From Armillaria gallica (lineage: Eukaryota > Basidiomycota > Agaricomycetes > Agaricales > Physalacriaceae), in NCBI GenBank assembly GCA_037576215.1, contig JBANDB010000006.1, positions 5,270,001-5,334,000 on the forward strand: 64,000 nt of DNA, in the 5' to 3' direction. Below are positions 1-64,000 of the stretch, piece after piece. Every line of letters begins with the position of its first letter. Position 1 is the first letter of the stretch. The position numbers and the translations under genes are program-made. The notes beneath the pieces are model-generated. The model was not told the DNA's origin. It made no database searches and saw nothing but the letters and a program-made list of their open reading frames with translations.

Positions 1-3000
1 CTCTATTTGCCTGTGTTTCCATTCGGCGCGCTTGCCGCCGGCAAGTTAATCTGCTTTGACAAATCCGAAAAATAAATCTCGAATCTGCTTATGGCAATGC
101 AGCGCTCACGCAGCTGCGAATCGGGATCAACGCTTCAGAGGAGGCACTAATCGAGTTGCCAGAATACCTGATAAATGCAGGGTGATTTTTATTTATGCCA
201 AAGTTCTCTGGTATCTCATCAATCGATTCCTACCTCAGTGACGAGTGTTCCCGGACCTTGGTAGATTAATCTGGATTGAATTTTCTTGATGCTGATTCAG
301 AGTCCACAGAGAAATCTTTTTAGATGTTGTCATACGTACCAACGAACAAGCGCCATACAATAATAGCACAATGTCACGACATATTTTACAGCCAATGGTT
401 GCACTAAGTTCCACAGCAACACAACCCTACTGGTGGAAGATACGTGAATGTGATTTAGAACACAACAGCATAGTATGATGACTTCAACAGCTCCTATTTC
501 CGTCCCTGATGAACTACTATGAATTTGGTATGTCGCATGTCATGAATAACTGGAGCATCAGTTAGTCAAGAAAGTTCGGGAAAGCTATAATGGTGGTAAC
601 ATGTAGTAAGTACCCTTCCAAAGAAAGCTTTTCCATGCAAGGAGGCCATCACACCCAGTGCCTAAATTTGTCGGAATAGCTGTCTTTATCACGGCATCGC
701 AACTCACAATCTGATCAAACATTGTGCGAACAAACGATTCAAATTTCCAAAGGGAGGTGCGCTTTCAACGAAAGCAAAACTTGTTGGTGATGGTTTGCGT
801 AGCACCAAGTAGTCCCGAAATGCGTCCAGTTGACTCAATTGCTAAGTTCGGCCTCGGCTTTCATATTATCCTCTACAGCAAATAACGGTTCATTCCGATC
901 GTGGATCCAAGGTTTTCCAAGTCGAGATTGACCCTCCTCAACGGGATAGGTAATTCTTGGAAAACTACTGATACCGGATCTCCGCATATGTATTAAACGC
1001 CAACTTCCACGAAATCCACAGAAGCCGGGGTGTAAAGAGTCGGACTACCCACGGAAATGAGAGTTTCCGACCATGCGAGCCGCACTCAGCGTGGAAACGC
1101 ATGACCGAATCCGGCCAATTGGATTTATCCCCTCCCTGGCCGACATTTCGGAGTTTCTCCTGTCGGTCATCGTTGCTGTATAGGACGTTGAGCGCGGGGG
1201 AAACACCGCGTTTTTCTTCCCCCAAGCCTGGACTCTGATGTACAGCCTATAGAGTTGTGTCTTCAATTCGGCTCTTGTCAAGGTTCAGCCACATCCGCTT
1301 TTACGGTACGTTTGCGTAATCATCTACTAGGGCCACCTACGAATGCAATGCTTAGGAAATTTGCGGATCATGCGGTTTAACGTCGAAAATGCACTTGTCT
1401 GCGAAAATGTCTTTCTCCGAGCATTTATGGGGTGTTTACTCGGGTGTGTGTCCAATTGGCAGGTGCTATTCATTATTAAATCATATATAGAGTAAGTGTG
1501 CTACGAAGTCCATTCGTAGGTATATCACGGCGCTGGCTTATGTTGGTTGTCCCCCGCCCGCATGGCCTGTTTTTGAAATCATTGCTGCGAGCAGCGGCAT
1601 TTCTGGGCAACTTGAAGTAGGTCTCACCATTTCTTACGCTGACTCTTAATGCGCTGTTATCGCGGACCTTCTCAGCATCATCTTGTGACTCCTCCATGAC
1701 TATTCTATCCACGATCTTCATATGTCAATCTGCTGTGCCTTGACTGGATTCCTGTCGATCCACCCTGACCTGAAAGTGACGATATTGACGGTCTCTATAG
1801 ACGCCTTAGGCTGGTGGCACCCTACTGTTCGCTCGTGGAAAGAGTCGTAATATCTCTCGTCAACTGGTTCATATCCTCTTGATAACTCCAACGGGGAATC
1901 TTATTCTTTGTTCATTCTTGGTGATCCGGAGTCTAAGCGTCCGACGTCACTCCTACTTAACGTACTTTACATGGCGCATGTCTCCTCTCACTGTGACCCA
2001 TATGTCTCTGAAACGGCGACCAAAAGATTTAAGCCTGGCGATGTGTCGTATGCCGCGGATTGCTATCAAGAGCTTGGTCTTCTGAAATAGAATTCTTTAT
2101 AGGAGGTGGGTGATCACAGTGCTCTCCACATGCAGCTGACGTGTAATCATTGAATGATTTTTACCTGAATGCCATACTAGCGATGCGAGCACGAGTCAGG
2201 ATGCTCCGATTAACACTACGTATCGTCGCCGACGTCGACGACTCGATGGCTGCTGTCGTTCTCGATATCAACTTCCACACAGGCTCCTATAGTTCGCTTA
2301 CGACCGGTCGGCCATGACTCATTCTTGTCGGTTCAAAGGCGCACAATTCGGATTTGATGTTCCTAAATCTCACCGCGCTGCCCATTAAGACACCTTGGGG
2401 TCGGCGCCACGGATGAAAGCTTTCTCCGTAATCCCGATCTTATTGAATACTTCCAACAAGACTGTACATCCCCAACTTCAAAACCGGTCTAGATATTAGG
2501 TACTCTGCGGTGCTTGCTGAACGTTGACCCATGCAGGGTGCGGGAAGCGAATACGTACTTATGCCTTTTGGACAGCCAGCTAGTATGGGTTACGACTCGA
2601 ATTGACTGATGAGAACAAACTCCACACCCGGCCTAAAAGAACAGAACTTGATCTTTTGAACAGACTATACATCCACTATTCCAATTCGTTAGTAACGGCA
2701 GCAGATGTGTCGCAAAGCGTCGATAACCAAACAGATCAAGCGCTGTGATGAGACTGATACGTGCAAGAAAGGACGAAACAGCAGCGAGGTGTTTGTACGG
2801 CAGATCAACAGGGACATAAGGCTCGTTTCCAGTATACACTCTTAGCGCGGCTCATCCCTCTGTTTACCCTACACCAGGACCAGGTGGACGATGCCGGCAT
2901 AACAGTAGTATGGAGAACACAAAGTCATGTCGGAGCATAACGTTCGTTCTCCACCGATGAGAATCCGGCGTACTTTGCAGCGACCCGTGCTTCCAGGCGC

Positions 3001-3316
3001 TTCTAAGTTCTGTAGTGATGTTCTTGACGTAAAAATTGCTTGCTGCATATCTACGAAGTTGTGGAAGGGTGCCGATGAGAACGGTAACAGACGGTAGCAT
3101 CAAATGAAAGTAATGAATGTCGAGAACTCTGAAAAATGAAGCTTCATCGAAGCAGTCGTTGACCTTCGCGGCTGGCCCCCGGTAAATTTGAGAGGAAAGA
3201 TGACATCAGCGGCCACGCGACTTCCGAATCGTATCCATGTTCGAGCAGGACGTCGTCGTACCATCGGTTAATACAGTTTCCTTTCTTCTGCTCTTTCCAC
3301 CACCATCTCGGTCGCC
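1..3316. other. No recognisable gene
   Basis: Only short open frames (under 90 codons) occur here on either strand. None shows a recognisable domain, and I could not join them through plausible GT..AG introns into a familiar protein. No long repeat, tRNA or LTR was seen. It could hold part of a fast-evolving gene or old decayed sequence. Confidence 0.5.
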
Positions 3317-6300
3317 ATGGTCGCGCAGCAGACAATCAAGGAAAAGGCGGCGACGTGGCTGAGGGCGACCTTCAAGTCCAGAAGGACCGTCAAGACTTGG
3401 ATTCGATGCTGCATTTCGCTCGCCATTTCGTTGATCTACCTCTGTGCTACCGAAACTTCGAATGCTGAGGGACAGGCGGCGTTCTTTGCTTCGTGCGTTT
3501 CGGTTTTCATTTTACGCTGATGTTCGACAATTTGTTTCCTAGGATCCTGGCAGTTATGCTACCGCCGTCGTTCGCGCTATCGATGTTTGTGTTTGCATCG
3601 GCTACGCTCATAATAGGTTTTTAGCCTTTTTCTTGCTCGTGGATCCACCTAACAGCGGCTAGGTATGCTTTTCGGTTGGGCGTGGGGCTGCGCCGCCATG
3701 GCTTCTGCTCTTTCGGTTCGTGACCAGGCTCGATTGGCGCGGCAAGTTCAGGCTCTCGGGGCTTCGTTGGTTCTTTGCAGTCATTGTATCCAAGTTTAGG
3801 CTCATTTTATGCCTACAGCGGCACTCCTCCTACGGCAATTCAATACCAAAGCGCCATTTTCCACGGCCTGTTTCTTGATCCTCGGTCAGCGGTCTCATTC
3901 ATATCTGCACCTTCCGCTCAACTTTATTGTGCAGGTCTTCGGCCGTCTTCGGTGCTTTCTTCTTCATTGGGACCTTCTTTCTGTCCACCGTTGTGGCATA
4001 CAGACCGAAGCTCGCCCTTTTCAGTATATTCGGCACCATTGTCCTGGATGTCATGTGTGTCTATGGTCCCAGTTAGTTGATAATCATAATCATTCTACGC
4101 GTCGGATTCAATCAATTGCCTGTAGCTTTTCCGGTGCCTCAGTATACTCTCGCCAAATTGTTCCTAATTCCTAGCGGCTTTTATCTCGCAACTGCCATCG
4201 CATGCCTCATCTTCATTTTCCCGGAATCTTTGAATCATGTTTGGCTGTGAGTATTATATATCAAAGCCATTTATCTATTAAATCTTGGTATGTAGGAGTT
4301 TGCTTGGTGACGGCATGCTTAAAGTTTGTTTTCCAATTTATCTCGTCTTCACATTCCTTACCTAACCGCGTCTATATAGCCCGTCCTTGATATCATCGAT
4401 CTTCAGGCTGAAACCTTGCAGGCGAATGCCTCGGACCACGAGGCAATGGAAGCCCTGATTCAGCGAGGGAAAGCGTACCGTGCCTTAGTAGTCGCAGGAT
4501 TTCAAGGCCTGCAGGGCCAAATTGGCCTCATTGATCTCGAGAGCTCGATGGGAAGGCTAGGCGCTGCAGATTTGAAGCAGGTGAACAAGGAATTAAAGAC
4601 GTTGACGAACCGGACAGCGTGAGCATTTTTTTGATGTGTGATAGGGGTTGATATTCACACTCAATCACAGTGGATTATTAGCGTTCCAGACGGCAGTAGA
4701 CGATTTGCTTGTTGCACATGCCAAAGCTGGTAATGATGGAGATCCGAAGTCTAACGCAGCAACCATGAACCGATCAATCTTGCTATTGCGCGATATGAGG
4801 GCTCGCGAAATGAAGCATGGCCATGACCTAGAGACCTTGGTCCCATTACTGTCTAATGCGTCCAAGACCCTTAACGGTGACTGTTCGGAAACTGTCAAGG
4901 TCATCACGTTGTGGTTCCAAGACTGCAATAGTGCAAGGTGGACGTGGTTGTTCAGTAAGCCATCTCCCGAGAAGATCCAACAAAGGCAGCAGGGTCTGGT
5001 TGATCAGTTGAATGTTATCAAGAAATCATTGGACCACTTCCGTAACGTCGAACGTGTTCAGCTCATCAAGCCATTTGAGCAATTTTTCGATCCAGTCACC
5101 GGTCGACCACTTGCCTCAGTTGAGGAAAATGCGGGTAACTCGGGTTTCTCTGTGAGGTGCGTGGTTACCAGACGTGCCTGGATGCTTTGTTCATGCTCAT
5201 CAATACTGATTGGGGTATTTGTTACTCTTAAAGGTCGCTGTTCATATGTTTCGTGTTCTGTGATACTTTGGAGGCCTTTGCGGATTCCCTAATCAAGCTC
5301 CTGACCCTGATTGTCTATCTTGATGATAAGCGGCCGAAGTCTAGGCTGTGGATGCCCATAGGATTCGGGAGTGTGGGGGGCAGAGCAAAAGGGACCGTCG
5401 GAACAAATAAGAATGTTTCGCCCTTCGCAATGGGGGCGCCCACAGATCCGTTCAAATTTGACGAGAGCCTAGCCGAGTCTCAGGATACGTTGAAGGCTGA
5501 AGGCGAGAAAGCTGAAATGGAGCCAGGGGTGTTCCGACATGGTCAGTTGATATTTTCCCTGATGAGGCTGATTGATACCGATGATTGCATATGTGTAGCT
5601 CGAGATCCTGATGCACTTCCACCCAAATCTGCACTTGGGAAGTTCTCTCTCAAGCTAGCCTCGGCTGTCAGGTTTTTCTGGTCTCCCCAGGGCGTCTATG
5701 CGACGAGATATGCCCTTGTGTCTATAGCGCTCTGGATTCCGTCCGTTTGTTTCTCGAGTTCATGGTTCGTGTATCAGTATCGAGGACTTTGGGCGCTGAT
5801 TATGGCTCAGGTGAATTTACTTTACCTTGTCCTTGTTTCTTTCTGTTCACTACTGTATACTGATATATGGTCATCGATAGATCGGTCTAGCCGTATTTGC
5901 GGGAGATCAGGTATGTTCCATGTTTTATGAACGGGGGTTGAAGTTATTCTGATTGCTTTGTCCAGATATATAGCTACGGCGTTCGATTAATCGGGACTGG
6001 CATTGGTTTGCTCAGTAAGCTCATCGGTTCTGGTTTAGTTCTTTGTTGATGTAGGAAATAGATGGTCTTGTGGCGTGGTATATCGGTGCTGCCCGAGGGA
6101 ATGGTAACCCCTACGGTGTCGTTATAATCACGGTGCGTGTTTCTCGTCTCTGTCTTATTGGGTATGCTAACTCAAACCCTTAACTTCGAATGTAGACAGC
6201 CTTGACTGCGCCCTTCATGTTAAAGAGCATCACATGTCGTCCCAGTGACAAAGCCTTCTGGAGTATGATCGGAGTAACAACTGTATTCGGTGAGCCAAGA

Positions 6301-7830
6301 TAGCTGAGTTTAGAGCGAACATCGTGTAAACGTCTTTCCCCTAGTTGTCGGATACAGTTGGGTCGATGCCCATCAGGTCATGCTGGTCAACACCGGAATA
6401 GGTATCGATATCGCATGGAAGCGAGCGTGAGTCTGTTATGCCATGCGCAGTTTGTTACTCACTCTTTTAATCTTAGCCTGCTTATCATCATTGGGTTCAC
6501 TGCAGGGGTACGCGATCTATACTTGTCTTGGTTTATGTGCACGCACCTGATACAGCTTCCGTCAATGACCAGTTTATCGTTATGATTGTACCTAGGCTGA
6601 CGTCTTCTCGTGTCTTCGTCCGTCGGTCTTTGGCTGCCATTATAGATGAACTGGGGCACCTATTTGCTTCGGAAGTTGAAGCATTCCTAGCGGAAGAGCG
6701 TAAGACTCGGCTTAATGATGACCTGGAGAAGCGCCATACGAATGGATCCGATGATGGGTCAACGAAGGAGGAGCGTATCCGGACGTTCACACCTAGTATG
6801 CTTGCGATTGCTGTAAGTTCCGCTCTTTCGGTGCATGTGCTTATGAGGTTTACGTGCTGCAGACTCGACTACAAGAGCTGCAGCCGACGCTAACTGCTGC
6901 AAAATGGGAACCCCAGGTTAGAGGCCAGTGGCCGTACGAGCAATACACTTTATTGCATTCGAAACTGTATGATTCTTCTGTCCTTTCCGACCTGAGCTTA
7001 AGAATTTAATGTGCTTGAACCTATATAGGACAAGGCTTCTTTCGACGTTGAACCTTCTCGTGGGAGCTTTGTCAAGAATGGACGAGCGATGGTGTGGCAT
7101 CCTCGTACATCACGTTGGTAGTGTTCTATGTTGTTTACATTCAATATTGATCTTCGCTGTAGACCCCATTCATGAACCCCAGCTTCGTGCGTTCTTTCAT
7201 CCGCTGTCATCTCTTTCAATGGGATTAACTCAGGATCTGCAGCTTTCTGATGTATTTACAAAGATTTCCGTCATCTCCAGCTGCCTTGCCGGCGCTCGTC
7301 CTTTGCCTCCCGCGTTTCTCAGCCTAAAGGATCGGATCATCTATCACGAGCGTCGTTCGAAGGCTGTTCGGCAGAAACATGCCCAGATACAAGAGGAGGG
7401 AAGAGATGATGACTCCGTTTCTTCCGATTCCGACGTAGAGGACTCTACGGACCTTGTACCGGAAAAGGTGGACGATACCAAGATTGGTATCAAAGAGCTG
7501 ACAATACGGCTTCTCATGGTGAGTTTATGGTTTACGTCACTGATATATACTAATCACCATGCATAGGATCCTCATCTTCCGGCGCATTCCACGGGTGAGT
7601 ATTTTGACTGGCTGCGGCGAAGTGTTGGTTTTGAATGTGACTGTCATTTTCAGCTGTAATTGCACTTTCTTCCGTCATGACAGTGAGTTCCAGGCTTTAT
7701 GACGGTTTGTGAAGCTGACTATGGCTCGGAATAGCATCTAGATGATACTTCTGGTATTATTAAGGATCTGTGTGGCGAGACATCCTTTGCCAGTTTGGAT
7801 ATGTTGCATCGACGTTTCTTGACCTTTTGA
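3317..7830 (+). CDS. FUSC-like / DUF2421 multi-spanning membrane transporter, multi-exon
   Basis: Joined by eye across many introns of about 50 nt, the exons give a large protein of the fungal family with a putative ER-transporter 6-TM N-terminal domain, an FUSC-like central membrane block and a C-terminal DUF2421 region. Exon 1 starts MVAQQTIKEKAATWLRATF and ends at 3492. Exon 2 is 3543-3616 (ILAVMLPPSFALSMFVFA), exon 3 begins at 3663, and an intron at 3885-3934 leads into SSAVFGAFFFIGTF. Further family-like segments are FPVPQYTLAKLFLIPSGFYL, GLWALIMAQIGLAVFAGDQ and, in the second membrane half, FVVGYSWVDAHQVM. An acidic serine-rich stretch lies near 7400-7460, and the last exon ends SLDMLHRRFLTF then TGA. 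The family is thought to export organic acids or amphipathic compounds; substrate and membrane here are unknown. The junction near 4250-4380 does not keep frame with the obvious GTGAGT donor, so that boundary is uncertain and may hide a small lesion. Confidence 0.82.
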
Positions 7831-8328
7831 GGAAGAGGCACTGGGTCGAACCGTTTAGGACATTATCGGATACCGATAGTCATCGATCATGGTGCGTGAG
7901 ATATTGGGAATTGTCTAACGAATCTAGCATCCTTGTATTCTCTCCGTGTACTTCAGTCTAGCCCTTTATGAGATCGTTCGAAGATATGTATATTGGTCGG
8001 CCCGAGCTGCGGACAACAGGAAATCGAGCAAAGTTTAAGCTGATTCAAGTCTAAGCTAAACGTGTCCGAATAATGTACAATGAAACTCCTTGACTTGCAT
8101 GGGTTTTCTTTGGTGTCGCCATTAGGTTTGGAATGTACCCTATTAATGTAAAGCCGCCGCAGCTCAGTCACTCCATAGGACCGTCTCATACGAAACGCGC
8201 TAGCCCTACCGTTTGGTGAACTTACTTCCTGATGCCCGTGTAAACAAGACTACACATTTGAACTTCAAGTGTACGATGCGGAGATACAGACGAGTAATGA
8301 TTATGAACATACGATCACGAAACAAAAA

Positions 8329-9738
8329 TTAAAATGGCTGTTCTGCAAGAACCTCTGACACTTTCACAATCAACACCGTCTTTCCCCTAAGCTCCGCAGC
8401 AAAATACGCTTTCGCCCCTCCAACACCCTTGGCCATGACCACTCGGGATATGCGGTCGTACTCTTCCGGCCCGTCGACTCGTCTGATCTTGCATACAAAA
8501 TCCCTCTTCTTCGTGTATACCAGGATATCCCCGTCGAGCATCCGTTTGTACGAAGATAGGTCAAAGGGTACCTGGACTTTGATAACAATGCTCTTAGGTG
8601 AATCAGCAGACAGGTTCTTGGGCGTATGCGCATGTCCTAAGTGGTGATGAGACTGGGGTGTGTCGGGAGTGGGGATAGACAAAAGGCCACGAGATAACTC
8701 GGCCAGCGGTAGGAGAATCCCGTCCTGAGGGTCATAGTATGGGATGAGGGTGATAGTGTTCCGCACCGAAAATGGCTGACAAAGGGGCTTGTGGGTGCGC
8801 CAGTGCGAGCCTGAATGAAACGTCAGGGAGGCATAACATGCTATGAAGGCTGAACGCACGCTGACACGCTGTCGAACAATACCACGCAGTCTGACACTTT
8901 GAGCACAGCCGGAGTTGGACACCATCTCCTCCTGGCTTCTTGCAGAATTCGCATGCTTTGATGTCCATCGGTCTTTCGTCCCCTGAACGTTTCCTCAGCC
9001 ATCGCTGCACAACAGCTGTGACTTCTGGGACACACGCGGGCTGAAACTTCCGTGGTGTGACTCCATCTGCGTCCGCGATGTGTATGTCAGCGCCAAATTC
9101 CATCAGAAGGTCGATAGCGCTGATTCCATTGGTCTGGAAGCACACGAGTAGGGGAACTTCACCGTAGCGGTTACGCTGATTGGGATCTGACCCAGATTCG
9201 AGGAGAACGCGAGAGAGATCGAGTTTGGCCAGGTGGTTCATAGTTCCGTGGGATAGGGCGGTGTTTCCGGCGATATCTGGGAGGTCTACAGGCGCACCAC
9301 GAGATATGAGATATTTGAGGACTTGAATGTGCTGGGGATTGGGTTTTTCTAGGTCTTGCGCACCAGATACGACGATTGTAAGATACCCAAACTTATACGG
9401 TGTCTCTGTACCTTCGAGATCGGGAGCGTATCCAGATTCGACTTCCTAGTTTGACAGTTCAGGGACTGAGGAAACCAGGTATGTGCCGAGCTCACCTTGA
9501 CGACTTTGTCATATTCTCCTAGGTAGCAGCATAGCCCGAAGTAGGTGAGCTTAAGAGCGTCAAAGGAGGAGGAATTGCTGCAGTAAAGTTTATGTAGAGT
9601 CTTGCTGTCCATCTCATAGGACAGGTAGCCAGGCTGATCTAGGATCTCGTGCATTTGTTTGGTTACTGAGAGTCCACCGCTGCCATCGCCTTTGTGGGTA
9701 GACTTTGTTGGCGAAACTATAGGCTGAACGTAGGGCAT
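8329..9738 (-). CDS. Ankyrin-repeat / MYND zinc-finger protein, copy A
   Basis: The ATG at 9736-9738 opens exon 1 (SPTKSTHKGDGSGG, ending LGEYDKVVK). An intron at 9445-9495 follows, then VESGY..DLEGTETPYKFGYLT, then two ankyrin-like segments (VLKYLISRGAPVDLPD; LLMEFGADIHIADADG). A MYND finger follows: CEFC, LCSKC, TAWYCSTACQR and, after a further intron, SHWRTHKPLC. MYND fingers bind proline-rich partners, and ankyrin-MYND proteins are abundant in mushrooms, usually without assigned function. The C-terminal region (VDGPEEYDRISRVV; ends VLAEQPF) is shared with copy B. A probable leader intron (9740-9802) lies just upstream of the ATG. Codons look intact, so the gene is probably functional; its role is unknown. 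Confidence 0.82.
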
Positions 9739-9815
9739 TCTGGGAAGTGGTTTGGAAGTGATCGATGAAAATCTTCAAAACAATGGGAGATGGGCAACAT
9801 ACCTGTATGTATGCG

Positions 9816-10145
9816 GGGAACGTAGAATTCTGCGTTTGCGTTTGCACTTGCGTGTTGCGTTTGTACGCATGTGTTGTTACGTCTAAGAGCGTGACGGAAT
9901 GGGCGTCTTGTGCGTTGGCGCTTACAACCAAGTCACGGGAAAATCTCCAGGAAATTCAGAAAAGTGAGTCCATGCTCAAGAGAAAACATAATTAACCTGT
10001 ATCGATGGAATGACACTAGCTATCGGGAGACCATACATTTAAGCGCATGGATAGGACAAACGCACGCAAGTTGAAAACATGCAGACGCATACAAACGCAG
10101 GTGAACGCGCCCACGCAAGGGTGTAACGCAGAATTTTCCTGGCCC
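9816..10145. mobile_element. 330-bp MITE-like element with terminal inverted repeats
   Basis: Comparison with unit B shows an insertion here. It begins GGGAACGTAGAATTCTGCGTT and its other end, reverse complemented, reads GGGCCAGGAAAATTCTGCGTT. These share GGG and AATTCTGCGTT, with further imperfect inverted similarity inside (GCGTTTGTACGC / GCGTTTGTATGC). It is flanked by ATGTATGCG (9807-9815) and ATATATGCG (10146-10154), a 9-bp duplication with one mismatch; unit B has a single ATATATGCG there. The 9-bp duplication suggests a Mutator-like (MULE) family, non-autonomous because no gene is inside. It lies about 13 bp upstream of a likely 5' leader intron donor of the copy A gene. Confidence 0.78.
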
Positions 10146-10395
10146 ATATATGCGTCGGTTTTGACTTTGAAATCACCTAAGTTTCTAGGGCCAAAGCCAT
10201 AGGGTAATTGTGGCACTTCGAGTTCAACATTCTATTTGCCCCCCAGGACATAGGTTTTGGAACGCAGACTGATACAGCAACGATGAGAGACCCAGTATGC
10301 ACCGAAATACAGATCAAACTCAGATACTCGTCGCAGCAGACCTCGATGATGGTCTCGAGTTCAACATGACAGTGACTGGATCTGCGGGGCTCACG

Positions 10396-10424
10396 TAGAT
10401 AGATAGATGGATAGATAGATAATC
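10396..10424. repeat. GATA tetranucleotide microsatellite
   Basis: Short (GATA)n-like run, interrupted once by GATG, in the 5' flank of copy A. The corresponding stretch of unit B (near 13105) keeps only GGATAGATAG, so the run has changed since the duplication. Confidence 0.7.
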
Positions 10425-11397
10425 GGTTCATGCCAGTGGAACGCCAGGGCTCTGTGACACCACGAAACGTCATTCTCGAAGACAAAGCCTGCAACAAAAT
10501 ACCAATTTGACGGTTTAAAATGCATGCCGAAGGGTGCCAGATAGCCTGAGTGTGGTATTTGAGCTACGAACGACTCAGAATTCGATACTGACTATATATC
10601 AATTTGAGCCTTCTCTTCTCCTGATACAAGTCGCAAACTGGCATTAGATGAGGTCCATCAGTGTCGGTACCATGAAAGCAATGATAATGCACGAAGTAAA
10701 ATTTCCTTGGGAGTTATGGCCAAAGTCTGCCAAGTACGACGTTATGGACGTAGAGAAAACCGGACTTCGAGAGATGGGAGACGGAAGCAAAATGCGTACT
10801 TGCCTAATGTAGATTGATATTTCCTTTGTCAGCGTTTTTGATTTTCTGTCCATCTAATTGCCGCCGCCCCTTCCTTCGTTCCTCTAGTTCTGAGACCGTC
10901 ATTTTCTTGCTTTCAGCGTCAAGTATACAGAGAGACGGTTCCGAATCTACCTAATTCTCACCAGGGTCACCACCAGGTCAGATGTCTTTTCGTTGCGGTC
11001 AGGGACGACTAATTATGCAGGCCGCCTTTCTTGCACGGTTGCGGCTACGTAACTGTCGGGAACGGTTTAACATCAGAAGAGAGTGGAGTGGAATTTCATT
11101 GTTCCTTTGGGGTGCGACATCGAGAATTAGGAGATTGGCCGAATAATGTACAATGAAGCACATTGTTTGCTTGCACGGGTTTCTTTGGTATCGCCATTAG
11201 GTTTGGAATGTACCCTAATAGTCTAAAGCCGCCGCAGCTCAGTCCTCCATAGGATCGTCTCGTACGAAGCGCGCTAGCCCTGCCGTTTGCCGAACTTACT
11301 TCCTGATGGCCGTGTAAATAAGACTACTTGAACCTCAGTGTATGATGCGGAGATACAGACGAGTAATGATTATGAACATACGATCACGAAACAAAAA

Positions 11398-12813
11398 TTA
11401 AAATGGCTGTTCTGCAAGAACCTCTGACACTTTCACAATCATCGCTGTCTTTCCCCTAAGCTCCGCAGCAAAATACGCTTTCGCCCCTCCAACACCCTTG
11501 GTCCTGACCACTTGTGATATGCGGTCATACTCTTCCGGCCCGTCGACTCGTCTAATCGTGCATACAAAATCCCTCTTCTTCGTGTATACCAGGAGATCCC
11601 CGCCGGGCCTTACATTTCGTCTGTTCGAAAGTGCGTCGAATGGTACCTGAACTTTGATAACGATGCTCTTAGGTGAATCAGCAGACAGGTTCTTGGGCGT
11701 ATGCGCGAAGCGGTGATGAGACTCGGGCGTGTTGGGCGTGGGGATAGACAAAAGGTCACGAGAAAACTTGGCTAGTGGCTGAACAAACCCGTTTCGAGCT
11801 TCGGAGTAGTATGGGATGAGGGTGACAGTGTTCCGCACCGAAAATGGCTGACAAAGGGGCTTGTGGGTAGGCCAGTGCGAGCCTGAATGAAACGTCAGGG
11901 AGGCATAACATGCTACGAAGGCTGAAACATACGCTGACACGCTGTCGAACAATACCTCGCAGTCTGACACTTTGAGCACAGCCTGAGTTGGACACCGTCT
12001 CCTCCTGCCTTCTTGCAACATTCGCATGCTTTGGTGTCCATCGGTCTTTCGTCCCCTGAGCGTTTCCTCAGCCATCGCTGCACAGCAGCTGTCACCTCTG
12101 GACCAGCCTTGAGCTGAAACTCCCGAGGCCTGACTCCATCTGCGTCGGCGATGTCAATGTCAGCACCGAATTCCATGAGAAGGTCGATAGCGCCGATTCC
12201 ATTGGTCTGGAAGCAATCAAGCAGGGGCACTTCGCCATAGCGGTTACGCTGATTGGGATCTGACCCAGATTCGAGGAGCACGCGACACAGATCGAGCTTG
12301 GCCAAGTGGTTCATAGTTCCATGGGATAGAGCGGTGTATCCGGCGATATCTGGGAGGTCCACAGGCGCACCACGAGATATGAGATATTTGAGTAATTTAA
12401 TGTGCAGGGGATTGGGTATTTGTAGGCGTTGAGCACCAGATACAACGATTGTGAGATACCCAAATTTATACGGTGTTTCTGTACCTTCGAGGTCGGGTGT
12501 GTCGCCAGATTCAACTTCCTGATATGACATTTCAGTGACTGAGGAAACTTGGTGAATGTGGTAAGTTCACCTTGACGACTTTGTCGTAATCTCCTAGGTA
12601 GCAACATAGTCCGAAATAGGTGAGCTTACGGGGGTCAAAGGAGGAAGATCTGTCGTTGTAAAGTTCTCGTAGAGTCTGGCCGCCCATTTCGCAGGACAGG
12701 TAGCCACGTTGGTCTAAGATCTTGTGCATTTGTTTGGTTACTGAGATTCCACCGCTGCCATCTCCTTCGTGGGTAGACTTTGTTGGTGAGACTATAAGCC
12801 GAAATTGGGACAT
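11398..12813 (-). CDS. Ankyrin-repeat / MYND zinc-finger protein, copy B
   Basis: Tandem paralogue of the 8329-9738 gene with the same exon plan. Exon 1 starts at ATG 12811-12813 (SPTKSTHEGDGSGG, ending LGDYDKVVK). Then follow VESGDTPDLEGTETPYKFGY, ankyrin-like segments (YLISRGAPVDLPDIAGYTAL; LLMEFGADIDIADADG) and the MYND finger (CECCKKAGG, LCSKCQTARYCSTACQR, then SHWPTHKPLC after an intron). The C-terminus again ends VLAEQPF. Differences from copy A include WYC to RYC in the finger, a few residues around VRPGGDLLVYTKK and small indels, so the copies are diverging but both are open. A short upstream ATG frame at 12913 (MILGDLKVKTDAYIQ) ends at a possible leader-intron donor and would be out of frame with the main protein. 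Function unknown. Confidence 0.82.
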
Positions 12814-13630
12814 TCTGGGATAAGTGGTCGATGCGAATCTTCAAAACAATGGGAGATGAGTAACATACCTGTATATATGCGTCGGTTTTGACTTTTAAAT
12901 CACCTAAAATCATAGCGCCAAAATGTTAGGATACTGGTCACTTCATTCTAACTGGCACCCCCAGGACATAATTTTTGGAACGCAGATAGACGCAGCGAAG
13001 GTGAGAGACTAAGTATGCACAGAAATACATTCAAACACAGATATTCGTCGCCGTAGACCTCAAAATGATCTCGAATTCAACACGATAGCAGCTGGATGCA
13101 AGCCTTGCGAGGATAGATAGAAAACCGATCCGTCACCCGTGTCCCAGTAAGGAACTGTGGCACCACGAAGCGGAAGACAAGGCCTGCAAAAAGAAGCCTG
13201 TTTAGACTTCCGCTTTGAAAATCGTGCCAGAGGGTGCCAGATAGAGCCACGGACGAGATACTGACTACTAATTTGAGCCTTCTCTTTTCCTGATACAAGT
13301 CGAAAACTAGGGGTACATCAGAATATACTGTCCGTACCATGAAGCAATGATAGCGCACAGAGTCAAATTCCCTTGGAGCTCGGGTCAAAGCCCGCAAGTA
13401 CGACGTTATGGACGCAGAGAAAACCAGACTTTGAGATGGGAGACGGAAGCAAAATGAGCACTTGCCTAATGTAGACTGATATTTCCTTTGTCAGCGTTTC
13501 GGACGTAATTCCCGACGGCGATGATTTTCTGTCCATCTAATCGCCGTGGCGCTTTCCTTCGTTCCAGGTTTCCTTAGTTCAGACCGTCACTTTCTTTCTT
13601 ACAGTCAAGTGTTCAGAGAGTCGGTCCCAA

Positions 13631-14256
13631 TGTCACGCGAATTTACGTATGACAAGAAATTACCGTGCAACGATAAGTCGTACGATAAGTTTAGCTCGGG
13701 GAGGTCAGCACGAATGCTAAGGCGTAGGTTGACTTCAAGTCGGGGTTTCGTGAGAGAATCTGCTGTCGTGGTTCAGAGAACTCGGTCTCTGCGTGCGTGC
13801 GTTAGGTAACTGTATTCGTGGTGCCGACTGTACGGTCGTCGGCGGCTGCTGCTGGTAACTGACGTGGTTTGAAACTGTAGTAACTGTTTTTCACAAAATC
13901 CTGAAGATCGTGTGATGCTGGGAACACTTGCGGGTACGGTCACGCTTATGTTCTAAAACTGATTGGGGTCGGGAAGTTTTTTTTCATTCATTTCTTCGTT
14001 CTTTTATACATACTGACTAGTCTATAAATAGGTTCATTTTGGCATACGCGTCGCCGGCATCTTGGTATACGCGTCCCATTTGCCAGGACACGCGTCGTGA
14101 TCCGGGCTTACGCGTCCGAGCGTGCCATGCATGACGCGTCACCTGCCGTGGCTTGGCATTGTTCCTGCCACGCGTCCTAGCCGTTCCTCCAAATAATCAC
14201 TTTATCGCTCCTTTTTCCATGTTTTCCTCACGGTCCGGGAACCGGCCTGACGCCAA
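13631..14256. other. DNA present only in unit B
   Basis: Units A and B align up to GAGAGTCGGTCCCAA and resume at AGTCTACCTAATTCTC. The 0.63 kb between is missing from unit A. No clear terminal repeats or target duplication were found, so it may be an insertion into B or a deletion from A. It contains a TATA-like CTATAAATAGG near 14022 and the ACGCGT cluster. Confidence 0.6.
14046..14175. promoter_or_regulatory. Cluster of six ACGCGT (MCB-like) boxes
   Basis: ACGCGT occurs at 14046, 14069, 14090, 14110, 14134 and 14170. Five of the six sit 20-24 bp apart, about two helical turns. ACGCGT is the MluI cell-cycle box bound by the fungal MBF (Mbp1/Swi6, Cdc10) factors. The cluster lies in the unit-B-only DNA just downstream of a TATA-like sequence. 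No gene start is evident within 1 kb; the nearest are the copy B MYND gene (-) and the SDR gene at 15680 (+). The motif count is direct; the regulatory role is inference. Confidence 0.5.
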
Positions 14257-14457
14257 GTCTACCTAATTCTCACTAAAATCAGCATCCAATATCTTGCCTC
14301 TTTTCGTATCTCTCCTTCGCTCATGGATGACTAATTATTCAGGTCGCCTTCAATCTTGAAGGCACGGACGTAACCGTCGGAACGATTTAAAAATTAGAAG
14401 AGAGTGGAGTGGAATTTCATTGTTCCCTTGCGGTGCGATATCGAGAACCAGGAGATC

Positions 14458-15679
14458 ATTTTGCGACTTCGCCTACGTAAATAATGGATACATCACCCTT
14501 TTACAACGCTCTATGCAGGCTCTGATGTCGTTCTTCAGAAATCATAAAACAGAAATGCTTTTTTACTCAATTCTTGGCTGACTGCGGACTCTTCCCACAC
14601 CTATCTCGATTATCGTGGTTGGGATCTTAACTTGCATCGCTTCTTTATGGTCTGGTAAGTGCCGAACTGTTCTAGTACACCACGTATTCATTGAATCCGG
14701 GATCAGGTTTCATTCGAGCAGTCGCGATATCGTACGCAAGAGCCGGGGATCCTAGCGTGTGATATAGGTTTCGATGGTCTCGATGCAACTATAGAAGAAT
14801 AGCAAAAAGGTAGCCACTGCTAATCCTTCCTTCCGCGTCCTTCCCTTCAAAGTAGACGTTCGGGTCGATACAGATGGTTAAAACAGCCGTGAAGACATTC
14901 AGTCGACTATATTATGCTACGAATGTTGCAAGGGTAAGCTCTCCGTTTACTCTTCATATCTGTGTCCAACGTATTGCACAGATTACTGTGGCACCCGTAG
15001 CGACTGTTGACCAAACCATTGAAGACTGGGACAGCACACACGCGATCGACGTCCCGATGTGTTTCTCTGCATGCGTAAAGAATTAAGCTGATGCTAAGGA
15101 AATGGCGGAAGACCCAGGTTGCATACCTACGCGAGGATCAATCATGAACGTGGGGTGCCTCATCAATGTCGCGAATGACCGCCATGTGAGTACGGTTTCC
15201 AGTAATAGGTCGGCCGCCTGTCTTTCACATTTTGTTATCTTCTCCATTTACCTCCTACGTAGCAGTCTCACATAATGGAGATGGCGGTACGGTTGACCCT
15301 AGGCACACGCTCGAGGCCCTGCCAAGTTGTGAGTACTGATTTTCCCATACAAGAAGGGAACCTATTTGAGGGTACGCCGCCTCTAGACATCGTTGTCCTT
15401 TGCGTGAACGACTCCTGATAGAATATAGGTAAGTGACCTAGAAAGGATCTAAGACTTTTTTTGTAAGCTGAGCATGAATAATGCAGTCTTACTGATCGCC
15501 GAGTCGATCCAGGAAAGGTAAGGTATCATCGAACTGACCAAGCGCCTCTTTGACAAATCGACCAGGTATGCCGAGTCCATCGGGATAAGTAAGTTGTCGC
15601 CAAACATGTGTCATCCAGCCAGCGGCCACAGAATAAAAGCCAACGTGTTTGCAAACCCATTTTCCAGCATTCACAGAAC
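14458..15679. other. Intergenic, no recognisable gene
   Basis: A 70-codon frame at 14874-15086 (+) and short minus-strand frames near 15490-15920 show no familiar domain; the latter partly oppose the SDR gene. I see no RNA gene or repeat. Confidence 0.45.
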
Positions 15680-16804
15680 ATGGCAGATCTCAGTGTAGCT
15701 ACGACAATGTCTCTCTCTGGACGTGTAGGTTTGGTTACTGGAGGTGGAACGGGGATGTAAGTCTCTTTGTCTTTTATTTCGATTCGCTGTTGACGCGTCA
15801 AATATAGAGGACTCAACATTGCAAAAGCTTTTGCTGCAGCTGGAGCGAAAGTATACGTCACTGGCCGAAGGTTGGACGTTCTGGAGAAAGCAGCCGCATC
15901 TGTCACAGGTGTGTCAGGATCCATTGTCCCGTAAGTAACTGCCTTCTATGTTATATTCCGTATTCCTTACATGCACCCAGGCTCCAGATGGATGCGACCG
16001 ATGAGGAGAGTGTGAATGCCGTCGCTAAGCACGTCGGAGGAATCGATGGTAAGCTTGACATTCTCGTGAATAAGTTCGTCACCTCTGTTTTCTGTTCCTT
16101 TCCGTTCCGGCGCTGATTGGTCTCTTTTCCCTAGCGCCGGTTTCGCCACCTCTCATCGTGATCCCGACTTCTTTACGAAGAAGCTGTCAGCAAATGACCC
16201 TTTTGAGCCTGAAACGGTGCAGAACTGGTCAGACATGTTTGTGCTAAACACCATAACACCGTTCTTCATCGTACGGGCCTTCCAATCTCTCCTCATCAAA
16301 GGAGCACAGTCTCGCCCACAGGGTACATCGAGCGTCATCAACATTAGCAGCGTAGCAGCAAATTTACGATCATCAGCAAGTGGACTCTCGGTAGGTACCC
16401 TTTGCTTCTTCTCAGAGGTGATACTAACTCTGATGCGAAGCTTGCTTACGGGGCAACGAAAGCCGCCTTGAACCATCTCACCCTAGTGCAGGCGACGAGT
16501 TTTGCTACTAGGGACATTCCCATTCGTGTGAATGCAATCTCGCCTGGGCCATTTGCGTCGGAAATAGCACCTCCCGAATTCTTGGAGTTGCTGAAGACGA
16601 CAGCCATGCCTGGATTAGTGGCTCCAGTACCTGCGAAGAGGCACGGGAGGTGAGTCCATGTTTTTTCCCGATACATGTGCCTTTATCTAACATTATTGTA
16701 GCGAAGCCGAGATGGGTATGACCGCGGTGCTCTTGGCTGTCTCCGACTATTCCAACGGAGTTATCCTGCGTGTAGATGGTGGAATGTCGTTAGTAAATCC
16801 GTAG
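15680..16804 (+). CDS. Short-chain dehydrogenase/reductase (SDR), copy 1
   Basis: The ATG at 15680 (MADLSVATTMSLSGRVGLV) opens a classical SDR with several short introns. The Rossmann nucleotide-binding motif TGGGTGIG spans the first intron and is followed by LNIAKAFAAAGAKVYVTGRR. Then come the MDATDEESV segment, KLDILVN, the strand with the catalytic serine (VINISSVAANLRSS), the active-site tyrosine and lysine in LAYGATKAALNHL, and RVNAISPGPFASEI. The C-terminus SNGVILRVDGGMSLVNP ends in TAG at 16802-16804. SDRs are NAD(P)-dependent oxidoreductases; the substrate cannot be read from sequence. Two relatives lie nearby: a dead copy at 28.7-29.5 kb and an open one at 32.8-33.9 kb (-), so this is a local family. 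Confidence 0.85.
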
Positions 16805-17281
16805 TTATTTGTACTTAGCGCAGGCAGTTTCTGTTCTGGCATAGATGTAGTCATGTAAGATATGCGGACAATACAGTGGCTTATAGAAAATGGTTCATTC
16901 GACCTGTTTTGTCTGGTGTCCAGCCGTTCTTGAGCAAGCGGCGGCTGGAGCGGGCGAGCAGATCCCACCTTCAGGACGGTCATTAGTTTTGACCTTTGAC
17001 CTTTAATGCCGGTGGATCTGAATGCACTGTCTCTGTGTCACCTCTGTCGCACACTGTACTGAACAAGTGCCGACTCTCATATCAATTCAACTAGTGCACG
17101 AAGTGCTTAGGATCGGTGAGTTTGCTATTCAACGACCATCTGAATCCACCGAAAGTAGATACAAGCTGATACAGATGACTACACGAACTACGCACACCGC
17201 AGACCCCGAGGGTCTAAAGTGCACACTTTTAGGCAGGGGCTTAAAAGTTAAGCCTTAGAGCTAGCTAGGCGGACTGCCACT
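16805..17281. other. Intergenic spacer before the hAT-like element
   Basis: About 480 bp between the SDR stop and the left target duplication of the 17282-19614 element. Short frames only; nothing recognised. Confidence 0.5.
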
Positions 17282-17644
17282 TAGGGTTGCGCACGAAACC
17301 ATAGGTTTTGATACACCTAGGTTTATTCCCGGTAACTTATCGGTAACTTACTGGTAACTTACACCCCTTCGCCGGAGGGGTTTTCGTTGAGGTAACTTAC
17401 CTGTCATGTGACAGGTATTTGGGCAGAAGAATTCAGTACTATTATATGCATGTTTCAAGTTGTATTGTATATTTACAGATGAGTGGTCTTTACAGCTGAA
17501 TTAATCCTCATTACAGCAAGAAAATGTATAAAGACACAAAGGGAAAGGATTTGAAAAAATTCGGCAATTGCGGCGCGTCAGTCATGTGAAAATGCACGTG
17601 ATAAAGTAAGTTACAGTTCCGAGTCCTATGTATATAGGATTACT

Positions 17645-17840
17645 CGGTTATTATGCGATCCTGTAAGACCCGTGGGAATTTTCTATTCGACCTATCTTAT
17701 CTTGCGGGATTTGCCGTTCTTATCTCTTGACCCCGATGATGCGTCGGTTATTATGCGATCCTGTATTCGACCTATCTTATCTTGCGGGATTTGCCGATCT
17801 TATCTCTTGACCGCGATGATGCGATTGTACTCAGAATTTC
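17645..17840 (+). repeat. Two direct repeats of about 99 bp
   Basis: CGGTTATTATGCGATCCTGTA starts at about 17645 and again at about 17744. Each is followed by TTCGACCTATCTTATCTTGC, GGGATTTGCCG and TTATCTCTTGACC; the first copy has an additional short stretch. The repeats lie in the leader of the peptidase gene inside the hAT-like element and hold several TTATC (GATAA) cores. A TATATAGG at about 17631 may be the promoter TATA element. Confidence 0.75.
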
Positions 17841-18098
17841 TGTTCACCTATATCTTGTCTTCGCTTCCTGGTTCTTATCTGTCTTATCTCTATGTCTGGG
17901 CCAAATACCGATCCTGTTCCCTTACACCTATTATCTTTCCTTTGCTTATCTTTGTCATATGCGATGCGCCGTTTTCCCTTCCGGTTTATCTGTTCTTGTT
18001 CTCTTTCGTCGATGTGTTTGTGCTTGAAACTGTTGTTACTTATTGCGTAATTTGTCATCGGAACACTGAACAACTGCCGCTCCCACCAATCTTATTAT

Positions 18099-19466
18099 AT
18101 GGCACTGTCTCGGACGGCGACAGCTGCAGGTACACTGATATTACCTTCAATCGGCAGTAACCGGTCGTCGCCAATAGATAGCAAGAAAATTCAAGGTGGA
18201 TGCAGTGGCTTTTTGCGGCAGGAGTTCAGAGAGTTAGAGCTTCTGGACAACATTACAACCCAACAGTACCACGGTTTGACGCCAATCACCGTTACGGGCG
18301 ATACCCGATACGCGTTAATAGAATCGTTTCGCCACCATGTCGGTCGTGAATACATGCCACCAAGATTGGACAGTGTACTAGCGTGGTCCAACATGGATAC
18401 CCTCGATTCCGCAGACGCCTCCGACTTCGCCTGGACGAAGAAACTTATAACACACTTTCCGATATTGAAGCGCCCGCCGCCAGAACACCCCCCGTCCAAG
18501 GTATCGAATTCTCTGGACAAACAGTCGAAGAGAGTGTTCACACCCATGAAGCCGGCGGAGAAGAGGAAGGGAAGGATATCAGATACGTTCGACGCCAAAC
18601 AGGAGGGCACTCAAAAGCGTGCAAGCGACTCTGTGACTCGACGAGACTCTTCGATGCATCTAGTTCCCGTAGGTTGCAAATGGTCGAACAACAGCTGCGC
18701 GTACGACGCTACAATGTTTGTCCTGTTCAACATGTGGAACGCTAATCATGCTGGACTGGCATCTGATGTCGAAGCTATTGGCAATGAGTGGCTGCAGCTG
18801 GTAATGAGGTCCTTCCGAACTTTCAAAGATGGTCTATACACGCTGGAAGAGGTCAGGGATCACACAAGAAGGAAGCTCCATAGGGACTTCCCGACCGTCT
18901 TTGTATATGGCCGCGAAACGAGTGCAGAGGCAGTGATGCTCAAGATGATGACATCCCCTACGGTGTTCGCAAGCATCGCCGTGTGTTGTGATAACGGACA
19001 CAGCGCACCGCTTTCAACGCAGCACTGTTGTGTGATAGAGCCGACCACGACAGGCCGAAAACAATGGACAACGCTGCAACAGTACATAGACATAACCAGC
19101 GCCATGCCGCTCGCTGCGGAAGACTCGGCGTGCCAACGGTGCACATCTGCGGCATACAAGAAATACACCTATGAGATCGTGCCACCAATCCTGCCCGCTT
19201 TGGTAACGTTCTCCCGTGCGCCGGTCGACGAACAAATCCAGCTGACCGTAAAATCGAACATCGTACACTACAACCTAGCGGGAGTAGTGTATTACGGGGA
19301 CGCACATTACACTGCTAGGTTCGTGGACACAGACGGCCGTGTGTGGTACAACGATGGTCTAACGTTAGGGAGAAGAGCTCAGTTGGAAGGGTTTATACAT
19401 GACGTGGACATGATGAAAGACAGAGCCGGCAAATCCCGCGACATACTTATATACAGGCGAACCTAA
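18099..19466 (+). CDS. USP-like (C19-type) cysteine peptidase domain protein, transposon cargo
   Basis: A 455-residue single-exon frame. The N-terminal 180 residues are low in recognisable structure, with a basic stretch around TPMKPAEKRKGR. Then comes a Cys box, GCKWSNNSCAYDATMF, with presumed nucleophile Cys200, and a His box GDAHYTARFVD with His403. GRVWYNDGLTL follows, offering Asn418/Asp419. This order and spacing fit the ubiquitin-specific protease fold. Cysteine pairs in AVCCDNGH and SACQRC may bind zinc. Such enzymes remove ubiquitin or similar modifiers; the actual target is unknown. The gene lies wholly inside the TIRs of the 17282-19614 element and no lesion is visible. Upstream exons are possible, as the leader is long. 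Family assignment is by motif only. Confidence 0.68.
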   Translation: MALSRTATAAGTLILPSIGSNRSSPIDSKKIQGGCSGFLRQEFRELELLDNITTQQYHGLTPITVTGDTRYALIESFRHHVGREYMPPRLDSVLAWSNMDTLDSADASDFAWTKKLITHFPILKRPPPEHPPSKVSNSLDKQSKRVFTPMKPAEKRKGRISDTFDAKQEGTQKRASDSVTRRDSSMHLVPVGCKWSNNSCAYDATMFVLFNMWNANHAGLASDVEAIGNEWLQLVMRSFRTFKDGLYTLEEVRDHTRRKLHRDFPTVFVYGRETSAEAVMLKMMTSPTVFASIAVCCDNGHSAPLSTQHCCVIEPTTTGRKQWTTLQQYIDITSAMPLAAEDSACQRCTSAAYKKYTYEIVPPILPALVTFSRAPVDEQIQLTVKSNIVHYNLAGVVYYGDAHYTARFVDTDGRVWYNDGLTLGRRAQLEGFIHDVDMMKDRAGKSRDILIYRRT

Positions 19467-19697
19467 ACACAATATAAACATAGGACTCGGTACCGCCGCG
19501 CAGATGCGATGGTCCTCACCCTACTAGTAACTTACCGTAGCAAAACCACCCCCTGGGGAGGGGTCGGTAACAAACGGTTACTTACACCCCCTGGAGGTTT
19601 CGTGCGCAACCCTACTGCCACTAGTGACCAGCCACCATGCCTTAGAGTCTTGGACTCCAGAGTAAAACGGTAGATTTAGACTATCGGAACGACCCAA

Positions 19698-19771
19698 TGA
19701 GTCGACCCAGGCTCGAACTGAGGACCTTCCGTGTGTGAGACGGATGTGATAACCAACTTCGCCGTCAACCC
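19698..19771 (-). tRNA. tRNA-like gene, anticodon CAC (Val) if canonical
   Basis: Read on the minus strand, 74 nt fold as a cloverleaf: acceptor GGGTTGA with TCGACTC then A; D arm GCGA-AGTTGGTTA-TCAC; anticodon stem TCCGT/ACGGA around CTCACAC (anticodon CAC); T arm CTCAG-TTCGAGC-CTGGG. Both internal promoter boxes are present. Weak points are a C-A mismatch in the D stem, G-T pairs, and the absence of the usual TA at positions 8-9. It may be a real tRNA-Val, a tRNA pseudogene or a tRNA-derived repeat; a truncated copy with the same 3' end lies at 27.8 kb. Confidence 0.5.
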
Positions 19772-20135
19772 AATTACTTGAAATTTTATTTCAGAAATTG
19801 TCTCCATTTTCTTAGGAACAACGGAGCAGTAATTAGGCAAAATTTCCAAGGCTGCTTGAAGGTCAGTGCTTCAGAGAACATGAAAGTTACGACGTTCTTG
19901 ATATTCAGAAAGGATGTAGTCAACACAATAAGAACAGGGGTAATGCGATTCTCCGAAACAGGAATGAGGTCAGTGACGCCATCTCCTCAACGTTCAACAC
20001 CGGTAACTCGGTAACAACAGCAACACCCTCTCAGTGCGCTGATGTGAGTATCATTCAGCTGCTTTCAAACTACAGAGCCTGAGAACTTGAACTTGCAGCC
20101 TACAGCTCAATTCCATTCTTGCCAGGGATCATAAA
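19772..20135. other. Upstream region of the F-box gene
   Basis: No recognisable gene. Short open frame only; presumably the promoter and leader of the gene starting at 20136. Confidence 0.5.
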
Positions 20136-21641
20136 ATGCCACCTGATTCTGCTCGGCTATCAGATAACGAATCTGAACGCGAAGTGACGATAACAGCGAT
20201 TCTTCGCAAGAAGAGACCCTTACTGGACGCTGACGTCCTTTGGATTGAAAACGACATCGCTGCATGTGAAGAGGAGCTCTCCAATGTAGAGAACCAAATT
20301 GCCCTACTGACGCGCCGAAAAGAACAGCTGGAGCGTTCACTTCCCAGGCGCAAATCATTACTAGCGCCTGTCCATCGTCTCCCAAGGGACATCCTTGTGG
20401 AGATACTCCGCTGGGCTGCACATCGTCCCAAGAACAGCCTCGATGTCACCAAAGGTGTCTGGCCTCTGGGGCAAGTCTGTGGATGGTGGTGGGATATCGT
20501 AGTGACCTCACCCATCCTATGGTCTGTTGTCATTCTGAAACCACCATACATGCGACACTCCGTGGACATCCTCACCCAGCATTTCCGTCGCTCTGCAGAG
20601 TTTCCGTTGTGGATAGCAGTTAAGTGTGGAGAAATCATGAATGGTGACCGTGTCTTTGATATGGTCATCCAAAAGTCTGCACTCTGGAAAATGGTGGACG
20701 TGCGTGCATCATCGTCGACAGAGCTAGTCAAGCTTTCCTCTGTATCGGGAAATATTCCTTTGCTGGAGGAGTTGTATGTTTCTACCACGTGGAAAGAGCA
20801 CTTCAGTACAGATGCATTATCCTCGGCACCGTCTCTTCGACGTGTGGATCTCGAACTGATGGAGATTTCCCAGCTGACTTTGAATGCTGGCCTCCTTACA
20901 CATTTTTCGGGAACATTTCGTCGCTTGGCGGACATTCAGTACATCGCCCAGATACAAACACTCATCGAAATTCTGATTCTGATTTCTGATGACCCCGATG
21001 AACCTCTCGAATCCGACAATCTTTTACCCGTTCGAATGGAGAAACTTCAATTCCTCTCGGTCAACGATGTACGAATACTAGATGTTCTTACCACTCCGTC
21101 ACTGAGACAACTTGACTATTGGCCGGCCTCCATTTCAAACGAGGGCGATACCAGTATCCATTCGCTTCGAGATTTTCTAACGCGATCCGCTTGCTCTATT
21201 CATTCTTTAGGTATTGGCGCAGAGATGGTCCAAGATATTCATCGTCTTATGGCCTTTACAAAAAACGTCAGTCATCTGGCTGTGCACTACCCACAAGGCC
21301 GCTTTATGCCCTCGCTGGATCCGTTAACCATACCTGAAACCCTTCCCATGATGAATAGGCTCAGATTCAGCATCACTGATGCCGGCCGGGGAGAAAGATA
21401 CGCAGGAGGGATCATTGACATCATTCGTCAACGCTTTGATGCAGAGCGAGCAGCAGTTTTGAGTGTCACAAGGCTATCTTCTTTGTGTATAGATTGTGTT
21501 GACAGCTCGAGAGCTGAGATCATCGATCGGCTTAAAGGCGAAGGGCTTGATGCACTTGAGGAGGAAGGTTTGAGATTGGAGAAAGAACGGTCACCGTACC
21601 TACAGGTCGATGAATATTGGACGGGAAGTTGGTTTACTTAG
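20136..21641 (+). CDS. F-box-like domain protein with N-terminal coiled coil
   Basis: An intronless frame of 501 codons. Residues about 35-75 form a charged heptad-like coil (ACEEELSNVENQIALLTRRK). An F-box-like motif follows: APVHRLPRDILVEILRWAAH, then GQVCGWWWDIVVTSPILW. The rest resembles the leucine-rich C-terminal half of the large Agaricomycete F-box family. F-box proteins recruit substrates to SCF (Skp1-Cullin) ubiquitin ligases; no specific substrate can be proposed. Many such genes are lineage-specific and expand in mushrooms. The ATG at 20136 gives a complete protein and the stop is TAG at 21639-21641. Confidence 0.85.
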   Translation: MPPDSARLSDNESEREVTITAILRKKRPLLDADVLWIENDIAACEEELSNVENQIALLTRRKEQLERSLPRRKSLLAPVHRLPRDILVEILRWAAHRPKNSLDVTKGVWPLGQVCGWWWDIVVTSPILWSVVILKPPYMRHSVDILTQHFRRSAEFPLWIAVKCGEIMNGDRVFDMVIQKSALWKMVDVRASSSTELVKLSSVSGNIPLLEELYVSTTWKEHFSTDALSSAPSLRRVDLELMEISQLTLNAGLLTHFSGTFRRLADIQYIAQIQTLIEILILISDDPDEPLESDNLLPVRMEKLQFLSVNDVRILDVLTTPSLRQLDYWPASISNEGDTSIHSLRDFLTRSACSIHSLGIGAEMVQDIHRLMAFTKNVSHLAVHYPQGRFMPSLDPLTIPETLPMMNRLRFSITDAGRGERYAGGIIDIIRQRFDAERAAVLSVTRLSSLCIDCVDSSRAEIIDRLKGEGLDALEEEGLRLEKERSPYLQVDEYWTGSWFT

Positions 21642-22101
21642 AAATTCGAAACAGATACTTGCGTTATGCTTACGACTTCATTTAAACACAAAATAAATGT
21701 ATCTCTCTCACGACACAATTTTGTTGAGGATTGTGGTTTCACAGCCACTGGGCCGACGGCTACGCCGTCTTTTGTTTTACATTATTTTTTTTTTCGTATC
21801 GATCACTACCGCTTCTTGGCTTCATACCACGTATCAGCACCCAGAATATATGTTCGTTCGAGCCATCTCCATCACGTCCTTTGTGCCTGCCGACCAACAA
21901 ATCTATACAGCGCTGCCGTTAAAAAGTGATTCCAGAAAGCAAGAAACGCGTCACAAAGAAGTACAGTGACTCGCTGAGTGAACAGAGATGTCATGTACAA
22001 AGTCCAGCCGGGATCTCGGAAAGATTTTCGCTCAAAAAGGGCATTGAACTACGTCATCTTTTGCACCCATTTCCGCCTAAGGCTCTCTTCACCTGACCAC
22101 G
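21642..22101. other. Intergenic between F-box and lipase genes
   Basis: No gene recognised. It includes a small inverted repeat GACGGCTACGCCGTC near 21756 followed by a T-rich run, possibly a 3' end signal but not diagnostic. Confidence 0.4.
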
Positions 22102-23447
22102 ATGAACAACCTCTCTTGCTCCGTACCATGTCCATCAAGGACCTCCGTGGCATCTCTCCGGGTATATATCGCCTTTTCTCGTCGTTCATCGCTCTATTGA
22201 CGCGTCGGACTGCTCAGATATCCTCGAAGATCTCATATTTTACTTCAAATATGCATCGTCGGCGTATACACCCTTTTGTCCAAGACCGAATGGCCGTAAC
22301 CTCGTAACGGAGGTTCGAGGACTTCTCTTGAGTAATGTCTAATGGTCCTAATGATATCCTAGATATCCAACTCCGTTTCAGATATCCAAGGCTTCATCGC
22401 TCGCGACGGCGACAAGAAAGAATTGGTGCTTGCTCTCCGTGGAAGGTTAATTCCAAAGCTCTACTGATAAACATCGATGGGCTGAAGATCTCACGGAATG
22501 ACAGTGTATCTATCATCGACATCCTGGTCGACTCTGCAATCGTTCTCGTCCCGCTGATCACGCCGGGTGTCGAAGCTCCAAGTGAGTTGCCTTTGAGTTT
22601 GCGACAAGGATTCCCATCCAAAGTCGGCAGGCGGTGTGCGGGTACATAGCGGATTTCTCGTCGGGTGCGTTCTGCTTGCGGTCCTATCCCCAAGGGCGCA
22701 GTCTTACGTTCTTGCAGGTGGAACTCTATCGCAATACAAATAATATCAGTGATCAAGCAACAGTTATTCCTACACCCTGATCTGAAGAATCTCGTTACGA
22801 CTGGCCACTCTCTAGGAGGATCGCTGGCGACGCTAGCTGCCATCTGCCTTCGAAGAAACTTCCCCTCCCTGACGACGCGGACATATTCTTACGGCGCGCC
22901 TAGAATAGGAGTAGGTCGTTTTTCTGACTCTCTTGGACGGTGCATTTATCCGCTTAGAACAAGGAATTCGCTGACTACTTCAACGGCGAGTTTGGTGTAA
23001 ACGCGTTCAGAGGTGTGTTGTATCGTCACTTCTCCATGTGCTACATCTGAAAGCCTTTCAGTCGTTCACAGCAATGACGGGTAATATGCTTCGTTTTGTA
23101 GTTCCTTGCCCTTCTGACGTCCCTTCAGTGTCCCGACGATGATTCCGACTTCCCTTGGCTACCACCACCATGGCGCGCCTCTTGTATCAGCCGCTTTTCT
23201 TTTGCTTGCTCACCTCTGTTACAGGTGTAGAATACTGGCAGACGGAGGACCCTTCGCGAGAGGACTCAACAAAACAATGTTCACCTGATGGTGAGGACCC
23301 TCGATGCTCCGCTTCAGTGCCCAGTGAAGGTGTCAATGCAGCGCACATGACAGTACGTGTATATTTCACCTCTCAGGCCAAGATTGTGTGTGTTCATTCA
23401 TTCTTTAGTATTTCGGAATTTTGGCGACTACGCCGTTTTGTATATAA
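22102..23447 (+). CDS. Class 3 (alpha/beta hydrolase) lipase, multi-exon
   Basis: Exons joined across short introns give a fungal class 3 lipase. Visible segments are IFYFKYASSAYTPFCPRP, SDIQGFIARDGDKKELVLAL, VHSGFL, the nucleophile elbow TTGHSLGGSLATLAA with catalytic serine, TYSYGAPRIG, a VVHSNDG strand that should carry the catalytic aspartate, GYHHHGVEYWQ, and INAAH-like VNAAHMTYFG near the end with a candidate catalytic histidine. The last exon reads YFGILATTPFCI then TAA (23445-23447). These enzymes hydrolyse triacylglycerols or related esters and are usually secreted. The 5' end is unclear: the ATG at 22102 (MNNLSCSVPC) is provisional, and no convincing signal peptide could be joined in frame to the first clear lipase segment near 22190. 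Confidence 0.75.
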
Positions 23448-24333
23448 AGAAAGCACTATTAATGTCCGCAACTATGCTTCATTTGTGTGTCCACCTGAGA
23501 TGCTACGAAAGGTAGCTGCAAGACTAGATGATGATGGTGTCCGAAGAGGATTTTTCGTAGAAGCAACGAACCTTGCCGAGAGCTTCTGCAGTATTCTCTC
23601 TCATCAAAAATATCCTTAGGTCCCCGCCTCAAACTTGGCAGAAACGAAGGTAAAAGCACCCGCGTCTTTGCCTGATTCGGTGTTCATCCTTTGGTCTAGA
23701 TTTGCTCGTGAAGATGCTCATTCACCCTTCATCACGCCTCTAGCGAAGCTCGAATGGATACTAACATCATTCGTTGATGTCGTACGCTCGTTTTCATGTC
23801 TAAAAGTCTCTATGAGTAGGAGAGGTTTCTCAGGGGCATCTTTGCTTCCTCGTATGGGTTTCTCCAAGCGAGGTCTATTGAATGGCTCACGGAGGCGTCC
23901 ATAATTACCTGAAACATATCTTGCGAACAGGAACGAAGGAACAATGTTGCAATGTCGCCACACCTCCGCGATAACAAAGAATTGACGATTTGATCGGCAA
24001 AGTCAAGTAATCATTTCATTAGACTTATTACTGACAACATGTTCAATACAGATCTTGTGAAGCGGCTGACACCCTTACTTGTCTCGGCATGGCTGCGCTC
24101 TCAAGGTCATAGCCACATACGGCATGACTGAGTTAGAACGAACAACTCGTCTTCCGGGATTTCGTTATCATGATCAGTATGAACTTTTATAACTCAAAGG
24201 GGTCTCCCTGTGCATTCAATCTATTACGGTTTCTCCGATATCTTTTTGTCGGGTTGGTCGCTAACACAATCGTCGGTTTCTAGGGCCAGCTATAAAGCCA
24301 CATTGACTCTGAGAGCCGGAGTTGTTTCTTCAC
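23448..24333. other. Intergenic, no recognisable gene
   Basis: Short frames on both strands (for example 23635-23904 +) show no familiar domain. The final 100 bp should contain the promoter and leader of the P450 gene. Confidence 0.45.
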
Positions 24334-26599
24334 ATGGCCTCATTCGTCATTGCGGTCGCCTCGCTCCTCCTAGCCTCTCTTCTTCATCGGTGGTTCAAGC
24401 GACCGTCGGTCAAGCATGTTAAGGGACCGCCGTCGCCCTCCTTCTGGCTAGGTAAACCATTTCTAGGTGTCTCACTCAGTACAAGTGAGGGCTTACACCC
24501 CATACTACAAAGGTCACGAACGTGTCCTTCGCGATCAAGGTAATGCAGGTGATCTTGAGACGAAATGGCGCAAGGATTATGGCACCCTTTATCGTATTGC
24601 GGGCTGTTTTGGTGTAAGCAACCTCCGTCTCTGTCCTGGTCACTATTAAATCCACTATCACAGCAAGACATCCTGATCGTGTGTGATCCCCAGGCACTCA
24701 AGCATATTTTCCACTCTTCACACCCTTACCCCAAATCGCAAGACAACGTGTTCATTCTTGACCTCGTCATCGGCAAGGGGCTTGTCACCGTTGATGGTGA
24801 GTCTTCATCCCGGTCGAGCAATCTTTCAAAGCTCCAGCCAGTGATATTAGATGAAACCCACCACCGCCAACGCAAGATCATGAATCCGGCATTCTCCCTT
24901 GCTCAGCTTCAGAAGGCGCAGGTCATCTTTCAGCAGTGTAGTGACAAGGTAAGTTCCATCAACACGCGTGGCAATATTCGGAAGCTTGTAGCGATCATAG
25001 CTCGTGAATGGTATTCAAGGATCTCTGGCTCGTACGGATGGCATCATCAATGTCCTTGATTGGACGAGCAAGGCTGCCTTAGATATAATTGGACTAGGTG
25101 AGCGGTATGCATCGACTTCCTCTCACTAGTTCGCCTGACGTCGAAAGCCTCCTTCCGGTATGATTTTGGTTCACTCGATGGTCGGAATACCGAACTAGGA
25201 CAAGCGATGAGACATATTTTGTAAGAAGACTTTTTCACTTCAATGGCCATCCTATCTAACATCCGATTCAGCACGGCCTCTCAATCCAACTCAACAGCAT
25301 TCGAGCTTATTCTCGTGGCCCTGATACGAATGGTTCCAGATTCGGCATTAGGATTTCTCAGGCTGTTCTCGACTAGAGAAATCCGTCAACTCGCCAGCGT
25401 AGGGAGCATAGCAAAGACAACTGCTCGAGAAGTTATGGCTAGTCACGTTGACGTGCAGACACCAGAGGGCGACGGAGATATTGTTGATACCCTAGGTCAG
25501 TTCACTGGGTTTGTCGACATACACTTTTTAACATAATTGCATCTTTAGCGAGAGCACGCTTCGCAGGCAAAATGCAAGATGACGAAATCGAGGCGCAGCT
25601 AATGTTCGTTGTCTCTGTATCTGCTAATCGTCGAATCATGACGTTCACTCTCGTTCCAGGACCTTCGTGGTTGCAGGACATGAGACGACGAGTATCAGTC
25701 TATCTTGGTTACTATATGAACTGGCTGAACATCCTGAGCATCAGTCTATAATCCGTGCAGAGCTCAAACATTCAAACGACTATGATTCTATGCCGTTTTT
25801 GAATGCGGCTATCAAGGTGTGTACGTTTAGATGTACCAGATTCATGTGTTCATCCCTGATGACAGGAATCCCTTCGTATACACCCAAATTCACACAACTT
25901 CATACGAACCGCTCCTCACGACGGTGTTCTGCCTCTCTCCGGAGGAGAGAAGCTTGTCATACCCAAGGGGCAGACACTGTTTTGTTCTGCTCACCTATAC
26001 AACCGGCATGCCGTTCCCATGTTACTTCAATGCAAATTTGACACGAACTTTTTCTAGTCTTCCATCTCTCTGGGGAGACGATGCGGAAGAGTGGAACCCG
26101 CGTCGGTTTCTTGATAAGACTCTGCCCGTATCGCTGGGTGTGTATGCTAATCTGTGAGTGAGATCTTGGTGATCTTGGCTCGTGTGTGTGCTGACGCTTA
26201 TCTGGTGAAATCCTAGAATGACATTTAGTAGGTCATATTTCAGCGAGCCTTCTCTCTAACTAACACCACCCTCAGGCACTGGATCTCGTTCATGCATCGG
26301 GTGATTGACTGCCATGATTCACTTCAAGTTCATTCCCCTTGCTGATTCTCTTCCTTAGGTGGCGATTTGCGTGTGTACCTCGTCTTTCAGCCTCGCTTCA
26401 GCCAAACTGATCAGCGAAATGCAGAGTCATGGAAATGCAAACAATCCTTGCTAAGCTGATTCTACACTTCGAATTCAGTTTACCTGAAGGAGTCGAAATC
26501 CAACAATTTCCCGGGTCGCCATCCGTCGTACCCATTGTGAAGGGCAAAGCACATTTAGGCTCCCGGTTACCCTTAAGGGTGAGAATTTTACATCAGTGA
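24334..26599 (+). CDS. Cytochrome P450 monooxygenase, multi-exon
   Basis: Starts MASFVIAVASLLLASLL, an N-terminal membrane anchor followed by a basic segment and KGPPSPSFWLG (proline-rich hinge). Many short introns separate segments such as DILIVCDPQALKHIFHSS, THHRQRKIMNPAFSLAQL, the I-helix FVVAGHETTSISLSWLLYEL (AGxxT), the K-helix ExxR as ESLRIHP, KLVIPKGQTLFCSAHLYN, and WGDDAEEWNPRRF. The haem-binding motif FSTGSRSCIG is assembled across an intron and matches FxxGxRxCxG, and WRFA follows. The frame ends RLPLRVRILHQ then TGA at 26597-26599. P450s insert oxygen into diverse substrates using an ER reductase; substrate and CYP family cannot be assigned. All key residues are present, so the gene appears functional. 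Confidence 0.86.
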
Positions 26600-26832
26600 A
26601 CGTTGGTTACTTCAGAGGTTGTCAAGACCAGGTTTATGTTTAGCGTATTCTTTATTACGAGTTTGATTTACTTATTCAGGGGACAATTCAATAACACGGG
26701 GACGACGAGGTATTAGAAGTTCGATTTCAAAATAGCTTTAACAAAAACTGGTTCATTCACAGGTTACTATAGTACAGACGGATTCCTACACATACATGTC
26801 AAGCGTATTCGTACAGGGAAGATATTGAAAGT

Positions 26833-27790
26833 TTATTCATTTTTGAAAATGACCTGCATCTTGATCACGGGGGTGCGATTCTGCACACCGGCATCTCGGG
26901 CTACTTCTTCCACTCGTTGGGCCATAGCCCTTAACTGCAGGTTCATGTCGGCAGCCCCGGCCTGTAAGGCTGGGACGGAGACGGTCGTCAAGAAGAGGAT
27001 CCCCGGTTGGCCATCGGTGACGATCCTGGTTCTCTCGACTACCGAGTTCGAAGGTTCTGGGTCGGCAGGGCGCTTTTGAGGGACGATGGGCCTAACAGAA
27101 TCTGTCTGAGTCACTGGGAAGATGTGACGGCCTATGATGGCGTTCCATTGAGCGCGGGAGGCCTTCAAGACAGCAGCCAAGTCATCCTGAGCGTGAGGGG
27201 ACGTGATTAGATATCGCATTGGAGGTGAGTATTACAACGTACCCTCGCTTGCGTCAATTTCCCATCGTCATGACCGTACGTTTGAGCAACCTCAACGGTG
27301 AGATGGTGCACGACCTTCATGAAGCAGACGTTGATGGGTTGTCGGTCGTGAACCAAAAGAGCCGGATGCGCAGATGTGGCGGGCCGACGAGGACGTCGGT
27401 GTTCTCGAGTTTCTCGATAGGCGCGTCCATGTCGATGGGTAGTGTGTTGGCCCATGGTAGGTCTTTTCTAGCACTTGCGTGCGAAAAAGGACTGTTATAG
27501 GAAATCGCTCATAATGGATAGATACTTGGCATATCTCACAGATCTTGACTCGTGGGAAGTAGACCTGGATCTGGCAAAGCGGTGCGTGAGATCCAAGGAT
27601 ATAGCGCATAGGTCCGTTGGTTGTGGGAAATTTCCGGAAAGCTCTCAGAAGAGGGGTGGGTAAATAATCCACAAGAAGACGAGCCGTCGATCACGATGAA
27701 TGTTGTGCGAACTCCTTCCACTATTGTGTCGCACCGGTGGCCTTCGGGAAGGTTGATCAAAGCAAAATCGAGCCTTGAAGTAAAAAAGGA
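26833..27790 (-). CDS. Hypothetical protein of unknown family
   Basis: The 3' exon (about 27219-26833) is clear: RYLITSPHAQDDLAAVLKAS, WNAIIGRHIFPVTQTDS, then a glutamine/valine-rich end finishing KMQVIFKNE. Upstream frames contribute FMKVVHHLTVEVAQTYGHDD, ENTDVLVGPPHLRIRLFWF and, further up, LDFALINLPEGHRCDTIVEG. They must be joined through introns or frameshifts that I could not settle. A decayed relative at about 32060-32480 (-) shares the DVxVGPPxLRIR, VVxT/VVHHL, and LTQARVR-like segments, which supports a real coding family. No known domain recognised; it could belong to an uncharacterised repeat family. Confidence 0.4.
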
Positions 27791-27808
27791 TATAGGACAC
27801 CTACTGAT

Positions 27809-27867
27809 TGAGTCGACCCAGGTTCGAACTGGGAATTTCAAGCGATAACCAACTTCGCTATCGAGCC
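27809..27867 (-). pseudogene. Truncated tRNA-like sequence lacking the anticodon arm
   Basis: On the minus strand the 5' part reads GGCTCGATAGCGAAGTTGGT with a perfect D stem (GCGA/TCGC). It is followed directly by TTGAAAT, then a T arm CCCAG-TTCGAAC-CTGGG and acceptor TCGACTC-A. The anticodon stem-loop is missing, so it cannot be a working tRNA. Its 3' half is nearly the same as the tRNA-like gene at 19698-19771. Confidence 0.7.
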
Positions 27868-28699
27868 AACAAAGTTAGTTTTTTGCGAGTAGTCATAGAC
27901 AATTATGTCTGGAAAACGGCAGTACGTAGCCTAGAAATCTGTAAATCTCTGTCGTGTTTGCAACAGATGCAACTCACTACCAATGGTATCGAACACTGTC
28001 AATTCTACAATATCGTTCGTCAGTGTTAAGTAATACTCAAGCATGTTGGCGGGGTTTCGTCAGTGAGGAAGGCTGTTGAGGACAGAGCAAATGGAAAGTA
28101 AGGTAACAGTGTACGGGAAGCTGAAGCAACAGATAGCAAAGCAGTAGCCTTGAAGTGGTGTCGGGGTTTGAAACTCGCTTTGACTGCAACCATCATCTAC
28201 CGGCACCGATCCTCTCATGTCTTTCTATTCAGCCTCAAAGCTACGGCGAGCATCGAAGTGGAAGATCTAATCAAGCAATCAGTCACTCAGCTGGGCCGCA
28301 AGCTTGCCGTCGAAAAGAGCGCGATAATTGTATAATTCTGAGCTCGACGAGTTTTGAGAGAGGAAAGGCCATGATATGCAAAACATCGGGGTATGTCTCG
28401 TACAAATCTTTGCTTTGCGCCCCATATTCACGCTGCGTCCGCGTCAGCCCTGGTCCGAACCAGCATCAGGGTATTTTGGCACTGCGTTGTTATCGGCACG
28501 CACTTCTCGCAAAGAACATTATACGGCATTCGGCAACTACCAAGATAACTAGGACTGTCTCCCCAAGCATGAGAACCCCTGTTATAATGCTGACGGGTAC
28601 GAGGGAATGCGGGCAGTCTCCTCGTTTACCGCACACACCGAGATATAGTCTTTCTAAATAAGACGTGCTGCAGTAAACAAAACACAGCATTCCCCGAAT
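27868..28699. other. Intergenic, no recognisable gene
   Basis: Frames such as 28155-28661 (+) have no recognisable domain or family-like composition. Nothing else seen. Confidence 0.45.
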
Positions 28700-29540
28700 A
28701 TAGTGGATCTCAATGTAGCCGTGACGTCGGTATCTGGACGACTTATAGGTCTCGTTACGGGCGGAGGAACGGGGTATGTTCCCAGATTCTCGATCGCGAC
28801 TCACGGCTGACTCTCTGACAGAGGATTTACGATTGCGAAACCTTTCACCGCAGACGGGGTCAATGTATACCTTGCTGGGCGGAGGCTGGGCGTGTCAGAA
28901 CAGGGCGCGGCGTCACTTACAGGTGTCTAAGGGTTCATTGTCCCGTATGCTACTGTTCTCTCCGCACGGTGATTGTTTCTGATACGCGTACAGAATCCAG
29001 ATGGACATACAGGCGAAGGAAGCGTCAAGACTGGGACCAAGCACAAGGAAGAAGTCAACAGAAAGATCGATACACTCGTCGACAAGTACCTGCAATCCAG
29101 ACTCCATCACAAAAAATACGCTGCAGAAGATCTTTTCGAATTCCAAACAGCACAGGACCGCCGGGCTGATATCCTCGCGCTTAACATGATCGCCCCCGTT
29201 CTTCGTAAAACCTGTCTTCCAACCACTCTTCATCAAAGGAGCACAATCCCGCCCCCGAGGCACATCAACGTCAGTAGCATGGCAGTGAAGATGAACAACG
29301 AAGTGCCATTGCATCCGTATGTGCCGTGCCATTCTCTCCATCTTGTTTAAACCAACTTGTTTAGGTTGCGTACAGGCCGACGAAAGTTCTTTGGACGAAG
29401 ATCACACTTGTTCTGACAACGAGCTTTGCTGGGTTCAGGTGAATGTACTGGCGCCTGGTCAGAGCAGCTGAGTGCTAAGGTTTTGGGGAAGTCAATCCCT
29501 GGTTTGGTCATGCCGATACGGAGGTGAGCATGTTCAGTCT
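28700..29540 (+). pseudogene. Decayed SDR, copy 2
   Basis: Clearly related in DNA to the SDR genes at 15680 and 32773. It shows CTCAATGTAGCCGTGACGTC, the SGRLIGLVTGGGTG nucleotide-binding segment, FTIAK and the region before the catalytic residues. The expected ATG is lost (GTGGATCTC where the relative has an ATG-containing start). The codon after GTGTC in the third segment is TAA, the GGGAT donor of intron 1 is altered, and the tyrosine/lysine motif region is shortened. It is not expected to make a working enzyme. Confidence 0.75.
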
Positions 29541-30749
29541 TTGGATGAGATCGAATACTGATTCCAGTTTTCAGTGATGACCAGAAACCGGGATGACGGC
29601 GGGCTATTCATTTGACAAGCCTCGAAATATCCAGGTTCGGTTTGGACATCAAACTGCTTCGGCTGGAGGTTCAGACTGGAAGAAGGAGGTGGAGGATGTG
29701 TGCTGGTTGTTCATGTACAGCCCTCTCATCAGCCAGGCGTGAGATGGTCTTTTTATCGACATGATGTTGGGATGTTGTGCCTGCTTGGAATACCCTCTTG
29801 GGGTGCAGCTCTCTCGAATGTGACGTCTTTCCTCGAGAACGACGTCCCGCTTGCCCGCCTCTTCGCAGAGACTGACGTTCAAGCTCGAGTCTTATTCCCT
29901 TCTACCTTTGGCGGCGAGCCTCCTTAGGCTTGGGGAAGAAGTTTGCGAATCACGGCGAGGAGCATTGAGAAGGGGCGGCGGGACGACTCTCACTCAGAGT
30001 TACTGCGCCCGTACGTGCATGTCACATCAATCATCACTCATCACTAAAAACTCTGGCCACAGTACGGCTACCCCCGTAGCCTAGCGGAACTGTACAGAGT
30101 GCCGGGTTCGACTCCTGGAGGTGAAATTGCCGTGAAAGTCATAAGTATTTCTTTTGGTTGTCATCGGTGGATGAAGACAACTCCGAGTGATTTTCTGCGC
30201 TCTACATTGATGCTCTTAAGTATCTACTGGAGGTGGGAGAAGGCGCGTCTAGAGTTTGCATTGGGCCGGTACTATGCTACGCGGGTTTCCACTACGAAAC
30301 ATCATTCGTCCGTTGGTTTTTCTCCTTCTCCTTTCCACACACTCGTGTTATCAGACGCTCTCATCCTGCCGCCTTGACATAGCTCTTTGCGGAAGCTAAC
30401 GTTCTGTCCACCTCATAGTCTAACGAGACAAGAACCAGTGCACACGTTCGATTCGTGTGGTGGTCTTATCCTTCCCCAGATTTCTCTGTGCTGCACCTAC
30501 ACTGCACTACTGTTTATGCATATCGATTCTTTTGAACGCGAATTTATTTTCTTTCTTTGCTAGTGCTCTGTACCATCTTTGGAACGAAAACAAGTGGCTC
30601 TGTTTTGATCGAGTGTTCATTATTTCAGGTGCGTATGGTTCAGCCCAGTGGCTGTGCACCACGATATCCTCTCGCCGTACACCATCATGTATACGGAAAT
30701 CGTTTAGCTATCCTTCCTCTCTAAGCAGCGAGGAAATATAGCAAAGAGC
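29541..30749. other. Gene-poor region with a truncated tRNA-like element
   Basis: No convincing gene. Around 29820-29890 a segment (GACGTCTTTCCTCGAGAACGA) resembles the core of the direct repeats at 30.75-31.9 kb. A tRNA-like element is listed separately. Confidence 0.4.
30077..30115 (+). pseudogene. tRNA-like A-box and B-box pair, truncated
   Basis: TAGCCTAGCGG at 30077 matches the Pol III A-box and GGTTCGACTCC at 30105 matches the B-box exactly. Only 17 bp separate them and no acceptor pairing or anticodon arm is evident, so this looks like a shortened tRNA pseudogene or a SINE head. Confidence 0.45.
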
Positions 30750-31895
30750 GCTTTGATTTGGTCTGAAGTGTAGGGGCTCGACTGACAGGCGTGCAGCATG
30801 GAAGCGATCCGACGCAATTGACATTCCCAGAGACGAGGAGCCTGGTTTCTGCTACTTCCCGCAGTGGTTATGACGCCCTTCCTCGGGAACGACATCCTTC
30901 CCGTCCCCGCCGGAGAGACAAGAATCGCATGCCTGTCGACCCGTCACCCATCCATCCCCACAAGCGACGTGTTCGCCCAAGTAACGACACGACACCCCGC
31001 CATCACTTCTATCTTCCAGTTGCTGTCTCCGTCATTCTATACCTCTTGGCCTTGTTATAGGTTGTTCTCGAGCAGAAGAATCACGACCGTCTTGGTGTAC
31101 ATGCATGGATACTCATCGACTCGAGTCACTGAGACGAGCAGTTCTTTGTTTTGGTCCGAAGTGCAGGAGGCTTGGAGGAGATCCAAGTGGCGTAGAACGT
31201 GAAATTGACGCAGTGGGAGCACCGTCCCGCAATGGAATCTTTGGTACGAGACTTGCTTTCTGTGTCACTTTGGAACTCTGATAAGCATCTAGGTTCAAAC
31301 CTGAACGATTACCGACACACTGAACAAATGAATCTTCCCTTACACACGTCTGTGTGAGGTCCCCCGATGGGCAGAACTCCACTAAGTCGCTGAGTGAAGT
31401 CACCTAGGCGATCCGACGCAATTGACATCCCCGCAGAAGACGTTCTCTCCATTAGTACGCGCATCCTCCCCCTTCGTGCATTGAATATAACGTCTTTCTT
31501 TGGGAACGGCATTCTTCCCGTCATCGACGGAGAGACAAGAATCGCATGCCTGTCGACCCGTCACCCATCCCCACAAGCGACGTATTCGCCCAAGAAACGA
31601 CACCAGCCACACACCTCGCCATCTACCAGTTGCGGTCTCTCTGCGAACATGATGTTGTCTCTCTCCGTCATTCTATACCTCTTGATGTACGTGCATGGAT
31701 GCTCATCGACTGAGAAGGAGTTATTTATTTCGGTCCGAAGTGCAGGAGGCTCAGACAGTGACAGGGTGGAGGTCCAAACAGCGTAGAACCTGAGATTGGT
31801 GCAGAGAGAGAATTGTCCCGCGATGGAATTTTTGGTACGAGACTTGCTTTCTGTGTTATTTTGGAACTCTGACGAGCTTCTAGGTTCAACGTTCG
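30750..31895 (+). repeat. Diverged direct repeats
   Basis: Blocks of 30802-31300 recur at 31406-31895 in the same order: GATCCGACGCAATTGACAT, then AGAGACAAGAATCGCATGCC, CCCCACAAGCGACGT, TTCTATACCTCTTG, TCCGAAGTGCAGGAGGCT, and GGTACGAGACTTGCTTTCTG. The TTTGGTCTGAAGTG motif also occurs at about 30756, so remnants of a third unit may precede. No protein domain recognised in any frame. Confidence 0.75.
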
Positions 31896-32772
31896 CACCC
31901 AGCCGGCTACCAGCAGTGGCGCTTCCTGCCTGCTGCCGTTGACCTCTCCTCAGCCCCCTACATACGTCTGGACGAGGTCCCCTTGCAAGCGAAACCCTAT
32001 TGTCGCTCGCCTAGGCTGCATCCACTCATCCGAATAACGGGCGGAGAAGATGCCTTTGAGCGGGCGTGACTTGGACGCGCTCGAATCATTAGCTTCTTTT
32101 CCGACACTAACGGCGAAGTGGGTGTGCGGCCCGATGCGTTCGATTCGTGCAGGGGGTTGTTGTCTTGTTGTGGCCTGCTAGCTGGTGCAAGGTCCGCCTG
32201 GGTCGCTAGAAAAATGTGGCGGGCTGTCACTATGTGCGCGAGGCCTTAAGGACTGCGGCCAAGTTGTCATGAGATACACTCAGATATCACGCTAGTATAC
32301 GGGAGCCAGTACAACGCACCCTTGCTTGTTTCAACTTTCCAAAGTCATATGCGTATGTTTCGACAACCTCGACGGCAAGGTGATCCACGACCCGGGCAGA
32401 TGGGAGGCCCGTGGGGAACCGCACAAACCGGATACGTAGACAGGGAGGACCAACGGCGACGTCGGTGTTTCTGACGCTCTTACATAGCAGACACGTTCAT
32501 GTCAGCGATGATAGTGGGATGATGAATGTAGTAACCTCAGGAATGAACGACTTCCATAGCTACCTGGTGTATATTATGTCAGTTTGCTGAAAAGGAAAAT
32601 GGTCGGGAGCTCAGTACACCTAACCGTTATTCTTCGGAAGATGGCTGCACTCTGAACTCGTTTAATCCGAAGGAGCTGCCGCTTCTGAACCCGGGAACTG
32701 CATGCAGACCCATGAATCGCAGTATGCTTTCACAAGGAAAACGTCATACAAATGGATATATGTTAGTTACCA
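31896..32772. other. Spacer containing a decayed paralogue of the 26.8-27.8 kb gene
   Basis: Apart from the decayed copy at about 32060-32480 and the 3' flank of the SDR gene, nothing was recognised. Confidence 0.45.
32060..32480 (-). pseudogene. Decayed relative of the hypothetical gene at 26833-27790
   Basis: Minus-strand DNA parallels 27090-27430: AACACCGACGTCG, GGTCCTCCCTGTCTACGTATCC, ACCTTGCCGTCGAGGTTG, GAAACATACG, GCAAGGGTGCGTTGTA, then ACAACTTGGCCGCAGTCCTTA and CGACCCAGGC. Frame is broken at several places and the gene's ends are missing. It supports the reality of the family but should not encode an intact protein. Confidence 0.6.
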
Positions 32773-33890
32773 TCAAGGATTCACCAGCATAATTCCACCG
32801 TCAATATTCAAGATCGCTCCATTCGTATAATCCGACGCTGCCAAGTACACCGCGGCCATCCCCATCTCCGCCTCGCTATCAGCTCGGATTAGTATCAATT
32901 CCTTCAAATACTGAAGTCACCCACGTCCCATGTCTCCTCACTGGCACCAGCGCTGCTCCTCCAGGCAGCGGCTTAGTCTTCAGTGACTCCAATACCTCAG
33001 CACTCGCCATCTGCGACGCAAACACCCCAGGCTCCAGCGCATTCACCCGAATCGGGATATCCCTCCCAGCAAAACTCGTTCCCAAAACAAGGGTGAGCTT
33101 GTCCAAAGCGGCTTTCGTCGGGCCGTATGCGAGCTAAACAGAATGAGCCCAACCTCAAACTTGAAGGTATTTTCGAGGTTGCGTACGGATGCAAAGGGCG
33201 GCGCGAGATTCAGCTTTGCTGCTGTGCTGCTGATGTTGATGATGCTTGCGGTGCCTTGGGGGCGGGAACGCGCTCCTTTGACGAGGAGGGATTGGAAAGC
33301 ACGTACGACGAAGAATGGGGCGATCGTGTTTAGTGCGAAAATGTCAGCCCAGTTCTGTATGGTTTCGGGTTCGAAAGGATCTTCGGCGGCACTTTTCTTT
33401 GTGATGAAGTCTGGGTCGCGAAGGGATGAAGCAAATCCGGCGCTAGGAAGAGTTTAGTGTATGGAGAAGGGGAACCAAGGGCATCATAAACGGACTTGTT
33501 GACGAGTATGTCGAGCTTGCCATCGATTCCTTCGATGTGCTGTACGCCGGATTTGACGCTGCCTTCGTCTGTCACATCCATCTGGAGTCTGTGGGTGTGT
33601 TAATAGCGGATATCCTGGAGGAAGACGATCACTGACGGGAGAATGGATCCTGAGACGCCAGTGACAGATGCAGCGGCTTTCTCCAGTACGTCAAGCCTTC
33701 GGCCAGTAATGTATACTTTAGCTCCATTCGCAGCGAAAGCCTTAGCAATGCTGAATCCTCTGTCAAAGAGTCAACAGTGAGTGGTAATCGAGGATCATAA
33801 GGCTTACATCCCTGTTCCTCCGCCTGTGACGAGACCTATCCGACCGTTCAGCGACATCATCGTAGCGGCGTTGAGATCTGCCATGTCCAT
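32773..33890 (-). CDS. Short-chain dehydrogenase/reductase (SDR), copy 3
   Basis: Two in-frame ATGs (33888-33890 and 33882-33884) open MDMADLNAATMMSLNGRIGL. With the same intron positions as SDR copy 1 it gives TGGGTGIG across intron 1, SIAKAFAANGAKVYITGRR, MDVTDEGSV, KLDILVN, FFVVRAFQSLLVKGARS, ASIININSTAA (serine), LAYGPTKAALDKL (tyrosine and lysine), RVNALEPGVFASQM, and the end TNGAILNIDGGIMLVNP then TGA (32773-32775). All classical SDR catalytic residues are present and no lesion is evident. It is an NAD(P)-dependent oxidoreductase of unknown substrate and opposite in orientation to copies 1 and 2. Confidence 0.83.
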
Positions 33891-36800
33891 GGAATACTGC
33901 TGAACGGTCTCTTTTATTGCAGCATTCTTCAGTGTTATTCAGCGGAACTGTACCCTCCGTAAGTAATTGTTCTGGCAATGAACATTGCCCGCGTTCCGCC
34001 AGTAGTCAGCAGCTGTGACAAAGTTACCGGGCTCAGATAGCAACGCTACCTGGCGGCGCTTGTACGTTTATCGATATTGTGTGTCCGAAGAGAAATCTTC
34101 ATGTTTTTCCGCACAGAACAGAAGTGCACGCGATTCGCCTGGAGTATTTGTCTCTTGACATAATGGGGTAAAACTTTGGTCTGTTCCATAGATCTTCAAT
34201 GGCATAACCGTGCGACCTACGATTAAAGCTTCAGCCAGCACATGTGCAGATACTTTATCACTACTGGCCTTCCAATGACCCTGTCATTCGATCAACAAGA
34301 CCAAATCCCAGTAGTGTCGCCTGACATATTACTGCGCCATCACTACCGGTTTTCGACCTCCCACCCAACCCATTCGAGTCTCGAATTTGCCAAGGGGAAG
34401 ATCCTCTTTGATCTTGATCACCAACTAATGGCTTGGAACGCTCAGAGAGATGTACATGAACTTGAAACTGCTCTGGAGGACCACGCTCTAGGGGCGATGT
34501 CCGTACATTCGAAGGGGATGTGACGAGAAGGGAGAGAGGAGCCAATGAAGACATATTGACAATAGGTCTCCGAGGATGGTGGCGTGTTAAGTCGACGGGA
34601 GATGGATGTAGCCAGAACTCAGAAGCGGGGTACTAGTTGCTATCCATCCCTCTGAATGATCGAGCAAATGTTCAGGTGGGCACCACGTGTCTCTTCACAG
34701 TAAAGAGAGCCTCTTCATCTCCACGGCGTATCCTTGGCTGGATAAATCGACGACATCCCCGGAGAACGACGGCCATGTGAGCGATGAGGTGTTTGTTGCG
34801 ATCGTGGCATTTACGTCCAAGATTTTGCAGACTCGTACAGGCATCGCACGAGTCACGCAAGAGGGAACGGAGCGAGTAGTGAGCTCAATGCATGACTTTA
34901 TGATCCCTGCGACCTCTGCCGGCACGAGCACCATTTGCTTGGGGAAACACCTCCGTCATGTGGGTCCTGCGAACTGAAAATCGGTACTCGAAGCTCGCAA
35001 TCGCCGACGATGCCTCTAGATGCACGGTGCGCGCGTTCGATGGCTGGAGGGGAACGGCATGAGATGAAAGACATCGACGAGATGAAAAGGGAAGGCTTAC
35101 ATGGATCTGTCTTATCAAGAAAGGAAGGCCGCATCGTATCTCTCAAATTTCCATGCTAATTTATCTTTCTCCTTCAGCTGAGCTTTGCCAACTGCACTCT
35201 CCAAGCCGGTATCATCTTGATGAGGCGGCGGCGGCGTCGGTAGAACGATGTACGTCGACCTGGAGACGAATGTTAGCTTAGAACGAGGGTAGACGGTCAA
35301 GGTAGATGTACTCGGTAGATGAGTTCCTTCATGATGTTTTCCGCGTCTTCTTCAACCTCCAGTGACTGGACGCCTTCCCATTTCTCATTTGCAAGCACCT
35401 TCCACGTTACTCGCATGAACGCTTCTGGCTCGTCCCACACATTGATAATCGTCTCTACCCCTTACGCATATACGTCCTGGATAAAGTCGAACACGGCCTC
35501 GTATTCTCCTTCAGTTTGCGCGATACAAAGCAAACGTGGAAAGAAGTTGTCGATTATCGTGTACTGGGACTCGTGGAAGAGGTGAAGACCGAGAGAAGCG
35601 CATGGGTGAAAGAGCTAGTCCGCAGATGAAGCAGGTCAGGGCGTTGGTGGAGCTGTGGTGAGACGGCGAAGATTGGAAAAATGGATATGTCCGGCATGGA
35701 CGCGGTGATGCATGTCATGGCGCGAACTGGATCGGGAGATGGAGCACACGCGAATAAGCATGTAGACGTCGTGGTAGCACCATGGTAGTGTCCAGTTGAC
35801 GACCGGCAGATGTGATCAAGGTCACCGACAACACGATTCGAGAAATGTTATTGTTCGAGTCGTTGTGCGAACATGATCAAAATATAACGATTCTTCTTGC
35901 TAGCGTGCCCGGGGTCCGCAGACACTTCATCGTATCGTGCCGGCGAAGGTTCAGAAGGTTCAAACGTTCGAGAATGGAGTTGGTATTGCATGAAGGTCGT
36001 CGAAGAGAAAGAAGCATAGCGTGGGAATGCACAACATGTTCTCTCGCTTTACGTCCTGACGTAAGAATGTTTATCTTTCTTTTTATTTCCTCGTTATCGT
36101 CCGTCACAGTAACTATGGAACACATTTTACGCTCGAGCATGCTGAACCGGCGCCAGACAATGACGCGAGAATCTTGGAATTCATCGAAAGAACTTCAAAG
36201 AAGGTATATATGAATTTTAGCATGCACTGATTCACAATACCTGAAGGGCACAACACATCCATCAGTGTTCTGCCCGACATCTGCACCTTTCTCGCCTTCT
36301 GTCTGCTCCCCCCTCGAGTAAAGTTATACCCTTCCGTTCTAACACAGAATACGTTTGGCCTTGGGCAGCGCCAGAAGCATCGCCGACAATCGCTCAAGAA
36401 CCAGCGTCTTCTAGTTCCATTCTCGTACCACTTCCACTGCCGACTCCCTATGACCGGCTCATAGGAGTAACGATGGCGAGCAAGGCGCGATTCCGCGGTG
36501 GACTTGCGTGGCTAGGATCAACGATGGAGCGGAGCAGAGAAGCACGAGGGCAGTCGGGAGCAAGTGGATCACAATGTCGGACGAGGAGGGAAGCGGTGCC
36601 AGGCTTCGTAAGCTCTGCTTTTCCTGCCACTGTCGTCTACGATCATCAAAGTGCTTGGTAGCAAACACAGTCTGGGTGGAAGGAGTATTGGTGCATTGAG
36701 AGAATGACAACTGGCACAGGACACTGTATTCGGAGCCGAGCTTCCCTCACGACCAGATCTATCGTCGATGTCTTTGAAAGAGGGCTTGCTTTAGAATAAA

Positions 36801-38912
36801 GGCGCGCTTCGCTTGTATTTCCTTCGTAGAGACAGAAAACACCTATTGGAACGCAGTGTGAGATCGAGCCAAGAAGTCAAGCAACTAGGATACGTACGGT
36901 GGGTATCCTTCAGCCAGATAAGACGAAGACGTCTTCACCAATGCTGATCGTTGCCTTCGAAACGTCGGCGACACAAAGCGGTTCGTTGGAAGTATCCTTC
37001 GATCCAAAATGACGGGGTTTACATACCTATCGGCTTGTTGATGATGGTGGGGAGCCGAGCCATCGACTTTACCTCTATATCACAGGAAGATCCGGCGGAT
37101 CAACAACAGGACCCCTCAGCGATTGACGCTGCCCCCACATACACCGAGCTCTATACCATCTGCACGTAAAGCTTTGATGGCTTAGTATAAGGGGAAGGGG
37201 GGTACAACCCCAAGTCGAAGGCGATGACGGAGTTTGGCCTTCACCATCGTAGCCAATGTAGCAAGCTGATGAGAGGACCGTCTCCCTGAAGCATGCACCT
37301 CGCGACGACGGGACACCATCGAAAGGAGGGGCAAACAACTCTCGACTAAGCCACGTATGCGCTAACCACGCTCGAATTTCCTGTCCCAGACCATAATCCT
37401 TTCTCTTCTTCAGGCCACATCGGAGCTACGGTCTTCGACTTCGACGTAGTTGGCCATCGGATAGCACATGCTCGCGCAGCAAAGATGACAGCATCCGTGT
37501 ATTCGGAGAGATGCGTGATGAGAGGATATTAGAAATGAAGCAGGTGAACAGAGTCAGGTTCTTGGCTGTGAAATCGCGCCTTGAAGTGCATAGGTTGAAG
37601 CATGGAGGTATGCGAAACGGTGAGAAATGAGCCATGAATGTAGGAAGATAAGACGGTATGCGCCCCTTCTGATTATGGCCGAGCCTGGCAGAAGGACACG
37701 TCAGGTCTAGACACGAGATTCGAAACGATAAGGATACGCACTGTATGTTCCCTCAGTTAAAAAATCGCCATCTTCACCTCTGCGCCGTATCCTTGACCGG
37801 AGACAAAAGGACGGTATCTCTTCACACGATGAGGATGCGAGGATGGCGTGTTGCGACCGTCGCAAGTATTTACAGGTATGCATATCGTATCACGAAGGAG
37901 GTAAAGATGCGAGCTCGATACATGGCGTCCCGCTGGCACTGCGAGCATCTCCGACGTTTCCAGCTAGTCGAGAGGCCGACGTTGTCATGAATTTGTGGAA
38001 TGCAGAGTTAGGAGTCCGTGAATGGCTGAGGTTTGGATGTGTAAACGCAGGTGAACGGGGGCAGGTCTTTTGAGTTCTCAGTAAGATATCGACGAGGAAA
38101 GAAGAGAAAGCTTACAACATGACAATGCGGACAAGCAGATCACCACAGTCGTCTCAGTCGTCTGCATACAAAATAGGTGTATTGGGTGTTGTCGAAGAAG
38201 AAATGTTGGCCCTAGTGTCGGTTGTCCAGGCTGCTGCACATATTCCCTTCAGCGAGGCTCCGCCGGTTGTTTTCCCTGAGGCTGACGATTGACAATCGAT
38301 GATGCAGGAAACTAGGTGGCCGAGGACGATGGGACTGGGCGAGGCTGACCAGTAGAGTGAGAGAGCACAGGGCGTTCGACAAGAGGAAAAGAGGCCCCTG
38401 CAACGGATGACTTTCCGTATCCTTCGCCGCTGTCGGGGTCCAGCATAGTTGTCGGCACGTATTGCTTGTTGCCGATGGAAGGAGTAGGGGAACGCTTCAG
38501 GGCTTGGAAGAACAAAGCGGCCGTCATAATGGCAGTAGCGATCCTTTCGCATAATAAGAACACAAAGAAGGGAAATCAAGAAAGGACGCACGATTCCTAC
38601 GCAGTTCTGATTCGCTCAGGAGTGAACGTGTATGAATACAAAACCACCCGCGTTCAACCGCCCTCGCCACCGCCTCGGATTCCCGCAAATTCTTGTAGTT
38701 CTTGGTCTACGGGTTCAAACGTCCAGAAGTGGATTCTTCGCCGGAGAAAGAATGGGGCAGGACGCGATACAAATGTCAGGTAGTGGCTGAAAGTGGTCAA
38801 GTGACGGAGCGTGGGGAAACTTGCCTCGCGGCCATCCGGATACATGCCAATGCAACGTGCTTGTCTCTTCAACTCGTACCCTCACCATCAACCGTACATT
38901 GTAGTAACAACA
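33891..38912. other. 5-kb gene-poor region with decayed coding traces
   Basis: No intact gene identified. A decayed minus-strand gene lies at about 35240-35830. Two stretches (34695-34830 and 37760-37905) share order and wording (TCTTCATCTCCACGGCGTATC / TCTTCACCTCTGCGCCGTATC, then diverged GATGAGG..GTGTTGCGATCGT blocks), suggesting old duplicated copies. A minus-strand frame near 38560-38310 starts with a hydrophobic stretch (ERIATAIMTAALFFQALK) and could be the end of a membrane protein. None is firm enough to call a gene. Confidence 0.4.
35240..35830 (-). pseudogene. Decayed gene of unknown family
   Basis: The minus strand reads as credible protein over about 85 residues. It includes HESQYTIIDNFFPRLLCIAQ, EYEAVFDFIQDVYA, then an in-frame TAA, then IINVWDEPEAFMRVTWKVLA and LEVEEDAENIMKELIYR. 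A GTACAT..CCAG intron could follow, leading to a short last exon. Upstream reading (HQRPDLLHLRTSSFTHALL) is in a shifted frame. The single stop and frame change suggest recent loss, or an unrecognised intron. The family was not recognised. Confidence 0.35.
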
Positions 38913-41900
38913 ATGCAAGCATCATCTCAACCTCTTACTCAGTCTCCAAGTACGGTGGCGTCGGATCGATCTGCGATCCTTACGCCTCCAAATCTCGCTC
39001 CTGATGATACGGACTGGATCTCAAACGCCGTCTCGTTTTCAAGGTGCTTGCTGGTGCGGGTGAACTCGATCCCTCGAACATCGCAAAGACAATTGCGAAT
39101 ATTGCTCTCCCAATCTTGGAGCTGGCTCAGGTGCGAATCTAGGTCCCTGTACAACCATAATGCATGCTAAAAGACTTGTGTCATTCAGGATAATAAGAAA
39201 GCTCGTGGTGAGGTCAAGGATACTATCAAGTACCTCGACGAGATGCTCCGCTCTGTCTCCGAAGAGATCAAGGTACTTCAGGAAGGCGGATCCCCAATGG
39301 ATGCTTCAACTCGCCCGCTGGTGCGTCTACAGCAAATGGGTGACGAATTCATCAGGTCCTTCTCTCCCTTTGGTCTTGTTACGAGTAAGAGGACTGATTT
39401 CTGCCATCATCAGTCACCTCAAGGTTTTGAAGGATGATTTGAACAAGATCTATGGGAAGTCTGGGTTCCGGGCGATGATAAAGAGACCATTCCAGAGCAA
39501 GGCTATCCTGGATTGTATTGATCAGCATAAGGTGTATGTCAAGGAGGCTCGAGACAAGTTTGTTGTATGTTTTCACTGCTGATTCATGAGAGATGTATTG
39601 ATCTTGACCAAGGAAACTGCTGTTTTCTCTGTGATTGGGCAGGTTAAAGAGGTTGATGCAAAGGTTACTGTCATTTATGATCATGTGGTAAATATTCTCA
39701 TTAGTGTTCCATCAATGTATGCTAACATTCTCATAGATGAGTCCTTCCAAGATTCAACCTGTCAAGTATGTCTCTATATATTCTCCAAAGTATAAAAGTT
39801 CTTATAATAGTCCACTGATTAGCAGTGTTATGCCTCTGCTGTTCCTCCACCAGCTCCATCTGTTTTTTAGGTAGAGATGACTTAGTCCAAGAAGGCATAG
39901 CCAATCTTCTTGCAGACTCTCCTAGTTCCATCATTATTATGGGATTTGGTGGCATGGGCAAAACATCTCTAGCCTTGAAAATACTGAATGATGAAGCTGT
40001 ACAGGCCAAATATGAGGCTCAAAGATACTTTATTCCTTGTGATATAGTCTGCAATGTTGAGCCTACTATGGAAGCTTTATTGCAGACTGTGATAAAGTTA
40101 ATAAAGTTGGAATTTACAAGTGATGCAGTGAAACAGCTGCATACTATATCTAAACCAACAATTTTGATTTTGATAACTTTGAGACTCTTTGGAACAATAG
40201 TGAAGATCAATATAGAATTCAAATGATTTTGGAGCAGTTGAATTCTATCAAACAGATTACTTTGGTGATTACAATAAGAGGAACTGTTGCTCCAACTGAT
40301 AATATTGATTGGTTAATACTACCACATAATGGTCTATCATCATTAGATGAGTCTATATCATTGGACATCTTTAGTACTATCTCGAGACATGCTATTGATG
40401 AAAAAGCAGTCAAAGAACTAGTAAAGGAATTAGATGGATGGCCATTAGCTATCATGTTGATGGCTTGCCAAGCAAAAACTCTTGCTCCAAAGACACTTCT
40501 TAAGAGCTGGCATAAAGAGAAAACTTTATTATTAGAAAAACCTGGAGCTCAATCTCATGATTATCAAGTGTTGATATTTCAATCAAAATTACACTTCAAT
40601 CATCATTGCTTTCATTGAAACCAAATACATTGAAGCTGTTAAGTGTAATGTGTTATTTGCCTGATGGAATTCCAACATGGGATAGTTTAATATATAAAAT
40701 ACTACCAAAGATTTCTGAACAAAGTTCAATCATATTAAGATTATTACAATCTGGAATTATATATCAGGATAACAAGGAAGGGTTGAAATTATTATCACCT
40801 ATTCAGGAATATCTTAAGACATATTTTCTAAAGCCAGATACAGATATAAAAAATCAAATTTGCCTCTTCTATATAGGTGAAATAAATAATGATAGCTTCA
40901 AATATCCAAGTTTAGGAGATAAGACAAAATTTGGTGTTTTACATTCTAAGAATATTGAATGGATATCATATAGGCTTCTAGATAATGATATCAGTGAAAA
41001 ACATTTGACAACAATTTATAACTTCTGTCATTTTCAATATACAATCTGGGATTCAGATGGACTATTGAGAAAAGTAATATCTGTAGCAAAACAGAAAAAT
41101 ATGCAAAATTTATATGCATCTGCACTGCTCTTGTTAAGCAAAAGGTATTGGCTAATTGATCAAAACAAGTTAGCACTAGAATATATAGATGAAGCTATGC
41201 AGATTTTTAAAAATATTGGAGACACTCTTGGAGTAGCACAGTGTTTGCAAAGTTTGGGAGAGATTTTGAGAATGTCAGATCAATACTCAGAAGCAACTGC
41301 CAAGCTGGAGAAAGCTATGCAGATGTTTGAAGACATTGGAGATTCTCTTGGGACAGCACAGTGTTTGCAAAGCTTGGGAGATATTTTGAGAATGTCAGAT
41401 CAATACTCAGAAGCAACTGCCAAGCTGGAGAAAGCTATGCAGATGTTTGAAGACATTGGAGATTCTCTTGGGACAGCACAGTGTTTGCAAAGGTTGGGAG
41501 AAATTTTGAGAATGTCATATCAATACTCAGAAGCAACTGCCAAGCTGGAGAAAGCTATGCAGATGTTTGAAGACATTGGATATTCTCTTGGGATAGCACA
41601 GTGTTTGCAAAGCTTGGGAGATATTTTGAGAATGTCAGATCAATACTCAGAAGCAACTGCCAAGCTGGAGAAAGCTATGCAGATGTTTGAAAACATTGGA
41701 CATTCTCTTGGGATAGCACAGTGTTTGCAAAGCTTGGGAGATATTTTGCGAATGTCAGATCAATACTCAGAAGCAACTGCTAAGCTGGAGAAAGCTATGC
41801 AGATATTTGAAGACATTGGAGATTCTCTTGGGACAGCACAGTGTTTGCAAAGCTTGGGAGGTATTTTGCGAATGTCAAATCAATACTCAGAAGCAACTGC

Positions 41901-42100
41901 TAAGCTGGAGAAAGCTATGCAGATATTTGAAGACATTGGAGATTCTCTTGGGACAGCACAGTGTTTGCAAAGCTTGAGAAATATTTTGTAAATGTCAAAT
42001 CAATACTCAAAAGCAACTATCAAATTAGAGGAAGCTATGCAGATGTTTGAAGACATTGGACATTTTTATGAGGCAGCATAGTGTTTGCATAGTCGGAGCC
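38913..42100 (+). pseudogene. NLR-like NB-ARC/TPR protein gene with frameshifts
   Basis: The ATG at 38913 (MQASSQPLTQSPSTVASD) leads to a helical N-terminal region (KVLAGAGELDPSNIAKTIAN, VKDTIKYLDEMLRSVSEEI) like the four-helix-bundle effector domains of fungal NLRs. Then comes an NB-ARC region: FLGRDDLVQEGIANLL, the P-loop IIIMGFGGMGKTSLALKIL, a Walker B strand, LKLLSVMCYLPDGIPTW, and C-terminal TPRs. Reading frame breaks by one base near 39033, near 40165 in the Walker B segment and near 40570. The TPR frame stops at 41989-41991 while repeats continue to about 42090. STAND proteins of this type act in fungal self/non-self recognition and cell death. From about 39.56 kb on the gene is AT-rich and nearly free of CpG. 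Unrecognised introns could explain part of the frame changes, but the pattern fits a pseudogene. Confidence 0.7.
41209..42090 (+). repeat. 120-bp-period TPR repeat array
   Basis: At least seven units of 120 bp (40 residues; QCLQSLGDILRMSDQYSEAT then AKLEKAMQMFEDIGDSL) run in phase from about 41209. Most units differ by only a few bases; later units read ATATTTGAAG and GCGAATG in place of ATGTTTGAAG and GAGAATG. An eighth, clearly diverged unit lies at about 42000-42090. Spacing and the A-x-x-L/Y pattern fit tetratricopeptide repeats. The near identity shows recent expansion or gene conversion. Confidence 0.88.
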
Positions 42101-43579
42101 TTTTACAAGTGTCAGATGTCAGACCTGTGTTGGAGACATACCAAATAGATAAAGTGTAAGGACTCTTTGACTTATTGTATGATATAAATAGACACTCTTA
42201 TCTCTCAGTATGATTTACAGACTTTACAGACTCTTTCTAAGTAGTTAATAACTCATGCAACTCATTGTAGTTAAGATTAGATATCTGACTCATGATTATG
42301 CAGACTTGACTTATACTTGTAGAGGTATATAAAGCTTGTAAGGCTGATACAATCAACTCTTTTTTTCAACTCTATACTTGTGCACCCTTATAATTTTAAA
42401 CCTGTGTCAGGCTAGAGGGAGCACTAACTTGGTTTTGTTAAAACACCAGCCATTTCAAGTTATTCAAGCCTGTATCTTTGGACATTGCCAGCTAAATCTT
42501 TTAGGGATTATCTGCCTTAATTAGCCATATACTGTATCATTTTAACCATAAATTCAGCCAGGGTGAGATATTAGGACTTATGTGGAAGTTTATTCAGTCA
42601 ACCAAGTTCAGCTCCAGATGATCATTATTGGCTTAGTATATTGTTTGGATAACAAAATTAGACAAAAGAGACTCTTAAATCATCTTGAGGACCACCAAAT
42701 ACTTTTGGAGATTTTTGCACATGTATAGTTAAAAATAGCACTTTTTGAAATGTTAGTTCAGACCCCCTTGTTAGGCATTATGATACATGAATTTGGTTCA
42801 GTTTGAGGGAGTCTATTAGATGTTAGATGAACTTATAGTTGAAATGATACAGTAAACAAGACCTTTTAGATGTTACTAGTCTTGACCAGCTATTCACACC
42901 ACTATCCTAATCAATTGATACTTTGTCTGTTAAGACTTATGGGAGTGGTCTCAATTGAATCGTAAAAGCTGTGAAATGGGTTACATTAATCTTAGTTAGA
43001 ATCAGCACACTTCAAGTTCTGAGATCTACAAGAGAGTATTCATAATGATCTTGTGCCAATGAAGGATGTCAGTGGTGTCTTAGTTCTATAAGTAGCTTAG
43101 ATAACTACAAGAGTGAACAGGATAAGATGAGCATACTAGTTGAGTACACTTTTAATACTTTACAAGACTGTTTTAATTCAACTTCAAGTCACATTTTCCT
43201 CTGGTCTGAAACAGGTCCAATTTTTAAGGTAGGCACAGTTAGAGAGGTAGAAAAGTAAGTAATTATTTCTTAGCTATCTAGCTACTTATATAGTACACTA
43301 CTGAGTCATGGTTAGTGTTGCTGTGGCATGGCTAAATATGGTGTGCAGGCCGAGCCAAGCCACAATAAGCCTAGCCAAGCTGTAAATTTAGCTCATGGCT
43401 AAAAACAGCTTGGAGCTGAGTTTAAGCTGGTGCACATGGCTCATGCTTGGCTTCACCATGGCTGAATACCAAGTTAGGACAGCGAATGTGTTATCTCCTT
43501 TCTTCTTCTTTTCTTCATTGTCATACTCCCATCCATCATCTATACAATGTGGAATCCCTTTCATTATTCTGTAGCCTTG
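42101..43579. other. AT-rich noncoding DNA, CpG-depleted
   Basis: No open frame of note. CpG is almost absent. At 43320-43470 a cluster of AGCCA and TGGCT words in both orientations resembles subterminal transposon repeats. The left target duplication (CCTTG, 43575-43579) of the gypsy element ends the region. Confidence 0.5.
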
Positions 43580-43934
43580 TGTTACGATTTATTCATTTTC
43601 TTTACCTAAGTGCCTCTTATCTTATCTTATTTTGGCACTTATCTTATCTTATCCTTAGGATCTGCGACTCCACAGAGCCTTTACATTGCTATACAGTCAC
43701 ACTCGCCTGATGTGTACTTTCTTATTCACTTTCTAACATGGTGTATGTATTATTAGGACCCTCACTTTAGTATATAAGTAGTGTACTCAAAGCTGTATAT
43801 TCATACCAAACCACATTCATTCTCACTAAGTGCTGAAGTGTTAGTCTTGATCTCCAATCACCACAAGACTCAACGGTGACTATATGAACACGATACAGCC
43901 ATTGTTTACTCTTGATTGGTGTTTGGGTCTTACA
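43580..43934 (+). repeat. 5' LTR of dead gypsy copy 1
   Basis: Shares TTATC direct repeats, TATATAAGTAG and the 3' TTGGTGTTTGGGTCTTACA-type end with the right LTR. It lacks the block containing the GCTTTGAGCTAA self-primer motif and a second block after GTGTACTTT. Confidence 0.9.
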
Positions 43935-43975
43935 ATTAGCTGAAAGCTTCCCTAGGCTCCTTAATCAGAGCCTTC

Positions 43976-45006
43976 ATGACGAACACAGCAACCAACATCA
44001 TTTTCAGAACTTCCATAGGCATAGGCAGTGCCCACTTGGCAGCCACAGTTATTCTCGCAGTATGACAATGTAGGGGACAAGCCCAACCCATTACAATCAA
44101 CCAAATTGTAAACCCCCCCCCATCCCCAACAATGGCATCCCACTCCAGCAGCAGCCATCCATCGTCACACCCATACCGCAATGACTGATCCCGATCCACA
44201 ACTTCGCTGGAGTCAACTTGGAAGAGGTCTCTTCTGAGTTGACTCCTCCCATCATCCCAGAAAGAAGGCCTTCTACCCCTCCCTAAAGGTGCGAGCCTAT
44301 CATCATCATCACCCCCACCAGTTCTGCTGACTCTGCCCCATATGCCCCTCAATCTCTCACACCCAGCAACTACGCCTGTCTTGCAGAGCGAAATGCAGCA
44401 GATGAGGCAGCAAGGGGACTCGAAGTGGGCCGAGACACCAGACCCGTCTCCCCCCTCAGTGCCCACAGCTATGATCCTTGGGCTCACAGGGACCACGCTA
44501 CAACACCAGCAGCCCTGATTACCCCCAACAAGTTTTGGGACAATCTTACCATTCCATACAGTGCCTACTTCCCCTCCAACAGTGGCTCCCCTGATCACAG
44601 AACCCCTCCCCCGACTGGCTACAGGCATGTCCAGTTCTGGGACCAGCCCATACCGGCCCAGCAGCAGGCACTCAAGCCTGTACCAATCATTGAGGAACCC
44701 ATCGCTGGTCCCTCCTGTCCCAGGAGCCATGGTCCCTTTGGCCATGCCTACTGGCGAAACATCGACGAGCAGCATCTCGCACCCCCACGCCTCCGGTCCG
44801 TTCAGGAGATCAACAATGACACCCTTAGGTACCGTGTTGATGAGCACGGGGAGACCATTCAGCTGAGCAAGGGAAGCGACACTGCCACCGAAGGACTCCC
44901 TGAGGTGGAGTATATTGACGGCATCCACAGAAGTTCACCTGAGTCGTTCGACATCCCGACACTCCATGCAACCAACCCTGACGCTCCCAGCAATGACACT
45001 TTCTAA
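43976..45006 (+). pseudogene. ORF0 remnant of gypsy copy 1
   Basis: Starts MTNTATNIIFRTSIGIGSAH, matching the membrane-anchor start of the intact ORF0 at 54512. It is broken by TGA right after VILAV, then is open from 44425 with GRDTRPV, FWDNLTIPYSAYFPS and EEPIAGPSCPRS. It ends TAA at 45004-45006, at the same place relative to gag as in the intact copy. It overlaps gag in another frame. Confidence 0.65.
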
Positions 45007-46480
45007 TGCCATCAAATTCTATGAAAATAACAGAGATGAAATACCAGCAGAAGTAAGACAGGCAGACTACCACGACCTATATAATTTCTTTGCCTATGAA
45101 ATACCTTTTATTCCAGCTTGGGGAGAAACCCAAGCTGGAAATGACTATTTTATGAGAAAGCAAAGGGACCTCCCAGCAGATGACATCCTACAGTATGAGG
45201 CAGAGTGAAATGCTCGCTTCCTGTGAAACGAAATACACCCAGACACCACCATGAGGCCCCTCACCCCTTATGAAGAAGCCACAGCCGAAATTGAGATCCA
45301 GGAACCAATGCTGGATGCTCCATCAGTAGCACTGCCCTGAGCACCAGTTGGTGCCTTCTCTTACGTCAGAGGACAAGCACTGCTAGGGACATACCAATGT
45401 AGATACCTACCATTCGCTGGGGCTGGTCCCAGGGATGCTGGCAGATCAGGAGGCGGATCAGGAGATGGACCACCAGGACCTCCTGCCACATCTCAGAGGT
45501 GGGCGCTTCCACAATATCCTGCTCCACCACAACCTCCAGACCCACCAGCACCCTGGGTACTAGCTGAAGGACAGGTCACCCCCTATGACGAATTCAAACC
45601 CAGAATTCTAAAAGAGGTCAACAACTTCAAAGGGGATTCTGGCGACATCACCTGGTTCTTCCTAAAGTGTGAATTACACTTCAACGTATCCAACCGGCAC
45701 TTCCGACACCATCCCCACAAAGTAATCTTCTGCATTTCGCGACTCGCCAAAGATGCTGGGACATGGTGGGAATTGTGCACCAAAATTATAGGCAGGAATG
45801 CGGATGGAGTACAGCTATATCCCACCTATGAAGACTTCAAAACAGAGCTCAGTGCGAGGTTTCGGAAGGATGCCGATGCCCAGATAAAATACACACAGTG
45901 GGAGAAGCTCAGGCAGACAACCTACCAAGATGGCGACCAATTCTTCCAGAAATTTGAAGAACTGGCCTATCATGCCAGAGTCTGCAACAACAAGCAAGTA
46001 ATGCTCCACCAGATCAAGAAAGCCACCCACAACATGAGCAAAAACACCATATACTCGGCTGATGGAGAGGTACCAACTGCCTATGACAGGTGGAAGGCTC
46101 GCCTACTTCGTATCAATTATAACTGGCAGCTCAAACAGGCAGAAGGCACCATGGCAGGTTGAACCGACTCCAAGCCACAAATACAGAAGGCGACCACACC
46201 CCAGAAGGGTGGTCAAACAGCAACTACCATACCAACAACGACAATGGCAACGGAAATGACATATGGAGGACACAGTGCACCAATGGATATTGACACAGCC
46301 AGGGCAGCAGCAAAGTGCTTCCAATGTGGCAAACTAGGCCACTTCAAGCATGACTGCCCTAACATGCCAAAAACCAGGGAAGAGGCAATATGCTGTCTCA
46401 ACTATTACTGGGACAAACATCCAACAGAAGAAAAAACCCTCTCATTGATTGAAGAGGTAAAAGAGAGCACCGAGGAGTAA
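44132..46480 (+). pseudogene. gag: gag pseudogene of gypsy copy 1
   Basis: MASHSSSSHPSSHPYRND corresponds to the start of the intact gag, with TGA stops where that copy has CGA. It keeps YRPSSRHSSLY, MTLSNAIKFYENN, the capsid-like region and a CCHC knuckle, CFQCGKLGHFKHDC, at about 46317. Stops occur after the ILQYEAE segment and elsewhere. Confidence 0.8.
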
Positions 46481-46819
46481 ATGATTTGAATTACTCGGCC
46501 AAGGACTTAGTTCCAACTGGTACGCCTGCCCTGCCTATTACATGTACTTATAGATCTGTAGTATCTACCGCACATTCAAATATACCCGTGGCTATGACTT
46601 CCAGACCAGGAACTAAGCAAGAATCAACAGGAGGAGCCACAATAGTCAAGCTACCGGCTAAACATTTGGCGAGTAACCTATTACAGGCGAAAGCATCAAA
46701 CAACAAGTCACCTACCATAGTGACACCCATCATAACGGTCTGACTGGATGGGGCAGGGGAACAAGTGCTGAGCACCCCCCTGGCAAAATGGCTCTACAGA
46801 GTCCTGCCTTGCAGGGAGT

Positions 46820-49800
46820 TACAAGGGAATAGCTTCAGCGAAACCTCCTCTAGTAAAAGAGATCACTGTAAAAATACCAAAGTCTAAATCCCTTATACAC
46901 CAAGGGGCTTCAGCGAAGACCGAGGACTTAACCGACCCTGTGCAAGAGACCCCTAACTACAGGAATGAGGGGGCCCGAACCAGGCAAGAGACACCTAAGG
47001 TGAGTATGTATGAAATTCCTGATCCAGAAGATGATACCAGTTTCATGATGAACAAGAACGCTAAGTTAATACTCCCTATAGAAACAGCAGTGACCTCGCC
47101 AACAGTAGTCGAGCCCTCATGGGTCGACGCGAAGGCTAAGGAGGCCCTGCATGAGTGGCTCAAACCATTTGGAGCTGAGTGGACGTTACAAGGGATAATA
47201 GAGGCCAAGACAGAGTCAGAGGCAAAAGTGATCTTAAAAAATTGGATTCATAAGATGCGCATGGAGGAGGTCGTTGATGAAATGATCGAAGGAATGTGAA
47301 AGGCAGAGCGCATCAATGCACTCTGGTGGCTCGAGGAGTTGCAACAACCGAAATGGTACATCAGCAGACTGAGCAGAAAGGGGAAAGATCTAGCCATCGA
47401 CATTTAAATCGAGACCCTAGAAAACATTACCAAAATCTCAACCTCTGTGTTAGTAGACAGCAGGTGCACCAGTAGCGCCATCAACCAAAGCTTCATTGAG
47501 CGGCATAATATCCTGACTCATGCAACAGCCGCGCCAATTCCAGCCTATAATGCAGATGGATCTCAGAACCAAGGAGGATCAATTATCAAATATGCCGAGA
47601 TCCGTCTCATAATCAGAGATCATGTGGAACAGATCAATCTAGCCATCATGGAACTCAGTGATAAACAAATCTTCCTCGGTCATGATTGGCTAGCCCAACA
47701 CAATCTGATCATCAATTGGAAAACTGGAGGATTAATGTTTGCACGATGCCAATGCCATAAAACTCCATTTGTACTACCCGATGCAGATCCAGACAACAAG
47801 TGGGATGAAGAACTAGAGGAAGGAGAGACCATTCTCACAATAGATTTCACACAGGCCATTCTCATATGCACTCATCACACCAATAACCTGGCTGCCACAG
47901 CCAATGCAGAAAAGAAGACCAAGACGTTTGAAGAGATGGTCCCAGAATGATGCAGGGATTTCAACGATCTATTTGACAAAGATAATTTTGATGAACTCCC
48001 TGAACCAAAGACATGGGACCATGCCATTGAACTCACTCCAAATGCGAGCATCAATCTTGATTGCAAGGTCTATCCCCTTAATCGAAATGAACAAGTGGAA
48101 CTCGACAAGTTCTTAGACAAGAACCTCTCGAGCGGACGGATACAACCCTCCAAGTCACCCATGGCTTCACCTTTCTTCTTTGTCAAGAAAAAGGATGGCA
48201 AGCTATGACTGGTACAAGACTATCGCAAGCTCAATGAGATGACAATCAAGAACTGCTACCCACTTCCTCTCATCTTGGAACTGATGGACAAACTGCAAGG
48301 TGCCAAGTACTTTTCCAAACTCGACATTTGATGGGGATACAACAATGTATGCATCAAGAGCAGTGACAAATGGAAGGCAGCATTCAGAACTAACCGAGGG
48401 TTGTTCAAACCCACAGTCATGTTCTTCAAACTTACCAACTCGCCAGCCACCTTCCAATGGATGATGAACAATATCTTCAAGAATCTCATTGCATCCGGCG
48501 CCGTTACAGTTTATCTCGATGATATCTTAATCATGTCCAAAACCAAGGAAGAGCATCGCCGCATCACACGTGAGGTTCTGAAAGTCTTACAAAAGAACAA
48601 GCTATTCCTTAAAGTGGAGAAATGCAAGTTCGAGACCTTGGAGACAGAGTACCTCAGAGTTATCATCAGCGAAGGGAGCATTCGCATGGACCCAGTCAAG
48701 ATCACAGGAATAGCAGAATAGCCCGTGCCAGCCAAGAAACAGCAGCTGCAGTCATTCTTAGGCTTTACCAATTTCTACTGATGTTTCATCAAAGGATACA
48801 GCAAGGTCGTCAAACCGATGACACAACTAACAGGGAATGATCCATGGAAGTGGGGGGAAGTGCAACAGAACACATTTGAGGAGTTGAAGAGACTATTGGC
48901 AGAAGAGGTGGTACTAGCAATACCTATGGAGGAAGGCAAATTCCGTGTCGAGGCAGATGCCAGTGAAGGAGCGATAGGCACAGTATTGTCACAGGAACAG
49001 GATGGAAAATGGTGCCCAGTCACCTTCCTATCCAAATCCCTCACAGTTACTGAACGAAATTATGAAATTTATGACAAAGAACTACTTGCAATCATGCTCG
49101 TCCTTGACGAGTGGAGGCACTACCTAATGGGAGCAGCTCAGGACTTTGAAATCTGGACAGATCATCAGAATCTCCAGTACTTCTGGAAGCCCCAGAAGCT
49201 GAACCGTCGACAAGCACATTGGGTAATAGAGTTGGCAGAGTACCACTTCTCCCTCCACCATAAACCAGGAACGGCGAACAAGAAGGCTGACCTACTTAGT
49301 CGAAGAGCAGATCACAAACAAGGCAAGGAGGACAATGATGAGGTTATAGTCCTCAAACCTGAGCACTTCCAGGCAATGGTCATGCTCACAATCGAGGAAG
49401 TCCATACCAAAATCAAGCAAGCCATGCTTGACCACCACCAATGGGACAACAACGTCTCTGCATCTCTCAACCATGATTGAGGGATGAAGATAGATGATGG
49501 ACTAATCTATTACGATAACTGTATCTATATTCCCCAAGACCATGTGTTACGAGAAGAAATCATCGCGAGATCTCATGACCACATCACGGTGGGACACCCC
49601 GGCATTGAAAAGACCAAGGAGCTTGTCTTATGAGAATACTGGTGGCCCAAGATGAAGAAGGACATCGAGGCCTACATTCGCACTTGCGAGACATGCCAAC
49701 GAACCAAGTCGAGCACTCAAGCAAAAGTAGCACCACTTCATCCCAATGCCATCCCCTCCCAACCATAGACTCACATCTCCATTGACATGGTCACTGGTTT

Positions 49801-51009
49801 ACCCATGTGCAATGGCTACGACGCTATCTTAATGATCGTCGACCACTTCTCAAAGGAAATCATACCCATAGCATGTTCCACAGAGCTGTCATCGGAAGGG
49901 TGGGCCAAGATCTTACGAGACGAAGTATACGCCAAACATGGGATGCCACAAGTCATCATCTCTGACTGAGGCACTGTGTTTGTCTCCAAGTTCATGCAAG
50001 ACCTCTACAAGCTACTCCAGATCAAGATGAATGCATCCACTGCCTACCACCCTCAGACAGATGGACAGACAGAATGAGTCAACCAGGAGGTTGAAAAATA
50101 CCTTCGAATCTTCATCAACCATCTCCAGAAAAACTGGGTAGAATGGCTCTCACTTGTGGCTTTTGCTCACAACAACCACATCCATTCAGCCATGGGAAAA
50201 AGCCCCTTCGAGGTCAATTATGGCTATAACACCAATGTCCAATCAGGAGCCAAACCCCAGGCACCTTTCCAAACCCCTGCCTCGACCACGTTCATCTCAC
50301 AAATGCAGAAAATACATGCTGAAGCCAAACGATCACTCGAGAAAGCCGCCGACCAGATGAAAGCCCAGTATGACAAGAAGAAATGACCTGCAGTCAAGTA
50401 TCAAGTAGGAGACAAGGTATGGCTCGACACGACCAACCTTAACCTCCACGACCCAAGAAGAAACTTGACGACAAACAAACAGGGCCGTTTTCAATCGTCG
50501 CAAAAAAAGGAGCATCAGCATACACACTGAAACTCCCGACGAATTGGCATATTCACCCCACCTTCAACGAATCACTCCTCACCCCATATGCACCACCTGC
50601 ATTTCCCAACCAAGAACAACCACCTCCACCACTGCCAGATCTCATCGACAGTGCCAAACACTACAAAGTCGAAAAAGTTCTTGACAGTAGAGAACGAAAG
50701 GTCAGGGGAAAAGCCAGGGAACCCTGGCGCTGGGTTACAGATTATTTTATCAAGTGGAAAGGCTACAGACCAGAATCAAACAGCTGGATACAAGAGGACA
50801 ACATGGACACCAATGAACTCATCGATGAGTATCTTGCTGAACATGTAGATGCAGTCATCAACAGACAGGCAGATTGGCAATCCTACACAGATCCAAGGAC
50901 AGGGAAGAAGGTTTGGTACAATCAGGAGGAGCTCTGGGACTTATTAGGTGGAAATGATGATCCTTTAACAGACACTGAACTGCCTTGGGAGCCAATGAGC
51001 ATACCATAA
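46820..51009 (+). pseudogene. pol: pol pseudogene of gypsy copy 1
   Basis: Recognisable protease (VDSRCTSS where the relative has VDSGCTSS), reverse transcriptase with YLDDILIMS, RNase H, integrase (H2C2 zinc and DDE regions), chromodomain and a WW-like tail (DWQSYTDPRTGKKVWYNQ). In-frame TGA codons occur near 48208, 48328, 48779, 49478, 49634, 49966, 50073 and 50385. In most cases the intact copy has CGA at that place. Confidence 0.88.
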
Positions 51010-51044
51010 CAGCAGTCGGGATGCCTGCCTTAACAAGGGGGTAA

Positions 51045-51447
51045 TGTTACGATTTATTCATTTTCTTTACCTAAGTGCCTCTTATCTTATCTTATCTTTG
51101 GCACTTATCTTATCTTATCCTTAGGATCTGTGACTCCACAGAGCCTTCACATTGCTATACAGTCACACTCGCCTGATGTGTACTTTATTCTCAGTCACTG
51201 TGTACTTGCTTATTCACTTTCTAACACGGTGTACGTATTATTAGGATCCTCACTTTAGTATATAAGTAGTGTACTCAAAGCTGTATATTCCTTAGCTTTG
51301 AGCTAACATTTATTCATACCAAACCACATTCATTCTCGTTAAGCACTGAAACATTAGTCTTGATCTCCAATCACCACGAGACTCAACAGTGACTGTATGA
51401 ATGCGATACAGCCATTGTTTACTCTTGATTGGCATTCAGGTCTTACA
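51045..51447 (+). repeat. 3' LTR of dead gypsy copy 1
   Basis: 403 bp, TGTTACG..TCTTACA, preceded by a short purine tract (AAGGGGG). It keeps the TTAGCTTTGAGCTAAC block missing from the 5' LTR. Confidence 0.9.
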
Positions 51448-51452
51448 CCTTG

Positions 51453-53226
51453 CAATAAATATATTTTCAGCCTCTTCTCTGCATGTGTGACACTTCTCTT
51501 CGGCTTGACTGCTGCCACAGCCACCTGTTTAACCAACTGCAAAGCCTTGAGGATGATGGCAAGTAAAATGGGCATAAATTTCACAGTAATGGTGTGCAAT
51601 CTATCTACTATGCACCCTCATTGACTTAATTTACATATTTTAGCCTCCTTTTTCATTCCCAACCATTATTTCTGAAGACATGTACCACTGAGCTTCACAA
51701 AGGCACAATGTCTCCCTGTTTCCACCATTACTGACACCAGGACCAAATGTCATAGTGTTTTTCAATATAAAATGAGAGCTTTTTTTCTTTGGCAGAGCAT
51801 TAATTTTCCCTATCTCTTCAAACTGAGACACAGCACTCAGTTTTTAAATATCTTTGATTTCTCTTGATGGCACACTGTGGCCATGGTGGCTGTGGTCATG
51901 GAAGTTGTGAAGGGGGTTGTGGTTGTGGTTGTGGTCACAGTCACAGAGGTGGGGTATCCACTGACATTGCCTCCCAGATACACCAGATGATCGTACAGTG
52001 CATTCTGGAGGGGCATTGGAGTTCACTTTTTTGTGTACCTGGTATGTCATATTTAATTTCCATCCAAGTATAGCAAGCTTATGGAATAATAGATTATCAG
52101 CAAGGAACTCTGACTGGACTACCTTCTGCTGAACGGTGTACTGATGAGTCTCCACCACCATCTAGTCGCCGTCACAGACATCAACATGCACCAAGTCCTT
52201 TGCACTCTGATGTTGACAACCCCTTTATTGAACAAACCCCATCAAATCCTCAATCCTGCCATGCCATGCCATTCAGTTTTCTGCTGGTGAAGAGGTATTT
52301 AATTTTGATACTTCACTGTTGTGCTGCACCACATTCATGTGTGCATCAAATTTTGGCTTTCACCTTGATACAGCAACTAGATGCTATGCTACAACTACTT
52401 TCACTCGCTGCTCCTCCAGTCACACTTTCCTACTGTTCAAAAACAGAATTCCTGTGGAATCTGCCCGAGCAACTGCCCATCTGCTTCGTGTCCACCGAGC
52501 AATGCATCATCCACCTGGCCATATGCTATTCACCACAAACTGCCTCATTTTATAGGAATTTGACTAGCCTAGGCTCCAGGAGCTGACAGCTATTAACCTG
52601 AAGTGCCCACACCAGCAGATGGCAGAAGGATCATCCTTGAAGAGCAGACAAATTGACTGACAGTGGATAGCCATATATGGCTATTCTCAAACCAGACCAA
52701 ATGAGGAAGATGTTGCAGAGTGCACTCAATGATGCTGGAGTAGCTCATGCAGTGGATTTCAGCACAACAGCTCATGTCAAATATCAGCTTTTGAGGATAC
52801 ATTCAGAGCTATTGGAGTAGGCAGGTGTGGAAGCAGAGAGCTGGACTTGGATCCGCTACTATATAAGCATGCATAATGTACTTAGAAAATCAGTTAATCT
52901 CACTTGCTCATAGCACACTAAAGGAATAAATTCCGCTACTCTCCTAAGCATATCTAGCCACCTCTGAGCCTAGCATTGCGAGCAGATTGCAAGGAATTCT
53001 CTTTTTTCTCTCTCTCTTCACACAATCACTCTCAGTTCAGCATCCTAAGCAGACGCTTGGACTACTTCTTTCCATCATATCTGCAGATGGAGCAGATTCT
53101 ATCAGATCCCTTCAGAGTGGGTGATAACCCTCCTTGCATATACAAAAGATCTTGCAGAAGCAGATGCAACTTTCTCTTACCAGAGAGTTTGCTAGTCTTA
53201 CACTGTCACCTTCAAGTCTAGGTATG
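51453..53226. other. CpG-poor DNA with short coding remnants
   Basis: Host DNA of gypsy copy 1, possibly the 5' part of the hAT element. A 69-codon frame at 51864-52073 is rich in Cys, His and Gly (MAHCGHGGCGHGSCEGG). Near 52672 a second trace reads KPDQMRKMLQSALNDAGVAH. Neither could be placed in a known family. Confidence 0.4.
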
Positions 53227-53244
53227 TGCACCATATCCATATCA

Positions 53245-53950
53245 TGATGGCTACCACAGAGATCACACAACATTCACCAGACTCCACAGAGTCACTGTGG
53301 GCACCATCAGGCAAGGCAACAGCAGCAACAAAAGAAAAAAACCAAGCAGACAGCTGACATCTACCCTTTCTTTGAAGAGTACAAGGATCACATGTATTGT
53401 ATTCTTTGCAAGTATGTCACTGTTACAGTATCTCTTATATTGACCTATCTTAGACACCATACTTAGGTCAGAAAACCATGGAACATGGTCAACCTTGTAT
53501 GCTTGTGATAAGTCAACAGGCAACTGACTGTACTGACAACATGTTGCCTTATGGGTCAAAGCATGTGATCAGATGGGTGTTGAAATAATCGCCCCTGCTG
53601 CTTTGGATGCCATCAATGAATATCGTGCATCAAAGGGGCAGTCTGGACAGTGAAAATCTGTGCTCATGAATCTCTATGCTGCACCATTTTCTCTAGAAGC
53701 ATTTATCAATGTGTTGATTGCCTTCATTGCTGCAACCAATCAGGTGGGTTATATATTATTTTTGTATGTTTGTTCTTGCACTAATTATTTATAGTCAATC
53801 AACATTATTGAATCTCCTGAACTGCATCGCATTTTTCTGATGCTTCGAGAGGAACTGACTGACAATGATATACCTCACCAAACTCAACTACAAGAGTGTG
53901 TCATGGAGACATGGCAGGAGCATCTCCAGCAGCTCTCAAAAGATATGTCA
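53245..53950 (+). pseudogene. hAT transposase gene, 5' part, decayed
   Basis: Contains a BED-finger-like segment (YPFFEEYKDHMYCILCK), then GVEIIAPAALDAINEYRASK, a TGA stop, and AAPFSLEAFINVLIAFIAAT and PELHRIFLMLREELTDNDIP. A run of eight A near 53333 shifts frame. The transposase continues at 63135 after the inserted retrotransposon with FTCDLWTNSNLVPFMAV, characteristic of fungal hAT transposases. Decay by CpG loss (CGA to TGA) is evident. Confidence 0.65.
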
Positions 53951-54018
53951 GTATGTGCTGTAGTTTAAACTTTCTTTGTCTATCATCCTCAATGTTACGA
54001 TTTATTCATTTTTTCCTA

Positions 54019-54053
54019 CATCTTATCTTATCTCGGGGAGATAAGATAAGATG
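54019..54053. promoter_or_regulatory. GATA-site palindrome in LTR U3
   Basis: CATCTTATCTTATCTC, a GGG spacer, then its exact reverse complement, giving several AGATAAG sites on each strand. The 3' LTR has the same structure at 62670-62704 with an AGG spacer. AGATAA is the core bound by fungal GATA-family zinc-finger factors (nitrogen or siderophore control). Function is inferred. Confidence 0.6.
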
Positions 54054-54267
54054 ACTCACCACTTGCCTTAGATCCGCGACTCCCGGGGAGTCTTCATAAA
54101 TCTTCACATCGCTAACACGTCACACTCGGTCGACGTGTACGCGACACGTACTCAATATGACTTAACACGTCTTGAGCACGTCTTATTCTCGGCTATCGTG
54201 TATTTGGCTTATTCACTTTCTAACACGGTAGCCTCATCTTAGTACCTTTTACGAACCTTGACTTTAG

Positions 54268-54275
54268 TATATAAG
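54268..54275 (+). promoter_or_regulatory. LTR TATA box
   Basis: TATATAAG about 33 bp upstream of CCCTAGCTTTGAG, the likely 5' end of the retroelement RNA. The same TATATAAGTAG occurs in gypsy copy 1 and in the solo LTR at 63600. Confidence 0.65.
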
Positions 54276-54470
54276 TAGCTTACTCAAAGCCTGTATTTCC
54301 CTAGCTTTGAGCTAAAGTTTATTCATACCAAATACTCTCCACTTCCCCACTACGCGGCGAGCTCCTAAAGTAAGTCTTGAGCACCAATCATCCACAAGGG
54401 CTAGACGGTGACTGTACGAACGCGATACAGCTGATCTATTCACCTTTTGGTTGGGGTTCGGGTCTAACAA

Positions 54471-54482
54471 TTAGCTCAAAGC
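54471..54482 (+). other. Primer-binding site, self-priming type
   Basis: TTAGCTCAAAGC two bases after the 5' LTR is the exact complement of GCTTTGAGCTAA at 54304-54315. It does not look like a tRNA 3' end. Tf1/sushi chromoviruses prime reverse transcription with the folded 5' end of their own RNA, and this arrangement matches. Confidence 0.7.
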
Positions 54483-54511
54483 TTCTTTACTGATTCTGCC
54501 TCAGAACCCTC

Positions 54512-55459
54512 ATGGAGAACGACGACGCTCAGATTATAGCAATCGCACTAGGAATACCAAGCGCCACTCTCGTTTCCATCGCCCTCATTCTTGCAGTCAG
54601 GTTCCGCTATAGGACAAGACAACTACAGCTCCAACGACAAGAAGAGGCGCACCGTACCTCCCCCTCAGTCATCACCGATAATACCAATGGCATCCCGCTC
54701 GAGCAGCAGCCACCCCGACTCTTCGCACCCATACCACGCCGACCGATCCCAATCCACCAGTTCCCTGGACAGCGAGTCAACGAGGAGGCGGTCGACATTT
54801 CTGAGTCGACTACTACCGCGGACCCGGAGGGAAGCTCTATTACCCCTCCCAGAAGGAGACCGGCTGAGGTCGACATCACCTCCGAACATCCCGCTGCCTA
54901 CTATGCCTCACTTGTCCCTCGAACTCCCCCAACCGGCGGACACCCCCAAGCCAATCACGGAAGAAGGAGATACAACGTGGGCCGCAACACCCGACCCGTC
55001 GCGACCACCAATACTCCAGCACCCGCAACCAATGTCGTTACCAGCGAGTTCTGGGATAATCTCGACATCCCCTACAGCGCCTATTTCCCCGCAACCACCC
55101 GTGACACGCCTATCCAGACCAGCCAGTCGCCACTCGAGCCTGTACAGATCAGTGAACCCGTCGCCGGCCCCTCAAACCCCAGGCGCAGTGGCTGGCGAGC
55201 ACAGCCTCGAAGGTCCCCGCTTCGACCCCCTCGAGCAAGTGCTTGGGAGCAGCTCCAGCAGCGATTCAGGGAGCGACCACAGCCACCGCCCGAGCTCACG
55301 CGTCCACCAGAGGAGCTCAGTGGATCGACCATCGTCGGTCACCCGACACGCCCCTCGACCCCTTACCCAAGGCTCACAGTCGACGCAATCCCTGAGTCGA
55401 CCTCCGAGCAGACGCGCGAGCAGTCGCCCTACTACCCCAGCGATGATGACACTAACTGA
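54512..55459 (+). CDS. ORF0: predicted single-span membrane protein overlapping gag
   Basis: A 315-codon frame starting 43 bp after the LTR. Residues about 8-28 (IIAIALGIPSATLVSIALIL) form a hydrophobic helix followed by a basic stretch (RFRYRTRQ), so a membrane anchor with the remainder in the cytosol is likely. The remainder is proline- and arginine-rich. It overlaps gag by 773 bp in a different frame and ends TGA just after the ATGATGACACTAAC of gag. The dead copy keeps matching segments in the same frame (FWDN..IPYSAYFP; EP(I/V)AGPS), so the frame is probably real. No known domain recognised; it is not a usual gypsy gene. Confidence 0.6.
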   Translation: MENDDAQIIAIALGIPSATLVSIALILAVRFRYRTRQLQLQRQEEAHRTSPSVITDNTNGIPLEQQPPRLFAPIPRRPIPIHQFPGQRVNEEAVDISESTTTADPEGSSITPPRRRPAEVDITSEHPAAYYASLVPRTPPTGGHPQANHGRRRYNVGRNTRPVATTNTPAPATNVVTSEFWDNLDIPYSAYFPATTRDTPIQTSQSPLEPVQISEPVAGPSNPRRSGWRAQPRRSPLRPPRASAWEQLQQRFRERPQPPPELTRPPEELSGSTIVGHPTRPSTPYPRLTVDAIPESTSEQTREQSPYYPSDDDTN

Positions 55460-56912
55460 TGCCATCAACTTCTACAATCAAACAGACGATGACCCCACAG
55501 TCCCTACTCCCGCTATATTAAGGCAAGCGACCTTTTTGAACATTTATAACTATTTCGCTTTCGAGTTACCATTTTCCCGAATCTGGGGGGAAACCCCAGC
55601 CGGGAATGATTATTTTATGAAGAAGAACCGAGGACTACTGGCAGACGAGATCCTGCAGTATGAGGCGGAGCGGAATGCTCGCGCCTTATGGAATAGTGTC
55701 CACCCAGACGCCACGATCGAGGAATGGCCCAATTATGAAGAAGCCGCATTGGAAATCGAGATCCAGGAACCCATGCCAGATGAGCCCCCAGTAGCGCCTC
55801 CCCGAGTCACTAACACCTTTGCCTATGCCACAAGAATGGTGGTACCAGGGACGTACACGCCCGGGTACCTACCATTCGCCGGGGCTAACGGAGCTGGTGG
55901 AGGCGGTGGAGGCGGCGGGCAACCCGCACAGCCACCTCCCGCACCACCAGTACGGGTAATGCTCCCGCGATTCCCAGCACCGCCAAACATGCCGGACCCG
56001 CCCATACCTTGGGAATTGCAAGCTGGAGCGATAGCCCCCTACGACGACTTCAAGCCAAAAATCCTAAGAGAAGTCGACGATTTCTCAGGGGACTCAGACG
56101 ACATCGCTCGCTTCTTCCTGAAGTGCGAGCTGCACTTCGAAGTCTTTAACCGGCACTTCCGCCAACACCCACACCGAGTCGTCTTCTGTGTTTCCCGACT
56201 CGCAGGAGAGGCCGAAAGGTGGTGGCAGCTATGCGCCAAAGTCATAGGAAAGACAGCAGAAGGCGAGCAAAAGTATCCAACCTACGATGAGTTCCAGACG
56301 GAACTCAACGACAGGTTTTGGAAGGATGCTGACTCGCAGATCAAGTACGCGCAGTGGGAAAGGCTGAAGCAGTCGGAGCACAAAGACGGCGACAGGTTCT
56401 TCCAGCTATTCGAAGAGCTAGCCTACTTTGCCGGGGTACAAAACAATGATCAGGTAATGCTCCACCAGATCAAGAAGGCCGCCCGTCAATCAAGCAAGAA
56501 CACGATATACTCATCAGACGGTGATGTGCCGGTTGACTACCCTGCATGGAAAGCTCGACTCCTCCGGATAGATCTCAATTGGCGCCTCAAACAGGCAGAA
56601 GGAACGACAGGACTGCCACGACCACAGTTTCAGAAGACGACCGCGCCTGTACAGGGCGGTCAAACCAGGGCCCCCGCACCGACAACTAGAACGGTGACGG
56701 GGACAACTTACGGAGGGCGTGGACAACCGATGAATATCGACGTTGCCACGGCGGACACGGTATGTTTCGGATGTGGCAAGAAAGGCCACTTCAGGCGAGA
56801 CTGCCCTACCGCGCCCAGAACCCGAGCTGAGTCTTTGCGACGCGCAAATACTTACTGGGACAGAAAGGAGGGCCTCTCAACAATTGAAGAAGTAAAAGAA
56901 GGCGCCGTCTAG
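54687..56912 (+). CDS. gag: Gag polyprotein of gypsy copy 2
   Basis: 741 codons from ATG 54687 (MASRSSSSHPDSSHPY). The frame is open further upstream but lacks an ATG. It begins with about 250 serine/proline/arginine-rich residues. From MMTLTDAINFYNQ (55443) a globular capsid-like region follows, interrupted by a glycine/proline-rich linker around residues 398-420. A CCHC zinc knuckle CFGCGKKGHFRRDC lies at about residues 693-706. It should form the particle and bind the RNA. The first 257 codons share DNA with ORF0. An alternative start at the 55443/55446 ATG would overlap the ORF0 stop and suggest reinitiation. The stop is TAG 56910-56912. Confidence 0.85.
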   Translation: MASRSSSSHPDSSHPYHADRSQSTSSLDSESTRRRSTFLSRLLPRTRREALLPLPEGDRLRSTSPPNIPLPTMPHLSLELPQPADTPKPITEEGDTTWAATPDPSRPPILQHPQPMSLPASSGIISTSPTAPISPQPPVTRLSRPASRHSSLYRSVNPSPAPQTPGAVAGEHSLEGPRFDPLEQVLGSSSSSDSGSDHSHRPSSRVHQRSSVDRPSSVTRHAPRPLTQGSQSTQSLSRPPSRRASSRPTTPAMMTLTDAINFYNQTDDDPTVPTPAILRQATFLNIYNYFAFELPFSRIWGETPAGNDYFMKKNRGLLADEILQYEAERNARALWNSVHPDATIEEWPNYEEAALEIEIQEPMPDEPPVAPPRVTNTFAYATRMVVPGTYTPGYLPFAGANGAGGGGGGGGQPAQPPPAPPVRVMLPRFPAPPNMPDPPIPWELQAGAIAPYDDFKPKILREVDDFSGDSDDIARFFLKCELHFEVFNRHFRQHPHRVVFCVSRLAGEAERWWQLCAKVIGKTAEGEQKYPTYDEFQTELNDRFWKDADSQIKYAQWERLKQSEHKDGDRFFQLFEELAYFAGVQNNDQVMLHQIKKAARQSSKNTIYSSDGDVPVDYPAWKARLLRIDLNWRLKQAEGTTGLPRPQFQKTTAPVQGGQTRAPAPTTRTVTGTTYGGRGQPMNIDVATADTVCFGCGKKGHFRRDCPTAPRTRAESLRRANTYWDRKEGLSTIEEVKEGAV

Positions 56913-57418
56913 ATAACGATTCAATCTATTCGGCGACCCAGGACTTGGTTTCGGCTGGTGCGCCATTTTCATCTCACTCATGTACTTATATATCGCCTGT
57001 AGTAACAACCGCGCATTCGAATATACCCGCGACTTCGCAACCAGACCAGAAACCAAGCAAGAATCAACCTACGCCTAACGAAGCGACCCCACTTTCGCCT
57101 AACGAAGCGACCATCGCGATGGTTGGACCATCGACGATACTAGGAACGAACGCGATAGTCGCAGAGCTATCGGTTCGACGCCCGGCGAGTAATCTATTGC
57201 AGACGAAAGCTCGAGGCGATAAGTCACCCACCATAGTGACACCCATCATAACGGCGAAGCACCAGTCGAGGCCTTCCCTAGGGGAGTTTCAAGCCGCAGT
57301 GACGAATGTTCGACCGGATGGGGCAGGAGAGCAGACAGCTACGTTCCCGCGTAAACGTCCTCTGCCTGAAATTGCAGCTCTACGGAGTCCCTGCCGCGCA
57401 GGGAGTTTCGAGGAATAG
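56913..57418 (+). other. Conserved linker frame between gag and pol
   Basis: A frame in the -1 register relative to gag is open from within the last codons of gag to TAG at 57418. It includes SATQDLVSAGAPF, TTAHSNIPATSQP, RRPASNLLQTKA and KSPTIVTPIIT. The dead copy has the same frame (46486-46743: STAHSNIP; LASNLLQAKA; KSPTIVTPIIT). Pol then lies in a further -1 register. It may be translated by frameshifting or belong to a spliced leader; alternatively it could be removed as an intron. No known domain. Confidence 0.5.
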
Positions 57419-57492
57419 CCACGGCGAAACCTCCTCTGGTAAAAGAGGCTTGCACACGGGCTGCAGAGTGTAAATCCCACGACGGGGCTCTG

Positions 57493-60400
57493 ATGACAGC
57501 AACGGAGACCAGCTCCCGCAACACTGGACAAGCTGAGGACGACCACAAAGGCGACTCAGGATCTACGCCTAACGAAGCGAATAAAGCTAAGTGCAACACA
57601 GTTGACTTAGGATCTAGGGTGGCAAGGGACGACAAAGATCGCGACGCCACATTACGAAGCATAGACAAGACGAGGGACGCAAGGGTCTATTTGCTCCCCG
57701 TCCTGAAGAACCAAGAGGACGAACCGGAGTCGGGTAAGTGCCCCCGATCAGTTGCCAACGCCTATCGAGACGTAGGGCGACCCGACGAAGGGGGAACACC
57801 GAATGAAACGAGGATCCCGGTCATCACAGAGACGGGCTCGGAGGGACCAGGAGAAGGCGACTGCTACCCAACGGTGAGAAGCGTAGGCAATCGTTGTGCA
57901 GCAGTGTCAGCCCAACCCGTCGCCCCATCACGGGGGGACTCCTTCGCAGAAAGCTACTCCTGTTCCACGACCGACCAGAAAGCCGCAGGTTCGGAAGCTG
58001 CTAGCGCCCAGGCAGTGCAAAGGGGGCATCAGGTAGCTTTTATTGAAGTACCTGACGACGAGGACATTACCAGTTTCACGACGAACAAGAACGCTAAATT
58101 AACCCCTTTAGACTTAGAAAATGCGGTGACCTCACCGACGGTAGTCGCGCCCGTATGGGGCGACGCGAAGGTTGAAGAGGCCCCACAACTGTCCCGAACC
58201 TATACAAAGGGACAGACCTATAGAGAATGGCTTAGACCATTCGGAGCGGAATGGACTCTACGAGGCGTAGTACAAGCGCGCACGGAGTCAGAAGCGAAAG
58301 CAATCCTCAAGAACTGGATTCACAAAACGCGCACAGGAGAGGTTGTCAACTCAATGATCGAAGCAATGAGGGGGATGAAGCGAATCGATGCGCTCTGGTG
58401 GCTTCACGAGCTACAAGAGCCAAAACGACTTATCAGCGCATTGAGCAATAAAGGAAAAGACCTAGTGATCCCCGTCACTTTCGGGGCTCCAGGAACAATT
58501 TCCAATATCTCCACCATCGCGTTGGTAGACAGCGGATGCACCAGTAGCGCTATCAATCGAAGATTCGTCAAACAACATAAAATCCCAACTCGACCAACAG
58601 CCGCTCCAATCCCAGTCTATAATGCCGACGGAACCAAGAACTCGGGAGGATCAATCACCGAATATGCCGAGATCGAACTCAAGATCGGGGATCATTCTGA
58701 ACGAATAGATCTAGCCATAACAGATCTCGGTGATAAAGAGATCTTCCTTGGTCACGATTGGTTAGCCCAGCATAATCCGATCATCAATTGGAAGACTGGA
58801 AGATTAACGTTTGCACGGTGCGAATGCCGTAAAAATCCATTCACGTTACCTGACGCGGATCCCGATGACAAATGGGACGAGGAACTGGAAGAAGGGGACA
58901 CCATCCTTGCAATAGATTTTACGAAGGCTATCCTCGTACGCGCGCATCACGCCAATGACTTAGCCGCCGCGGCCAACGCAGACAAAGAGACTAAAACGTT
59001 CGAAGAAATGGTCCCAGAATGGTGTCAGGATTTCAACGATCTGTTCGACAAAAACAGCTTCGATGAACTTCCTGACCCAAAGACGTGGGACCATGCCATC
59101 AAACTTACTCCAAATGCGAGCGCCAATCTAGACTGCAAGGTATACCCTTTGAACCGGAACGAACAAGCAGAACTCGATAAGTTCTTAGACGAGAACCTCT
59201 CGAGTGGACGAATACGACCATCCAAGTCACCCATGGCTTCACCGTTCTTCTTTGTTAAAAAGAAAGATGGCAAGCTACGACCAGTCCAGGATTATAGGAA
59301 GCTCAATGAGATGACGATTAAAAACCGTTATCCGCTCCCTTTAATCTCAGAACTAATGGACAAGTTGCGGGGGGCCAAGTATTTTTCCAAGCTTGACGTC
59401 CGATGGGGATACAACAATGTGCGCATCAAAAGTGGCGACGAGTGGAAAGCCACGTTCAGGACTAACCGCGGGTTGTTCGAACCCACGGTTATGTTCTTCG
59501 GGCTCACCAACTCGCCTGCCACCTTCCAGTGGATGATGAATGATATTTTCAAAAATCTCATTGCATCAGGCGCCGTCACTGTTTACCTCGACGACATCCT
59601 TATCATGTCCAAGACCAAGGAAGAACATCGCCGCATCACGCGCGAGGTTCTGAGACTTCTCCGTCAAAACAAGCTCTTCCTTAAAGCAGAGAAGTGCGAG
59701 TTCGAAACCCTGGAAACGGAGTACTTAGGAGTCATCATCAGTGAGGGGAACATCTGCATGGATCCAATCAAGATCGCAGGAATCGCAGAATGGCCTGTAC
59801 CAACAAAGAAAGTACAGCTCCAGTCATTTTTAGGCTTTACCAACTTCTACCGACGTTTCATCAAAGGATACAGCAAGGTCGTCAAGCCGATGACCCAGCT
59901 GACAGGAAACGATCCGTGGAAATGGGGAAAAGCCCAACAAGACGCTTTCGAAGAGTTAAAAAGACTATTAGCCGAAGAGGTGGTATTGGCAATACCCACC
60001 GATGGCGGAAAATTCCGCATAGAAGCAGATGCAAGTGAGGGAGCGATAGGTGCGGTATTGACGCAGGAGCAGGATGGAAAATGGCGCCCGGTCGCATTTT
60101 TATCCAAATCCCTCACCACAACAGAACGAAATTACGAAATTTATGACAAAGAGCTGCTCGCGATAATGATCGCGCTCGACGAGTGGAGGCACTATCTGAT
60201 GGGCGCGGCTCAGGATTTTGAAATATGGACGGACCACCAAAACCTCCAGTATTTCCGAAAACCCCAGAAACTCAACCGGCGACAAGCACGGTGGGTAACT
60301 GAGCTGGCCGAATATCACTTCACGCTTCACCACAAATCAGGAACCGCAAACAAGAAAGCCGACTTACTTAGTCACAGAGCAGATCACGAGCAAGGAAAGG

Positions 60401-62085
60401 AGGACAACGATGAGGTTATCGTCCTCAAACCCGAGCATTTCCGGGCCCTAGTCATGCCCACTATCGAGGAAACCCATTCCAAGATAAAGCAAGCCACGCT
60501 CGACCACCGTCGATGGGACAAGAACATTGCGACCTCCCTAAACCACGACCGAGGACTGAAAATGAATGACGGGTTAATCTATTACGATTCCCGCATTTAC
60601 GTTCCTTCCAACCATGCGTTACGAGGCGAGATTGTCTCGCAAGTTCACGACCACATCACGGTGGGACACCCCGGCATAGAGAAGACTAAGGAACTCGTCT
60701 TACGGGAATATTGGTGGCCCAGGATGAAAAAAGACATAGAGGACTATGTCCGCGGCTGCGAAACGTGCCAACGAACGAAATCGAGCACTCAAGCAAAAGC
60801 AGCACCGCTACATCCCAACACGATACCCTCCCGACCCTGGACTCATATCTCCGTCGACATGGTAACTGGTTTACCAAAGAGCCAAGGCTTCGACGCGATC
60901 CTAATGATCGTCGATCGCTTCTCTAAGGAAATCATACCAGTCGCATGCACAACGGAGATGTCATCGGAAGGGTGGGCCAAAATCCTACGAGACCAAGTTT
61001 ACGCCAAACATGGGATGCCACAGGTCGTTATCAGCGACCGAGGCACCATGTTTGTATCCAAGTTCATGAAAGACCTTTATGACTTGCTCCAGATCAAGGC
61101 AAACGCATCCACCGCCTACCACCCACAAACTGACGGACAGACTGAGCGAGTGAATCAGGAGGTTGAAAAATACCTCCGGATCTTCGTCAATCACCGCCAG
61201 AATGACTGGGTGGAATGGCTCTCTCTTGCGGCTTTCGCTCACAATAACCGCACCCATTCCGCAACGGGTAAAAGTCCCTTCGAGGTTACCCATGGCTATA
61301 TCGTCGAGGTCCTCCCTGGTGCCGTACGACCCCAAGCACCCTTCAGAACACCGGCCTCAAACACCTTTGTTTCAGATATGCAGAAAATCCATGCCGAGGC
61401 AAAGCAAGCACTCGAGAAAGCCACCGACCAGATGAAAGCCCAATATGACAAAAAGAAAAGACCTGCAGTTGATTACTCGGTGGGAGACGAAGTGTGGCTC
61501 GATACGAGCAATCTGGCACTCCCACGTCCGAAGAAAAAACTTGCAGACAAAAAAACGGGCCCCTTCCCTATCATCGCCAAGATCGGAGCTTCGGCATACA
61601 AATTAAAACTCCCCATAGGCTGGCGTATCCATCCAGTATTCAACGAATCACTCCTAACACCCTATACGCCACCCGCATTCCCTAACCAGGAACAGCCGCC
61701 TCCGCCACCACCCGATCTTATTGACGGGGAGGAGCACTATGAAATCGAGCAGGTTCTCGAGCATAGAGACCGAAAGGTCCGAGGAAAGGCTGGCAACCCA
61801 TGGCGCTGGACTACAGACTATCTCGTTAAATGGAAAGGATATGGACCCGAATCCAACAGCTGGGTAAAGGAAAACGACATGGATGCCGACGAACTAGTCG
61901 ACAAATACCTCGCAGAAAAAGTGAACCGCACCAGACAAGAGACAGGAGATTGGCAGTCCTATACGGATCCATTCACTGGTCAAAAAATCTGGTACGACCA
62001 AGCACTCGACTGGGATTGGTTTGGTGGCAACGACGACCCCTCGACAGGCTCGAAATCGTCGTACGAAGCAACAGAAATCCCATAA
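57493..62085 (+). CDS. pol: Pol polyprotein: protease, RT, RNase H, integrase, chromodomain, WW-like tail
   Basis: 1,530 codons from ATG 57493; the frame is open and conserved further upstream (GIATAKPPLVKE at about 57412), so the true beginning may be a fusion. Order: aspartic protease with VDSGCTSS (Asp about 346) and FLGHDWL; reverse transcriptase with KLNEMT, SPATFQW and YLDDILI (about 698); RNase H starting IEADASEGAIG and including DKELLAI; integrase zinc region H-x-H..C-x2-C (about 1050-1090) and DDE core (VDMVTGLP, VISDRGTMFVSKF, QTERVNQEVE); chromodomain YEIEQVLEHR..DYLVKWKGYGPESNSW (about 1415-1460); then a WW-like module, DWQSYTDPFTGQKIWYDQ (from about 1486). Chromodomain integrases bias insertion to marked chromatin. 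No lesion visible. Confidence 0.93.
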   Translation: MTATETSSRNTGQAEDDHKGDSGSTPNEANKAKCNTVDLGSRVARDDKDRDATLRSIDKTRDARVYLLPVLKNQEDEPESGKCPRSVANAYRDVGRPDEGGTPNETRIPVITETGSEGPGEGDCYPTVRSVGNRCAAVSAQPVAPSRGDSFAESYSCSTTDQKAAGSEAASAQAVQRGHQVAFIEVPDDEDITSFTTNKNAKLTPLDLENAVTSPTVVAPVWGDAKVEEAPQLSRTYTKGQTYREWLRPFGAEWTLRGVVQARTESEAKAILKNWIHKTRTGEVVNSMIEAMRGMKRIDALWWLHELQEPKRLISALSNKGKDLVIPVTFGAPGTISNISTIALVDSGCTSSAINRRFVKQHKIPTRPTAAPIPVYNADGTKNSGGSITEYAEIELKIGDHSERIDLAITDLGDKEIFLGHDWLAQHNPIINWKTGRLTFARCECRKNPFTLPDADPDDKWDEELEEGDTILAIDFTKAILVRAHHANDLAAAANADKETKTFEEMVPEWCQDFNDLFDKNSFDELPDPKTWDHAIKLTPNASANLDCKVYPLNRNEQAELDKFLDENLSSGRIRPSKSPMASPFFFVKKKDGKLRPVQDYRKLNEMTIKNRYPLPLISELMDKLRGAKYFSKLDVRWGYNNVRIKSGDEWKATFRTNRGLFEPTVMFFGLTNSPATFQWMMNDIFKNLIASGAVTVYLDDILIMSKTKEEHRRITREVLRLLRQNKLFLKAEKCEFETLETEYLGVIISEGNICMDPIKIAGIAEWPVPTKKVQLQSFLGFTNFYRRFIKGYSKVVKPMTQLTGNDPWKWGKAQQDAFEELKRLLAEEVVLAIPTDGGKFRIEADASEGAIGAVLTQEQDGKWRPVAFLSKSLTTTERNYEIYDKELLAIMIALDEWRHYLMGAAQDFEIWTDHQNLQYFRKPQKLNRRQARWVTELAEYHFTLHHKSGTANKKADLLSHRADHEQGKEDNDEVIVLKPEHFRALVMPTIEETHSKIKQATLDHRRWDKNIATSLNHDRGLKMNDGLIYYDSRIYVPSNHALRGEIVSQVHDHITVGHPGIEKTKELVLREYWWPRMKKDIEDYVRGCETCQRTKSSTQAKAAPLHPNTIPSRPWTHISVDMVTGLPKSQGFDAILMIVDRFSKEIIPVACTTEMSSEGWAKILRDQVYAKHGMPQVVISDRGTMFVSKFMKDLYDLLQIKANASTAYHPQTDGQTERVNQEVEKYLRIFVNHRQNDWVEWLSLAAFAHNNRTHSATGKSPFEVTHGYIVEVLPGAVRPQAPFRTPASNTFVSDMQKIHAEAKQALEKATDQMKAQYDKKKRPAVDYSVGDEVWLDTSNLALPRPKKKLADKKTGPFPIIAKIGASAYKLKLPIGWRIHPVFNESLLTPYTPPAFPNQEQPPPPPPDLIDGEEHYEIEQVLEHRDRKVRGKAGNPWRWTTDYLVKWKGYGPESNSWVKENDMDADELVDKYLAEKVNRTRQETGDWQSYTDPFTGQKIWYDQALDWDWFGGNDDPSTGSKSSYEATEIP
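61948..62085 (+). other. WW-like module at the Pol C-terminus
   Basis: After the chromodomain, W1487 is followed by DPFTGQKIWY and a second tryptophan 20 residues after the first. This is the W..DPxTGxxYY..W layout of WW domains, which bind proline-rich peptides. The dead copy keeps it (50872-51009: W, DPRTGKKVWYNQ, W at +20). The final PxW proline of WW domains is not evident, so the assignment is tentative. Confidence 0.45.
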
Positions 62086-62643
62086 ACAAACAAGCAGTCG
62101 AAACGTGCCCTATAACGGGGGATAGCAACGGACCCTCACTCACGAACTTTTACGACAAGGATGCATCCACACTCATGACCTTTACAAATACTAACGCGCC
62201 ACCACAAGAAATCCGCTTACCGCACATATGGACCCCTTTTTGATCCCTCTCATCGCTGTCATACGAAAAGTCCCCCACACCTGGAAGGCGAACAAGGCCC
62301 CCAGGACAAGCTGCAGCGCGTATGACATTGCTCGTAAACCCTGGAGGTTTAACGAGACAGACGATGATGAAAATCAAAACGGAACGCCGATCCACTAGCG
62401 GATGCGCATAATCAGGCCTGCTCAACGAGGCATACGGGTCTAGTTTACCACTCGCGTCACCATCATATGGAAAATCCCCTCCTCCTCTGGGCGAACAAGG
62501 CCTTTGGAGCAAGCTGCAGCCCATATGACATTTCTTCGAAAACTCTGCTCAAGGGCATGAGATCTCTAGGGACGGCATGACGATGACGTAGACGGAACGC
62601 CGATGTACTGGCAGTTGGGACACCTGCCCTAAGGGGGGGGTAA
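62086..62643 (+). repeat. 3' untranslated segment with two imperfect direct repeats
   Basis: Copy 2 has about 560 bp between the pol stop and the 3' LTR, whereas copy 1 has only 35 bp. Inside, 62258-62395 and 62458-62612 are related: CACC..CATA..GAAAA.TCCCC, GGCGAACAAGGCC, CAAGCTGCAGC, TATGACATT, then GACGGAACGCCGAT. No coding frame is evident. The purine tract AAGGGGGGGG ends at about 62640. Confidence 0.7.
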
Positions 62644-63120
62644 TGTTACGATTTATTCATTTTTTCCTACATCTTATCTTATCTCAGGGAGATAAGATAA
62701 GATGACTCACCACTTGCCTTAGATCCGCGACTCCCGGGGAGTCTTCATAAATCTTCACATCGCTAACACGTCACACTCGGTCGACGTGTACGCGACACGT
62801 ACTCAATACGACTTAACACGTCTTGAGCACGTCTTATTCTCGGCTACCGTGTATTTGGCTTATTCACTTTCTAACACGGTAGCCTCATCTTAGTACCTTT
62901 TACGAACCTTGACTTTAGTATATAAGTAGCTTACTCAAAGCCTGTATTTCCCTAGCTTTGAGCTAAAGTTTATTCATACCGAATACTCTCCACTTCCCCA
63001 CTACGCGGCGAGCTCCTAAAGTAAGTCTTGAGCACCAATCATCCACAAGGGCTAGACGGTGACTGTACGAACGCGATACAGCCGATCTATTCACCTTTTG
63101 GTTGGGGTTCGGGTCTAACA
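62644..63120 (+). repeat. 3' LTR of gypsy copy 2
   Basis: 477 bp, the same length as the 5' LTR, five substitutions by eye. It includes the GATA palindrome at 62670-62704. Confidence 0.95.
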
Positions 63121-63125
63121 CTCAA

Positions 63126-63443
63126 GATTATCAGGGTGCACTTGGCAAGATTTTGTTTACGTGTGATCTATGGACAAATTCAAATCTTGTCCCATTCATG
63201 GCTGTTATAGCACACTGGATCGAGATGAAGAAGATACCTGTTCTGGGAACAGGCGAGATGAAGTATTCTCTTTCCCTTCGAGCTGATTTAATTGGATTTC
63301 ACTGTGTCCCTGGCCATCATAATGGTGAACATCTTGCACATGCATTTCTTCTTATTTTGGATCAGTTACAGTGATGAACCTAAAGACTCCTGCGAGCAGA
63401 AAACACAAGATCTGTAATGGCAAGTGTAGTCCAACACAGAATC
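63126..63443 (+). pseudogene. hAT transposase gene, continuation after the retrotransposon
   Basis: After TTATCAG (a probable intron acceptor at 63133-63134) the frame reads GALGKILFTCDLWTNSN, LVPFMAVIAHWIEMKK, then FHCVPGHHNGEHLAHAFLLI. FTxDLWT..N with the following AHWI is a conserved region of fungal hAT transposases, holding the first catalytic Asp. The frame ends TGA at about 63372-63374 and is interrupted downstream by a solo LTR. Confidence 0.7.
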
Positions 63444-63797
63444 TGTTACAACCTTTTCACTTTTTTATCTTATTTTATCCGGCACCTCGGCCCCGTACAG
63501 CACCTCGGCTTATCGGCGTTCAGCTTGCAAACCCCAACGATCAACCCCAAGACTTCTGACGAAGCCGCAGACGATGATATTATTAGATTCCGTATATCGT
63601 ATATAAGTAGCACAGCTCAGCCATATACCCTAGCTTCGAGCTAAGTTTATACACCCCGGACTTTTCTCTCATCGCTTGCCGAGAGTCTAACGTTAGCCAC
63701 GCTCCATTGTGACAATCAACGGTATCGTAGGTGACTGCCCGAACGCGAGACAGCCTACGATTGCCTTGTATTGTTATTCCTGAGCCCGGACATAACA
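63444..63797 (+). repeat. Solo LTR of a related gypsy family
   Basis: 354 bp beginning TGTTACAACC and ending CATAACA, flanked by GAATC on both sides (63439-63443, 63798-63802). It has TATATAAG at 63600 and GCTTCGAGCTAA at 63633-63644, matching the promoter and self-primer layout of copy 2, but most of its sequence differs. A solo LTR arises by recombination between the two LTRs of one element. Confidence 0.9.
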
Positions 63798-63802
63798 GAA
63801 TC

Positions 63803-64000
63803 TGAAGGCAGGTTCTAGCAAGTCTAGTCTTGCACCTCTGTGTGATGACTGTAGCTTCTGGTGATGTAGCGAAGTATTACTACGCTTTGTTATGATTCTC
63901 TGAAGGCTGTTCAGAGGCTCAAAGTATGTACACAAACTTTCCTGGAAGGGAAAAGATGTGTAAACATGGATGTATGCTGAGCGGGGCGACCTAGATGCAG
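63803..64000. other. Window end, no gene recognised
   Basis: DNA continuing after the solo LTR, possibly the rest of the hAT gene or its flank. No frame with recognisable motifs is long enough to call. Confidence 0.4.

Follow-up and report, generated by a model that had tools for sequence, protein, structure and literature searches.

Evidence for a second gene, encoding a predicted membrane anchor, overlapping the start of gag in an Armillaria gallica chromovirus

We analyzed a 64,000-nt stretch of Armillaria gallica DNA (here called the window) in which a Ty3/gypsy chromovirus carries an additional frame, ORF0, across the beginning of gag. In our reading, ORF0 is probably a second gene lying over the gag start, with selection acting on both frames and with a product, a predicted single-pass anchor, that would likely tether Gag particles to a membrane of the cell. 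Sequence evidence strongly supports true dual coding of the ORF0/gag overlap, which the original prediction had proposed; it comes from diversity by codon position, dN/dS-type ratios, the avoidance of stops and comparison with other genomes. The features are collected in Table 1.

Table 1. Features of the element and of an older relative (window coordinates)
Feature	Position	Strand	Basis
Decayed ORF0/gag region of older related element	43976..45006	+	tblastn; stops in both frames
5' LTR (477 nt)	53993..54469	+	5 mismatches in 477 against the 3' LTR, ungapped
TATA-like box in 5' LTR	54268..54275	+	Motif scan, motif match only; 244 nt 5' of ORF0 ATG in the window copy
Stretch near predicted RNA 5' end, complementary to predicted primer-binding site	54303..54315	+	13-nt exact complement
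Predicted self-priming primer-binding site	54471..54483	+	Exact complement of 54303-54315; adjoins 5' LTR end
ORF0, 315 codons, ATG start	54512..55459	+	Open frame; first AUG past TATA-like box (window copy); constrained as protein
Predicted transmembrane segment of ORF0 (residues 8-29)	54533..54598	+	Hydropathy, AlphaFold2 helices, database relatives
Basic juxtamembrane segment of ORF0 (residues 30-37)	54599..54622	+	Sequence; net charge +3 C-terminal versus -3 N-terminal (window copy)
Dual-coded overlap, ORF0/gag N-terminus	54687..55459	+	773 nt; selection on both frames
gag (741 codons from ATG 54687)	54687..56912	+	Pfam; start common to database gag proteins
Conserved WDNxxIPxSAYxP motif of ORF0 (residues 181-193)	55052..55090	+	Alignment of 22 sequences
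pol: protease, RT, RNase H, integrase, chromodomain	57493..62085	+	Pfam
3' LTR	62644..63120	+	Comparison with 5' LTR

The element is a Ty3/gypsy chromovirus, as judged by its pol architecture and by LTRs with a target-site duplication. The duplication is a 5-nt direct repeat, CTCAA, flanking both LTRs (53988-53992 and 63121-63125). Pfam domains in the pol frame follow the order protease (333-425), RT (588-749), RNase H (840-941), integrase (1113-1211) and chromodomain (1416-1473); by this architecture the element is a chromovirus. In gag, zf-CCHC scored above its cut-off, and Retrotrans_gag, Ty3_capsid and others scored below theirs. The 13-nt complementarity between the LTR and the stretch next to its end predicts self-primed reverse transcription, which is a trait of Tf1-type elements. 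Such complementarity, 12 to 15 nt long, was present in 66 of 69 copies.

The 315-codon frame lies close to the 5' LTR, as first read, its ATG starting at the 43rd base after the LTR end. The 773-nt overlap with gag was likewise confirmed; the gag ATG is located 175 nt 3' of the ORF0 ATG, in the +1 phase. The encoded protein opens with a short acidic stretch, followed by a hydrophobic segment, then a basic flank and finally a proline/arginine-rich tail; overall, it contains 14.9% proline and 10.8% arginine. A hydrophobic helix followed by basic residues had been proposed for its start, and we found a hydrophobic stretch at residues 8 to 26 (Kyte-Doolittle 19-mer, 2.39) with the basic flank next to it. 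In all five copies examined, the hydrophobic window begins at residue 7 or 8, and the 20 residues past the 19-residue window carry a net charge of +3 to +4. Because an acidic N-flank combined with a basic C-flank predicts an N-out/C-in orientation, ORF0 is predicted to be a single-pass protein of this topology. AlphaFold2 placed helices at residues 4 to 12 and 17 to 48, with pLDDT values over 90 only at about residues 21 to 40; the model is poor overall (mean pLDDT, 54) and mostly unfolded at low confidence.

Searches with ORF0 returned no Pfam family, no meaningful chain in the PDB (best match, E = 1.2) and no relative among viral contigs. In a motif scan, neither P[ST]AP nor PPxY was found in ORF0 of 27 copies. 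PxxPxR was present in the tail of 26 of these 27, a raw count for a tail that is itself very proline-rich. The myristoylation motif MGxxxS/T is absent from the ORF0 N-terminus: printed copies start with ME, and nearly all printed relatives start with ME or MD. On the gag side, PTAP, a tetrapeptide with the form of a retroviral late domain, occurs at residues 129 to 132 (window 55071-55082), in the part of the N-terminus that lies within the overlap. P[ST]AP was found within gag residues 1 to 300 in 15 of 27 copies, compared to 11% of residue shuffles (ten copies), and PTAP or PSAP lies near the same place in 2 of 5 printed database gag proteins.

The genome (86 Mb, 28 contigs) was searched for further copies. 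Seventy were retrieved, 69 of which were readable from the ORF0 start. We scored ORF0 as intact when 290 to 370 codons were open and gag as intact when 700 codons or more were open. ORF0 was intact in 34 of the 69 copies, comprising 25 of 31 gag-intact copies versus 9 of 38 others (Fisher p = 3e-6); this association is weak on its own, since age alone would couple both frames. Thus, most gag-intact copies keep ORF0, contrary to the outcome named beforehand as counting against dual coding. In the six that do not, the first stop is TGA in every case. Both frames were open in 27 copies, whose ORF0 spans 306 to 342 codons. The gag ATG was at the expected place and phase in 68 of the 69 copies with an ORF0 start, the exception being L003, where an indel (within 1501-3900) fuses ORF0 and gag into one 799-codon frame. 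The genome contains 131 gag matches, the older copies being diverged. Among the matches listed, TGA accounts for most of the stops in older ORF0 copies, a pattern that would be compatible with CGA codons decaying by C-to-T change.

To follow selection along the element, we calculated diversity by codon position from the 27 copies open in both frames over the overlap. With gag in the +1 phase, ORF0 position 1 is gag position 3, and gag position 1 is ORF0 position 2. At ORF0 positions 1, 2 and 3, diversity was 0.128, 0.072 and 0.236 in the ORF0-only 5' part, which shows a third-position excess. The corresponding values in the overlap were 0.228, 0.121 and 0.201: diversity was raised at the third positions of both gag (0.228) and ORF0 (0.201), and its minimum (0.121) fell where gag position 1 coincides with ORF0 position 2. 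In the gag-only part they were 0.296, 0.095 and 0.079, so that diversity was 0.296 at gag position 3 versus 0.079 at gag position 2.

The copies were then aligned and both frames were tested for purifying selection, as the original prediction had suggested. The test yields a ratio, w, that compares changes altering both proteins with changes silent in one frame, stratified into transitions, CpG transitions and transversions. Our main sample consisted of 13 disjoint nearest pairs of both-open copies. In the overlap, w(ORF0) was 0.35 (0.27 to 0.47) and w(gag) was 0.30 (0.22 to 0.41); the gag-only control gave 0.90 (0.69 to 1.2) for w(ORF0) and 0.14 for w(gag). When the third frame was put in the place of ORF0, w rose to 2.81. 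When all 351 pairs were used, a set of non-independent comparisons, w(ORF0) was 0.30 and w(gag) was 0.24 in the overlap, and w(ORF0) was 1.19 in the control. Constraint is therefore not confined to gag.

Constraint is shared out unevenly along the overlap, with gag dominating just past its AUG and ORF0 dominating at positions 639 to 792. With 351 pairs, positions 180 to 333, just past the gag AUG, gave w(gag) of 0.15 and a nonsignificant w(ORF0) of 0.85 (0.38 to 2.45), whereas positions 639 to 792 gave w(ORF0) of 0.07 and a nonsignificant w(gag) of 0.37 (0.09 to 1.37); each frame was nonsignificant in one of five overlap windows. With 13 pairs, w(ORF0) was not significantly below 1 in two of six overlap windows (0.62 [0.30 to 1.56] and 0.67 [0.39 to 1.16]), and w(gag) was not significant in one of six (0.51 [0 to 1.96]). 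The last overlap window gave w(ORF0) of 0.56 (0.40 to 0.78) with 13 pairs and 0.44 (0.22 to 0.90) with 351. The controls set limits to single values. With 13 pairs, w(ORF0) was 0.48 (0.22 to 0.83) in one control window (1326-1592) out of five in gag-only DNA, although ORF0 is absent there; none of the four such windows was below 1 with 351 pairs. Similarly, the ORF0-only part gave an apparent w of 0.44 (0.06 to 1.22; 13 pairs) in the gag phase though gag is absent there, so the difference between ORF0 positions 1 and 2 may contribute to the gag estimate. The stronger evidence for gag consists of the w values directly past its AUG and the conserved N-termini of database gag proteins. A gag start downstream of the overlap is disfavoured because w(gag) is strongest just past the AUG (0.16 to 0.20 with 13 pairs; 0.15 with 351 pairs) and because five printed database gag proteins begin at the same residues.

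Stop codons were considered separately. Pairs of both-open copies showed 0 stop differences versus 42.5 expected, but these copies had been selected for intactness, and for the gag-only control the calculation gave a twofold excess over the stops seen (38.5 observed, 74.6 expected). For these two reasons, we repeated the test on 15 disjoint pairs chosen for intact gag alone and estimated the rates of stop creation from gag-only DNA. Nine ORF0-breaking stops were observed versus 56.7 expected (Poisson p = 5e-15, events treated as independent). Synonymous shuffling of gag codons (2,000 trials for each of 8 copies) left ORF0 open in 0 to 0.1% of trials. Conversely, shuffling ORF0 codons left gag open in 3 to 32%, so that an open gag is not rare given ORF0. 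Across the 27 both-open copies, the third frame contained 11.2 stops on average. Codon usage, considered for the relative age of the two frames, placed ORF0 nearer to pol (rho 0.61 versus 0.30) and the gag N-terminus nearer to the gag core (0.47 versus 0.38). On the strength of the shuffles, the stop avoidance and the constraint, we rejected a chance-open ORF0.

A profile of six ORF0s searched against a protein database (E ≤ 0.001) returned 54 relatives, 9 of them from Armillaria gallica, the sole organism named. A hydrophobic segment is present in 45 of the 54, and in 44 of these 45 the C-flank is the more positive (histidine counted). In an alignment of 22 ORF0 sequences, W181, D182, N183, I186, S189 and P193 are invariant, as are the helix residues L13-G14-I15-P16; the motifs are conserved although identity to the 16 aligned database relatives is 32 to 48%. 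The overlapped gag N-terminus alone matched seven database proteins at 42 to 60% identity, and the five printed gag relatives start with MASRSSSDHPESSHPYH or nearly so. Four of the 61 relatives were compared with the genome of the window, where their best identities were 63% (P0008, Armillaria gallica), 60% (P0002), 61% (P0020) and 72% (P0056). With best matches of no more than 72%, these four come from elsewhere, and we rejected them as products of this genome.

The arrangement also appears to be present in a distant branch. The relatives P0020 (ORF0) and P0056 (gag) share two locations on contig C7, near 658,000 and 810,000, as the sites of their best or second-best matches. At these places the P0020 match begins about 180 nt before the P0056 match and overlaps it on one strand; both copies carry stops. 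Nineteen of the 61 database relatives match both ORF0 and gag, although the search was unfiltered, so that low complexity could account for weak double matches. In P0032, P0047, P0050 and P0051 the sequence crosses from one protein into the other. Such hybrids are expected of indel-bearing copies with both frames in their DNA.

The start codons are arranged in a leaky-scanning layout. In the window copy, no AUG lies between the TATA-like box and that of ORF0. The leader is free of AUGs in 24 of 27 both-open copies, and in 25 of 27 the first AUG to follow that of ORF0, whatever the frame, is that of gag; extra AUGs are commoner among the other copies, many of which are decayed. The AUG-free gap between the two starts is only mildly unexpected (0.81 expected per copy; the copies are related). 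A pyrimidine occupies position -3 of the ORF0 AUG in 67 of 68 copies and of the gag AUG in 56 of 68, and the context of the gag AUG is not clearly better. Upstream, 142 nt 5' of the ORF0 ATG, a splice-donor-like hexamer, GTRAGT, is kept in no fewer than 56 of 69 copies; the LTR end carries the strongly conserved TTACAATTAG/TAACAATTAG. These could mark an intron in the leader, and the GTRAGT site would allow splicing.

According to our model, scanning ribosomes would either start at the ORF0 AUG, with its pyrimidine at -3, or leak on to the gag AUG, and ORF0 would thus be made beside Gag. The acidic N-terminus would face outward. The tail, disordered, rich in proline and about 280 residues long, would lie in the cytosol, where it may bind Gag or a host adaptor. 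This binding would concentrate Gag particles at a membrane. We infer such tethering from the predicted topology and from the analogy with sORF2 of the MDG1 elements.

The original prediction had stated that standard Ty3/gypsy elements carry no such gene. This needs a qualifier, since MDG1 elements of Drosophila (412, Mdg1, Stalker) have a short transmembrane sORF2 upstream of gag, according to the accessible part of PMC11952523. There, sORF2 is described as a protein of about 70 aa that is found at the plasma membrane with capsids and functions without an envelope protein, with a class ectodomain of about 30 residues and a myristoylation signal in 4 of 6 (PMC11952523). Like it, ORF0 belongs to an LTR retrotransposon and would encode a small transmembrane protein 5' of gag in which a helix is followed by a basic patch. 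Unlike it, ORF0 has 306 to 342 codons, about 7 residues before the helix and, in the window, the 773-nt gag overlap; the accessible part of PMC11952523 contains no statement that we met on a gag overlap of sORF2. FAST proteins of fusogenic reoviruses share with ORF0 the predicted N-out/C-in helix, the polybasic juxtamembrane segment and a variable tail, and FAST proteins and sORF2 are thought to bring two membranes together (PMC11952523). The traits given for this set include a length of 63 to 200 aa, an ectodomain of about 30 residues with an amphipathic motif and, often, MGxxxS/T (PMC11952523). ORF0 has the predicted single helix with an N-out/C-in bias (hydropathy and charge difference) and the polybasic region, and lacks the length, the ectodomain and the myristoylation motif. 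It therefore seems to resemble sORF2/FAST in position and predicted topology without being a member.

With fungal chromoviruses the element shares the order PR-RT-RNase H-IN-chromodomain and the predicted self-priming site. It differs from them in the extra overlapping frame, none being mentioned in the accessible part of a survey of fungal LTR elements (PMC3248453). Additional genes beside the standard ones, with no assigned function, also occur as 5' ORFs in plant LTR elements, such as Retrosat2 ORF0, for which the accessible part of PMC3485330 states neither a gag overlap nor a helix. In the literature searched (mostly without subscription papers), we found no LTR retrotransposon with a long sense overlap of gag in an alternative frame, and membrane-associated accessory proteins were found for insect elements and not for fungal ones. 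An accessory membrane ORF 5' of gag is of a known kind; a fungal chromovirus in which such an ORF overlaps gag out of frame did not turn up in that literature.

A different destination for the anchor is possible, if rather unlikely: ORF0 could retain particles at an internal membrane, either the ER or the nuclear envelope, where they would be assembled or passed on to the nucleus, and have no extracellular role. A single-pass anchor without a cleavable signal suits an internal membrane as well as it does the plasma membrane; on the other side, targeting signals were scanned as simple motifs only. Hyphae fuse and share cytoplasm, which makes doubtful the need for the cell-to-cell transmission factor that ORF0 might otherwise be, one joining two membranes and thereby letting capsids move from one hypha or compartment to another with no envelope. 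We regard this role as unlikely. It has been proposed for MDG1 sORF2 (PMC11952523), with which ORF0 shares the position 5' of gag, the single hydrophobic segment, the basic juxtamembrane patch and the N-out/C-in charges. However, the predicted ectodomain has about 7 residues versus about 30 in FAST/sORF2, the both-open copies exceed the 63 to 200 residues of that set (PMC11952523), and there is no N-terminal glycine for myristoylation. Also unlikely, in our judgment, is the broader proposal that an envelope-free LTR element, present in several mushroom-type fungi, has an overprinted capsid gene whose membrane protein moves particles across cell or nuclear membranes, as an independent, dual-coded counterpart of the insect sORF2/FAST strategy.

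The remaining alternatives concern how ORF0 is read. Glycosylated Gag of gammaretroviruses is a model for a membrane-anchored minor Gag, and ORF0 could supply one if a +1 frameshift or a splicing event linked it to gag. The +1 phase of gag, the single frame in L003, the hybrid database proteins and the donor-like site in the leader are in line with this. Nevertheless, it appears improbable: no +1 shift heptamer of the Ty1 or Ty3 type occurs in the ORF0 frame of 27 copies, the ORF0 tail stays constrained through the last overlap window, and indels in decayed copies explain the hybrids as well. ORF0 might instead be mainly regulatory, an upstream overlapping frame that lowers gag translation and whose protein matters little. 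It does provide the first leader AUG in the window copy, and its long overlap rules out simple reinitiation at gag, but amino-acid constraint over the overlap as a whole and motifs conserved among the 16 relatives are unexpected for an irrelevant peptide, and we consider this explanation very improbable. That gag alone is coding and ORF0 open by chance or base composition is scarcely credible. One of five gag-only control windows did give w(ORF0) below 1, and a single window is no proof; against chance stand the gag-codon shuffles, the deficit of stops (9 versus 57 expected), the contrast of w(ORF0) with its controls (0.35 versus 0.90; 0.30 versus 1.19) and the third-position excess in the ORF0-only part.

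If ORF0 is expressed, the fungal retrotransposon cycle has a membrane step that is missing from current models. With dozens of copies and relatives elsewhere, the overlap also offers a natural case for measuring how constraint is split between two proteins. Where annotation allows a single frame at each locus, ORF0 will have been overlooked or wrongly joined, as the hybrid database proteins suggest.

The window also contains the older, related element listed in Table 1, which had been described as a dead copy keeping the start, several segments and the end point of ORF0 together with a conserved gag frame. Using tblastn, we matched ORF0 residues 59 to 248 at 44131-44811 (37% identity) and the gag N-terminus at 44132-45001 (40%). 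The ATG, the ORF0-like segments and the end point are indeed kept, but the helix has decayed and the later segments are out of frame with the ATG; gag is recognisable but not open. A 330-codon frame on the minus strand (43936-44928), antisense to this decayed region, is probably fortuitous. Nearby, at 41072-42211, lies a tandem array of eight 300-nt matches in register, spaced by 120 nt.
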